Source: an uncultured Spirochaetaceae bacterium
GTDB lineage: Bacteria > Spirochaetota > Spirochaetia > Sphaerochaetales > Sphaerochaetaceae
Direction of reading: 5' to 3'
Assembly (NCBI GenBank): GCA_944389085.1
Contig: CALXLB010000092.1
Location: 1-48,655 of the forward strand
DNA: 48,655 nt
The notes beneath the pieces were generated by a model that saw only the letters and a list, made by a program, of their open reading frames with translations, was not told the DNA's origin and made no database searches. Every line of letters begins with the position of its first letter. The stretch's first letter is position 1. This document shows positions 1 to 48,655 of the stretch, one piece after another. A program made the position numbers and the translations under genes.

Positions 1-379
1 TACCTGAGGGGCTAAATTCAATAGATGTTTCATAATATCTGATTGTTACATCAGCATTGCCTTTTCTATCAGGTCTCTCAATGATCATATGACTATATTC
101 ATAAAGAATAACTACATTTGCAGCTGCAGTACTATGTTCTTGTGGAGAGAACCCATTCTTTAATGACTTCTCACGTGCTTTGTTTGATATCATCTTATTG
201 CGGCCAACAGAGCCGTATCTCGCGATTGTACCATCTGAGATGTTCTTTATACTCTCTCCTTGATTTTGCTTCAGATAATACGTAGCTTGTTTATTATTAG
301 CCGCATAAACCGTCTTTACCATTTTACCTAGCATAATTGATTTTGTTGCGAATTTTAAGAGATGAGGAACCAATTTCAT
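1..379 (-). CDS. Hypothetical protein, partial at window edge
   Basis: An open frame of 126 codons runs on the minus strand from an ATG at 379 to the left edge with no stop, so its C-terminus lies outside the window. The visible part is basic near the start (MKLVPHLLKF, then several Lys) and includes the stretch IIERPDRKGNADVTIRYYET. I do not recognise the family. The sequence is more AT-rich than the metabolic genes to its right, and a tRNA gene lies about 125 bp upstream of its start, which is a common setting for acquired DNA. No strong Shine-Dalgarno is seen (only GGCGGC directly before the ATG), so the start is uncertain. The frame is real in the sense that it is long and open; the function is unknown. 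Confidence 0.5.
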   Translation of the reverse strand, partial: MKLVPHLLKFATKSIMLGKMVKTVYAANNKQATYYLKQNQGESIKNISDGTIARYGSVGRNKMISNKAREKSLKNGFSPQEHSTAAANVVILYEYSHMIIERPDRKGNADVTIRYYETSIEFSPSG

Positions 380-472
380 GCCGCCAAATTATCGTTTAGC
401 TATGGTCGTTAGAAACGGTATTCGGCTCAAAACATTTCAGCAAAACATTGCATTTGAGCTCTGGAAATGAAA

Positions 473-497
473 CAACTCCCTGACTTAGAGGGAGTTG
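473..497 (-). terminator. Hairpin terminator after tRNA-Ala
   Basis: A perfect 9-bp stem (CAACTCCCT / AGGGAGTTG) with a 7-nt loop lies just downstream of the minus-strand tRNA and is followed on that strand by TTTCATTTCC. The U-tract is short, but the position directly after the tRNA 3' end supports a rho-independent terminator. Confidence 0.7.
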
Positions 498-503
498 CCT
501 GTG

Positions 504-577
504 TGGAGATGATCGGAATCGAACCGACTACCTATTGAATGCCATTCAATCGCTCTAGCCAAGTGAGCTACATCCCC
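504..577 (-). tRNA. tRNA-Ala (anticodon GGC)
   Basis: The minus strand folds as a complete 74-nt cloverleaf. The 7-bp acceptor stem GGGGATG pairs with CATCTCC (one G-U), the anticodon stem ATTGA/TCAAT carries the loop ATGGCAT with anticodon GGC (complement at 541-543), and the T-arm contains GGTTCGATTCC. The discriminator base is A. The CCA end is not encoded (CAC follows). It decodes GCC/GCU alanine codons. It lies downstream of the PRiA4b-type gene and upstream of a hairpin terminator. Confidence 0.95.
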
Positions 578-622
578 GGAACTGATTGAGAATATAGCAA
601 GAAGAGAGAAGAATTGCAATTG

Positions 623-1207
623 CTAACAGTTGTAATAAGATGCAAGCCTGATCATATCCTGTTTAAGGTTTTCGTTTACCTCTTTTAGTGAAAAATACGA
701 GAAATCGAAATCATCGGTTCCAAGCCAGTCCCTGTATTCTTCATACTCTTCGCCTTCTTTGACAGTGAATGCATATATAATTTCTCCAAGGCCATAGATG
801 CCACCACAATCCTCAATGATTCCATAATTTTTTCCTTTGAGGACTTTGGGCAATGATTCAGCATCTTCATCTGTAACATCAACTATATCTTCTACTGCAC
901 AGTCGATAACCCAGCTGTCGCCATAGTCATATTCCATTGAGAATTTTGTTCCCTTTTCTTTGGAAACAGCTTTTGCAATTGTGATGTCTCTTGGGTTTGC
1001 TGCTTCCTCGTCACAGAAATCATCTCCCTGTATTTTGTATCTGGCTTTTGATGTGTTGATACAGAAGAGATGGCTGCCTTCCATTCTGAACATAGACATG
1101 AGTACATATGCCATCTCTGCTACTGTCATATCCTCTGCAATCTGGAATCTCCTCCAGGTCCTTGGTCTGAAGCCCGCAATCTCTGCAACTATCTGATAAG
1201 CTTTCAT
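623..1207 (-). CDS. PRiA4b ORF-3-like family protein
   Basis: This 194-residue protein belongs by pattern to the plasmid pRiA4b ORF-3-like family. It starts with a segment containing PRTWRRFQIAEDMTVAEM, has the hallmark YDYGDSWVI around residue 95, and the EDCGGIYGLGEI motif around residues 132-143. Members are small cytoplasmic proteins without an established biochemical role, common on plasmids and near accessory DNA. A GAGG ribosome site lies just upstream of the ATG at 1207. It is divergent from the asd gene and transcribed toward tRNA-Ala. Family assignment is fairly sure; function is unknown. Confidence 0.8.
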   Translation of the reverse strand: MKAYQIVAEIAGFRPRTWRRFQIAEDMTVAEMAYVLMSMFRMEGSHLFCINTSKARYKIQGDDFCDEEAANPRDITIAKAVSKEKGTKFSMEYDYGDSWVIDCAVEDIVDVTDEDAESLPKVLKGKNYGIIEDCGGIYGLGEIIYAFTVKEGEEYEEYRDWLGTDDFDFSYFSLKEVNENLKQDMIRLASYYNC

Positions 1208-1249
1208 TCGTATTCCTCAGCAATAATTTTCATAATCTATTATAAAGTA

Positions 1250-1278
1250 TTGCAACAGGGTTCATTCATCTGTATTCT
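1250..1278 (+). promoter_or_regulatory. Candidate sigma-70 promoter for asd
   Basis: TTGCAA (1250-1255) and TATTCT (1273-1278) are separated by exactly 17 nt, about 30 nt upstream of the asd start. The same hexamer pair with the same spacing occurs upstream of the PEP carboxykinase gene, which makes chance less likely. Promoter function is inferred. Confidence 0.4.
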
Positions 1279-1308
1279 GCATAAAAATATTTCTTTAAAG
1301 GCAGGGCA

Positions 1309-2331
1309 ATGATGGATAAGAAAATCAAGGTTGCTGTCATCGGTGCTACCGGAGCAGTAGGACAGGTATTCATGTGGATGCTTTCAGACCACCCGTGGTT
1401 TGAACTCAGCTATGTCACTGCATCAGCGGCTAGAGTCGGACAGAAATATGGCTCTACTGCTCATTGGGTCATGCCTTTCGAAATGCCTGAAGTGATTAAG
1501 GATATCGAAGTGCGTGAGTTCAGTCTGCCTGAGATGAAGAAAGCTGGGGTGCGTATTGTTTTCTCAGCACTTCCTGCAGCTGTCGCAAGAGAAGCTGAAC
1601 CACAGCTCAGGGCAGAGGGGTTCTATGTTTTCTCCAACGCTGCTGCTATGCGTTACGATCAGGATGTTCCAATCCTTATTCCTGAGACAAATCTTGAGCA
1701 GCTTGATCTTATAAGGGAGCAGGGGTATCCGCAGACAGGTTTTGTCGTGACAAATGCCAACTGTGTCACAACCGGTCTTGCCATGGCTCTGGCTCCTCTG
1801 AGAAAGTATGGAATCAAGACTATAACCATCAACAGCTATCAGAGTGTCTCTGGTGCAGGATATCCGGGGCTTTCCTCTTTCGATATCACAGACAACTGTA
1901 TCCCATATATCGGAGGTGAAGAGGAGAAGATTGAAAAGGAAGTGAAGAAGATTCTTTCAATCAATCCTGATGTCTATGCATATACTGTCCGTGTTCCTGT
2001 CATGTTTGGCCATCTTGAGACCGTCTGGCTTGACTTCGAGAAGGATGTCGAGATTGAGGATATCATCAGAGACTGGGCAGAGTTCAAGGAAGTTTCTGAT
2101 CTTCCATCCTCTCCGGAGACAGCTGTTGTCTATTCTCCTGAGCCGACATTCCCGCAGCCTAAGTATGCATTCTGGGGAAATCCGAAGGGTATGGTTGTCT
2201 ACACCGGAAGAATCAAGAAAAAGAATGGCAGAATAGGCTTTGTGCTTCTTGTCAATAATATCGTGAAAGGCGCAGCTGGTGGTTCAATCCAGAATGCGGA
2301 AGCCTTCGTCTCAAGATATGGTGTAAGGTAA
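1309..2331 (+). CDS. asd: Aspartate-semialdehyde dehydrogenase
   Basis: The enzyme reduces aspartyl-4-phosphate to aspartate-4-semialdehyde with NADPH, the branch point to lysine/diaminopimelate, threonine and methionine. The 340-residue protein has the N-terminal nucleotide-binding loop GATGAVG (12-18), the catalytic cysteine in TNANCVTTG (Cys152) and the catalytic histidine in RVPVMFGH (His235). The NANCVTT form is typical of the archaeal/fungal-type ASADH branch found in many anaerobes. Two adjacent ATGs (1309 and 1312) are possible starts. It is a single-gene unit with its own candidate promoter and a strong downstream hairpin. Confidence 0.93.
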   Translation: MMDKKIKVAVIGATGAVGQVFMWMLSDHPWFELSYVTASAARVGQKYGSTAHWVMPFEMPEVIKDIEVREFSLPEMKKAGVRIVFSALPAAVAREAEPQLRAEGFYVFSNAAAMRYDQDVPILIPETNLEQLDLIREQGYPQTGFVVTNANCVTTGLAMALAPLRKYGIKTITINSYQSVSGAGYPGLSSFDITDNCIPYIGGEEEKIEKEVKKILSINPDVYAYTVRVPVMFGHLETVWLDFEKDVEIEDIIRDWAEFKEVSDLPSSPETAVVYSPEPTFPQPKYAFWGNPKGMVVYTGRIKKKNGRIGFVLLVNNIVKGAAGGSIQNAEAFVSRYGVR

Positions 2332-2347
2332 GTTCCATTCTTTAGCT

Positions 2348-2377
2348 ATAGGCAGATGCTGCAGAGTGTCTGCCTAT
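2348..2377 (+). terminator. Rho-independent terminator after asd
   Basis: A 9-bp perfect stem (ATAGGCAGA / TCTGCCTAT) with a 12-nt loop begins 17 nt after the asd stop and is followed by TATTATTTGCTTT. Confidence 0.75.
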
Positions 2378-2441
2378 TATTATTTGCTTTATGCAAAATA
2401 GCATGAGATAATATTTCAACATTAACTATTAGGAAGGTTGT

Positions 2442-4685
2442 ATGAGAAAGATTATTACTGCTTTGTTTTGCCTCCTGGCCTTTTCAATGCCGCTTCTTGC
2501 TGCCCCTGAATTGACAAAAGCAGAGCTTGCCGATGAGCTTGTCTCTATTTTCGGTCTTGAGGATGAGAGCATCCTCTATTTCAGTGATAATGGGGATATC
2601 CAGAATACTGAATCTGTTGCGAAGGCTGTAAGAGCTGGATTGATGGGAGCAGATGAAGATGGTGCTTTCAATCCAGATAGAGCTGTAACAGAAGAAGAGC
2701 TGGCAGCCCTTTTCTCAAAATATGGTGTCAGTGATTTCTCTGAACTGGATGGGAAGATAGTTCCTGGTAATACCGAGAGTTATACTGATACAGTTTTCTC
2801 TGGCCATGTTTATGGTGGTAATATTGTCATTTATGAGAGTGCAGGAGATGTTGAAATCAATGACTCTGTAATTCTCGGCAATGTATATTCATATGGTGAC
2901 AGATCCATCGATTTCTCTTCCAGCGCGCGTGTGCTTGAGACAAAAGGCAAGGTTGATCTTGTTTTAGGAGCTGGCACAGAGCTTGAATATCTCTTCGTGT
3001 GGGGCAATGATTCTTCAATTGTCCTTGACGGGGCAGATATCGGAACAATTGCTGTGTATGGACGCAATGTTTCAATTGAGGGAGATGGTGCTGTTGATCG
3101 TATAAGAGCCAATGGAAATGGACTTGTTTCCTCCATCGTTCCTGAGACCATCACTGTTGGTGATATTGTGACTGAAGATGGACTCCCTGTGTTTGCCGGT
3201 GAGATTGTGGACTCATCTCTTTCTGGCCCAGCTGAGAGCCCTGATAAAGAGCTTATCATTGAGACAGGCAAGCAGATTCCTGAGGTGAAGGAAATCCCTT
3301 ATGATGATGGCGTTACATTCCATGATGGACCGATCGAGCTTTCGCATCCATTCTCCAGCATGTACTGTTCAACGGGTCATGTTGATATCTCTGAATATGG
3401 ATATATCGAGAAGGAATTCTTCATTTATGGAAATGCAAATGTCTATAACCTTTATCCAAATGATGTCCCTTATGTTGTCTCCAGTGATAATCCATATTGC
3501 ACACGTCTTCTGGTGAGATATCCTGATCCAGCAAAGAAGGAATTCTCTGGAAATGTTGTCTTCGATATCCTTAATGCTTCGAGTGCTATCGATCTCGAGG
3601 ACTTCTGGAGAAGAGGCTGGGATTATATCATGGAGTCCGGTGATGCATATGTCGGAATCACAAGCCAGAGTGGAGCAGCAGCTGCACTTCGTGTATTTGA
3701 TCCTGAGCGTTATGCTGATATCTACTGGACTGCTGATGGAGTTGAAGAAGACAGCCTGTTCTTTGATATGCTCACTCAGATGGGACATCTCCTGAGAGAA
3801 GAGCCTGAGCTTATCTTCCCTGATTCTTTTGATATCAGGAACATCATTCTTACCGGTCAGTCATGGTCTGGTGATTATATCAACACATACCTGAGCGTGT
3901 TCTACGATTATTTCAATGCAGAGGGTTCAGTCTTTGATGCTTATCTGGCTATAGTGAATCCGGCAGAGACGTTCATCGCAACTGGTGTTGCAGGTCCTGT
4001 CAGATCATACATCACCACTGATGAACCTTATATCTCAATCATGAGCCAGGGTGAGCACTACTTCGGAAGCTATGGTTCCTGGTATCTGGATTTTGAATAT
4101 ACACGTATGCCTGATACAGAGACCACAAGATTCTACGAGGTTGCAGGTGCTGGACACTCCGATCCAACTTCTCCGATCATCCCTAACAGCAGTGAGATCG
4201 AGAAGGGAAATGGCGCTGGACGTCCTCCGAAGGAGTATAATTATCCTGAGCAGCCAAGTGATCTTCAGCTTGATGAGATTATCCGCGGTGCTATGGACAA
4301 CCTCAAGATCTGGCTTGATGAAGGAATTCCTGCTCCTGCTGCAGACTCCCGCTGGCTTGAATACAGGACAGTCGTAGATCCGTTTGTCGGTGCAATGCCT
4401 GAATGTGTGTTCGATGAGAACGGAAACGCCATTGGTGGTATCAGAATGCCGCAGATGGAAGCCCCTCTGGCAACTTACAAGCCTTTCAGAAATGATTCCT
4501 CAACAACTGATGGTAGCATGATTCCATTCTCAGCCGAGAAGATCAATGAACTCTATCCAGCTGGATATGAGGAGTATAAAGCAGCATTCAACAAGGCTGC
4601 GCTCAGACTGTACGAAGACAGATTCATCACGCTTGATGATTACAATGCACTTGTCGCTGATACAAGCGGAAAGAGTGTTTTCTGA
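2442..4685 (+). CDS. Exported alpha/beta hydrolase-domain protein with SLH-like and beta-helix-like N-terminus
   Basis: This 747-residue protein starts with a clear Sec signal peptide (MRKIITALFCLLAFSMPLLA, cleavage near residue 21). Residues ~24-97 resemble an S-layer-homology repeat. Residues ~110-240 are a Ser/Gly/Asp/Val-rich run of short strands like a right-handed beta-helix. From ~290 on it looks like the large secreted alpha/beta hydrolase-domain family (Abhydrolase_10 type), with nucleophile Ser474 in GQSWSG and a likely catalytic His572 in GAGHSDP. The substrate is unknown; an exported esterase is plausible. It is monocistronic, with an AGGAAGG site upstream of the ATG. The module boundaries are my reading by eye. 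Confidence 0.7.
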   Translation: MRKIITALFCLLAFSMPLLAAPELTKAELADELVSIFGLEDESILYFSDNGDIQNTESVAKAVRAGLMGADEDGAFNPDRAVTEEELAALFSKYGVSDFSELDGKIVPGNTESYTDTVFSGHVYGGNIVIYESAGDVEINDSVILGNVYSYGDRSIDFSSSARVLETKGKVDLVLGAGTELEYLFVWGNDSSIVLDGADIGTIAVYGRNVSIEGDGAVDRIRANGNGLVSSIVPETITVGDIVTEDGLPVFAGEIVDSSLSGPAESPDKELIIETGKQIPEVKEIPYDDGVTFHDGPIELSHPFSSMYCSTGHVDISEYGYIEKEFFIYGNANVYNLYPNDVPYVVSSDNPYCTRLLVRYPDPAKKEFSGNVVFDILNASSAIDLEDFWRRGWDYIMESGDAYVGITSQSGAAAALRVFDPERYADIYWTADGVEEDSLFFDMLTQMGHLLREEPELIFPDSFDIRNIILTGQSWSGDYINTYLSVFYDYFNAEGSVFDAYLAIVNPAETFIATGVAGPVRSYITTDEPYISIMSQGEHYFGSYGSWYLDFEYTRMPDTETTRFYEVAGAGHSDPTSPIIPNSSEIEKGNGAGRPPKEYNYPEQPSDLQLDEIIRGAMDNLKIWLDEGIPAPAADSRWLEYRTVVDPFVGAMPECVFDENGNAIGGIRMPQMEAPLATYKPFRNDSSTTDGSMIPFSAEKINELYPAGYEEYKAAFNKAALRLYEDRFITLDDYNALVADTSGKSVF

Positions 4686-4699
4686 GAGTTCGTCTTATT

Positions 4700-4721
4700 C
4701 CCTGTGGGTTATCTCACAGGG
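4700..4721. terminator. Shared convergent terminator hairpin
   Basis: A 7-bp stem CCCTGTG / CACAGGG with an 8-nt loop sits between the hydrolase gene and the convergent U32 gene and covers the latter's stop codon. AT-rich sequence follows on both strands (ATTTATTGA on plus, AATAAGACG on minus), so it may act in both directions. Confidence 0.5.
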
Positions 4722-6786
4722 ATTTATTGACTGTGAATGTCTTCCTTGCTCTTTCCTCTTCTTTCACAATCGTATTGCAGTTGTCTGCATAGATTATATA
4801 TTTCCTGCCATTCTGTTCTGCATGGAACGTATTATGCTTTGTACAATCCTTGCAGGAGAGTCTTAGTCCATCATGGCGATAGCAGGTCCGTGATATAAAT
4901 AGAGGTGGGCGGTAATCGGAGACAGGCGTGGGCTTGAATGGCCATGGCCTTTCATATTCATCTCTCTCAAGCCAGAGGTAACCTCCTGCAAGTGAAGGTA
5001 CAAGATTCTTCAGCAGATTGGCTGTTTCCCTGTTTGAGAGATAGAGATATATGTCAGCGAAATAAGTATATTCAGGATGTTTCCAGCAGAATAGAAGATC
5101 CCCGATATTATTCAGTCCTATGACAGGATTTTCAGCCATCGCTGCTTTTTTCTCCATTTCGCTGAATACTGCCTCTTCGTTGTATCTCACAGCAGGGAAT
5201 GAGAAGTATGTTTTCCCATCAATTTCTTTCCCGTCCATATTCCATGGAGTACGGCTTGCGTCCAGAAGTTTCCTTGCTGGTAGGATAAAAGATTCAGCTG
5301 CTTCAGATATTTTTGTTCTATATTCCCTTTGATCCTCTGCTTTTTGTGCCAGATGTGCAAGGAAATCACGTCGTATGCTTTTCAGAGTCGAAGGATTTAT
5401 ATAGAAGGAATCCATCCCTGTCCTGTTGATTATCTCAATCGGAGAGAGCTGCACATAGCTTTCACCTGATTGCGAGAATATTGTGGTCAGTGCATTCACT
5501 GCGCTGTTCTCTGATGCTTCGATTGTGGCTTCATGCTTTTCTTTGAGCAGCTCTGTCTCTATTGTCAGGCAGCCCTGCCCGATTGTGATGGAAGCCGGGA
5601 AGCTTTTTTTCATCAGAGGAAGCGATGCTGATATCGCTTTCATGTTCAGAGAACTGTCTGAAATCATGAAAAGAGGGGAGAGCTTTGGAATCCTCTCATC
5701 ATCCGGGAGCATGAGGATTGCTCTGTCTCCCAGGGCTTCTGTGATTCTTGCCGGAAATCTGTATGGTGTTTCCAGTCCGTTATCGCCGATGAGTATCATC
5801 AATCCGTCATGCTGTTTCAGCTTACGTTCTGTCTCCACAAGAAGTTTTCGGCCTCTCTGGTCGAGTACTCTGCCGATTTTCTCACCTCTGTGTCCGGGGA
5901 AAGGTCCAGTAGTCATTTCCCTGTGGCCTGGATTAAGAGGAATCAGGTATCCCGGTCCGCATTTTCTCTGGAAGGATACGACAACAGCGTGTTTATATGG
6001 TCTTTCATCTTTACCATCGATGATAGCTCTGTAGTAACGTGTAACAGCATCGACATATTCAGGGCCTTTCAGCCTTCCTTCGACTTTAAGACTGTCGATA
6101 CCTATGTCCATCAGATCTCTGACAAGCTGTCCTGCATCGAGGTCCTCCAGAGAGAAGGGATAACAGCGTTCGCCGGTCTCCTTGCTGTTGAACCATGAGC
6201 GGCAGATCTGTGCACAGCTTCCCTCGTTTGCAGAACGTCCGGTAATCAGATGAGAAGCCATGCATAAGCCAGAGAAACCATAACAGAGTGCTCCATGGAT
6301 GAAAACCTTCAGTTCCACGTCAGGGCAGGCTTTTCTTATTGCTCCGATTTCCTGAAGATTGAGTTCCCGTGAGAGTACTACGCGCTCGAATCCTATCTTC
6401 TGCAGAGCTTTGACACCTGATACTGTATGTACAGCCAGCTGGGTTGAGCCGTGCAGAGGCAGAGCAGGAAAATCCTTCCTTGCAATTGCTGCAACGCCAA
6501 GATCCTGGACAATAAGTCCGTCACATCCATAGCGGTCAATTGTCTTAAGCACCTGATAAAGCTCAGGAAGAGTCTTGTCATCTATGAGTGTGTTGACCGT
6601 TATATAGATTTTCCTGTTATTCTCAAGAGAATAGCGGCGGATTCTTGAAAGATCTTCTGCAGAGAAGTTCCCGGCGCCTTTTCTGGCAGAGAATTCTTTC
6701 ATGCCGAAATATACGGCATCGGCACCGGCACGAAATGCGGCAATAGCTTCTTTTATCGTTCCAGCAGGCAGTGCAAGCTCAATCAT
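4714..6786 (-). CDS. U32 family protein (RlhA/YdcP-like)
   Basis: The 690-residue protein belongs to the U32 'collagenase-like peptidase' family. It opens with IELALPAGTIKEAIAAFRAGADAVYFGM, with a TIM-barrel-like N-terminal half, and has the family signature region VFIHGALCYGFSGLCMASHL followed by Cys-rich GSCAQICRSW. The length and two-part build match E. coli RlhA, a U32 protein needed for hydroxylation of 23S rRNA C2501; other U32 proteins act in prephenate-dependent or ubiquinone hydroxylations. An RNA- or cofactor-hydroxylation role is therefore more likely than collagen cleavage. The extra C-terminal part contains further cysteines (CYRHDGLRLSCKDCTKH). It is monocistronic and cytoplasmic. 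Confidence 0.82.
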   Translation of the reverse strand: MIELALPAGTIKEAIAAFRAGADAVYFGMKEFSARKGAGNFSAEDLSRIRRYSLENNRKIYITVNTLIDDKTLPELYQVLKTIDRYGCDGLIVQDLGVAAIARKDFPALPLHGSTQLAVHTVSGVKALQKIGFERVVLSRELNLQEIGAIRKACPDVELKVFIHGALCYGFSGLCMASHLITGRSANEGSCAQICRSWFNSKETGERCYPFSLEDLDAGQLVRDLMDIGIDSLKVEGRLKGPEYVDAVTRYYRAIIDGKDERPYKHAVVVSFQRKCGPGYLIPLNPGHREMTTGPFPGHRGEKIGRVLDQRGRKLLVETERKLKQHDGLMILIGDNGLETPYRFPARITEALGDRAILMLPDDERIPKLSPLFMISDSSLNMKAISASLPLMKKSFPASITIGQGCLTIETELLKEKHEATIEASENSAVNALTTIFSQSGESYVQLSPIEIINRTGMDSFYINPSTLKSIRRDFLAHLAQKAEDQREYRTKISEAAESFILPARKLLDASRTPWNMDGKEIDGKTYFSFPAVRYNEEAVFSEMEKKAAMAENPVIGLNNIGDLLFCWKHPEYTYFADIYLYLSNRETANLLKNLVPSLAGGYLWLERDEYERPWPFKPTPVSDYRPPLFISRTCYRHDGLRLSCKDCTKHNTFHAEQNGRKYIIYADNCNTIVKEEERARKTFTVNKSL

Positions 6787-6852
6787 ACCCCGATTCTAGC
6801 AGAAAAAGCATGTAATTGCAGAGTGTGGAAAAGGTAGAAAGGAAATGCTTGC

Positions 6853-6881
6853 TTGCAAAATACCCTGATAGTAATTATTCT
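6853..6881 (+). promoter_or_regulatory. Candidate sigma-70 promoter for PEP carboxykinase
   Basis: TTGCAA (6853-6858), a 17-nt spacer and TATTCT (6876-6881) lie 58 nt before the chosen start. Hexamers and spacing are identical to those found before asd. Inferred from sequence only. Confidence 0.4.
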
Positions 6882-6939
6882 TTCAGATAGCATATAACTG
6901 CCTTACCGCAGATTATGAAATATGGATAAGGAGAAACCT

Positions 6940-8769
6940 ATGACAGTAAATGATCTCAAGCATTCCAAGCTTGTCCAGTGGGTCAATGAGGTTGCAGCTC
7001 TGACAACACCTGACAACATTGTTGTCTGCGATGGCTCTCAGGAGCAGTATGACCAGCTCATTGAGCTTCAGGTGGAGCAGAAGCTTTGTATTCGTCTCAA
7101 CCCAGAGAAGAAGCCAGGCTGTGTGCTTTTCCATTCGGATCCTTCCGATGTTGCACGTGTAGCGAAGAGAACCTTCATCGCTGCTGAGAAGGAAGAGGAC
7201 GCTGGTCCGACAAATAACTGGATCGATCCTAAGGAACTGAAGAAGACAATGACAGATCTCTATCGCGGATGTATGAAGGGAAGGACCATGTATGTCATTC
7301 CTTTCTCCATGGGGCCGCTCGGATCTCCAATGTCAAAGCTCGGTGTTGAGCTTACAGATAGCGCATACGTTGTCTGCAACATGATGATTATGACAAGAGT
7401 CGGTTCCAAGGTTCTTGAAGAGCTTGGTACAGACGGATATTTCGTGCCTTGTCTTCACTCTGTAGGCAAACCGCTCCAGGCTGGTGAATCTGACAACGGT
7501 CAGTGGCCATGTGCACCAATGGAGCATAAGTATATCTCCCAGTTCCCAGAGACAAGAGAAATCTGGTCCTATGGTTCAGGCTATGGTGGAAACGCTCTTC
7601 TCGGAAAGAAGTGCTTCGCTCTCCGCATTGCTTCTGTCCTCGCTCGTGACGAAGGCTGGCTTGCTGAGCACATGCTCATCCTCAAGATAACAAATCCTGA
7701 AGGAAAGGTACGCTACATCACTGGTGCATTCCCATCAGCATGTGGTAAGACAAACCTCGCTATGCTCATTCCTACTATCCCTGGCTGGAAGGTAGAGACA
7801 ATCGGTGACGATATTGCATGGATGAAGCCTGGCAAGGATGGCAGACTTTATGCTATCAACCCAGAAGCAGGATTCTTCGGAGTTGCTCCTGGAACATCTG
7901 CTAAGTCCAACTACAATGCACTCATGGCAGCAAGCAAGAACACTATCTTCACAAACGTTGCTCTTACAGAGGACAAGGATGTATGGTGGGAAGGCATTGG
8001 CTATGATGCTCCTGGTACACTTATCGATTGGCATGGAAATGAGTGGGTACAGAATAAGGCTGACAAGTCCCAGACACCTGCAGCACACCCGAATTCAATA
8101 TTCACAGCACCTGCTGCACAGTGCCCATGCATTGCACCAGAGTGGGAGGATCCTGCTGGAGTACCTATCTCAGCTATCCTCTTCGGTGGAAGAAGACCTT
8201 CAACAATTCCTCTTGTACACATGGCACGCAACTGGAATCATGGTGTATTCCTTGGTTCAATTGTCGGTTCTGAGGTTACAGCAGCAACACTTGATGTCAA
8301 GGCTGGTACAATCAGAAGAGACCCATTCGCTATGCTTCCATTCTGTGGTTACAACATGGGTGACTACTTCCAGCACTGGATTGATGTTGGCGCAGCTGCT
8401 CCTTCTCAGGATGTTCTTCCTAAGATCTTCTACGTCAACTGGTTCCGCAAGGATGCTGAAGGTCACTTCATCTGGCCGGGCTATGGTGACAACAGCCGCG
8501 TCCTGAAGTGGATTTTCGAATGCTGCGATGGAAATGCAAAGACAGTGGATACTCCGATTGGAATCATGCCTACAGTCGATGCTATCGATCGCCCTGAGGG
8601 AGTTTCTGAGGCAGATATGGCAGAGCTTCTCAAGGTTGATACAGAAGGCTGGCTCAGAGAGGTTGAGGACATCAGGACAAATCATTATCCGAAGTTCGGC
8701 AAGCATCTCCCGAAGGAGCTTTCCGATATGCTCGATACACTCGAGAAGAACCTCAAAGCTTCAAAGTAA
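6940..8769 (+). CDS. pckG: Phosphoenolpyruvate carboxykinase (GTP)
   Basis: It interconverts oxaloacetate + GTP and phosphoenolpyruvate + CO2 + GDP. The 609-residue protein has the GTP-class hallmarks: the P-loop with the reactive cysteine, [12 protein letters not shown] (Cys268), the metal/nucleotide motif GDDIAWMK, and the C-terminal region of GTP-type enzymes. I chose the ATG at 6940 because AAGGAG (6928-6933) lies 6 nt before it; the upstream in-frame ATG at 6922 overlaps that ribosome site. In fermentative anaerobes this enzyme often runs toward oxaloacetate and conserves GTP. The oadGAB operon 9 kb away decarboxylates oxaloacetate, so the two probably form one C3/C4 node. Confidence 0.95.
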
Positions 8770-8788
8770 GACAAGAGATTCACACTTG

Positions 8789-8814
8789 CATGGCCCTGGG
8801 TTTCCAGGGCTATG
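8789..8814 (+). terminator. Hairpin after pckG
   Basis: An 11-bp stem (CATGGCCCTGG / CCAGGGCTATG, one G-T) with a GTTT loop lies 19 nt after the pckG stop. The following sequence (TTCGTC) is only weakly U-rich, so it may be a terminator or an mRNA-stabilising hairpin. Confidence 0.55.
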
Positions 8815-8832
8815 TTCGTCTAAAGAGGGCAT

Positions 8833-9768
8833 ATGAGTCAGACAGAACGTGTTTTTGATATCCTCTATCAGCTTTCAAAGAGCGGGGGGAATATCACGCT
8901 GAAAACTATTGCTGAGCACTATGGGGTCTCTACACGGCAGGCTGCTCGTGATATCGAATATGTTCGTTACAGAATCATGCCTGATCCGGAAAATATTATT
9001 TTCGACAGAAAAAGACGGGTTTACAGGCTGAATGATGATGTCAGCATTCTCTCCAGATGGCGGGAGGATATGCTTGTCTCTTTTGCTGTGCTCCGGGCTA
9101 TGTCTGGTTCTGCTGTCGGAAAGAATGAAATTGACAATAACCTCCCGCTTTCAATGCGGAACATACTCAGCCATATTGATTACAGAGTACCTGTGAAAAG
9201 CCGTGGAGAGGATGAGGTCTGGCTTTCTGTTGTCTTCGAGGCTTTTGAGAAGGACAGAAGCGTTGTCATTCATTACAGGAAAACACCAGAGTCTGAGATG
9301 GAGATAAGGCATGCTGATCCTCTTAAATTAGTGAATTACCAAGGGTTCTGGTATCTTTTCAGCTATGATCGCGACCGCAGGGCTTTGCGTACATTCCGCC
9401 TGTCTAGAGCAGAGAAAGTTCTTATCGCTGATGAGCCATCTCTGGAACATTATGAAAATATATCAGGTATTCTCGGTTCTTCATATGGGATGTTCTTCGG
9501 TGAAGAGGCAGATGACAGGATCTGGTATACAATGCGGTTTTCTGGTAATTCCGCACTACGGGTCTCGGCGGAAGTATGGCATGATGAACAGAAAAGCAGC
9601 TGGAACAGTGGTGTGTATGAGCTTTCTTTTCCGGCAGCAAGCCCTGTAGAGATTGTGTCCAGATTGCTTTCTTTTGGTCCGGAGGCATGGCCGGTGGCTC
9701 CTAAGGAATTCGTGCAAGCCTATTGGGATAGCGTAAAGCGTATGGCAGCCCGCATTTCCCACCTGTGA
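8833..9768 (+). CDS. HTH-WYL transcriptional regulator
   Basis: The 311-residue protein has an N-terminal winged helix of the DeoR/HTH_11 kind (residues ~1-60, including TLKTIAEHYGVSTRQAARDIEY) and a central WYL domain. The WYL signature is seen as VNYQGFWYLFSYDRDRRALR followed by TFRLSRAEKV (around residues 160-195). WYL domains sense ligands, often nucleic acids or nucleotides, and regulate DNA-damage, defence and metabolic genes. AGAGGG precedes the ATG. The RNase D gene starts 22 nt after its stop, so the two are probably co-transcribed, a suggestive link between a WYL sensor and RNA processing. The specific ligand and targets cannot be told. Confidence 0.85.
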   Translation: MSQTERVFDILYQLSKSGGNITLKTIAEHYGVSTRQAARDIEYVRYRIMPDPENIIFDRKRRVYRLNDDVSILSRWREDMLVSFAVLRAMSGSAVGKNEIDNNLPLSMRNILSHIDYRVPVKSRGEDEVWLSVVFEAFEKDRSVVIHYRKTPESEMEIRHADPLKLVNYQGFWYLFSYDRDRRALRTFRLSRAEKVLIADEPSLEHYENISGILGSSYGMFFGEEADDRIWYTMRFSGNSALRVSAEVWHDEQKSSWNSGVYELSFPAASPVEIVSRLLSFGPEAWPVAPKEFVQAYWDSVKRMAARISHL

Positions 9769-9790
9769 TTAAATATGGTAGAGTGACCAC

Positions 9791-10663
9791 ATGGATTATA
9801 TATATCTCGACAGTGATGAGAAGATAGAAAAAGCTCTGGTCCCTCTCTCTCAGAAGAAGCGGATAGCTGTCGATTTCGAAGGGGAATTCAATCTTCATAT
9901 CTATGGTGAGCATTTATGTCTTATACAGATATTCGATGGCTGCGATTTCTACCTGATTGATCCACGTTCAGAGCATGTGACGATAAAAGGGCTGGAGGCT
10001 TTTTTTTCCTCTTCTATGGAGAAGGTCTGGTTTGATTGCCAGTCAGATGCCTCTCTTGTGAATAAAGTTTATGGACTGAGAATTCAGAATATCTTCGATG
10101 TGCGTGTACTTGCGGAGGCCCTTGGATTCCATGGAAATCTGAAAGCGCTGGAAAAGGAATTCCTTTCTTTGGAAAATGACATACCCAAGAAGAAAAACCA
10201 GCAGGCGAACTGGCTGAAACGCCCGCTTCCTGAAGAACAGATTGAGTATGCGCTGGAAGATGTACATCATCTTCTGGAACTGCAGGAGGCCCTTGTTGCT
10301 GCAGTGAAGGCGAAAGGGCTGGAAAAAGCTGTAGAACATGCCATGCGGAAAGCAACTGCTCTGAAGAAAATCAAGCCAGGCTGGACAAAGACATCAGGCT
10401 GGAAGCGTATGAATGCCAGAGAGAAAATCTACGCCAGGCATATATGGATTGCCCGTGATAAAATCGCCCGCCGCTTCAACGTGCCTGCAGCCTGGGTGAT
10501 GGATAAACATCTGATTCCTTCTCTCTCTGCAGATTGTCCGAAAAGCGAGAAGGAACTTATGAAAAGGCTTGATGGGGTAAGCGATAGATTCATGCGCTTC
10601 CTTTATCCTGTTCTCTGTGATGAACTCGAGAAAGCCGATAAAGAAACAGCGGAATTAAAGTAA
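9791..10663 (+). CDS. rnd: Ribonuclease D (DEDDy 3'-5' exonuclease + HRDC)
   Basis: The 290-residue protein carries the DEDDy exonuclease signature: Exo I DFEGEF (Asp28, Glu30), Exo II in WFDCQSD, and Exo III YALEDVHHL (Tyr followed four residues later by Asp). The region from ~210 resembles the HRDC domain. RNase D trims the 3' ends of tRNA and other stable RNA precursors in the cytoplasm. It follows the WYL gene by 22 nt. Its last 9 bases overlap the end of the convergent peptidase gene, leaving no room for a separate terminator. Confidence 0.9.
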   Translation: MDYIYLDSDEKIEKALVPLSQKKRIAVDFEGEFNLHIYGEHLCLIQIFDGCDFYLIDPRSEHVTIKGLEAFFSSSMEKVWFDCQSDASLVNKVYGLRIQNIFDVRVLAEALGFHGNLKALEKEFLSLENDIPKKKNQQANWLKRPLPEEQIEYALEDVHHLLELQEALVAAVKAKGLEKAVEHAMRKATALKKIKPGWTKTSGWKRMNAREKIYARHIWIARDKIARRFNVPAAWVMDKHLIPSLSADCPKSEKELMKRLDGVSDRFMRFLYPVLCDELEKADKETAELK

Positions 10664-11701
10664 GGCTTCAATCAAACACTGAAGTGCTTTCATCTCGCTT
10701 TTTGCAATCCTTTCGTTGACGCTGTGTGCATTTTCATATCCAATGGAAAGCGTTATCGCATCCATTCCCAGACGGCGGAGATTGTTTGTGTCGCTGCCCC
10801 CAGATGTCGGCTTCGTGCTCCAGTCAAGACCGATGGATTCCGCTGCATCGCAGCATCTGATTAAAGCGGGGTCTGCTTCGCTGATGATATATGGATCATA
10901 GAGTTCTGTGAGCTTTGCCTCGCACCGGGCTCCAAACTCATTGGCAGCTGCCTTTGCACTATTGATAATCTCTTCAGAGATTGCTCTCCTTTTCTCATTT
11001 GAAAGAGATCGCACTTCATATGTATAGCTGGCTTTGTCAGGTACGATGTTGGTGGAGCCGGGAGCTGTGAATGATCCTACATTGCAGGTTGTCTCTTCAT
11101 CAATTCTTCCGGATGGGGAATTGTCGATTGCCCGTGCCGCTGCTTTTATGGCATTAATCCCTTTTTCAGGGCAGAATCCTGCATGTGCAGTGCGTCCTGC
11201 AATTGTAATGTCTATACGATTCTTTCCTGGAGCTGATGTGATGCATGTTCCGACTTTACCTGCAGCATCGAGAATGTATGCGGCCCTTATGGCAAATGGT
11301 GCGAAGAAATCCTTCTTCAGCTTTGCCGAACCTTGAAGTCCGAGTTCTTCTGCTCTTGTGAAAAGGAAAAGCGCATCGGGTGCTTTTTCAGCAACAGCTA
11401 GGACTGCGGAGATTGCTGCTTTATCATCGGCTCCGAGAGCTGTATGTCCGTCTGTGAAGAAGTATTCATCGTTTTCAAGCATATGTACCTCTACGGCACG
11501 CTCAACTGTATCCATATGACAGACAATCATGATTTTCTCTCCGGCAGGATAGCGGAAGAAAAGAAGATTGCCATATTCATCATCTTTGAATGAATAACCA
11601 TATTCTTCCATCTCTCTGATGAGATAGGAACTGACTCCATCTTCCTTCCATGAAGGGGACGGTATTGCTATGAGATTTCTGAAATGCTCGAAGATGTCCA
11701 T
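10655..11701 (-). CDS. M20 family zinc peptidase, PepT-like
   Basis: The 348-residue cytoplasmic protein is an M20 di-zinc aminopeptidase/tripeptidase-like enzyme. Visible metal and catalytic motifs are VCHMDTV (zinc His plus Asp), GADDKAA (bridging Asp), TRAEELG (general-base Glu and zinc Glu) and the C-terminal GYENAHSVNER (zinc His). The middle lid domain starts near RIDITIAGRTAHAGFCP. Such enzymes remove N-terminal residues from short peptides, fitting an amino-acid-scavenging anaerobe. It is transcribed alone; its 3' end overlaps that of rnd. Exact substrate (tripeptide versus dipeptide) is not resolved. Confidence 0.85.
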   Translation of the reverse strand: MDIFEHFRNLIAIPSPSWKEDGVSSYLIREMEEYGYSFKDDEYGNLLFFRYPAGEKIMIVCHMDTVERAVEVHMLENDEYFFTDGHTALGADDKAAISAVLAVAEKAPDALFLFTRAEELGLQGSAKLKKDFFAPFAIRAAYILDAAGKVGTCITSAPGKNRIDITIAGRTAHAGFCPEKGINAIKAAARAIDNSPSGRIDEETTCNVGSFTAPGSTNIVPDKASYTYEVRSLSNEKRRAISEEIINSAKAAANEFGARCEAKLTELYDPYIISEADPALIRCCDAAESIGLDWSTKPTSGGSDTNNLRRLGMDAITLSIGYENAHSVNERIAKSEMKALQCLIEALL

Positions 11702-11739
11702 GCCCTGATATTAGCCCTGCATCTGGCTTTGTACCAGAG

Positions 11740-14298
11740 TCAGGACCTTTTTTTCCTGCTGTAAGGTGTATTTTCCAGAGGCAGGGTATTACGCTTTTCC
11801 CCGTCGAGGCGATGATAGGCATTGGCTATCGCAGGTGCTGTAGGGATTGTACAGAGTTCACCGACACCTTTTGCTCCGTAAGACGTGCTCATCTGCTGAG
11901 AAGCATGTACGAGGATTGTCTTTATTTCAGGCCTGTCTGTAGCTCTCAGAAGGCCAAGTGTCGCATACTTCGATCGGACAAAGCCTTCCTCAACGATGAA
12001 ATCCTCGGTGAGTGCGTATCCCATTCCCATCAGTACACCACCTTCAATCTGGCCTTCTATGGCAAGCTTGTTTATTACTGTACCGGCATCGCAGGCTGCT
12101 GTTATTTTCCTTACTTTTCCGTTCTCATCAAGTTCTGCGACTTGAGCGGAGTAGGAGTATGCGAGATGGGAGACAGGATTCTCCTTCTTGCTTGTGATAG
12201 GATCTGTCGGGAAATCAAATACAGCATGGTATTCGGTGCCCTCGAGATCTGTAAGTGTCTTTTCTTCCAGCGCTTTTTTCAGTTTCATCGCTGCAAGGCG
12301 GACAGCCTCGCCTGTGAATGCAGTCTGCCGAGAAGCCGTTGATGTTCCGCTGTCAGGCGTTCTGGAAGTATCCGGGGGTTCCACCACGAATACTTCAGCA
12401 GGAATACCGAGAACTGCTGCTGCTATCTGCAGCATTACGGTGCCGATTCCCTGTCCCATACAGGCGGCTGATGATCTGATATGTATCTTTCCTTTCTCTA
12501 TAGAGAGCGTGCATCGGCCCGGATCCGGTACTCCGACACCGACTCCGCTGTTCTTCATGGCCAGGGCAATACCTGTTCTAACGGAGGAATAATAAGCTTC
12601 GCGAACAGCTTCAAGACATTCTGCGATTCCGGTATCAGGAGAGGCAATCTGGCCATTCGGCATCGTATCTCCCGGATGTAGGACATTACGCCTTCTTATC
12701 TCGAAAGGATCAAGCCCGGCTTTTGCTGCCATCTCATCCATTGCAGCTTCCATCGCAAAACATGACTGTGTGACTCCGAAGCCTCTGAAAGCTCCGGCGG
12801 GGACATTATTCGTATACATTGCCTTGCCGTCTACTTCGAAATTCTGGAAGTTGTATGGGCCCGAAGCATGCGTGCAGGCTCTCTGCAGTACAGGGCCGCC
12901 AAGAGAGGCATATGCACCAGTATCTGCAAGAATTTCAGCTTTAGCTCCTTTGATGAGGCCATTTTCGTCAGCACCCAACGTTATATGTATTCTCATCGGA
13001 TGCCGCTTCGGATGTACTTCCAGGCTTTCCTGTCGCGACAGCTTCATTTTGACGGGTCTCTTCAGAAGCCAGGCTGCAAGTGCTGCATGATGCTGAACAG
13101 ACATATCTTCCTTTCCGCCGAACCCTCCTCCGACAAGAGTTGCATGCACTCGTACTTTTTCCTTTGGAAGCTTCAGCATCCTTGCGATTTCACGCTGGTC
13201 ATCGTAGACAGACTGGTCGGAAGCATAGACCAGGACTCCATCGTTCTCCGGAATCGCTACAGCACATTCTGGTTCCATGAAAGCGTGTTCTGTGAATGGT
13301 GTAGTATAGATTTCATCCACGATATATGCAGAAGCGGCTATTGCTTCTGCCGCATTTCCTCTCGATATATGCTCATGGTCCATCACATTCGAGTGTCCTT
13401 CATGGACCTGGATTGTCTCCTTCAGTGCATCTTCTGGAGTGAATACACCATCAAGCTTCTCATAATCGATTCTGATAGCTTCTTTGATTCTGGTCAGGGC
13501 TTCTTCGCTTTCTGCTACAGCAATGCATAGAGCATCTCCTGTATATGCTGTGGTCTCTCCTGGTGCTATGAGTACTGGCCAGTCCTGTATCAGATGTCCG
13601 TGGATATTGTTAGGAACATCCTTGGCCTGTATGATGGCAACAAAGCCTTCAGTTTTCTCAGCTTCGCTTGTATCGATGTCTTTGAGTCTTATGCGAGGGT
13701 ATGGTGACCGGAGTGCGGAGGCATAAAGCATGCCTTCAATCCGTATATCATCGGTATAGATGCCTGTTCCGAGAATTTTCTCCCTGACATCTATTCTTGC
13801 CATATTCCCGGACAGGGACGGGTTCATATTCACGACTGGTACAGCAGCGCCGGATCTGAAGAGCTTTGCAGCAAGGTGTATGGCATCCTCAATCTTCACG
13901 TATCCTGTACATCTGCAGATGTTCCCTCTCAGGGCTTTTCTTATCTCATCGCTGGTTGGATTGTCGTTATCATCTAATAAAGCTTTTGCAGCCATGACCA
14001 TGCCTGGAGTACAGAAACCGCATTGCACAGCACCGCTGTCGGAAAATGCATAGGTATAGACATCCTTCTCTCTTTCTGTGAGTCCTTCGATTGTTATGAT
14101 TTCAGCACCATCGAGTCTGGAAAGCTTTTCCTTGCATGCTTTCCTCAGCTTGCCATTGATGATGACGGAACAAGCCCCGCATGCACCTTCTGAACATCCA
14201 TCCTTCGTTCCCGTCAGATTCAGTGTATTCCTCAGATAATCAAGAAGGGTGGTATCTCTGTCTTCTGTGCAAACGATATTATTGACTGTGAACTTCAT
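11740..14298 (-). CDS. Fused xanthine dehydrogenase-type molybdenum hydroxylase (likely selenium-dependent)
   Basis: One 852-residue chain joins the 2Fe-2S part to the molybdopterin-binding part. The first cluster motif is GCSEGACGACSV, the second QCGFCTPGM plus RGNICRCTGY (up to ~residue 155). The molybdenum part has GGGFGGKED, AFRGFGVTQS and the catalytic glutamate loop GAKGVGELCTIPTAPA. There is no FAD domain in the chain and no FAD-subunit gene next to it. This fused, ~850-aa, FAD-less layout is what I know of the selenium-dependent xanthine dehydrogenase family, active in purine breakdown by anaerobes; the selenium part is inference because the accessory genes are not in the window. GGGAGG lies 5 nt before the ATG. 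The 248-bp region upstream is structured. Confidence 0.85.
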   Translation of the reverse strand: MKFTVNNIVCTEDRDTTLLDYLRNTLNLTGTKDGCSEGACGACSVIINGKLRKACKEKLSRLDGAEIITIEGLTEREKDVYTYAFSDSGAVQCGFCTPGMVMAAKALLDDNDNPTSDEIRKALRGNICRCTGYVKIEDAIHLAAKLFRSGAAVPVVNMNPSLSGNMARIDVREKILGTGIYTDDIRIEGMLYASALRSPYPRIRLKDIDTSEAEKTEGFVAIIQAKDVPNNIHGHLIQDWPVLIAPGETTAYTGDALCIAVAESEEALTRIKEAIRIDYEKLDGVFTPEDALKETIQVHEGHSNVMDHEHISRGNAAEAIAASAYIVDEIYTTPFTEHAFMEPECAVAIPENDGVLVYASDQSVYDDQREIARMLKLPKEKVRVHATLVGGGFGGKEDMSVQHHAALAAWLLKRPVKMKLSRQESLEVHPKRHPMRIHITLGADENGLIKGAKAEILADTGAYASLGGPVLQRACTHASGPYNFQNFEVDGKAMYTNNVPAGAFRGFGVTQSCFAMEAAMDEMAAKAGLDPFEIRRRNVLHPGDTMPNGQIASPDTGIAECLEAVREAYYSSVRTGIALAMKNSGVGVGVPDPGRCTLSIEKGKIHIRSSAACMGQGIGTVMLQIAAAVLGIPAEVFVVEPPDTSRTPDSGTSTASRQTAFTGEAVRLAAMKLKKALEEKTLTDLEGTEYHAVFDFPTDPITSKKENPVSHLAYSYSAQVAELDENGKVRKITAACDAGTVINKLAIEGQIEGGVLMGMGYALTEDFIVEEGFVRSKYATLGLLRATDRPEIKTILVHASQQMSTSYGAKGVGELCTIPTAPAIANAYHRLDGEKRNTLPLENTPYSRKKRS

Positions 14299-14307
14299 CA
14301 GTTCCTC

Positions 14308-14395
14308 CCAGGAAATTTTCTGGTTGGCCGCTAAGCCACAGGCCGTGATACCAACTTGTGAATGACTCTATCCCAGCTGAGAACAGAAGATAGAG
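14308..14395 (-). promoter_or_regulatory. Structured 5' leader of the molybdenum hydroxylase gene
   Basis: On the minus strand, the ~90 nt before the start contain three possible hairpins: CTCTATC/GATAGAG (14366-14372 with 14389-14395), GTTGG/CCAAC (14323-14327 with 14351-14355) enclosing a repeated CGGCC, and CCAG/CTGG just before the ribosome site. A molybdopterin-enzyme gene downstream makes a molybdenum/tungsten-cofactor riboswitch a reasonable thought, but I cannot confirm the consensus by eye. Confidence 0.35.
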
Positions 14396-14546
14396 CTTCT
14401 GGCTTTGATGCAGAATGCTTCACCTCTTTACATGCCCTTTAATGCTTACCTGCAATTTGAAGCTTTTACATCACCGCTCATGTTTCATTGTACCACATAT
14501 CCGCTTTATACCAAGAAGTCTTGCTATTTCCGTTCTTTTCTCAGCA

Positions 14547-15044
14547 TCAGGCTTTGACGCTGAGGGAGAGTGTTATTTCCTTTCTTTCTGTTTCAAGCTT
14601 TTCAAAAGATATTCCGGCTTCTCTGAGCATCTTCTTGCTTGCAAGAGTGGAATCAGAGGTCTCGTATTTATCTGAAAGATAGATGATCTTCTTGATTCCT
14701 GACTGTATGATGGCTTTTGCACACTCATTGCAAGGGAAGAGGGCCACATAGAGCGTTGCTCCTTTGAGATTAGCAATGGTTGAGTTCAGTATGGCATTGA
14801 GTTCTGCATGGCAGACATATGGATATTTCGTTTCCAGCCATTCTCCTTCACGTTCCCATGGAAGATCATCATCTGAACATCCGGTAGGGAATCCATTATA
14901 ACCGACTCCTACGATTTTCTTCTCCGGGGATACGATGCAAGCCCCGACTTGTGTGTTCGGATCTTTTGACCGCAGTGATGACAATACTGCAATTCCCATG
15001 AAGTATTCATCCCATGAGATATGATTCTCTCTTTTACCCGACAT
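14547..15044 (-). CDS. dCMP deaminase (ComEB-like)
   Basis: The 165-residue zinc enzyme deaminates dCMP to dUMP, feeding thymidylate synthesis. The zinc site is seen as HAE (His79, catalytic Glu81) and PCNEC (Cys105, Cys108), in the usual order and spacing of deoxycytidylate deaminases. The N-terminal [27 protein letters not shown] is also characteristic. It lies alone between the molybdenum-hydroxylase leader and an alpha/beta hydrolase gene on the same strand (22 nt away), and may share a transcript with the latter. Confidence 0.92.
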
Positions 15045-15066
15045 AAGTCCTCCGCTGCATATTATA

Positions 15067-15975
15067 TCATAGGGTATGACTGGATAGAAATGCTATGATT
15101 TTATCCATTAGTTCTGCCTGCACCGAATGGTACATGAGAAGAGCATGATGAGTATGATGGCATTCTTCTCCCATTTCCGTAACGATGAATTCAGCTTCAG
15201 CTTTTATTTCTCTCCTGATAATCCCCTGATTTGCAAACGGAACGGTCCTGTCGCCTTTGTCATGGATGGAAAGAACTGGAGATGTGATGATAGCCAGGTT
15301 TTTTCTGATGGCTTTCAGATTCCAGATCAGCGATACTCCCTGGCGGGGGAACTGTCCTTTGTATCCAAGCCATTCTTCATTTCCATCGTTGCTTTCTGGT
15401 TTTCCTTTCACTATGCCAGCACCAAGCGAAGGGATGAATAGAGCGATGATTCTGCCAAGATAGGAAATCCAGTCTGTGATGACATAATCGCGGAAAAGTG
15501 AATTATAAACCACCGGCGCGCCAACTGTGACAATCGCATCAGGCTTTTCTCTCTCTGCAAGCTTCAGGGCCATTGCCCCGCCCATTGATGTACCGATTAC
15601 ACAGACAGTGCTGTATTCTTTCCGCAGATTTCTGTAATAGCCTTCTATCCATGCGTACCATGATGAGAAATTTGTTTTTTCGAAATCATGCCAGTCAGTC
15701 CCGAATGACGGAATGAGAGGTGCATACACGTCCCAGCCTGCTTCTCTCAGCCTCTCTGCCGCATATCTGTACATTGCCGGAGTAGTGGGGTAACCATGAA
15801 TCATCAGCACAGCTTTTCCAGAATCTTGTCTGATTACTATCGATTTGCAGCCGGGATCGAAGCATTTTGATTCATCGGAAATAAGCTTTTCTGTCTTTTC
15901 ATGGTAGAGAGGAAGACATGCAGACCAAAGATAAAAAAGGATGAGAAGAATGATGACTAATAGTATCCAGCACAT
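15067..15975 (-). CDS. Membrane-anchored alpha/beta hydrolase (carboxylesterase/monoacylglycerol-lipase-like)
   Basis: The 302-residue protein begins with one hydrophobic segment (residues ~2-20, [18 protein letters not shown]), probably an uncleaved anchor. The fold follows with oxyanion region IHGYPTTP, the nucleophile elbow GTSMGG (Ser130), a likely catalytic Asp in [10 protein letters not shown] and His in the cluster [10 protein letters not shown]. The pattern resembles EST30/monoacylglycerol-lipase-like esterases that act on acyl esters. The physiological substrate is not evident. It lies upstream of the dCMP deaminase gene on the same strand, and a hairpin terminator for the oad operon lies just beyond its start. 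Confidence 0.8.
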
Positions 15976-16042
15976 GGGTATATGATACAGTTTTCAGTTG
16001 CTTGGGAAAATGAACAGATTGAAAAGTGTGAAGAAAAGAAAA

Positions 16043-16066
16043 ACGGGCCGCTTTTAAACGACCCGT
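16043..16066 (-). terminator. Rho-independent terminator of the oadGAB operon
   Basis: On the minus strand an 8-bp stem (ACGGGTCG / CGGCCCGT, one G-U) with an 8-nt loop is followed by a long U-rich tract (TTTTTCTTTTCTTC). It lies 18 nt after the oadB stop. This is the best terminator in the window. Confidence 0.88.
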
Positions 16067-16083
16067 CATAATCATGGATTTGC

Positions 16084-17328
16084 TTATGCAAAAGCAGCCA
16101 TCATTGTTGGAACAACGGAAATCAGGACACCTGCAGCAACTGCAGATCCGATAACTCCGGATACGTTCGGTCCCATAGCATGCATGAGAAGGAAGTTCTG
16201 TGTATCTGCTTCCTGTCCGACCTTGCTTGATACACGTGCAGCCATTGGAACTGCGGAAACACCTGCAGATCCGATGAGAGGATTGACAGGGTGCTTCGGA
16301 TCGAGCTTGTTCATCAGTTTTCCAAGAAGAACACCGCCTGCTGTTCCGACTCCGAATGCAACCATTCCAAGAACAAGGATTCCCAGCGTCTCAAGGTTGA
16401 GGAACTTGTCTGCAGCCATCTTCGAGCCTACGGAGAGACCAAGGAAGATTGTGACAGTATTCATCAGAGCATTCTGCATAGTATCGCTGAGACGATTGAT
16501 GACTCCGCATTCTTTTGCAAGGTTTCCGAACATCAGAGCTCCGATGAGCGGACATGCAGAAGGCAGAAGGATTGCGCAGATTGTGATGACCATGATTGGG
16601 AAGATGATCTTCTCGGTCTTTGAAACTGGTCTGAGCTGCTGCATTCTGATCTTTCTTTCCTTCTCTGTTGTGAGTGCTTTCATGATAGGTGGCTGGATGA
16701 TAGGTACCAGTGCCATATATGAGTAAGCAGCAACAGCGATAGAACCAAGATACTCAGGAGCAAGACGGCTTGTCACGTAGATTGCGGTAGGTCCATCAGC
16801 ACCACCGATGATTCCGATTGAAGAAGCAACGTTCAGGTTGAAGTTGATTCCCGGAATGAATGACAGGAGAAGAGCTCCGATGAGAGCCGTGAAGATACCA
16901 AGCTGGGCTGCAGCTCCTAACAGGAGTGTCTTCGGGTTTGCAATAAGCGGTCCGAAGTCTGTCATAGCACCGACACCCATGAAGATCAGAACAGGGAAGA
17001 GCCCTGATTCAATGCCTGCATCGTAGAGAATCTTGATGAATCCTGCATCGCCTGATGTTGGATCGACGGCTGCGATGAACGCAGATGGAATATTCGAAAG
17101 AATACAGCCCATTGCGATAGGAATCAGCAACAGTGGCTCGAATCCTTTCTTGATTCCAAGATATAAGAGGAGGAATCCAACCAGGATCATGATAGCGCAG
17201 CCAATACCGATAGCACCAGCATCTCCTGCTTTATCTCCCCACATAGCTACCAGCTGATCTGGATACAGGAACCCGAAGATTCCTGTAGATGTCCAGAGCT
17301 GGCGGAGACCATTTATAATAGCTTCCAT
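16084..17328 (-). CDS. oadB: Na+-translocating oxaloacetate decarboxylase, beta subunit
   Basis: The 414-residue integral membrane protein is the sodium-pumping, carboxybiotin-decarboxylating subunit. It has about ten hydrophobic segments and the conserved family stretch around [20 protein letters not shown], which includes the Asp implicated in Na+/H+ transfer in this family, and the C-terminal [19 protein letters not shown]. It takes CO2 from carboxybiotin on the alpha subunit and couples release to Na+ export. It starts 13 nt after the alpha-subunit stop and ends the operon before a strong terminator. The same family serves methylmalonyl-CoA and glutaconyl-CoA decarboxylases; the alpha subunit decides in favour of oxaloacetate. 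Confidence 0.93.
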
Positions 17329-17341
17329 ATTCTTTAACCTC

Positions 17342-19831
17342 TTAAGCGATAACCATCAGCGTAGCACCGGACTGGAGCTGATCGCCCTGGTTTACGAGAA
17401 TCTGCTGCACAGTGCCATCGCATGGTGAGTAGATCTCATTTTCCATCTTCATAGCTTCCATGACCATGAGAACCTGATCTTTCTTCACAGTGTCACCGAC
17501 TTTGACATTGAAGCGGAGAACAAGGCCCGGCATTGGAGCTTCGATTGTTGTTCCTGCACCTGTTGCCTGTGGCTGTGGAGCAGGGGCAGCCTGTACCGGA
17601 GCTGCCTGAGGAGCCGGAGCTGCCTGTACTGGAGCCGGCTGTGGAGCAGGAGCTGCGCTTACAACACCGCCGATTGTCAGGAGAGTCTCGCCGGACTGGA
17701 GCTGCTGGCCCTGAGAAACAGGGATTGAGGATACGACACCATCGCAAGGAGCGTAGATCTCATTCTCCATCTTCATAGCTTCCATGACCATAATCACCTG
17801 ATCTTTCTTCACAGCATCACCGACTTTGACGTTGATGCGGAGGACAAGGCCCGGCATTGGAGCTGTGACAACCTCAGAACCTGTTACAACTGGCTGAGCC
17901 TGCGGAGCTGGAGCTGCCTGAGGAGCAGGGGCTGCCTGTACAGGAGCCGGCTGTGGAGCTGGAGCTGCGCTTACAACACCGCCAATTGTCAGAAGAGTCT
18001 CACCGGACTGGAGCTGCTGGCCCTGAGAAACAGGGATTGAAGATACAACACCATCGCAAGGAGCGTAGATTTCGTTCTCCATCTTCATAGCTTCCATGAC
18101 CATGAGAACCTGATCTTTCTTCACTGTGTCACCGACTTTGACGTTGATGCGGAGGACAAGGCCTGGCATTGGAGCTGTGACAACCTCAGAACCTGTTACA
18201 ACTGGCTGAGCCTGTGGGGCTGGAGCTGCCTGAGGAGCAGTGGCTGCCTGGATCCCATCAGCAATTGTGTAAGGATAAGCCACTCCATTGACTGTTGCTG
18301 TACCGTTCTGGAGCTGAACACCATATGTGCGTCCGTTGACAGAAACTGTATAGCTACCATTTCCACCGGCTTTTGGAGCTGGAGCTGCTGCTGCCTTCTT
18401 TGCTTCCTCTTCCTTCTTCATCTCACTCTTGAGTCTGACACCGTTCACCTTTGCCTTGCCTGTGAGGTAGAGGATACCCTTTTCCTTACATGCGGCTGCA
18501 ATGAAGATATTCTCATCTGTGATAGGAAGATTAGCTTCTTCAAGCATCTTCTTTGCAGCTTCTACGCCTTTCTTCGGATCTCTGTCGTTGATATCAACAC
18601 ACTTCTCTTTTGTAGGCTCAAGGTGGAGCTGCTCAGAAGCAAGCTTTACAACCTCTGGATCTGGTGGGCATGGAGTCTTGCCGAAATAGCCGAGAACCAT
18701 CTTGCCATAACCCTCTGCGAACTTCTTCCAAGGTCCGAACATAACATTGTTGAATGCCTGCTGGAAGTAGAACTGGGAAACAGGAGTTACAGATGTACCG
18801 AAGCCACCCTTTGCGACTGTTTCACCCATAGCTTCAACAATCTGTGGATACTTATCCATCAGGCCGTTGTCTCTAAGCATCTGTGTGTTAGCTGTAAGAG
18901 CTCCGCCTGGAAGCGGGAAGAACGGGATTTCAGGGTTGACTGCTGTTGCCTCTGGAGGCAGGAAGTAGTCTGCCATGCAGTTCTCGAAGACTTTCTCTGC
19001 TTCGCGAACCTTGTTGATATCGAGGTCGAGTGTGTAATCTGTGCCTCTGAATGCATGCCACATCGTGAGGATATCTGGCTGACATGTTCCGCCGGAGCAT
19101 GGTGACATTGAAAGGTCAATGCTGTCAGCGCCTGCATCGAGGGCGGACATATACTGTGCGATTGATACACCAGCTGTCTCATGGGAGTGGAAAACAATCT
19201 TCACATTCGGTCCAAGAAGCTTTCTTGCTTTCTTGACAGTCTCATATACGTTGTGTGGTGTGGATGTACCGGAAGCATCCTTGAAACAGACGGAATCGAA
19301 AGGAATTCCTGCATCGAGGATTTCGCGGAGGATTCTTTCATAGAACTCTGGTGTGTGGGCACCTGTGACACCCTCAGGAAGGCTCATCATTGTAACAGTG
19401 ACTTCATGCTTGAGTCCTGCTTCATGGATTGCCCTGCCGCTGTCGATGAGGTTGTTTACATCATTGAGTGCATCAAAGTTCCTGATTGTTGTCATACCAT
19501 GCTTCTTGAAAAGCTGTGCATGAAGCTTGATTACATCTCTTGGCTGTGAGTCGAGTCCTACGACATTTACACCACGTGCAAGAGTCTGAAGATTTGCATC
19601 TGGACCTGCTACGCGTCTGAACTCATCCATCATGTCGAAGGCATCTTCATTTGTATAGAAATAAAGAGACTGGAATCTTGCACCGCCACCTGCTTCGAAA
19701 TGTGTAATACCGGCTTCTCTTGCAGCTGCAACTGCTGGCATGAAATCCTTTGTGAAAACACGTGCACCATAAACTGACTGGAAGCCATCGCGGAACGCGG
19801 TGCACATAAAGTCGACTTTCTTCTTGCTCAT
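17342..19831 (-). CDS. oadA: Oxaloacetate decarboxylase alpha subunit with three tandem biotinyl domains
   Basis: The carboxyltransferase moves CO2 from oxaloacetate to biotin. Residues ~1-300 form the DRE-TIM-like barrel ([15 protein letters not shown]; metal-site [10 protein letters not shown]), followed by the conserved PYC/OADA domain to ~470. The C-terminal third is exceptional: three biotin-acceptor motifs [11 protein letters not shown], with acceptor lysines near residues 583, 687 and 795, joined by Ala/Pro/Gln linkers. The usual family length is ~600 residues with one biotinyl domain; this chain has 829. I chose the ATG at 19831 (AAGGGG upstream) over an in-frame TTG at 19852 that overlaps the oadG stop. 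It is the middle gene of oadGAB. Confidence 0.93.
17658..18251 (-). repeat. Near-identical 312-bp tandem repeat within oadA
   Basis: Two in-frame units start at 17658 and 17970 (period 312 bp = 104 codons), covering biotinyl domains 2 and 1 with their Ala/Pro linkers. My hand alignment of ~280 bp finds about 17 substitutions and no gaps. The unit at 17345-17657 (third domain) is clearly more diverged. This points to a recent tandem duplication or repeated gene conversion. Confidence 0.9.
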
Positions 19832-19848
19832 TTTTCTGAACCCCTTTT

Positions 19849-20148
19849 TCAATTCCTTGATCTGTCGTATGCAGCTGCTATTGCTGCGGCGACAGCTGCA
19901 TCATCTCCCTGTGGAGCTGAGGCTTTCTGCTGGACCTGTACTGATGAAACTGCCTGTACCTGCTCTGTTGCGGCGCCATGGCGGTTCTTCTCCATATTCA
20001 TGATGATCTTGCTCATCATTTTGGAGGCGAAGATCAGGATGACAAGGAAGATGAAAACCGTACCCATACCGAGCACCAGGAGTACAAGACCGTCTTTGAT
20101 CTGCTGGACCAGTACGTCTTTTGGCATATTTGTCAACATTGTCAACAT
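19849..20148 (-). CDS. oadG: Oxaloacetate decarboxylase gamma subunit
   Basis: The 99-residue protein has one transmembrane helix (DGLVLLVLGMGTVFIFLVIL, residues ~17-37) and an Ala/Gln-rich cytoplasmic tail, as expected for OadG, which holds the alpha subunit to the membrane beta subunit and aids assembly. I chose the ATG at 20148, preceded by CAGGAG at good spacing; earlier in-frame starts would add a segment that overlaps the promoter. It is first in the operon oadG-oadA-oadB, the alpha start lying 17 nt after its stop. Confidence 0.85.
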   Translation of the reverse strand: MLTMLTNMPKDVLVQQIKDGLVLLVLGMGTVFIFLVILIFASKMMSKIIMNMEKNRHGAATEQVQAVSSVQVQQKASAPQGDDAAVAAAIAAAYDRSRN

Positions 20149-20184
20149 ATAACACTCCTGTACCATATAAGGTTTCAATTTCAG

Positions 20185-20214
20185 AATATACCAGAGATAG
20201 GGAAGTCGGTTCAA
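20185..20214 (-). promoter_or_regulatory. Candidate promoter of oadGAB
   Basis: On the minus strand TTGAAC (20214-20209), 18 nt, and TATATT (20190-20185) precede oadG by 37 nt. The -35 bases are shared with the divergent candidate promoter of the GH28 gene. Confidence 0.45.
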
Positions 20215-20238
20215 CAGCCCTTTTTTTCCGTTTATAAT
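20210..20238 (+). promoter_or_regulatory. Candidate promoter of the GH28-GH38 operon
   Basis: TTCAAC (20210-20215), a 17-nt spacer and a perfect TATAAT (20233-20238) lie 79 nt before the GH28 start. The -35 is weak, which may indicate dependence on an activator. Confidence 0.4.
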
Positions 20239-20316
20239 CTTTTTTCTTCGCCTTCGCTTGCAAAAAGGGGCTTCAGCAATGAAGATGTAGGATGAAAGAT
20301 AAACAAGGAGGGGACT

Positions 20317-21639
20317 ATGGATTACAATGTTCTCGATTATGGTGCTGCCGGGGATGGCAGAACCGATGATGCTGGCAGTATTCAGAAAGCTATTGATACC
20401 GCTTCAGGAAATGGTGGTGGGCGGGTCGTTCTGGATGGAGCGAGGGTGTATCTCGCATCATCTATAATACTGAAAGATGGTGTAGACCTTCATGTTGTCC
20501 GTGGCTCGAAGCTGCTTGCGACTCCTGTGTTGGAGGACTATTTCCATCCGAATGAAGGCAGAAAGGATGAAGGAGTGTCAATTGCAGGTACACCAGTGAC
20601 ACTTAAACCATCCTATGCATTCATATATGCCTATGATGCTGAGGACATTGCAATTTCTGGAGATGGAGAAATCGATGGGAACTGCTATGCTTTCGTCCGC
20701 CGTGTCTCTCAGTACTATGTCACCGGTGATTTCTATCCGCGGCCGACGATGATTTATCTTGAGAAATGCTCCCATGTGACAGTCCGTGACATCACACTCA
20801 GGAATGCACCATTCTGGACACTCCATCCGGCCGGATGCTATGACGTGCTGATCAGTCATATCAGGATACTCAATCCTCTTGATGTTGCTAATTCAGATGG
20901 TATTGATCCCGACCATTCTGCAAATGTGAGAATCATTGGCTGCCATGTTGAAGCTGCAGATGACTGTATCTGTCTCAAGAGTTCAGCTGGAAATATGGAA
21001 TATGGTCCTACAGAGAATATTGTCATTGCTGATTGCACGCTCAAATCCACATCTGCGGCTCTTAAGATCGGAACGGAAGGTACCGGAGACTTCAAGAACA
21101 TTGTCGTGCATGGCGTCACGATTTCCGGTACTAACAGAGCCATCTCAATCCAGATAAGAGATGGCGGTTCGGTAAAGAACGCGATTTTCTCCGATATCAT
21201 TATTGAGACAAGGCGCTTTGCTCCTTGCTGGTGGGGAACTGCAGAACCGATTGCAATCACCTCAATCAACAGGGTTCCTGATAAGGAATCCGGAACTATA
21301 GAGAATGTTGTGTTCGAGAATATCTTCGCTTCCGGAGAGAATGGTTTGTTCATCCATGGAAATCATAAGGTGAAGAATATAAAGCTGCGCAATGTACGCA
21401 TTGAGATGAAAACAACTACGAAATGGGAGAAGGGGCTTTATGACTACCGTCCAGGAGAGGGCACAGAGGTCATCAGCCATGGCTCTTCTGCGTTCTATAT
21501 CACAGGGGTTGACAACCTTCTGATGGAGGATTGTGCAGCCGTCTTCTGCGATAAGGCTGAAGGTGTTTTCACAAAGGATATCGAAGTTGTCGATACGACA
21601 GGATTTGAAAACAGGGGCTTTGTTTCCCAAGGACTTTAA
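20317..21639 (+). CDS. Glycoside hydrolase family 28 (polygalacturonase-like), cytoplasmic
   Basis: The 440-residue protein is a right-handed beta-helix GH28 member. It starts with the common YNVLDYGAAGDGRTDDAGSI, and its catalytic region reads NSDGIDPD followed by AADDCICLKS, supplying the Asp triad of the family; the later IQIRD stands where pectinases have RIK. There is no signal peptide, so it should act inside on imported oligosaccharides, more like an exo-acting galacturonosidase or rhamnogalacturonan-type enzyme than a secreted endo-pectinase. An excellent AAGGAGG site precedes the ATG. The GH38 gene starts 2 nt after its stop. Confidence 0.87.
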   Translation: MDYNVLDYGAAGDGRTDDAGSIQKAIDTASGNGGGRVVLDGARVYLASSIILKDGVDLHVVRGSKLLATPVLEDYFHPNEGRKDEGVSIAGTPVTLKPSYAFIYAYDAEDIAISGDGEIDGNCYAFVRRVSQYYVTGDFYPRPTMIYLEKCSHVTVRDITLRNAPFWTLHPAGCYDVLISHIRILNPLDVANSDGIDPDHSANVRIIGCHVEAADDCICLKSSAGNMEYGPTENIVIADCTLKSTSAALKIGTEGTGDFKNIVVHGVTISGTNRAISIQIRDGGSVKNAIFSDIIIETRRFAPCWWGTAEPIAITSINRVPDKESGTIENVVFENIFASGENGLFIHGNHKVKNIKLRNVRIEMKTTTKWEKGLYDYRPGEGTEVISHGSSAFYITGVDNLLMEDCAAVFCDKAEGVFTKDIEVVDTTGFENRGFVSQGL

Positions 21640-21641
21640 GA

Positions 21642-24600
21642 ATGAAGGATAGAAGAAACAGGATACAGGCCATCATTAATTATCTTGAAGAAGCTGCCTT
21701 CCGCGAGAGAGAGGATTGCACGGGGGTAGAGACAGCTTTGACAGGGTATGGGATTCCTGAGACATTCCCGCCTCTTGGGGCAGATTGGCATGGTTTTGAA
21801 TGTGGTGATACCTGGGGTGGCTCCGATTGCCATCAGCTTTTTAAATGCCGCATTTCTTCCCGGCCCGATAAGCCTTTGGCGATTCTGCTTCGTACAGATT
21901 CTACTGTGCGATGGAGTACAGATAATCCTCAGGTTCTTGTCTATCTTGACGGTGAACTACGTGCAACAATGGATGTGAATCATAATATGGTTGTTCTCAG
22001 TGAGTGCTGTGATGATAAACCTTTTGATTTAGGTTTCTATGCCTATGTGAACAGCCGTGGTGGCCGTACCAGTTTCTTCTCGCTTCAATCCGCTGTCCCT
22101 TCTTTTCCTGTCATGGAACTTCTTTTTGACATGAAGAATATCTTCGAGGCGGCTGATCTTCTGGAAAAGAATGACGAGGAACGGGTCAGGGCATTCAGGG
22201 CTCTTGAGGATGCAATTGATGTTCTCGATACTCGTTCTCTCTCTCTTCTTGATGAGAGTGTGCCTGCAGCCAGAGCCACTCTTGCCTTGTATATGTCAAA
22301 GCAGAGAGAAAGCGGGATTACTGTGCATTCAGTTGGCAGTACCCATATCGATGTCGCATGGAGATGGCCGCTGAGACAGACGAAGGAGAAAGCTGTCAGA
22401 AGTGCTCTTACAGCACTTAATCTGATGGATCATTACCCTGATTTCCGCTTTCTGCTGACACAGCCGCAGCTTTATGAGTTCATCAGGGAACAGCGCCCTG
22501 ACATCTTCTCCAGAATAAAGGAAAGAATCAGAGAAGGCCGGTGGGAAGCCGAGGGAGGAATGTGGCTGGAGAGCGATTCCGTTCTTGCTTCCGGTGAATC
22601 TCTTGTCAGGCAGCTTGTCTATGGTAAGCGCTATATATCATCTGTCTTGGAAGCCCCTGAATCGGAAATTCTCTGGCTTCCTGATGCTTTTGGATTCAAT
22701 GGCAATCTTCCGCAGATTATGAAGAAAGCTGGGATCAGGTATTTCATGACCACGAAAATCAGCTGGAGCGATACTCATATTTTCCCTTATGACATCTTTT
22801 CATGGCGGGGTATTGATGGCAGCGAGGTCCTCTCATATTTCATATCAACCAGAAACTATGACAGTTCTCATCGTGGTATGGATTTCAGAACGACATATAA
22901 CGGAGCGCAGGATGCTTCTCAGATAATGGGTACCTGGCAGCGGTTTCAGGATAAAGATGTCACAGAAGATGTGCTTACCTGCTTTGGCTATGGCGATGGA
23001 GGCGGCGGCCCGACATATGAGATGCTGGAGAACACGAAACGCTTACAGCATTCAATTGCTTCCTGTCCCAGAACTGTAATGACAAGTGCTCATGATTTTT
23101 TCACATGCCTTGAGGGAAAACTGCTCAAGAGACCTCCCGTCTGGACTGGAGAACTTTACTTTGAATATCACAGAGGAACACTCACAAGCATCTCTGAGGA
23201 GAAGAAATGGAACAGAGTGATTGAGGATCTTACCCATGATGCCGAAGCCCTGGCAGCCATCTCTTCAATCGAATGGCCGGAAGCGAAGCTGGAGAGAGTG
23301 TGGAAAACGATTCTTCTCAATCAGTTCCACGATATCCTTCCGGGAAGCGCAATCGATGAAGTCTACGAGGAAGCCTTCAAAGAGTATGAGGAAGCTGCTG
23401 CGGAAGATAGATCTATCATCGCAGCATCGCTTGCTTCTCTGTCTTCTGGAAGTCTTCCTGCTGTAGTGAATACTACAAGCCACATCCGCACGTCTCTTCT
23501 GGTTTCTGGAGAACCTGTTGCCTGCTGTGAAGGGCAGCAGACTTATGATGGTAAATATCTTTATCTGGCAGAAGATGTCCCCCCTTATGGTATAAAAACT
23601 CTGGCAGGGAACTGCAAGCCTGACTCTGATGTCCTGCAAGGGAATGCTTCTTGTTTTGAGACGCGTTATTATAGAGTGACGATAGACGCTGACGGATGTA
23701 TTTCCTCGCTTTTTGATAAAGAATGTGCCAGAGAGGTTATCAAAGAAGGCGGAAAAGGCAATTCAATCATCTCCTATGAAGACCGTCCGCTCCGTTTCGA
23801 TAACTGGAACACAGAAGAGTATTACCGGGAAAAACCATATCCATGGGAGTGCATTGGGGAAGTGAAGATAGTTGAGAACGGACCGCTGAGAGCTGTTCTT
23901 GAGGTTACCAGAAAGTCTCTCTCATCATGTCTTGTCCAGCACATTGTATTCTATGCTCATACGCGGCGCGTTGATTTCATCTCTTCGCTCAACTGGGATG
24001 GAGACCATCTCCTTGTAAAGGCCGAGTTCCCTGTTGATGTTCATTCATATAGTGCTGACTATGGTATTCAGTTCGGTTCAGTAACACGGTCCGCGACTTC
24101 AAGCACTGATTGGGATTCTGCTCAGTTTGAAGTGCCTGCACTGGGATGGAGTGACCTATCTGAACCTGGTTATGGCGTATCGCTTCTTGCAGATTCACGT
24201 TACGGATTCAGTGTGAAAGATGGTGTTATGACGCTTTCTCTGCTTAAATCCGGTACATCTCCCGCGGAAAATGCGGATAGAGGACATCATGAATTCACAT
24301 ATTCAATCTTCCCTCATGCAGGAACATGGAGAGAAGGAAGGACTGTGATGGAGAAGGAAGATCTGACAAGGCCTCTTTATATTCTGAAAAGAGAAGATCC
24401 CTGTTCCTGGTCTTTTGCCTTTTCTGACCATGATAACGTCATCATTGATACCATAAAGCGTTCTGAGGACGGGAAAGCAATTGTGCTTCGTGTCTACGAG
24501 GCATATGGAATGAGGACAGAATGCAGATTGTCCTTTGACAGGAGTTACAGGATTTCTGAAACAGATCTTCTGGAACGGAATCCGCATCTGCTTGCTTCTG

Positions 24601-24662
24601 GCGATAGCCTTGAACGTACATTCAAGCCATACGAGATTGTTACGCTTTATCTTGAGTCCTGA
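21642..24662 (+). CDS. Glycoside hydrolase family 38 alpha-mannosidase
   Basis: The 1006-residue cytoplasmic protein has the GH38 zinc motif STHIDVAWRWP (His235, Asp237) and the nucleophile region LPDAFGFNGNLPQI (Asp348). The conserved zinc His in LNQFHDILPGSAIDEV lies further on, and a long C-terminal beta-domain follows. These retaining enzymes remove alpha-linked mannose from the non-reducing end. AAGGA lies 7 nt before the ATG, inside the end of the GH28 gene. The GH28-GH38 pairing suggests an oligosaccharide with both galacturonic acid (or rhamnose) and mannose, or two unrelated substrates under one control. Family certain; linkage not. Confidence 0.92.
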   Translation: MKDRRNRIQAIINYLEEAAFREREDCTGVETALTGYGIPETFPPLGADWHGFECGDTWGGSDCHQLFKCRISSRPDKPLAILLRTDSTVRWSTDNPQVLVYLDGELRATMDVNHNMVVLSECCDDKPFDLGFYAYVNSRGGRTSFFSLQSAVPSFPVMELLFDMKNIFEAADLLEKNDEERVRAFRALEDAIDVLDTRSLSLLDESVPAARATLALYMSKQRESGITVHSVGSTHIDVAWRWPLRQTKEKAVRSALTALNLMDHYPDFRFLLTQPQLYEFIREQRPDIFSRIKERIREGRWEAEGGMWLESDSVLASGESLVRQLVYGKRYISSVLEAPESEILWLPDAFGFNGNLPQIMKKAGIRYFMTTKISWSDTHIFPYDIFSWRGIDGSEVLSYFISTRNYDSSHRGMDFRTTYNGAQDASQIMGTWQRFQDKDVTEDVLTCFGYGDGGGGPTYEMLENTKRLQHSIASCPRTVMTSAHDFFTCLEGKLLKRPPVWTGELYFEYHRGTLTSISEEKKWNRVIEDLTHDAEALAAISSIEWPEAKLERVWKTILLNQFHDILPGSAIDEVYEEAFKEYEEAAAEDRSIIAASLASLSSGSLPAVVNTTSHIRTSLLVSGEPVACCEGQQTYDGKYLYLAEDVPPYGIKTLAGNCKPDSDVLQGNASCFETRYYRVTIDADGCISSLFDKECAREVIKEGGKGNSIISYEDRPLRFDNWNTEEYYREKPYPWECIGEVKIVENGPLRAVLEVTRKSLSSCLVQHIVFYAHTRRVDFISSLNWDGDHLLVKAEFPVDVHSYSADYGIQFGSVTRSATSSTDWDSAQFEVPALGWSDLSEPGYGVSLLADSRYGFSVKDGVMTLSLLKSGTSPAENADRGHHEFTYSIFPHAGTWREGRTVMEKEDLTRPLYILKREDPCSWSFAFSDHDNVIIDTIKRSEDGKAIVLRVYEAYGMRTECRLSFDRSYRISETDLLERNPHLLASGDSLERTFKPYEIVTLYLES

Positions 24663-24669
24663 CAGAAGA

Positions 24670-24695
24670 TGCTGCCAAAGGATTCCTTGGCAGCA
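24670..24695 (+). terminator. Hairpin after the GH38 gene
   Basis: A perfect 9-bp stem (TGCTGCCAA / TTGGCAGCA) with an 8-nt loop follows the GH38 stop. It is followed by A-rich rather than U-rich sequence on the plus strand, so termination is uncertain. Confidence 0.45.
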
Positions 24696-24824
24696 AAAAG
24701 ATGAATACAGGAGATGCTGCGGAACCAGCATTATCTGAAATGTCTTCCGCAGTATGCTCTTTCTTTATTCCTAGAAGCAGTCTTTTTCATATTTCTGTGT
24801 TATATTCACATGTGGAGAAATATT

Positions 24825-25748
24825 ATGGCTGAGAATCAGATGGATGAATATGAGGCACAGAGCCTGCGTATCCGTGAGAGAATGGATAGGATAGGCCGTA
24901 AGATCATGATTATGAGCGGTAAGGGTGGTGTCGGAAAGACTACTGTCACTGTAAATCTTGCCAATGCTCTCGTCGATATGGGATGCAGGGTTGGTGTTCT
25001 TGATACAGATCTTCATGGACCCAATGTTGCTGTTATGTTCGGCTGCAAGGATGCAGAGCTTACAAGTGAGGATGGGCACACTTTCATACCTGTTCAGCCG
25101 AGAGAGAATCTGAAGGTCATGTCTTTGGCTTTTGCTCTCGAGGACCCGGATTCTCCTGTAATCTGGAGAGGAAGCCTTAAGAACAGTGCAATCAGGCAGT
25201 TCCTGTCCGATGTGGACTGGGGAGAACTGGACTATCTTCTCATTGATACCCCTCCTGGAACTGGTGATGAGCAGCTGACAATCTGCCAGTCCATCCCTGA
25301 ACTCACCGGATCGATTATTGTGACAACACCGCAGGAAGTTGCTGTGCTTGATGCGAGAAGAAGCGTTAATTTCTCACGCAAGCTTGGCGTTGCCATTATC
25401 GGTGTTGTGGAGAATATGTCAGGTCTTATCTGCCCGTATTGCAATCATGAGATTCCTATATTCGGCAAGGGTGGCGGTAAGAAGATGTGTCAGGATATGC
25501 ATGTGCCATTCCTTGGTGCTATTCCTATGGAGGCGGGACTTCCTGATGCAGAAGATGCCGGTAAGGAGTGGATTGCAGAACCTGGTGTGCATCCTTCTGC
25601 AGAAGCACTTAAGAGAATTGCCAATGAAATCAATAATGGCACTGCTTGCTCAACCAGCCGTGATACATCATATCTTGGTACGTCACAGTGTGCACCTTCT
25701 GCTTGCGCACATTGTACATCCAACTGCCCGTCAAGGAAAAACAAATGA
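24825..25748 (+). CDS. Mrp/NBP35 family iron-sulfur carrier P-loop ATPase
   Basis: The 307-residue cytoplasmic protein has the deviant Walker A SGKGGVGKTTVTVNLA, the switch DTDLHGPN and the nucleotide-binding IDTPPGTGDEQL, all typical of Mrp/ApbC, which binds and transfers Fe-S clusters. The CPYC motif (ENMSGLICPYC) is the cluster-bridging pair. The C-terminus is cysteine-rich (CAPSACAHCTSNC), which may hold a second cluster. I chose the ATG at 24825, with GGAG 7 nt upstream; the upstream in-frame extension is hydrophobic and lacks a ribosome site. It starts a three-gene operon linked by ATGA overlaps. Confidence 0.9.
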   Translation: MAENQMDEYEAQSLRIRERMDRIGRKIMIMSGKGGVGKTTVTVNLANALVDMGCRVGVLDTDLHGPNVAVMFGCKDAELTSEDGHTFIPVQPRENLKVMSLAFALEDPDSPVIWRGSLKNSAIRQFLSDVDWGELDYLLIDTPPGTGDEQLTICQSIPELTGSIIVTTPQEVAVLDARRSVNFSRKLGVAIIGVVENMSGLICPYCNHEIPIFGKGGGKKMCQDMHVPFLGAIPMEAGLPDAEDAGKEWIAEPGVHPSAEALKRIANEINNGTACSTSRDTSYLGTSQCAPSACAHCTSNCPSRKNK

Positions 25749-26326
25749 ATCAGTCGCTCATCTGGAAGACTCTCTCTAAGAAAAAGGTTCTCGATTGTCA
25801 CATCTTTGATGTTGTGACAGCAGAACGTGAAGCTGAAGATGGCAGAAAAGGCACATTTGTGGAAATAAAATCGCCAGACTGGGTTGTCGCTATTCCCTGG
25901 TTCCTGAAGGATGGAGTGCCGTATTTCATCATGGAAGAGCAGTTCCGCCATGGATCAGAGTCAGTCACCAGAGAATTTCCTGCAGGCCTTGTGGAGGAAG
26001 GAGAAGAGGATATAACAGCAGCCAGAAGAGAGATGATGGAAGAGACCGGTATCGCTGGCACTTTCACACGGCTTGGAAATGTCTGCCCCAACAATGCCTT
26101 CATGTCCAACAGGCAGTCTTTCTTCCTTGTTACAGATCTTGAGAAGAAGGCAGGCCAGTCTCTTGATCCTAATGAAACGATTGATGTGATAGAGGTTCCG
26201 GTAGAGGATGTCATCCGTGATATGGGAACAGGTATTTATGATAACGGTATCATGATGATGGCTATTGGCTTCTTCATGCGCTATGCAGAATCTCATCCGG
26301 AAATGAAACTGAGGGCGGGAATATGA
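25745..26326 (+). CDS. Nudix hydrolase (ADP-ribose pyrophosphatase-like)
   Basis: The 193-residue protein carries a perfect Nudix box, beginning GLVEEGEED and ending RREMMEETGI, which binds Mg2+ and cleaves nucleoside diphosphates linked to another moiety. The layout (N-terminal strand domain, Nudix fold, EFPAGLVEEGE) is like NudF-type ADP-ribose pyrophosphatases. It starts by ATGA overlap with mrp (ATG 25745, mrp stop 25746-25748), the AAGGAAA of the mrp end serving as ribosome site; an upstream ATG at 25688 lacks such a site. Its own stop overlaps the next start in the same way. Confidence 0.9.
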   Translation: MNQSLIWKTLSKKKVLDCHIFDVVTAEREAEDGRKGTFVEIKSPDWVVAIPWFLKDGVPYFIMEEQFRHGSESVTREFPAGLVEEGEEDITAARREMMEETGIAGTFTRLGNVCPNNAFMSNRQSFFLVTDLEKKAGQSLDPNETIDVIEVPVEDVIRDMGTGIYDNGIMMMAIGFFMRYAESHPEMKLRAGI

Positions 26327-27006
26327 AAGCGATAGCCTTCATTCTTGCCTGCGTCCTGTGTTTCTCTTCCTGCCAGAGCATGGAAGGCCCGACAATAACT
26401 GTCTCTGGGGAGGCTGTTGTCCATGCCATTCCTGATATGATCACTGTCGATATCGCGGCAGAGTACACGGGACACACGAGTGGAGAGGCCAGGGCTGTTG
26501 TTTCCGGCATGATAAACAAGGCTGTTTCCATTCTTTCCTCATCATATGGCGTGGAAGAGGATGATGTGATGACATCAGGATTCTCGCTTTATCCTGTTTA
26601 TTCTTATAGTGATGGAGTTGAGAAAGAGGAAGGGCAGAGGGCTGTAGAGAGGATAAGCGTAGTCCTTTACGACACAGAGATTGTCGGAGATGTGATTGAA
26701 AGCCTCAGCAGTCTTGATGGAATCACAATCTCTTCTCTTACTCCTGGCTGCCGTGATACAGCAACTGCCGAGATAAAAGCCAGGTCATTGGCGGTGGAGG
26801 ATGCTATAAGCAAAGCCTCAGTCTATGCTACTGCCGCAGGCTATATGCTTGGTAATCTTCTCTCGCTTTCCAGTACTGATTCCGCTTTGCCTTCTCTTTA
26901 TCAGCCGAAGCTTTATGCTGCCGCTGGCAGCACCGGAACAGAATATCATTCCGGTACTATCAGCATCCGTGACAGCGTTACTGCTGTCTTTTCCCTTTTG
27001 GAATAA
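26323..27006 (+). CDS. SIMPL (DUF541) domain lipoprotein
   Basis: The 227-residue protein begins with a lipoprotein signal (MKAIAFILACVLCFSSC, lipobox FSSC, Cys17) and continues with ITVSGEAVVHAIPDMITVDI, the typical opening of SIMPL/DUF541 proteins. The family includes periplasmic and outer-membrane proteins linked to oxidative stress or oligomeric assembly, with no agreed biochemical role. It is the third gene of the mrp-Nudix operon through an ATGA overlap. Its last 29 bp overlap the convergent transporter gene. Confidence 0.85.
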   Translation: MKAIAFILACVLCFSSCQSMEGPTITVSGEAVVHAIPDMITVDIAAEYTGHTSGEARAVVSGMINKAVSILSSSYGVEEDDVMTSGFSLYPVYSYSDGVEKEEGQRAVERISVVLYDTEIVGDVIESLSSLDGITISSLTPGCRDTATAEIKARSLAVEDAISKASVYATAAGYMLGNLLSLSSTDSALPSLYQPKLYAAAGSTGTEYHSGTISIRDSVTAVFSLLE

Positions 27007-28126
27007 CGAGAATCATCAGCAGTGCGGAGGCGGCAAGCGCTATGCAGAGAACGGGCATTGTCCGTCCGTAGCCGAAGCTGTCGATTGCTTTCCCGAATAC
27101 AGCATTGAATATGACATCGAGTATGCTGGCAGCGCTTACGGCTATTGTTGTGGCCCGTGCTCCGAGTGAGATTGGTGCATGCTTTCTTACAAGAGAGACA
27201 GTTGTCGGATAGACGATTGAAATCGCCAGCCCGACGATAAAGAGCAGGGTAAGCACAGAAGTTGCGAATGTGGCAATTGCTACGAGTGTGGCAATCACAA
27301 GTGAGAGGAAGATCATCTTCTCTGCGCCGATTCTGTCCACGACAGTACCAAGCACGAGACGGCCTATCATCAAGCCTGCACTGTAGAGTGAGAGCGCAAG
27401 TCCTGCTTCTGCTGCGCTTATCTGGAGATAGCTTGTACCATACATGATTATGTAATTCGTTATACCGTGCTCTGCAATGAGATAAAGACCAAGTGTGAGA
27501 GCTATGAGAGCTATCATGCCAGTCTGCATCTTGCCTGTACTGTCGGTAATGGTTCTCCCTTCAGCTTTATCCTCTCTCTTTTCTTCTTTCATCCTCATCA
27601 CAAGGATTGCAAGCGGGATCAGAAGGACAGCCATCGCAATGAGAACCCCATTCCAGACAGTGATGCTGGAAGAGTATCGAGAGAGAATGAGCTGGCTGCC
27701 GGATGTGCCGATTCCCTGCAGGAAGAAGAGAGCATTGAGAAGCATCAGGCTTCTTGTGGCAGAGAACGAATCGGAAATCAGATTGATGGTCGTATTCAGC
27801 AGGGTAGAAATTCCAAGGGCAAGGAAGAAACCGAAGACGAGGATAGCATAATTGCTTCCTAAAAGCAGAAGAAGCTCAGCGAGAGCTAATGCAATGATGA
27901 AGAATGCCATTGCTTTCTTTCTGCCGATTTTGTCGAGAATCATGCCACCAAAGAGTAGACAGATAAGATTCCCCAGATAGCTTGCTGATACAATCACTCC
28001 GACTTGAGACATGTCAAAGCCGAAGACGGAGGTGAACAACGGTGTGAATATGCCGCGCAGTGCATCGCTGACACCCAGGATGACCATCAGCGCGGCTGAA
28101 ATTATATAAAGGCCTTTATTTTTCAT
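26978..28126 (-). CDS. MFS transporter (probable oligosaccharide importer)
   Basis: The 382-residue protein has about twelve hydrophobic segments. Motif A occurs after helix 2 (GGMILDKIGRKKAM) and in a second half-copy (GTVVDRIGAEKM), as in the major facilitator superfamily. It starts by ATGA overlap with the GH105 gene (28123-28126) and is third in the operon 840-aa protein - GH105 - MFS, so import of an unsaturated uronic-acid oligosaccharide or its parent is the likely job. The substrate is inferred from context only. The 3' end overlaps that of the SIMPL gene. Confidence 0.87.
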   Translation of the reverse strand: MKNKGLYIISAALMVILGVSDALRGIFTPLFTSVFGFDMSQVGVIVSASYLGNLICLLFGGMILDKIGRKKAMAFFIIALALAELLLLLGSNYAILVFGFFLALGISTLLNTTINLISDSFSATRSLMLLNALFFLQGIGTSGSQLILSRYSSSITVWNGVLIAMAVLLIPLAILVMRMKEEKREDKAEGRTITDSTGKMQTGMIALIALTLGLYLIAEHGITNYIIMYGTSYLQISAAEAGLALSLYSAGLMIGRLVLGTVVDRIGAEKMIFLSLVIATLVAIATFATSVLTLLFIVGLAISIVYPTTVSLVRKHAPISLGARATTIAVSAASILDVIFNAVFGKAIDSFGYGRTMPVLCIALAASALLMILVIPKGKRQQ

Positions 28127-29211
28127 AGATTGTCGTCCAATGCTTCAATTAAAAAGAGCATTGCCATCGCCTGTCCATAGGGCATTGGATGGATAGGTAT
28201 CTCCTTATACCAGTCCTGGCTTTCTCTTCCCATTGGTGTTCCATAAGAACAGAGCTGGAGAATACCGTCGTCATCAATCTGTTCCATGACGGCCGGTAAT
28301 GCCTTTTCTGCTATCGTCTTGTACTTCGGATCAAGAAGCGAAAGCCTGATGCCAAGCAGGATTCCATACCCGAAACCTGCAGTGCAGCTTGATTCAAGGT
28401 ATGAATCCTCATGGTCAAGAAGCGTATGCCAGAGCCCTGACTCGTCCTGAAGCTTTCCGATGGCCTCGACCTGCCTTGTCAGTACTACAGAGATATACTG
28501 CCTGAGGCCCGGATCAAGGCTGACTATCTCGTCGAAGAGAGGAAGTGCTATTGTTGCCCAGCTGTTGCCTCTGCCCCAATAAGCGGCAGCGAAATGGTCC
28601 TTTCTCTTGTAGGAGTAGCCATGGTACCAGAGTCCTGTGATGGGATTTGCCAGCTGCTCGATATGAAGGAGGAACTGATAGATTGATTCCTCAATGTACT
28701 CTTTCTTCCCATCAATGCGTCCCATATTGGCCAGAGGCAGGACACTCATCATCAGAGTATCGTCCCACAGTTCTCCTTCATTGACATCATCTGTTGTCCT
28801 ATGCTGGAATCCTCCCTCCGGTGTACGTGGGAGTCCTCCTTCGTAAAGCCATGCTGTCCATTCTCTTGCGATATCCAGATAGTCATCTCTCTTGAGGTAT
28901 TCGCCAAGATATTCCAGTGTGAGAATCGGAGCCATTGTATTTACATTCTTTCCCGGCAGCCCCTGTTTGATTCTCTCATCGAAATAAGATGTGAGCATCT
29001 GCAGATATTTATCATCTTTTGTCTTCTCGAAAAGCTTCCAGAGCCCGAAAAGCCCTACGCCCTGAGTCCATTCCCAGTATCTGTATTTCTCTCTGCCTTC
29101 GATACCGGGTGCGAATTTTCCTGATACGTAGTCAGGATCATCTTCCTGGTAAAGCACTGGCAGAAAACCTTTGATGAGCGTTTCCAGCTTGTTTCTGATT
29201 GCGTTGTTCAT
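28123..29211 (-). CDS. Glycoside hydrolase family 105 (unsaturated rhamnogalacturonyl hydrolase-like)
   Basis: The 362-residue protein is an (alpha/alpha)6 barrel enzyme of the GH88/GH105 group. Visible motifs are GELWDDTLMM (the catalytic Asp region) and GLWYHGYSYKRK followed by YWGRGNSW. Such enzymes hydrate the 4,5-double bond of unsaturated uronic acids left by polysaccharide lyases, releasing the neighbouring sugar. No signal peptide, so it works in the cytoplasm. GGGAG lies 7 nt before the ATG, 14 nt after the stop of the preceding 840-aa gene, and it overlaps the MFS start. It anchors the locus to pectin, rhamnogalacturonan or a similar uronate polymer. Confidence 0.9.
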   Translation of the reverse strand: MNNAIRNKLETLIKGFLPVLYQEDDPDYVSGKFAPGIEGREKYRYWEWTQGVGLFGLWKLFEKTKDDKYLQMLTSYFDERIKQGLPGKNVNTMAPILTLEYLGEYLKRDDYLDIAREWTAWLYEGGLPRTPEGGFQHRTTDDVNEGELWDDTLMMSVLPLANMGRIDGKKEYIEESIYQFLLHIEQLANPITGLWYHGYSYKRKDHFAAAYWGRGNSWATIALPLFDEIVSLDPGLRQYISVVLTRQVEAIGKLQDESGLWHTLLDHEDSYLESSCTAGFGYGILLGIRLSLLDPKYKTIAEKALPAVMEQIDDDGILQLCSYGTPMGRESQDWYKEIPIHPMPYGQAMAMLFLIEALDDNL

Positions 29212-29225
29212 GAATATCTCCCTTT

Positions 29226-31748
29226 TTATTCTATATTCTCAATTGTGACAGTCCCTGATGGTGTGAAACCCTTGTAGTTCTCGTCCTGCCCGTTCACACA
29301 GAGTGTGTGGTCCCAGCAGCCTTTGATGACGCCATATTCTGAATCGTTGAATGAATATGTGAGTTTATCCATATCATATTCCAGACTGGTGGAGAGAAGG
29401 CGTGAGGCAAATGCTTCAAAACTTCCTTCTTTCCAGATATCAGAGCATCTTATTATCCATATATTCTTCTTTCCTGGACTTGTGAGTTCTCTTTCCCTGT
29501 TCGGTCCGGTTTCAGTCAGCGTGATACCTTCAGCAGCTGTGACTGCGATCAGGCCGCCATTGGCATTCTCTGCAAATGCCCAGCCATCTCTTATTTCCGC
29601 ACGCTTGAAAGCGAAGACAGGGAAGTAGGCATGTGTGAAATCAACGGGATGCTCCTCGCTTACACTCCAGATGACAGATGCAAATCCTTTGTACTGGTTT
29701 GCTCTTGGCAGTGTACCTGAACCCGCCCAGTATGATGGTCTTGCCTGCCCATAGAGAGCGAATTCACCAGGATGTGTGATCCAGACATGGGCTTCTGCCC
29801 CCAGAACAGCATGAATCACGTCCTCCTGGAATCCTCTTCTGCCAGGATTGAAGTCGTTGGCTGCCGAAAGCAGATAACCGGATGTCTTGTAGACAGTAAC
29901 ATCTGCATATCCTTTGTAACCGTGAGTCGATTTCCAGGAGAGTGCTTTGCCTTCTTCTATCCTATGATAGCGCAGATTCTCATCTTCAGGGGTATAACCG
30001 CTCATCAGAACAGGCACAGACCCTTTTCCTGCATGGGACTCATTTCCGATTCCGTAACCGATCCAGTTGATGAATGAAGGACAGTTCGAATAGTTGCCCA
30101 TCAGTTCTTTGAGGTAGGTCCTTCCGCTTGTCGTACTGAAGATCCCATCATAGCTTGTTATTGCCAGAAGCCGGAAGACATATTCTAGTGCTTTTCTGGC
30201 ATTTTCCTTCATCTCGCTGTTCTCAGTCTGTGCATAGAGAGAAGCAAAACCAAGAATATCAATAGGAAGGTATGGAGGGCTGTTCCATTCTGTGAAACCT
30301 TCACGGAAGAATGTTTCGAACCATGGCCGCAGCATGGAAAGAGCTTTTTCCTGTTTCTCTTTTCCTGTCATACCGCTGTTTGTGAAGATTCTACCAGGAT
30401 ACATCTCTCCTGCAATGAGCTCAGAGATATGGAACATGAGTGCATGGTTTTCGCTCCAGAACCACATGGCATCATTGCCGGGCTCATCATGCCAGTATCT
30501 GAAGGAGAGGAGGCATTCTTCCATATCCTTCAGTGTTTCCTTCCTGATAAGTCCGGAAGAGGAGAAATGCCTGATCATAAAGGGAAAGTATGAGATATAG
30601 AAATCAGAACAGTCGCTGCGATTGTTGATGAAATCAAGCTGTGCACGTAGGATTTTTTCTATTTCATCTTTATCGCCATTGGTGAAAAGCAAAGCCATGG
30701 CACGATTGGCATTGCCTTCTCCATAGAGAGACAGATAGCGCCACGCTTCTTTTCTTCTCTCTTCGATATCATCGCTTGTCTTTCCTTTAAAAGAGAGCGG
30801 GAAGTTCTCGAATGTTCTGATAGTCCTGATCACGACACCTTCGATTTCTGTCCAGACATCCATTCTCAGAAATCCGACGGGAAATGATTCTACAGGTCCA
30901 AGATCTGCTTTGTCAGAACCCTTTGCAAAAACTGCCTCTGCATTCTTCAGTAAGCCAAGTGCCGCGTTCTCTTCAGTCGCCCCGGACATGTGGACGATGA
31001 TGTCTCTATCCGTGAAGGGATTCTCGATGGAGCAGGTTATGTGGCCGGATGTGAAAGTACTTCTGTCAAAGGCAAGTGTTTCCATTGCTTTCTCAGCCTG
31101 CATGATGAGGTCTGTGTTTTTCTCTCCCATCGGTACTTTCTGTAGCAGTTTTCCCGGTCCATTGAGAAGTTTGAATGACACAGCGACTTCTGTGTCTCTT
31201 TCTGCGAATTCATCTGTTTCAACGATGAAGATATTCTCTCCCTTCTTGAGGGTGAGTGTGCATTCAGTCTCTATGGTCTCGTTTCTTCTGTAAGGCCGGA
31301 ATGAATATATTTCCTTATCATCCGAGAAAATCGACATGCCGCCTTCTACTGAAAGCAGGAAGCTGTAATCTCCAGCCTCTGAGGCTTCGAGGACGATGTA
31401 AGCTGCAAGACTGAGCCATCTGGTGGTCGGAGAGAATATGGAAGCTCCTATGACAGGATCACCAAATGGTGCTCTGTAAAGCACTTTGACATCTGTTCCG
31501 TGTAATATAGCTTTACCTTCTGGCTCTGCTTTTGTGAAAACAGGTGCCTTGATTCCTTCTTTTTTCAGCTTTTCAAGGAAACTCACACGAACAGGATTCT
31601 CATGGGTGGAAGCTGCTGTAGAGCCAATCCATACATTCGATTCTTCTGTGATTGCAACAGGATCTCCGTGAACTGCTTCCAGTCTGGGTTCGGTAACCAG
31701 ATAACGTGTTATATATCCGTGCTCAAGCTCTGATACATGCCAATTCAT
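29226..31748 (-). CDS. Uncharacterised 840-aa protein, probable carbohydrate-active enzyme
   Basis: I do not recognise this cytoplasmic protein. Residues ~1-270 look beta-rich (short alternating strands). Residues ~330-560 are helical with aromatic patches, including WFWSENHALMFHISE and FTEWNSPPYLPIDI, as in alpha/alpha-toroid glycosidases and lyases. The C-terminal ~250 residues are again beta-rich (HVWITHPGEFALYGQARPSY). That order, toroid then beta-sandwich, resembles polysaccharide lyases of the heparinase II/III or chondroitin-lyase style, but the chain carries an extra N-terminal beta part. It opens the operon with GH105 and MFS; GGAGG lies 5 nt before the ATG. An enzyme acting on the imported uronic oligosaccharide before GH105 is my inference. 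Confidence 0.6.
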   Translation of the reverse strand: MNWHVSELEHGYITRYLVTEPRLEAVHGDPVAITEESNVWIGSTAASTHENPVRVSFLEKLKKEGIKAPVFTKAEPEGKAILHGTDVKVLYRAPFGDPVIGASIFSPTTRWLSLAAYIVLEASEAGDYSFLLSVEGGMSIFSDDKEIYSFRPYRRNETIETECTLTLKKGENIFIVETDEFAERDTEVAVSFKLLNGPGKLLQKVPMGEKNTDLIMQAEKAMETLAFDRSTFTSGHITCSIENPFTDRDIIVHMSGATEENAALGLLKNAEAVFAKGSDKADLGPVESFPVGFLRMDVWTEIEGVVIRTIRTFENFPLSFKGKTSDDIEERRKEAWRYLSLYGEGNANRAMALLFTNGDKDEIEKILRAQLDFINNRSDCSDFYISYFPFMIRHFSSSGLIRKETLKDMEECLLSFRYWHDEPGNDAMWFWSENHALMFHISELIAGEMYPGRIFTNSGMTGKEKQEKALSMLRPWFETFFREGFTEWNSPPYLPIDILGFASLYAQTENSEMKENARKALEYVFRLLAITSYDGIFSTTSGRTYLKELMGNYSNCPSFINWIGYGIGNESHAGKGSVPVLMSGYTPEDENLRYHRIEEGKALSWKSTHGYKGYADVTVYKTSGYLLSAANDFNPGRRGFQEDVIHAVLGAEAHVWITHPGEFALYGQARPSYWAGSGTLPRANQYKGFASVIWSVSEEHPVDFTHAYFPVFAFKRAEIRDGWAFAENANGGLIAVTAAEGITLTETGPNRERELTSPGKKNIWIIRCSDIWKEGSFEAFASRLLSTSLEYDMDKLTYSFNDSEYGVIKGCWDHTLCVNGQDENYKGFTPSGTVTIENIE

Positions 31749-31773
31749 TCAGGCCTCCGAATGGGAAGTATAC

Positions 31774-31796
31774 TGTAGAATTCTTTATTTTCTACA
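31774..31796. promoter_or_regulatory. Inverted repeat in the divergent control region
   Basis: TGTAGAA (31774-31780) and TTCTACA (31790-31796) form a perfect 7-bp inverted repeat with a 9-bp centre, between the 840-aa gene and the divergent AraC-TIM regulator. A TATACT hexamer for the minus-strand operon lies at 31772-31767, directly beside it. It is a candidate operator. Confidence 0.4.
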
Positions 31797-31815
31797 CAGT
31801 TATTGCTGTCTTCTC

Positions 31816-31844
31816 TTCACTCTGACGCGTAATTTGCCTAATAT
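31816..31844 (+). promoter_or_regulatory. Candidate promoter of the AraC-TIM gene, possibly leaderless
   Basis: TTCACT (31816-31821), a 17-nt spacer and TAATAT (31839-31844) end only 6 nt before the ATG at 31851. Transcription would then begin at or next to the start codon, and no Shine-Dalgarno is present. Confidence 0.4.
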
Positions 31845-31850
31845 TGATTT

Positions 31851-33605
31851 ATGGCTGATTTGATGGATTCTCTGTATTTCGAAGAAGGGTTTTCAATCAG
31901 GGTCAATAGTGATTCTGATCCGCTTTTCTTCCTCATTGATTATGGAATGAGGACCTATCCTATGAATATGGCAAATCAGCATTATCATGACTTCTATGAG
32001 ATATTCATTCCTCTGGAAGATGATGCTGCCCATCTGATAAACGGCAGATATGTTCAGCTCCATAAAGGAGACATCCTCTTTCTGCGTCCCCACGTGCTGC
32101 ATATGTCTATTTATCCGAAGCGCACGACGGGACAGAAGCGTATAATCATCAATTTCAGTGCTTCGTACCAGATTCCTGGAATGGAGTATCAGAGGGGAAA
32201 GGTCCTTTCTCTCTTCGATTCAGATGAACCTGTGCTGCGTCTTCCGCCGGAATATCTGAACAAGGTAGTCAGAAAGCTTAATGATATCTTCACTGCTGGC
32301 AAGGTCAAGTCCTCTGGATGGCAGCTGGAACTTTATTCGCTCTTTATTCTGTTCATGCTGGAGATTGCACGCAACAGCCGTCACAATATCTACAAAGCGG
32401 AGAGCCATCCCGGCCTTCCTGATCTCAAGATGTATGCCATCACGGAGTATATAGAGACTCATTATATGGAGCCTCTTTCTCTTAATGACATTGCCGAGCA
32501 TTTCGCAATCTCTCCGTTCTACCTTTCCCATCAGTTCACGAAAGTGATGGGTATGTCATTTGTGACATACATACAGAGAGTCAGGATAAGATATGCACTG
32601 CAGATGCTTTCATACACCGATGCAAGAATTCACGATATCATTGCCGATTGCGGTTTTTCTTCATCCTCGCAGTTCAACAGGACCTTTACTGCTTTCTGCT
32701 CGATGAGTCCCTCTGCTTTCCGGAAGCTGTCAAGCCAGAATAAGGAGATTGTCATCAGTTCCCTCGACCCTGAAAGAAGCGAAGTTGCTCCTTCTGCCTT
32801 TCCTCCCAGGTTCAAGACGCTTCCCAGAAAACGCAGAGGATGTGATGGTACGAAGATAGGAGTATCGACAATCGCTCTTTCTCCCACTGACCTTCAGACG
32901 CTGAAGGAGAAGATTGCTCTGGTAGGAGCTGAGACGGTATTGCTGGATATTCCGGGAAGCTTTCATTCTGTAGAAAGCTATATCTCCCTGGGGCATAAAC
33001 GGATTCTGGAAATTGCAGGTCTGGGTATCGATATCTCCGTGCTGGGGGTACGCGGACTGCATCTTGCCTCTGCGGATGAAGCTGAAAGAAGGCAGAACAT
33101 AGATGAATGTGTTGCCGCCATTGGTGTCGCTTCGCTTCTCTCTGTTCCTTATCTTGCAATAAAACCGGGAAGAGGGGAAAAGGGCATTTTTCTCTCATCG
33201 CTTCATCAGATTATGGAAAAAGCCGCCGGTACTGGCGTTTCCATTGCCGTAACACCGCTTGTAGATACAGCTGTTGATGGCTTTGATGGGGCTGCTGAAA
33301 TGATTGAAGCTGAGCCTGGTGTGCAGATTGTCCTTGACCCGCTGGGTCTTGTTGCAGCAGATGGCAGGAATAATACATTCTCATTCTTTGAAGAGGTTTT
33401 CTCAGTGATGGCAACGAGAATCGTCGCCCTGCTTCTCCGGGACAGCCTTGACGGGCATATCGTGAATATAGGTAAGGGGATAATGGCAAAGACTTATCCG
33501 CGTATAGCTTCTCTTGTCGATAGCAGCGTGCCATTGATCAGGGCTGGTGCAGAGGCAGCCGCCATCCCCGATGATATGCTCTATATACGCAGAGTCTTCC
33601 TCTGA
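31851..33605 (+). CDS. AraC-type regulator fused to a sugar-isomerase-like TIM barrel
   Basis: The 584-residue protein has three parts. Residues ~20-110 are an AraC-type cupin (NQHYHDFYEIF, His44/His46/Glu50). Residues ~195-295 are the double helix-turn-helix (LNDIAEHFAISPFYLSHQF, then IADCGFSSSSQFNRTF). Residues ~335-584 match the xylose-isomerase-like/AP-endonuclease-2 TIM barrel (TKIGVSTIAL...). In the barrel the usual Glu after the 'GV.l..E' strand is Thr (VSIAVTPLVD), while the Asp in VQIVLDP remains, so it may sense a sugar rather than convert one. AraC regulators normally end after the HTH (~300 aa). It is divergent from the GH105 operon and is its likely regulator. Confidence 0.82.
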   Translation: MADLMDSLYFEEGFSIRVNSDSDPLFFLIDYGMRTYPMNMANQHYHDFYEIFIPLEDDAAHLINGRYVQLHKGDILFLRPHVLHMSIYPKRTTGQKRIIINFSASYQIPGMEYQRGKVLSLFDSDEPVLRLPPEYLNKVVRKLNDIFTAGKVKSSGWQLELYSLFILFMLEIARNSRHNIYKAESHPGLPDLKMYAITEYIETHYMEPLSLNDIAEHFAISPFYLSHQFTKVMGMSFVTYIQRVRIRYALQMLSYTDARIHDIIADCGFSSSSQFNRTFTAFCSMSPSAFRKLSSQNKEIVISSLDPERSEVAPSAFPPRFKTLPRKRRGCDGTKIGVSTIALSPTDLQTLKEKIALVGAETVLLDIPGSFHSVESYISLGHKRILEIAGLGIDISVLGVRGLHLASADEAERRQNIDECVAAIGVASLLSVPYLAIKPGRGEKGIFLSSLHQIMEKAAGTGVSIAVTPLVDTAVDGFDGAAEMIEAEPGVQIVLDPLGLVAADGRNNTFSFFEEVFSVMATRIVALLLRDSLDGHIVNIGKGIMAKTYPRIASLVDSSVPLIRAGAEAAAIPDDMLYIRRVFL

Positions 33606-34565
33606 TCAGCCGAGAACCGAAAGCGTATAATTATTGAGCGTATCGTTCTCGTAGAGAAGTCTGTACAGGGCCTGGACAAGGGGGAATTCTTCCGCGACTC
33701 CTTTCTGTCTTGTGATTTCCCCGATGAGCTTCACTGTTCTGAGTCCTTCGACAACAGTTGAAGATTTTGAATCCGGATCGTAACCAAAACCTTTGCCTAT
33801 GAGCATTCCCAGTGTTCTGTTTCTGGAAAGGTCATTGAGAGCAGTGAGACCTAAATCCCCGATACCGCAGTATCGGAAAATAGTCTCTTCATCACAGGAG
33901 AATATCCTCAGCAGTCCCCTCATCTCGTTTACGGCTTTGGTGTAGACAAGGAAATCGACATTAGGACTGTTGAATTTGCCAGATACTATACCGATAGCAA
34001 TGGCGTACATATTCTTCAATATACTCATCAGCTCGACTGCTCTCACGTCTTTTGACCAGTCGAGGGAGAACTGTGTATCCGGAAGTACTTCTTTTCTGAA
34101 GTAATCGTAGTCTTCCTTCTTGCCGCCGAAGGTGAAGGATGTAGGGAAACCATTGATGGTCTCGATGGCAAATGAAGGACCTTTCATGCTCGCTGTACGG
34201 CTGAAAGGAATCTTTTCCGTGATGAATGCGCCATCATCGCTCATTCCTTTTGCAAGATTGATGATCAAAGGCTCCTTTGCAGTGTTTTTCCTGATTTCCT
34301 CTGAAAATGGAACAATAGCCTGCGAAGGAATGACAAGCATCACGACATCAGCTTCCTTGAAGACAGAGAAGTCAGATGTCGCAGAGAGGTATCTGTTGAG
34401 GAAGCGTGTCGGGAAATACTTTCTGTTCGTATGTTTCTCGTTTATCTCTTTCTCTACGTCTTTCTCGATAGTATGAAGCGTCACTCTGTTGTTTATGTTC
34501 CATGTCAGGCGTTCAGCAACAGCAGTTCCGAATGTTCCTGCACCTGCAATGATTATGTTATTCAA
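33606..34565 (-). CDS. gpsA: NAD(P)-dependent glycerol-3-phosphate dehydrogenase
   Basis: The 319-residue enzyme reduces dihydroxyacetone phosphate to sn-glycerol-3-phosphate for phospholipid synthesis. It begins with the Rossmann loop GAGTFGTAVAERL and has INLAKGMSDDG, the KNMYAIAIGI helix with the catalytic Lys, and the substrate-binding LTALNDLSRNRTLG. It starts by ATGA overlap with the upstream GH36 gene and therefore shares its transcript, an odd partnership of housekeeping lipid synthesis and galactoside use. Its stop codon directly abuts the end of the convergent AraC-TIM gene. Confidence 0.92.
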   Translation of the reverse strand: MNNIIIAGAGTFGTAVAERLTWNINNRVTLHTIEKDVEKEINEKHTNRKYFPTRFLNRYLSATSDFSVFKEADVVMLVIPSQAIVPFSEEIRKNTAKEPLIINLAKGMSDDGAFITEKIPFSRTASMKGPSFAIETINGFPTSFTFGGKKEDYDYFRKEVLPDTQFSLDWSKDVRAVELMSILKNMYAIAIGIVSGKFNSPNVDFLVYTKAVNEMRGLLRIFSCDEETIFRYCGIGDLGLTALNDLSRNRTLGMLIGKGFGYDPDSKSSTVVEGLRTVKLIGEITRQKGVAEEFPLVQALYRLLYENDTLNNYTLSVLG

Positions 34566-36826
34566 TCTTCAATCCTCCTGATTATGTATATTCTTGAAGT
34601 CCAGTCTCCCAGCATTCTCATTCCATCATGGTGACCGATGCCGGAAAGCTGTTCAACCATTGAGATTCCACCCCATTTAAGCGCATCTCCGGGAATTGTA
34701 TAGCACTCAGCTTCTTCCGGATAGGCATAGATTTCCTTCTCCGGAATTGTATGCCGCCTGGAGAAGACCCTGTAATTGTAGCTGGGGTTTGCATCCGGAA
34801 CAATCAGGCGTTCGGCAGTTGTATTGGGTCTGATTATCTTCTGCAGATAGAGCAGAAGGATGGTGGATCTGTCTTCATCTGCTACTGTCCAGATTGTCCT
34901 GTTTCCATCCTCAACAACCCTGAAACGTCCCGTTTCCAGAATGTGACGGAATGTTTTATAGAAATCAATCTGCTCTTTGTATGCCTTCATATCGGTACGC
35001 GAGAATGATGTCGGATCCATGGAGTAGGAAAGTACGCCGAATGCTGCAATATTGAACCTCGTTTCCCTGTCGACAATACGTCTTGTCGTCGAGTTGGGGG
35101 AGGGGGAGACTGTAGTTGAGATGACGCATTGCGGATACATCAGCGTAGCTGTACTGAGTATTCTTGCTCTCTCTATCGGGTCTGAGACGCAGCTCGGTGT
35201 GATGGAGGCAGAGACACTCATCATTCCCAGATCGAATCTGGCTCCACCTCCTGCTGATGTTTCAATGTACATCTCCGGACAGCGTTCTCCGATTGCAGAG
35301 AGGATTCTGTATAAAGCGCACGCATATTCATGGGCGAACATCCCATAATCTTTGATACCTGTGAGAGTATAAAGATCTGAATAATGTCTGTTCATATCCC
35401 ATCTGAGATAATCCAGATGTACAAGACCCGCTATTTTAACGATTGTGGAGATAATCCAATCCTGTACATCATATCTTGTGATATCGAGGATCTCTTCGTG
35501 TCTGCCCTCTGCATTTGTCTCGCCATCGCGTCCGATAATCCATTCCGGATGGGCTTTATACAGCATTGATTTCACACTGACAGCTTCGGGTTCGAACCAG
35601 AGCCCGAAGAGAAGCCCCTTGCGATGCACGGCTGCAGCAAGTTCTGTAAGTCCAGATGGTATCTTCTGGGTATTCACATGCCAGTCGCCAAGACTTGTCC
35701 TGTCATTGCTTCTGGCACCGAACCAGCCATCATTGACAAGAACCCCTTCGCATCCCATCTCAGCAGCGCCTTTTGCGATTTCCATGACGGCGGACTCTGT
35801 GGTGGAGAATCTGACAGCTTCCCATGTGTCGAGCATCAGAGGTCTCATTCTCTCTTTCCAGGAAGAACGGAGGATTGAAGTGAGAATGAATGCTTTGATT
35901 CTGTCTCCCGCCTCTTCCGGTCCGTTTGTACTGAATGTCATGACAGCTTCCGGAGATTCGAAGCTTTCTCCTTTCTCCAGAACCCATGAGAACATATCGG
36001 GATTGATTCCCCAGACAACATGAGTCATGCCATGTTCTGTCACAGAGGCACTCATTCTGTGGGGACCGGAATAGACGAGGTTCAGCGCATAGCAGCTGCC
36101 ATCATTTTGTACAAGCATGAATGCAGGATTCGCTTCCGCAGAGGAACCAAGCTTACGGCTTTCTGAGATGAATGTGCCGCTTTCAAGGACTGTTGTACGT
36201 TTATCCATCTCCCTTCCCCAGGCTCCTCCGAGTGTTATGGCTTTTATCCCTGTTTCTCTGAAATCAAGCTGTGCGGAAGAGAGGGCACGCACACGTATGG
36301 TTGATGAAGAGAGATTGGTGATGGTACTTCTTCTGACAATCGTATCTGTAGAAGGAAAAACTGTATAAGTAAGAACCAGTTCTATTTTGCGGAGGCTGTC
36401 CTGAAATACAAGTTCCAGATTTTCCGCTTCGCTGTAAGGATCTTTTGCCTGAGGCTGTGATAAACCTTTGAAGGGTTTTATACCGTTTCCGGTTTTCCCT
36501 TCCTTGAATTTCAGATTGAGAGTTCTCTCGCCATCGCTTCCGATTGATACTGCTACAGAGGGCGTACGGTAATCACCGCGGCCTTCTGCGGAGAATTCAA
36601 GCATCGCATCGTCAAGGACAAGTGTCTTGAAAGCTCTGTCCGTATATGTTCCCATACCGGCCCTGGCATAGCGTTTCTCGCTCAAAGCCGGTACGCTTGA
36701 AGCAGCATCGCGGAGCTTTGCCCCATAGTAGATATGCTCCGCATGGCCTGTTTCGAGGATGCGGATTATATAGCTTGTATTCTGTGTTGAAAGATGGAAT
36801 ATGCTATCTTGCAATGCTTCAATCAT
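34562..36826 (-). CDS. Glycoside hydrolase family 36 (alpha-galactosidase-like), divergent active site
   Basis: The 754-residue cytoplasmic protein has the GH36 layout: N-terminal beta-supersandwich to ~320, TIM barrel, C-terminal beta-domain. Conserved pieces are VNDGWFGAR, GDWHVNTQKIPSGL, FGLWFEPEAV, the nucleophile in YLRWDMNR (Asp477) and the acid/base in CVSDP (Asp549). The canonical substrate loop CSGGGGRFD reads SAGGGARFD (Ser524 in place of Cys), and the usual HVS-PNHQTGR reads TVSPSPNSTTRR. Specificity may thus differ from plain alpha-galactosidase (for example GalNAc or another hexoside). It overlaps gpsA by 4 nt and is divergent from the 390-aa gene. Confidence 0.87.
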   Translation of the reverse strand: MIEALQDSIFHLSTQNTSYIIRILETGHAEHIYYGAKLRDAASSVPALSEKRYARAGMGTYTDRAFKTLVLDDAMLEFSAEGRGDYRTPSVAVSIGSDGERTLNLKFKEGKTGNGIKPFKGLSQPQAKDPYSEAENLELVFQDSLRKIELVLTYTVFPSTDTIVRRSTITNLSSSTIRVRALSSAQLDFRETGIKAITLGGAWGREMDKRTTVLESGTFISESRKLGSSAEANPAFMLVQNDGSCYALNLVYSGPHRMSASVTEHGMTHVVWGINPDMFSWVLEKGESFESPEAVMTFSTNGPEEAGDRIKAFILTSILRSSWKERMRPLMLDTWEAVRFSTTESAVMEIAKGAAEMGCEGVLVNDGWFGARSNDRTSLGDWHVNTQKIPSGLTELAAAVHRKGLLFGLWFEPEAVSVKSMLYKAHPEWIIGRDGETNAEGRHEEILDITRYDVQDWIISTIVKIAGLVHLDYLRWDMNRHYSDLYTLTGIKDYGMFAHEYACALYRILSAIGERCPEMYIETSAGGGARFDLGMMSVSASITPSCVSDPIERARILSTATLMYPQCVISTTVSPSPNSTTRRIVDRETRFNIAAFGVLSYSMDPTSFSRTDMKAYKEQIDFYKTFRHILETGRFRVVEDGNRTIWTVADEDRSTILLLYLQKIIRPNTTAERLIVPDANPSYNYRVFSRRHTIPEKEIYAYPEEAECYTIPGDALKWGGISMVEQLSGIGHHDGMRMLGDWTSRIYIIRRIED

Positions 36827-36899
36827 GGATAACCTCTGGAATTTGCTTTAGAATAATATTAACTCAGATTGTCAGCTTTGTCGCCAAAAAGGAGGTTCT

Positions 36900-38072
36900 A
36901 TGGATATCAGAAGGCTATCTCTCTGGGAAGGCCGCTATGCAACATATATGTCCAATGATATCTTCTCCGCTCTTGTGGAAGACCAGGGGGAGGTCCTTCT
37001 TGAGCTGACATCCCGTACTTTATCAGGAGCAAGGATAAATGCTCTTGCTCTTCCATATTTCAGAGGTACTGGATCTGGGGTGCTTTCCGATGAGAATGGT
37101 GAATGGTGGCAGAACAGTGCAGCTCTGTATCAGGCAGGCGGAGGTTATTTCACATTTCCTTTCTCCTCATCTGAACATATAAATTCAGTGAGTACTTATT
37201 GGACGCTCAGACGCTATGGCACTGAAGAGGAGCATGGTGGTGTCTGGCGGCTTTCAGAGATGAAGAGCCGAGAAGAAGGAAACCGATTCCATCTGCAGAA
37301 GCTTGATCTTCTGCTGCCGAGGCATCCTGTTCTTTATACTGCACTGAGGATCACTAATTCAGGAGAAGAGGAGCTCAGAGGTTCTCTTTCCTGGCATAGC
37401 ATGCTCTCCTCTCCGCTTCTGGAAACAGGTTCCCTGATTTCCTCCAATGCCAGATACTGGACTGCATATGCACTTTCACGCCGTGAATCGGGAGTGAATA
37501 GATTCATGCCAGGAGTTGTCTTCGATGATCTGAAGCACGCGCCTCTGGTTCGTGGAGGCAATGCAGATGCGGGCTTTGTTCCCCCTCCGACAGGAACTTA
37601 TGATTACATGATTGGCAAGATTTCCGAGAAAAGTCCCGTCGGGTGGGCCGCTCTTAATAATCCGAAGTGTCAGCTTCTGTATTTTATGTTCACACCTAAA
37701 AACCCAGAGGAGAATCTCTTCGTTTTTCCCAATGTCGACATTGCTGAGAACTATCTTGGCAGAATGGATGCTCCCTGGGCTCTCTTTGACGGGGGTACTC
37801 CTGAAATACGTGCTGTCACGCTAGGTTTCAATACTGGGCCAAAAGGTACGAAGAATCTCTCTCTGCAGCCAGGGCAGTCCTGTACAGCCTTCATCGGCAA
37901 CGGATTCATAAGCTACGATAATCCCAGGATAGGGCTTGGCTTCTATTCTGCGGAATTCACCGAAGAAGGTGTTGTCTTCAAACGTACGAAAAGCTGGGCT
38001 CTGATGCCGGCGGATTATCGTTTTACCGCGCTCAGGACTTTGCTGAAGAAGCTTTCGGAGAACAAGGATTAA
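36900..38072 (+). CDS. Uncharacterised 390-aa protein, probable mutarotase-like or carbohydrate-related fold
   Basis: I do not recognise a named family. The protein is cytoplasmic (no signal), beta-rich throughout, with aromatic stretches (GGGYFTFPFSSSEHIN, YWTLRRYGTEEEHGG) and HPVLYTALRITNSGEEELRG, which resembles strand pairs in galactose-mutarotase-like or glycoside-hydrolase N-terminal beta-supersandwich domains. A very strong AAGGAGG site lies 4-5 nt before the ATG. It is divergent from the GH36 gene (73 bp apart), so a role with the same sugar, such as epimerase or binding protein, is reasonable but not shown. Its last 4 bases overlap the convergent beta-barrel gene. Confidence 0.6.
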   Translation: MDIRRLSLWEGRYATYMSNDIFSALVEDQGEVLLELTSRTLSGARINALALPYFRGTGSGVLSDENGEWWQNSAALYQAGGGYFTFPFSSSEHINSVSTYWTLRRYGTEEEHGGVWRLSEMKSREEGNRFHLQKLDLLLPRHPVLYTALRITNSGEEELRGSLSWHSMLSSPLLETGSLISSNARYWTAYALSRRESGVNRFMPGVVFDDLKHAPLVRGGNADAGFVPPPTGTYDYMIGKISEKSPVGWAALNNPKCQLLYFMFTPKNPEENLFVFPNVDIAENYLGRMDAPWALFDGGTPEIRAVTLGFNTGPKGTKNLSLQPGQSCTAFIGNGFISYDNPRIGLGFYSAEFTEEGVVFKRTKSWALMPADYRFTALRTLLKKLSENKD

Positions 38073-38635
38073 TCCAGAAGGTAAGCAACAACAGGTATCA
38101 CTATTGCTGTCGCTGGAAAACGGAATGTGACCCCGGCATAACCCATGACGGATAAGCCGAAACTGTCTCGGCTTTCAGAGAGCAGACTGAAGTTCGGATA
38201 CAGCGTGGTTCCCAGTGCAAAGCCTGCAATGCTGTTCTTGCCGAATCCCAGGGTGAATGCTGCATCCAGTCCAGGACCAAGGCCTACAGCTGTATTATTC
38301 TCATCAGCTTCTGCGACAATGCAGGGCCCGAGAATGATGTCAAACGCCATCATATCATTGATTCTGAATTCCATGGCAAGTCCGAATACTGAACCGATGA
38401 AGATGGGAATATCATTAGGTTTGCTGATGCCTATAGCGAAATCCGTATGAGTACCGAACCCGATACTGACATTCCGGCTGACATCAGGAAGATAGCTGTA
38501 AGTTCCATTGAATCCGATCAGAGCGGCATCTGATCTGGAAGAATAGCCTGCATTTATACCTATGAAGCCGAAATCTCTTGCGGCAAGAGGAAGTGAAAGC
38601 AGAATTACAATGACAATCACGATGAATTTCCGCAT
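38069..38635 (-). CDS. Small exported protein, likely outer-membrane beta-barrel
   Basis: The 188-residue protein starts with a signal peptide (MRKFIVIVIVILLSLPLAA, cut before RDFGF). The rest is made of short amphipathic strands rich in Gly, Asn, Phe and Tyr (FGFIGINAGYSSRSD, YAGVTFRFPATA), as in small outer-membrane beta-barrels. The start at 38635 is chosen because CAGGAG lies 5 nt before that ATG; the longer frame to 38662 lacks a site. It is divergent, only 33 bp apart, from the MBL-fold gene. No specific family is recognised. Confidence 0.6.
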   Translation of the reverse strand: MRKFIVIVIVILLSLPLAARDFGFIGINAGYSSRSDAALIGFNGTYSYLPDVSRNVSIGFGTHTDFAIGISKPNDIPIFIGSVFGLAMEFRINDMMAFDIILGPCIVAEADENNTAVGLGPGLDAAFTLGFGKNSIAGFALGTTLYPNFSLLSESRDSFGLSVMGYAGVTFRFPATAIVIPVVAYLLD

Positions 38636-38668
38636 ACGTTCTCCTGTGAGATATTGTATCATACAATC

Positions 38669-39544
38669 ATGTATGAACTTATTCAGGTAGCAGATAGGAC
38701 ATATTATATCCAGAGTCCTGCAAAGATTGGTCTGTACAGGCTTTCAGAGCACGATGTCTGTCTGATAGACAGTGGCAGCGATAAAGATGCAGGGCGTAAA
38801 GTCCGGCAGATTCTCGACAGGAATAACTGGCAGCTGAAGGCAATCTATAACACTCATTCCAATGCCGATCATATCGGAGGAAATAAATATCTGCAGAATC
38901 AGACGGGATGCAGGATATATGCACCAGGTATAGAGGAATGCTTCACACGCTATCCCGTTCTTGAGCCATCATTTCTCTATGGTGGTTATCCGATGAAGGA
39001 TCTCCGGCATAAGTTCCTGATGGCTGAAACAAGCGATGTCCTGCCTCTTTCTGATGATGTGATTCCTGAAGGCTTTGAAATCATTCCGCTTCCTGGGCAT
39101 TTTTTCGATATGGTGGGCTTCAGAACTCCTGATGATGTGGTTTTCCTGGCAGATTGCCTTGCCTCCCGTGAAACTCTCAGCAAGTATGGAATACCGTTCA
39201 TTTATGATGTTGCTGCCTACCTTGAGACTCTTGAGATGGTAAGCGGACTGGAAGCGAAGGTGTTCGTTCCTTCCCATGCGGAGGCTTCTGATGATATTTC
39301 AGAGCTTGCCCGGTTCAATATAGAAAAGACGGAAGAAGTAGGCGAGAGGATTGTGGAACTCTGCAGCTCTCCGCTGAACTTCGAAACAATTCTGCAGAAA
39401 CTTTTTACTTTCTATGGCCTTACTATGAATATGCAGCAGTATGTACTTGTCGGAAGTACTGTCCGCTCCTATCTTTCCTGGCTTAAGGACAGTGGAAAGC
39501 TAAATACAGAGTTCAGAGGTAATATGCTGCTATGGGAAAGATGA
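38669..39544 (+). CDS. MBL-fold metallo-hydrolase
   Basis: The 291-residue cytoplasmic protein has the metallo-beta-lactamase fold: a strand-rich start (YELIQVADRTYYIQSPAKIG), VCLIDSGSDKDAGRKV, metal motif NTHSNADHIGGN, LPGHFFDMVGF, VFLADCLASRE and PSHAE. In the HxHxDH motif the second His is Asn here. The ATG at 38669 fits family N-termini; no Shine-Dalgarno precedes it and a TATCAT hexamer ends 6 nt upstream, so the mRNA may be leaderless. The next gene overlaps by ATGA. The substrate is unknown. Confidence 0.82.
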   Translation: MYELIQVADRTYYIQSPAKIGLYRLSEHDVCLIDSGSDKDAGRKVRQILDRNNWQLKAIYNTHSNADHIGGNKYLQNQTGCRIYAPGIEECFTRYPVLEPSFLYGGYPMKDLRHKFLMAETSDVLPLSDDVIPEGFEIIPLPGHFFDMVGFRTPDDVVFLADCLASRETLSKYGIPFIYDVAAYLETLEMVSGLEAKVFVPSHAEASDDISELARFNIEKTEEVGERIVELCSSPLNFETILQKLFTFYGLTMNMQQYVLVGSTVRSYLSWLKDSGKLNTEFRGNMLLWER

Positions 39545-40983
39545 AACAGCTTGCAGTGCTTGTCATTATCCTTCTTTCGGCTTGCACGCTTTTTGCAGAT
39601 GAACTCAGAACATGGAACTATACAGACAGCTTCGGAGATATTACTGATTCGCTTTACATAGGCCCAGAAGCATCGAAACACGGGACATTCTCCAATAGTG
39701 CAACCACAGACAGCGAACTGCGTTGGAATATTGCGGTTGATAACAGCGATGTTGCCTTCTTTCTGTATGAATATGGTTCTACACAACTGAGAGGATCTTC
39801 AGGATTCCCTGATAAATATGACATTCTGGTGAAAGATGGTGATGGTATTGTTCATACTTTCCATGGCAGCAATTTCAGCGATCGCATCTTGCTGGATAAA
39901 TCAAGCGCTGGAGAGATGAGAGATGTCATGAAGAAAGATGGGATTATCAGGATCGTGATCAATGAGGATACACGTTACACCGCCTCAACGTATAATCTGG
40001 GTTCTCTTGATTGTTCTGGTTTTTCTGATCTCTATAAAAAGGCCTTCGGAGTCGTGACAGAAATCGTGGCAGAAAGCCATGTGATGGAAGAGGCTAGCAA
40101 ATACATTGAAGGATACGAGGAAGATCTTAGAAGCATGTGCAATCTTGTTCTCTCTGTATCTGATGCAGATGGCATGAAAGCCACAGATAGCGATGGCATT
40201 GATTACGCTTCGGTGAGACTGGAGGCAGCTTATGGTGTGACACACACAGCAACCGCTTCCCTCTATATTGATTCTTCTCTGATTGCCAGGAAATCAATTC
40301 AGTTCATTCCTGAAAATGATAATACGCTGATTGAGGTTTCTCTTGGCCTTGATGATACTGTCGACAACGCTCTTGATATCCTGCACTCTGTACTGGATGA
40401 GATTGATGCTGAACGGAAGGCAGAGCAGGAGAAAGCTGCAAGCGATAGTTCTGGTAAGAAATATGAAGTCTCTGTGGCCACTGTAAAGCATAAACCTGCT
40501 GGAATAACCATAGGGCTTAATGCTGGGTACTATGGCTCTATGCTGGGTACTGATTATTTGCGATTTGGTGCTTCTTTTACGTATTTGCCTGCTTCTATGG
40601 GTGGACTGGGGATAGGCTTCCGTCTTGATAGCGCATTATACACAGTCACTGGCTATGGTATTGGCTATCCTGGGTATGATATCACGGCTTCCGTTTATTT
40701 TGGCGGGGTTGTCGGTGATTTGGGAAGAGTGGGAATTGTCCTTGATACAGCATATGGGATTGGCTATGGAAAAGCAGTTTCCAGCGAAGGTGAAACAATC
40801 AACGGTTTTCTGGCAAGAATGATTCTTGGAATGGGATTCCGTTTTGCCAGTGGCTTCGAAATTGCTGTGGAACTCATGATGGATATGCTGTCATACAATT
40901 ATTACGATCCTTTCTGGGATGATATGACTTTGGGCATAGATCTCAGCTTGGTTCCTATGATTTCCTGCAGATATTGCTTCTGA
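39541..40983 (+). CDS. Exported protein with C-terminal beta-barrel-like region
   Basis: The ~480-residue protein has a signal peptide (MKQLAVLVIILLSACTLFA, cut before DELRTW). The middle contains ordinary globular sequence and a short charged helix (DEIDAERKAEQEKAASDSSGKK, near residue 300). From ~325 on, repeated Gly/Tyr/aromatic strands (GLNAGYYGSM, GYGIGYPGYDITASVYFGG) ending in a terminal Phe suggest an outer-membrane beta-barrel. I chose the ATG at 39541, which overlaps the MBL stop as ATGA; an ATG at 39532 is an alternative. It is convergent with the AraC gene (5 bp apart). No family recognised; surface or envelope role inferred. Confidence 0.6.
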   Translation: MKQLAVLVIILLSACTLFADELRTWNYTDSFGDITDSLYIGPEASKHGTFSNSATTDSELRWNIAVDNSDVAFFLYEYGSTQLRGSSGFPDKYDILVKDGDGIVHTFHGSNFSDRILLDKSSAGEMRDVMKKDGIIRIVINEDTRYTASTYNLGSLDCSGFSDLYKKAFGVVTEIVAESHVMEEASKYIEGYEEDLRSMCNLVLSVSDADGMKATDSDGIDYASVRLEAAYGVTHTATASLYIDSSLIARKSIQFIPENDNTLIEVSLGLDDTVDNALDILHSVLDEIDAERKAEQEKAASDSSGKKYEVSVATVKHKPAGITIGLNAGYYGSMLGTDYLRFGASFTYLPASMGGLGIGFRLDSALYTVTGYGIGYPGYDITASVYFGGVVGDLGRVGIVLDTAYGIGYGKAVSSEGETINGFLARMILGMGFRFASGFEIAVELMMDMLSYNYYDPFWDDMTLGIDLSLVPMISCRYCF

Positions 40984-40988
40984 ACCAG

Positions 40989-41885
40989 TCATCGTGAAGT
41001 CTCTTCATCCCTTTTTCTCTTCCGGAACTCTCTTGGCCCTGTCCCTGTATATGCTGTGAACGAAGAGGAGAAGCGAGAAAGACTTGAAAAGCCGACAGCT
41101 TCTGCAATTTCATGGATGGGGACAGAGCTTCCTGTAAGCAGGATCTTCGCATGTTCCATTTTCATCTCCCTTACTTTCTGCCCCGGCGATTTGTGATAGA
41201 GATTATTGCAGATACGCGTGAGCTGCGAACGGCTGCAGTTCATTATTCTGGCAAGATCCTCCACTTTCCATGCTTCTCCCATGTTTTTTGCCACCTTGCT
41301 CCAGAGGTCTGCGAGCTGGCTGTGGTGAATCTGGCTATCCAGGCTTCCTGTAGGCCGTATAGCACGATGGATGATCAGAGTAAGCAGCTCGGCGGAAAGT
41401 TCTATAGATTTAAGGCTTGTGCTTCCTTCATAAAGATCTTCTTCTATGATGTTTTTTATGAGTTCTCTTACAAGGAGAGTCTCCCTTTTTGAGTCAATCT
41501 GGAAAATACTGTAATCTTCTATTGTATCCGGGATGAGGCTTGATCCTTCTGAGAACAGAAGCCAGAGCTGTTCCCATGGTTCCGGGCCTACAGTCTCTTC
41601 CCTGTGGCCTTGACCACTGGGTGATGAGACGAAGACATCTCCGGGACCAGTAATGAAAGTCGTGTCATCTTCCATTATGAATCTGCCTCTCCCCGAGAGC
41701 GTGATCACAAGCGCGCTGAAACCTCTGGAGGATATCCTTTCCACATAGAAATCCACATCATGGCTGCCATAGCCGCCATGCCTTGCCATCACCAGCCGGA
41801 ATGGATACACATCCAGGATTCTTGACGACAGGTGCCATTGTTCAAAACGTTTCGGCGAATGAATGATTTCTTTGGAATATTTCAT
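40989..41885 (-). CDS. AraC family transcriptional regulator
   Basis: The 298-residue protein has an N-terminal cupin sensor (ISSRGFSALVITLSGRGRF, ITGPGDVFVSSPSGQGH) and a C-terminal double helix-turn-helix (VEDLARIMNCSRSQLTRICN, IHEIAEAVGFSSLSRFSSSF). It is divergent from the ABC sugar operon and is its likely activator, binding sugar through the cupin. On its own strand TATAAT ends 6 nt before the ATG with no Shine-Dalgarno, so it too may be leaderless, and its -35 region overlaps one of two direct repeats that look like AraC half-sites, which would give autoregulation. Confidence 0.9.
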   Translation of the reverse strand: MKYSKEIIHSPKRFEQWHLSSRILDVYPFRLVMARHGGYGSHDVDFYVERISSRGFSALVITLSGRGRFIMEDDTTFITGPGDVFVSSPSGQGHREETVGPEPWEQLWLLFSEGSSLIPDTIEDYSIFQIDSKRETLLVRELIKNIIEEDLYEGSTSLKSIELSAELLTLIIHRAIRPTGSLDSQIHHSQLADLWSKVAKNMGEAWKVEDLARIMNCSRSQLTRICNNLYHKSPGQKVREMKMEHAKILLTGSSVPIHEIAEAVGFSSLSRFSSSFTAYTGTGPREFRKRKRDEETSR

Positions 41886-41915
41886 GGAAAAATTATATAT
41901 CGAATCTGTCAGATG

Positions 41916-41945
41916 CTACAAATCATAAACTTTTCACTACAAATC
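41916..41945. promoter_or_regulatory. Direct repeat CTACAAATC x2, candidate AraC operator
   Basis: CTACAAATC occurs at 41916-41924 and 41937-41945, 21 bp start to start, i.e. two helical turns on the same face. This matches the way AraC proteins bind two tandem half-sites. The right copy sits where the -35 of the ABC operon would be (a TATAGA hexamer is at 41958-41963); the left copy overlaps the -35 of the araC-type gene. Confidence 0.55.
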
Positions 41946-42005
41946 CCGGTAGAGAAATATAGATAGCCACTGTTACTCTGAAACCATATTACCGGAGGTG
42001 TATCA

Positions 42006-42578
42006 ATGGCTGAGTTTCCATATGATCCATGGCAGAAGTGCAAGACTATAAGCGGTCTTGCAGCAGATCTTGTTATTTCCGCATTGCAGAAGGAAATCAG
42101 AAGAGGGCATGAGGAGAATGCCGCGACACTCGCATATGAGATGATGATTACAAGCGAGGATATGGAGGATTATCTCTGGTTCCGTCTTAGAACCATCAGC
42201 GTGGAAGATGTAGGTTTCGCAAATCCATATGCTCCTGTGCTTATCGGTGAGCTTGATCAGATGAGAAGAGTGACCAAACAGCCGGGAGACCGCGGTCTTC
42301 TTGCTATTCATGCAGTACGCTATCTCTGCAAGAGCCAGAAGGACAGATCCAGCGATGAGATGTACAACTGGATTATGAAGGAATACAAAGCTGGCAATCT
42401 CAGGCCGCAGATTCCTGATTACGCTATCGATAAGCACACTCTTCAGGGCCAGCAGGAAGGCAGAAATGAGGATGATTTCTATGCGGAGGGTTCCAAAGTC
42501 TATCCTGAGTGGGAAGGAAGGGACACGACATATCGTGAAAGGATCCTGAAGATTCTTGCTGAAGAGAAGACAAAATAA
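42006..42578 (+). CDS. Free-standing RarA/MgsA C-terminal-like domain protein
   Basis: The 190-residue protein resembles only the C-terminal part of RarA/MgsA-type replication-recombination ATPases: the ISALQKEIRRGHEENAATLAYEMM helix pair and FRLRTISVEDVGFANPYAPV correspond to 'lhks.rGsdpdaalyw' and 'ria.EDiGladp' of that family. There is no Walker A or B, so it cannot be the AAA+ enzyme itself. GGAGGTG lies before the ATG, and the sugar-binding protein gene begins 17 nt after its stop, so it is the first gene of the ABC importer operon. Why a DNA-maintenance domain should sit there is unclear; a structural or regulatory role is possible. Confidence 0.7.
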   Translation: MAEFPYDPWQKCKTISGLAADLVISALQKEIRRGHEENAATLAYEMMITSEDMEDYLWFRLRTISVEDVGFANPYAPVLIGELDQMRRVTKQPGDRGLLAIHAVRYLCKSQKDRSSDEMYNWIMKEYKAGNLRPQIPDYAIDKHTLQGQQEGRNEDDFYAEGSKVYPEWEGRDTTYRERILKILAEEKTK

Positions 42579-42595
42579 AAAAGGAGATATTTGAA

Positions 42596-43909
42596 ATGAA
42601 GAGGATTGCTCTTGTTGCTGCTGCGATGCTTCTTGCAGCTGCTTCTGTTTTTGCAATGGGCGGTGGTGAGACATCTGCAGAGAGTGAGTACGACAGAATC
42701 GTTACTACGACTGTCACCGCAACATATCTCAATGAGACATGGTTCAATACAATGAATGCTGATTTCGAGAAAGAGACAGGCATTCATGTCGTTGTCCAGC
42801 CTGTTCCAGGGGACGAGGATGAATACAAGGCAAAGATCAATATCGATCTTATGGGTGGAAGCGATGTTGATGTTGTCGAGACGCTTGGTCCAAAGGATTA
42901 CTCGAGACAGGTTTCTGCTGGATTCTTCATGCCTCTTAATGAGGCTGTTGAAGCTGCAGGCATCGATCCGTATACGCTTTATGGGGCAAATCTTCCTGTT
43001 GAAGAGGATGGAAACTATTATGCTCTTCCATTCAAGCAGGAGATGTACTGCGTATTCTACAATAAAGCTATTTTCGATGAAGCTGGCGTTCCTTACCCGC
43101 AGGGGCCTTGGACATGGGATGAATATGTTGAGACAGCCCAGAAGCTTACAGACAAGAGCAAGGGCATCTATGGTTCCTTTATGAATGCAGATCTTCCGTG
43201 GATGTATATGCCGGCACAGCAGCTTGCTGTTCCATTCTATAAAGAAGATGGCAGCTGCAACTTCGACGATCCTGTCTTCAGAGAATATGCTGAGTGGTTC
43301 AAGTATGTTTCCAATGAACTGGGAATCCAGCCTTCCGTTGCAGAACTTGAAGCAGAGAACGCAAACTGGAACTACTATGCTCTTGAGGGCTATCGTCTTG
43401 CTATGTTCCCTCAGGGTAACTGGTTCACACGTCTTCTCAATAGTCAGGAGGATTATCCTAAGGATTGGGATTATGGCGTTGCACCTCTTCCGTCAGCAGG
43501 CGAGGGTGGAAACAATAACCTTGTTTCCCTTGGCTATGTAGCAATCAATAAAAATGCAGCTCATCCTGAAGAAGCTCTTACATATGCTCTCTGGATTGCA
43601 GAGAATCAGTGGAAATACGAAGGTGGAATTCCTGCATTCTCCACAATGACAGAGGAAGATCAGCAGCTTGCATTCGGTTCAATTGCAGAAGCTTCCCATG
43701 GTCAGGTTACAGTTGATGATCTCTATCAGAATCTCATCAATACAGGTCTTGGCAGTGTCTCTTCCGATATCGTTGGAACAGCTGCTGCAGAGTACTACAA
43801 CATCGTTAAAGAAGAGCTTTCTTCTTACAACATGGATCTGCAGGACATCGATACAACGATTGACAACATTGTTTCAAGAGTCAACGAAGCAATAGCAAAC
43901 GCTGAATAA
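42596..43909 (+). CDS. ABC sugar transporter, substrate-binding protein
   Basis: The 437-residue exported protein is an extracellular solute-binding protein family 1 member. A signal peptide (MKRIALVAAAMLLAAASVFA) is followed by Gly-rich MGGGETSAE; there is no lipobox Cys. Family landmarks include FEKETGIHVVVQPVPGDEDEY, FNTMNADF and ALPFKQEMYCVFYNKAIFDEAGVP. It binds a sugar or oligosaccharide in the periplasm for the two permeases downstream. AAGGAG precedes the ATG. A hairpin after its stop probably raises its mRNA level relative to the permeases. The specific sugar is unknown. Confidence 0.92.
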   Translation: MKRIALVAAAMLLAAASVFAMGGGETSAESEYDRIVTTTVTATYLNETWFNTMNADFEKETGIHVVVQPVPGDEDEYKAKINIDLMGGSDVDVVETLGPKDYSRQVSAGFFMPLNEAVEAAGIDPYTLYGANLPVEEDGNYYALPFKQEMYCVFYNKAIFDEAGVPYPQGPWTWDEYVETAQKLTDKSKGIYGSFMNADLPWMYMPAQQLAVPFYKEDGSCNFDDPVFREYAEWFKYVSNELGIQPSVAELEAENANWNYYALEGYRLAMFPQGNWFTRLLNSQEDYPKDWDYGVAPLPSAGEGGNNNLVSLGYVAINKNAAHPEEALTYALWIAENQWKYEGGIPAFSTMTEEDQQLAFGSIAEASHGQVTVDDLYQNLINTGLGSVSSDIVGTAAAEYYNIVKEELSSYNMDLQDIDTTIDNIVSRVNEAIANAE

Positions 43910-43915
43910 CCGGGT

Positions 43916-43936
43916 AAGGGGCCATATCGGCCCCTT
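43916..43936 (+). terminator. Intercistronic hairpin (attenuator or mRNA-stabilising)
   Basis: An 8-bp perfect stem AAGGGGCC / GGCCCCTT with a 5-nt loop lies 7 nt after the binding-protein stop and before the permeases. There is no U-tract after it, so partial termination or 3'-end protection is more likely than full termination. Confidence 0.65.
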
Positions 43937-43955
43937 GCTTAATTGGAGGGAGATT

Positions 43956-44849
43956 TTGAAAAGGAGATCGATAAAAAGCGGGGAAGCTGTGACAGGCTAT
44001 CTGCTGATAGCACCGTTTCTGGTGATGTTCGCAGTCTTCAAGCTCTATCCGATGCTTTATGGTATTGCTGTTGGCTTCTGGGACAGAAATTCGGAGATGA
44101 AGCTGCTGGATACGACGTTCGTGGGGTTTGAGAATTACCTTACAGTTCTCCGGAGTGCCTCTTTCTGGGAGGCTTTTGGCCATTCCATAGTCTTTTCCGT
44201 CATATACATTGCATTCCTGATGGTGTTTGGTTTTCTTGTAGCCGTACTGCTTAACAGGAAGTTCTGGGGACGTACTGCTGTACGCACATGCTTTTATATC
44301 CCCTACGTCACGAATATGATTGCAGTCGGCATTGTGTTCAAGTATCTGCTCAATCCTTCAAGAGGACCTGTGAATGCGATCTTCCGTCTTTTCGGAGCTG
44401 ATGGTCCTGGCTGGCTTTCAAGCCCGGTGATGGCACTTCCTACAGCTGCTGTGATAGCGGGGTGGGCGGCACTTGCGTTCCATATCATTACCTGTCTTGC
44501 CGCATTGCAGGATATCCCGACGGATATGTATGAGGTCGCTGATATCGAAGGAGCTGGATTCTGGCAGAAGATGAGGTACATAGTCCTTCCTTACCTTACG
44601 CCGACTCTTTTCATGCTTCTTACGATTACCCTCATCAATTCATTCAGGAACTATACAGCTATTGCGGGACTTACAGGAGGTGGCCCTGGAACATCGAGCA
44701 AGGTTGTTTCCGCTTTGATTTATGATGATGCATTCAATTTCCTTGCATTCAGCCGTGCGAGTGCCGAGGGTGTAATCTTCACGATATTCATCATCATTGT
44801 GAATAGATTATTTACGAAAGCGAGGTCCATATGGGAATCAAGAAACTGA
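43956..44849 (+). CDS. ABC sugar transporter permease 1 (MalF-like)
   Basis: The 297-residue membrane protein has six predicted helices and the ABC permease EAA-type loop (DIPTDMYEVADIEGAGFWQKM) that contacts the ATPase. I chose TTG at 43956 because GGAGGGAGA lies 5-7 nt upstream and the resulting N-terminus (KRRSIKSGEAVTGYLLIAPF) matches MalF-type permeases; the TTG at 43935 falls inside the intercistronic hairpin. It forms a heterodimer with the next permease, whose start overlaps its end by 19 nt. Confidence 0.9.
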   Translation: MKRRSIKSGEAVTGYLLIAPFLVMFAVFKLYPMLYGIAVGFWDRNSEMKLLDTTFVGFENYLTVLRSASFWEAFGHSIVFSVIYIAFLMVFGFLVAVLLNRKFWGRTAVRTCFYIPYVTNMIAVGIVFKYLLNPSRGPVNAIFRLFGADGPGWLSSPVMALPTAAVIAGWAALAFHIITCLAALQDIPTDMYEVADIEGAGFWQKMRYIVLPYLTPTLFMLLTITLINSFRNYTAIAGLTGGGPGTSSKVVSALIYDDAFNFLAFSRASAEGVIFTIFIIIVNRLFTKARSIWESRN

Positions 44850-45658
44850 AAACAAGCCATATTGTGTTTACTGCTGTAATGTGGATACTTGCTCTTCTGA
44901 TGCTCTATCCGTTCATCATGATGATAGCTATCTCATTCCGTCCATCAGGGCAGGCATACCAGCCGCTTTTCGCTTCAGGCATCATCCACACGCTCAGAAG
45001 CTATGAGCAGGTACTTACGCACCCTAATTTCTTTGACTGGTATCGCAATACCATCGTAACAGTTGTAGTCACAATAGCTATAAGACTCGTGATAACTATT
45101 CTGGCTGCATATTCATTCAGCCGTCTCCGTTTCCGTGGCAGGACTCTGATACTTGCATTCCTTGTTGCGACGATGATGGTACCAGGTGAGACAACGATGG
45201 TTCCCAGATATCTGTATTTCAGGGAAATCGGAATACTTAACACACTTTGGTCTATAGTCCTTCCGGAAGCAAGTGAGGTTTTCTATCTTATATTGCTTAT
45301 TGAGTTCTTCAGTTCAATCCCAGGGGATTTCACCGAAGCTGCAACAATAGACGGGGCAGGGCATCTTACTATACTTTCCCGCATCTTCATACCTCTTTCC
45401 GGACCCGCAATTGCTACAACTGTGCTTTTCTCATTCATAAACATATGGAATAACTATCTGGATCCATATTTGTTTATAAACAACATAGAGACACAGCTCA
45501 TAACTCCGGCATTGCAATTCTTCCAGGAACAAGGAGGAGCGAATATGCCAGTCCAGATGGCTGGTTCAGCACTGGCTCTCATCCCTGTCATAATTCTGTT
45601 TGTCTTTACTCAGAAGTACTTTGTTCAGGGTGTTGCCTCGTCTGGTATCAAAGGTTAA
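44831..45658 (+). CDS. ABC sugar transporter permease 2 (MalG-like)
   Basis: The 275-residue membrane protein has six predicted helices and the EAA loop (PGDFTEAATIDGAGHLTILSRIF). It pairs with the upstream permease in a carbohydrate uptake-1 (CUT1) importer. GAGG lies 5-6 nt before the ATG, and the gene overlaps the preceding one by 19 nt, suggesting coupled translation. No ATP-binding subunit gene follows; a shared MsmK/UgpC-type ATPase encoded elsewhere is expected for CUT1 systems. A hairpin terminator follows. Confidence 0.92.
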   Translation: MGIKKLKTSHIVFTAVMWILALLMLYPFIMMIAISFRPSGQAYQPLFASGIIHTLRSYEQVLTHPNFFDWYRNTIVTVVVTIAIRLVITILAAYSFSRLRFRGRTLILAFLVATMMVPGETTMVPRYLYFREIGILNTLWSIVLPEASEVFYLILLIEFFSSIPGDFTEAATIDGAGHLTILSRIFIPLSGPAIATTVLFSFINIWNNYLDPYLFINNIETQLITPALQFFQEQGGANMPVQMAGSALALIPVIILFVFTQKYFVQGVASSGIKG

Positions 45659-45665
45659 GCATATA

Positions 45666-45689
45666 GGGCTTGCTATGAAAGGTGAGCCC
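45666..45689 (+). terminator. Terminator of the ABC operon
   Basis: An 8-bp stem GGGCTTGC / GTGAGCCC (two wobbles) with an 8-nt loop is followed by ATTTATCTGTT and, further on, a run of seven T at 45709-45715. It lies 7 nt after the permease stop. Confidence 0.6.
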
Positions 45690-45749
45690 ATTTATCTGTT
45701 CATACCTGTTTTTTTACTTCTGGTATAGTCACAGAGCAACTGAATATCT

Positions 45750-45822
45750 GGTGCGATACCCAAGTGGCCTAAGGGGGCGGTCTGCAAAACCGCTTTTCAT
45801 CGATTCGAGTTCGCTGAAAATC
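45750..45822 (+). tRNA. tRNA-Cys (GCA)-like gene, 3' acceptor strand missing
   Basis: Acceptor 5' strand GGTGCGA, D-arm, a perfect anticodon arm GCGGT-CTGCAAA-ACCGC (anticodon GCA) and a T-loop ATTCGAGT are present. The bases after the T-loop (TCGCTGAAAATC) cannot pair with GGTGCGA, and the outer T-stem has a T-C mismatch. It is therefore either a disrupted tRNA or a tRNA-like element, not a normal tRNA. Confidence 0.6.
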
Positions 45823-45956
45823 TAAAAATCTATTTCCTTATAATATAAAGAAGTAAAACTTAAAAATCGCGATTTTTGGTGCCGAAGATAGATAATTCGA
45901 TAGATTTTTGAAAAAATCTTGATCCCAAAAATGCGATTTAGATAACTTATGCGCAC

Positions 45957-45974
45957 TTCTTGATAGGGGCAGTA
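45957..45974 (-). pseudogene. C-terminal stub of a DUF3846-like gene
   Basis: On the minus strand these bases read YCPYQE, matching FCPYQE near the end of the DUF3846-like protein at the right copy of the repeat, in the same relative place. Nothing more of the gene is left on this side. Confidence 0.4.
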
Positions 45975-45992
45975 CAATGCAATGAGATTCCG

Positions 45993-46054
45993 AATTTCAC
46001 CCTCTAGACTTTTCTAATTTCACCCTCTAGATTTTATGAATTTCACCCTTTGGA
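45993..46054 (+). repeat. Three tandem repeats with 23-nt period upstream of the AAA gene
   Basis: AATTTCACCCTCTAGA occurs at 45993-46008 and 46016-46031, and as AATTTCACCCTTTGGA at 46039-46054; starts are 23 bp apart. They end 35 bp before the AAA/DUF4143 start. Possible iterons, operator sites or a terminal array of an insertion sequence (the minus strand reads GGGTGAAATT). Confidence 0.7.
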
Positions 46055-46089
46055 TTGATTTATTGCTTATGATGAATTAAGATATCTAC

Positions 46090-47373
46090 ATGAATGGCAA
46101 TACATATCTACCTAGGGTCGTTGATTCCATAATTGCTGATAGGCTTAGCTGGAAAGGTGCCGTGTGCGTCGAGGGGCCTAAATGGTGCGGGAAAACACGT
46201 AGCTGCATAGAACAAGCTAAAAGCACTTTTCTTGTCGGGGATCCGGAAGGTAACTATGCAAACAGGAATCTTGCGGAATTAAGTCCGCTTCTCGCGCTTC
46301 AGGGAGAGACTCCGCATCTCATTGATGAATGGCAGGAAGTACCATCCCTTTGGGATGCAGTAAGGATGGAGGTCGACAGAAGAGCTGAAAATGGTCAATT
46401 CATGCTTACTGGATCATCTAGTCCAAGGAAAAAGACCACGATTCATAGCGGTACTGGCCGCATCACAAAACTACGCATGCGCAGCATGAGCCTATTTGAG
46501 TCCAAGGATTCATCAGGCAGCGTTTCTATCCGTTCTCTTTTTGACAACACATTTGAAAGCTGCATGACAGGAAGCGTGGAGCTTGCACATCTTGCTGAGC
46601 TTATTGTCCGAGGCGGCTGGCCAGGCATCCTCGGTTATGGAGAGCATGCGTATATTGCCAATGGCAGAGATTATATAAGAAGCTTCCTTTCAGAAGATCT
46701 TCTGAAACTTGATGATGATAAAATGCGCAGGGACATCAGGAAGATTGAATATCTTCTGGCATCTCTCGCGCGTAATGAATCAACGACGGCGACAGTGGCG
46801 AGCCTATGCAGAGACATCAAGGCAGCAACGAATACTGAGGTGAAAGAAGATACCGTGAATGATTATCTTAAGCTTCTTGATCGCTGTTTCCTGATTGAGA
46901 ATCAAGAGCCATTTACATTTTCCTCAAGATCAAGCCGTCGTCTTAAGCTCGCGCCAAAGCGCCATCTTACCGATCCTTCCCTTTCCTGTGCCCTGCTATC
47001 ACTGACACCGTCAAAACTGATGAAGGAGCTTGAGACATTCGGCTTTATGTTTGAGGCTATGGCGGAAAGGGATCTTGCGATATACGCATCTGCTTTAAAT
47101 GGCAGGCTTTGCCATTATCAGGATTACGGCAACAAGGAGATTGATGCAGTTATAGAGCTAGATGACGGAAGATGGGGAGCTTTTGAGATAAAGATCGGCG
47201 CGAATCAGATAGATAAAGCGGCAGACAACCTTCTTAATATCAACAAGCTTATAACAACCGATAATCCAGACAATTCCCCTGCTTTCCTTGCCATAATATG
47301 CGGATTATCAAACGCTGCATATCGTAGGGAAGATGGTGTCTATGTGTTGCCGTTGACCGCGCTGAAGCCTTAA
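46090..47373 (+). CDS. AAA_14/DUF4143 ATP-binding protein
   Basis: The 427-residue protein has an AAA-type N-terminal domain with Walker A GPKWCGKT (residues 29-36), Walker B HLIDEWQEVP (76-85) and the sensor-like MLTGSSSPRKK. The C-terminal half is the DUF4143 domain with a nuclease-like end (GNKEIDAVIELDDGRWGAFEIKIG, a PD-(D/E)xK-like D...E-x-K pattern). Such proteins are common, highly mobile and often found in accessory or defence-rich DNA; their function is unsettled. No good ribosome site is seen before the ATG. It lies between the two direct repeats with three 23-nt-period repeats upstream. Confidence 0.88.
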   Translation: MNGNTYLPRVVDSIIADRLSWKGAVCVEGPKWCGKTRSCIEQAKSTFLVGDPEGNYANRNLAELSPLLALQGETPHLIDEWQEVPSLWDAVRMEVDRRAENGQFMLTGSSSPRKKTTIHSGTGRITKLRMRSMSLFESKDSSGSVSIRSLFDNTFESCMTGSVELAHLAELIVRGGWPGILGYGEHAYIANGRDYIRSFLSEDLLKLDDDKMRRDIRKIEYLLASLARNESTTATVASLCRDIKAATNTEVKEDTVNDYLKLLDRCFLIENQEPFTFSSRSSRRLKLAPKRHLTDPSLSCALLSLTPSKLMKELETFGFMFEAMAERDLAIYASALNGRLCHYQDYGNKEIDAVIELDDGRWGAFEIKIGANQIDKAADNLLNINKLITTDNPDNSPAFLAIICGLSNAAYRREDGVYVLPLTALKP

Positions 47374-47468
47374 GCTTCACTGTGTGAAATATATCTACCT
47401 TGATACTTCTCGATGCGGATTCCGCAAGGCTCAAGTAGCTTTAATGTTCTCCATCTGTTTTCAGGCTT

Positions 47469-47678
47469 ATGGCTGAAGCCAGACGTATAAGCCATGCATA
47501 TCTTTACACCCCTTTCATGGCTGTGTATTCGTCTGCAATCCAGCCTCTTCCTCATCAGACAGCAGCAGTCTATGAGAAGATGCTTCCTCGTCACCCTCTT
47601 CGTTATGTACTTGCCGATGCTGGAAAAACCATCCGCGTTGACTCAAAACAATCTGTTCATCTAATACCACTTGATTGA
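47469..47678 (+). pseudogene. Fragment of an SNF2-family helicase
   Basis: The 69-codon frame reads [20 protein letters not shown] then [20 protein letters not shown], the N-terminal helicase segment of large SNF2-type defence helicases, in which 'PLPHQ..AVY..ML...' leads to LLADDPGAGKTI or LLADDAGAGKTI. Here the Walker A reads LADAGKTI: three residues are gone, destroying the ATP site. The reading frame then ends within 20 codons, and in-frame stops precede the ATG. It is the remnant of a >900-residue gene. Confidence 0.6.
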
Positions 47679-47718
47679 CATGAAATTCTTCTGTTATGCT
47701 GCCAAAACATTACTTAAA

Positions 47719-47940
47719 TGGTGCGATACCCAAGTGGCCTAAGGGGGCGGTCTGCAAAACCGCTTTTCATCGGTTCGAATCCGCTGAAAATCCAAAAAAT
47801 TATTTCCTTGCAATATAAAGAATTAAAATTCGAAAATCACGATTTTGATGTCGAAAATAGATAATTCGATAGATTTTTGAAAAAATCCTGACCTCAAAAA
47901 TGCGATTTAGATGATTGATTCATACTCCTGATATGGGCAG
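47719..47940 (+). repeat. Direct repeat, right copy
   Basis: Right copy of the ~222-bp repeat. It starts one base before the tRNA-Cys-like body and runs past the stop codon into the 3' end of the DUF3846-like gene. The two copies bracket the AAA gene and the helicase relic and lie 1970 bp apart. Confidence 0.85.
47720..47792 (+). tRNA. Second tRNA-Cys (GCA)-like gene, 3' acceptor strand missing
   Basis: The first 53 bases are identical to the left copy. The T-arm reads CGGTTCGAATCCG against CGATTCGAGTTCG on the left: a G-C pair has become A-T, so pairing is kept. As in the left copy, the 3' side (CTGAAAATCC) does not pair with the acceptor GGTGCGA. Confidence 0.6.
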
Positions 47941-48320
47941 AAAAGCACCGAATGCATCATATCCTCGTCGTACTTGATGTGAGCCTTCAGAATGGCAATT
48001 TCATCGTCAGTAAGGCTGCCGCATTCGGTTTCCTCTTCTTCAAGAACCTTCACACCCGTGATGAACACGCTGCCACCGATTGCCCCGGTTTCCTTCTTCC
48101 CGTTCTTGCTGAGGAATATCACGGTACTGAAAGCTCTATACGGAAAGAGCTGGTATTCCTCATCATATACAATGTGAAACTCATGCCCCTCTATTTCGAT
48201 TGAGTAGATGCCGATACCCTTGCAATCCAGGATTCTGCAATATTCTCTGAAATCAGCTTCGTTAGCTACAGCCTCAACAGGCTCCTGATTGTAATAACTA
48301 ATAAGTAATCCTTTGACCAG
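47907..48320 (-). CDS. DUF3846-like protein, apparently starting at CTG
   Basis: The minus-strand frame is open for 137 codons and resembles DUF3846 proteins of conjugative elements and plasmids: VKGLLISYYNQEPVEAVANE at the start, GGSVFITGVKVL then CGSLTDDEIAILKAHI near the end. The only ATG-type start lies deep inside (48122). The full frame opens at CTG (48320-48318), with AAAGGAGG ending 5 nt before it, exactly where an ATG should be. Either CTG is used or the start has mutated. A TAA stop immediately precedes the CTG in frame. The 3' end lies inside the right direct repeat. Function unknown; marks mobile-element cargo. Confidence 0.6.
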   Translation of the reverse strand: MVKGLLISYYNQEPVEAVANEADFREYCRILDCKGIGIYSIEIEGHEFHIVYDEEYQLFPYRAFSTVIFLSKNGKKETGAIGGSVFITGVKVLEEEETECGSLTDDEIAILKAHIKYDEDMMHSVLFCPYQEYESII

Positions 48321-48655
48321 TTAGGCCTCCTTTGGTCCAGTATGGAATATGTGTGATGCCCATGGGAATACATTGGGAAGAATGTGTTATTGTAAGGAAA
48401 TTCATAACTTAAAACATATGGAGTTGATGATACAAAGATATGAAGGGCCACAACACATAGTTATTCTTGGCGTATGTGCAACATATGCTACTTTATACAT
48501 GTGCCTCAAAATTTCATGGAACTAGCACCGTGAATTGTAAAAGTTAAAGCAACAAAGGTAAATGCAGCATAAATCAATGCAGTAGAAGAGTGAGAAATGA
48601 AGACTCCTGCATGAAGAAAGCTGTAGCAAGAGAGAGGAAATGGCAATAAAATGCA
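48321..48655. other. Intergenic stretch, no gene seen
   Basis: Apart from the ribosome site of the DUF3846-like gene (48326-48333), I see no credible gene. A frame of 61 codons on the minus strand overlaps the DUF3846-like gene in another frame and has no support. At the right edge GAGAGGAA precedes an ATG at 48640 that could begin a gene running out of the window, but only five codons are visible. Confidence 0.4.

Follow-up and report, generated by a model that had tools for sequence, protein, structure and literature searches.

Regulator domains derived from enzymes are well known, and examples of such sensors are found in SorC/CggR and DeoR (both sugar-isomerase-like), RpiR (SIS), ROK repressors and MocR/GabR; Ada combines an AraC HTH with an active methyltransferase. 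In these proteins an enzyme fold serves as a regulatory input beside an HTH, as is proposed here for a TIM barrel attached to an AraC-type regulator. How an enzyme turned into a regulatory part can usually no longer be traced. We know of no enzyme-derived-sensor regulator among these that pairs AraC with a xylose-isomerase barrel, and no report of an AraC-isomerase or AraC-TIM-barrel fusion was found in the open-licence literature. As far as that literature goes the pairing is new, while the principle of enzyme-derived regulator domains is already known. In contrast to the systems above, living relatives here show the intact fusion, the dead fusion and, within a matching cassette, the free enzyme.

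The sugar-operon regulators of the AraC/XylS family (RhaR, MelR, AraC) consist of an N-terminal cupin and a double helix-turn-helix and are divergent from a sugar-use operon. The regulator studied here has the same arrangement, but it carries an extra 250-residue enzyme-derived barrel after the HTH. It is encoded in a 48,655-nucleotide stretch of DNA from an uncultured Spirochaetaceae bacterium (contig CALXLB010000092.1), which as a whole is called the window below. The gene and its parts are as follows.

31851..33605, + strand: AraC-type regulator fused to a xylose-isomerase-like TIM barrel, 584 aa (ATG start, no internal stop; Pfam; full-length in 18 genomes including the window's)
31878..32180, + strand: N-terminal cupin (AraC_binding) region, residues ~10-110 (Pfam AraC_binding; beta strands in the AlphaFold2 model)
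32490..32726, + strand: AraC double helix-turn-helix (HTH_18), residues 214-292 (Pfam HTH_18)
32736..32852, + strand: linker, residues 296-334 (alignment with unfused relatives; pLDDT <50 at 307-332)
32853..33602, + strand: catalytically degenerate TIM barrel, residues 335-584 (Pfam AP_endonuc_2, AlphaFold2, VIA-align Z 27.0, fused clade in the tree)

The fused gene and its divergent operon

When the whole protein was searched against Pfam, both domains of an AraC/XylS regulator were found: the double HTH (HTH_18, residues 214-292, 1.2e-22, 80.4 bits against a cut-off of 33.6) and the N-terminal AraC_binding cupin (residues 37-85, 4.2e-5, 23.7 bits against a cut-off of 21.1). The C-terminal part matches AP_endonuc_2 (PF01261) at residues 390-546 (2e-7), and its 31.3 bits are barely over the cut-off of 31.1, as would be expected of a divergent member. 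In the NCBIfam scan the regulator reaches no equivalog cut-off and the window barrel has no match. The preliminary description had read the AraC regulator and the C-terminal ~250 residues as one open reading frame; domain search, structure prediction and 17 other genomes agree with it. Since the barrel is in frame in those 17 genomes and AlphaFold2 gives it eight strands, it is a genuine part of the protein rather than a fortuitous extension.

Of the 139 family genomes (the window's counted), 18 were found to carry the fusion, always at full length and never broken by a stop. Sixteen of the carriers are species of the window's genus, to which Candidatus Ornithospirochaeta stercoripullorum (L001) belongs; the other two are Bullifex genomes, Bullifex porci (L010) and the MAG L009. 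No barrel match at 1e-20 was found outside the window's genus in 393 genomes drawn evenly across the phylum, a draw that did not contain the two Bullifex carriers.

The regulator is divergent from a GH105 operon, as had been described; read from the regulator, the gene order is the ~840-aa protein, GH105 and MFS.

31749..31850, no strand assigned: divergent intergenic region with a conserved footprint and a TATACT -10-like site for the minus-strand operon (DNA alignment; promoter-like scan)
29226..31748, - strand: ~840-aa conserved protein, first gene of the divergent operon (without Pfam, NCBIfam or PDB sequence match)
28123..29211, - strand: GH88/GH105 hydrolase (Pfam PF07470, 1.3e-85; NCBIfam NF051900, 404.8 bits, just missing the cut-off of 420)
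26978..28126, - strand: MFS sugar-type transporter, last gene of the divergent operon (Pfam MFS_1, 6.8e-32; conserved in the cassette)

The 102-bp divergent region has 78% mean column identity in a DNA alignment of nine species, and AGTATA (TATACT or TATACN on the operon strand) is present in 9/9 aligned regions. The linkage of regulator and operon is kept in ten full-length relatives, Bullifex included, as far as the contigs reach. Unfused AraC relatives (~306-356 aa) adjoin homologous cassettes in other genera, usually with an ABC transporter and often with a GH38 alpha-mannosidase, which indicates that regulator and cassette are older than the addition of the barrel. The window's own genome has a second cassette of this kind (L064, C53, 10030-17665) with an unfused AraC and no barrel, an 828-aa homologue, a solute-binding protein, two ABC permeases and GH105. 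Because this paralogue and other relatives regulate matching cassettes without a barrel, basic regulation does not require one.

In the spirochaete genera examined the ~840-aa protein is strongly conserved together with GH105 cassettes, and it contains many invariant W, D, E and H residues, for example in the set W419, D421, E422, E433, N434 and H435. It may represent an as yet undescribed family of polysaccharide lyases or hydrolases. On the other side of the regulator, a glycerol-3-phosphate-dehydrogenase-like gene (33606-34565, - strand, TTG start) has its stop abutting the regulator at 33605/33606; it lies before a GH36 alpha-galactosidase gene and is 86-96% conserved in most genus relatives, above its neighbours. 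A 390-aa protein (36900-38072, + strand) without Pfam or NCBIfam match is, within the genus, conserved along with the GH36 gene.

Fold of the barrel and loss of its active site

The AlphaFold2 model of the window protein, built on an 11-sequence alignment, has a pLDDT of 78.9 overall; the barrel, mostly at 75-94, shows eight strands and the linker is disordered at residues 307-332 (pLDDT <50). In a VIA-align structural alignment residues 333-584 match the Art22 isomerase 8z1i with Z 27.0 (rmsd 2.1, 232 residues aligned), the Zn-bound epimerase UlaE 3cqj with Z 25.8 and IolI with Z 23.1, and many epimerases were also matched; structure prediction and comparison gave an equivalent result for the Bullifex homologue. 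By Pfam and structural alignment the window barrel is an eight-stranded member of the xylose-isomerase-like superfamily, and the TIM barrel postulated in the preliminary description is present in the predicted structure. At the sequence level, phmmer searches of the window and Bullifex barrels against PDB sequences gave no useful match, and solved structures were reached only by a profile of free enzymes.

The window barrel has its fold, strand order and four metal-ligand positions in common with the AP_endonuc_2 enzymes Art22, UlaE, IolI and the L-ribulose-5-phosphate 3-epimerases. It differs from Art22/UlaE/IolI-type enzymes in the absence of three of the four ligands and of most other subfamily invariants, and in being covalently joined to a DNA-binding protein. 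The active site was compared in a table of 12 active-site columns, for which 18 fused and 13 free barrels were aligned. The identity of the ligands was checked with the free-enzyme profile, which puts the subfamily E, D and H on IolI E142, D174 and H200.

33252..33254, + strand: T468, replacing the beta5 metal-ligand Glu (column table; maps to IolI E142)
33336..33338, + strand: D496, the sole retained metal-ligand position, beta6 (column table; IolI D174)
33432..33434, + strand: L528, replacing the beta7 metal-ligand His (column table; IolI H200)
33543..33545, + strand: A565, replacing the beta8 metal-ligand Glu (column table)

Where the metal site should read Glu-Asp-His-Glu, the window has T468-D496-L528-A565, with 3/4 ligands lost. 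The preliminary description had noted one catalytic Glu changed to Thr and an Asp kept: T468 and D496 agree with this, but the loss was understated. Among the enzymes that we group here as the RxHDxG isomerase subfamily, a grouping defined in this analysis, the further invariants are R, H and D (beta1), E (beta4), N (beta6) and K (beta7); in the window these have become S339, I341, A342, K438, G499 and R530. The window barrel does not carry the invariant residues of the subfamily, and its descent from it rests on the tree instead; on the combined sequence and model evidence we assign it to the RxHDxG subfamily of xylose-isomerase-like enzymes. The E/D/H/E set is complete in 13/13 free enzymes and 2/2 Bullifex fusions, which also keep all six further invariants, whereas 0/16 fusions of the window's genus keep either a Glu or the His of the metal site. 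The Asp position in these 16 holds D in 13, N in two and S in one, and the positions of the former metal/substrate pocket vary between species of the genus.

The full catalytic conservation that would have made the protein a bifunctional enzyme, an alternative raised at the outset, is absent in the window; the comparison suggests that this description fits Bullifex and not the window. The barrel might still be an enzyme with metal-independent chemistry, making the window protein a bifunctional regulator-enzyme as well. The Bullifex fusions look catalytically complete, and D496, D531, K547 and R564 show full or nearly full conservation; however, the three metal ligands and most subfamily invariants have been lost differently in different species, and the old site holds no conserved residues that could be recognised as a new catalytic set, which leaves such an enzyme very improbable.

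Origin of the barrel and route of the fusion

In a tblastn search of the plasmid collection the best match of the Bullifex barrel is Subdoligranulum variabile OY725877 (35% identity), and in a separate search of that collection the best match of P0001 is OY725877 too (AraC part 42%). In this record, which is unannotated and gave the sole unfused cassette found with the nearest free enzyme, an unfused AraC and a catalytically complete free isomerase share one cassette, with GH105 (52-56%) and MFS (36-37%) between the two genes. The barrel tree groups the 18 fused barrels in one clade (support 96/94) with the Subdoligranulum enzyme as sister (99/98 with Bullifex alone, 93/99 with all), and separates the window's genus from Bullifex at 100/99. 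Loss of the metal site would most simply be one event on the stem of the genus. In the tree of the AraC part alone the fusions do not all group together, owing to a single unfused paralogue on a long branch; placing them in one clade is not rejected (p-AU 0.27).

Free RxHDxG enzymes adjoin GH88/GH105 hydrolases in Monoglobus pectinilyticus, and one lies beside a GH88 gene in the spirochaete L059. At the three loci L058-L060 that carry free enzymes, the neighbours resemble, by eye, enzymes of hexuronate catabolism. The ancestral activity of the barrel was likely that of a uronate-related sugar isomerase/epimerase. In known pathways 4-deoxy-5-hexosulose uronate is the product of GH105 (PMC12838403). 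A role as replacement for KduI (4-deoxy-5-hexosulose-uronate isomerase) was considered and not assigned; a KduI-family protein (PF04962) is already present in most genomes checked. A free isomerase of the same subfamily was also observed in G054, at 4714-5574 of L072, near an unfused AraC relative and its cassette.

Three observations bear on how the two genes were joined. First, the unfused AraC relatives end inside a stretch homologous to the first part of the linker, and the second half of the linker is apparently former intergenic DNA. Second, the Bullifex barrel starts with AAGGAGGAAATATG, in frame within the fused gene, and the free Subdoligranulum isomerase gene starts with AAGGAGGAAATATCATG; the stretch AAGGAGGAAATAT in Bullifex is identical to the leader of the free gene. 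Only one of the 111 internal in-frame ATGs of the B. porci locus (L010) has a Shine-Dalgarno-like hexamer within 16 bases, and only one of 108 in L009; in both cases it is the start of the barrel. Third, in Enterococcus faecalis LR962329 (L078, 7073-8834) an AraC gene is directly followed by an RxHDxG isomerase gene, with the AraC stop and the isomerase ATG one base apart (TAAAATG). This pair is likely translationally coupled; it is unfused, and its AraC part is only 24% identical. Taken together, the linker and the ends of the unfused relatives, the ribosome-binding site and ATG in frame in Bullifex and the unfused E. faecalis pair make stop-codon read-through of a gene pair the likely route of fusion.

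The in-frame Shine-Dalgarno and ATG lie at 8992-9005 in L010 and 8976-8990 in L009, and dual products from the one Bullifex gene are possible. An internal start for a free barrel was also considered for the window and rejected, since the ATG is ACG there and no Shine-Dalgarno precedes it.

Constraint on the barrel and its present role

From NG86 counts the barrel dN/dS is 0.09-0.26 for genus pairs with estimable dS; as dS is close to saturated, these values are rough. Relative to the AraC part, the dN of the barrel is ~1.9-3.3 times as high in the main genus clade, 1.2-1.4 times among L037-L039 and ~0.9 times in Bullifex. By these counts the barrel of the genus evolves faster than the AraC part yet stays under purifying selection. 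A decaying remnant, in a fusion merely not yet trimmed, would account for a barrel evolving ~2-3x faster than the AraC part in the main clade, but the full-length open frame and the fold are kept in 16 species, the dN/dS is well below 1 and residues are invariant across the genus; with such constraint on the sequence, decay is extremely unlikely.

The constraint is unevenly spread, and one segment stands out in the conservation by segment and in the invariants of the alignments.

33372..33542, + strand: highest-constraint segment of the fused barrels, residues 508-564, with NTFSFFEE, GxGxMAKTYPRI and PLIR

Conservation is 0.77 in alpha6, 0.79 in loop beta7-alpha7 and 0.88 in alpha7, compared with 0.51-0.58 in helices 1-5, and D531, G541, G543, M545, A546, P550, R564 and D575 do not vary within the genus. 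Intact and dead fusions have in common the MAKxYP insertion and R564, both absent from the free enzymes. This distribution points to constraint on the beta6-alpha8 side, away from the old metal site, and would be as compatible with an interface between domains or in the dimer as with a remodelled ligand site.

The barrel could accordingly be a structural or oligomerisation module whose alpha6/alpha7 face sets the geometry or stability of the AraC dimer and which binds no small molecule. The concentration of constraint in alpha6, alpha7 and the loop between beta7 and alpha7, the fusion-specific insertion and R564, and the variable old pocket all speak for such a module; against it, the same loop together with D531, K547 and R564 is also part of the catalytic (C-terminal) face, which could hold a remodelled anion site. 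On balance we consider a pure scaffold unlikely, though it deserves to be taken seriously. The former pocket varies freely between species, which speaks against a common sugar ligand held as in the ancestral enzyme. Of the two sensory modules proposed in the preliminary description, a cupin and a barrel reading perhaps a polymer fragment and a phosphorylated or monomeric product, the second is on this evidence a hypothetical sensor.

Our preferred explanation, which we regard as probable, is that the protein regulates a uronide/oligosaccharide operon and that its barrel came from an isomerase of the same pathway, lost catalysis in the genus and is now an allosteric module. The regulator would control the utilisation operon of the ~840-aa protein, GH105 and MFS, and the barrel would descend from a sugar isomerase/epimerase that served that pathway, joined when read-through of the regulator stop entered the downstream isomerase gene. 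Bullifex would make both the regulator-enzyme and the free enzyme. In the window's genus, where catalysis would be lost, the barrel would modulate how the AraC part dimerises or binds DNA at the divergent promoter. It would do so either through a sugar acid of the pathway at a remodelled beta6-beta8 site or through contact with the AraC part; effector binding is placed somewhat ahead of such contact for the dead barrel. A bolder form of this explanation, in which the pathway isomerase was captured by its own regulator, Bullifex has a regulator-enzyme with an internal-start product and the sister genus has a non-catalytic ligand-reading domain that makes a new AraC class, with the retired pathway enzyme as second sensor, is put forward tentatively, as something short of probable.

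Three stages are found at recognisably related loci: the free enzyme in a matching cassette, the intact fusion with its ribosome-binding site in frame and the fusion with its site destroyed. They suggest that fusion came first and that catalysis was lost afterwards, with a probable regulatory part at the end. Because the stages survive in living species, this order of events can be tested by barrel swap or truncation. The interest of the locus lies in these preserved stages and not in a new principle, and in Bullifex porci, which is cultured, one gene may yield both a regulator-enzyme and a free enzyme.
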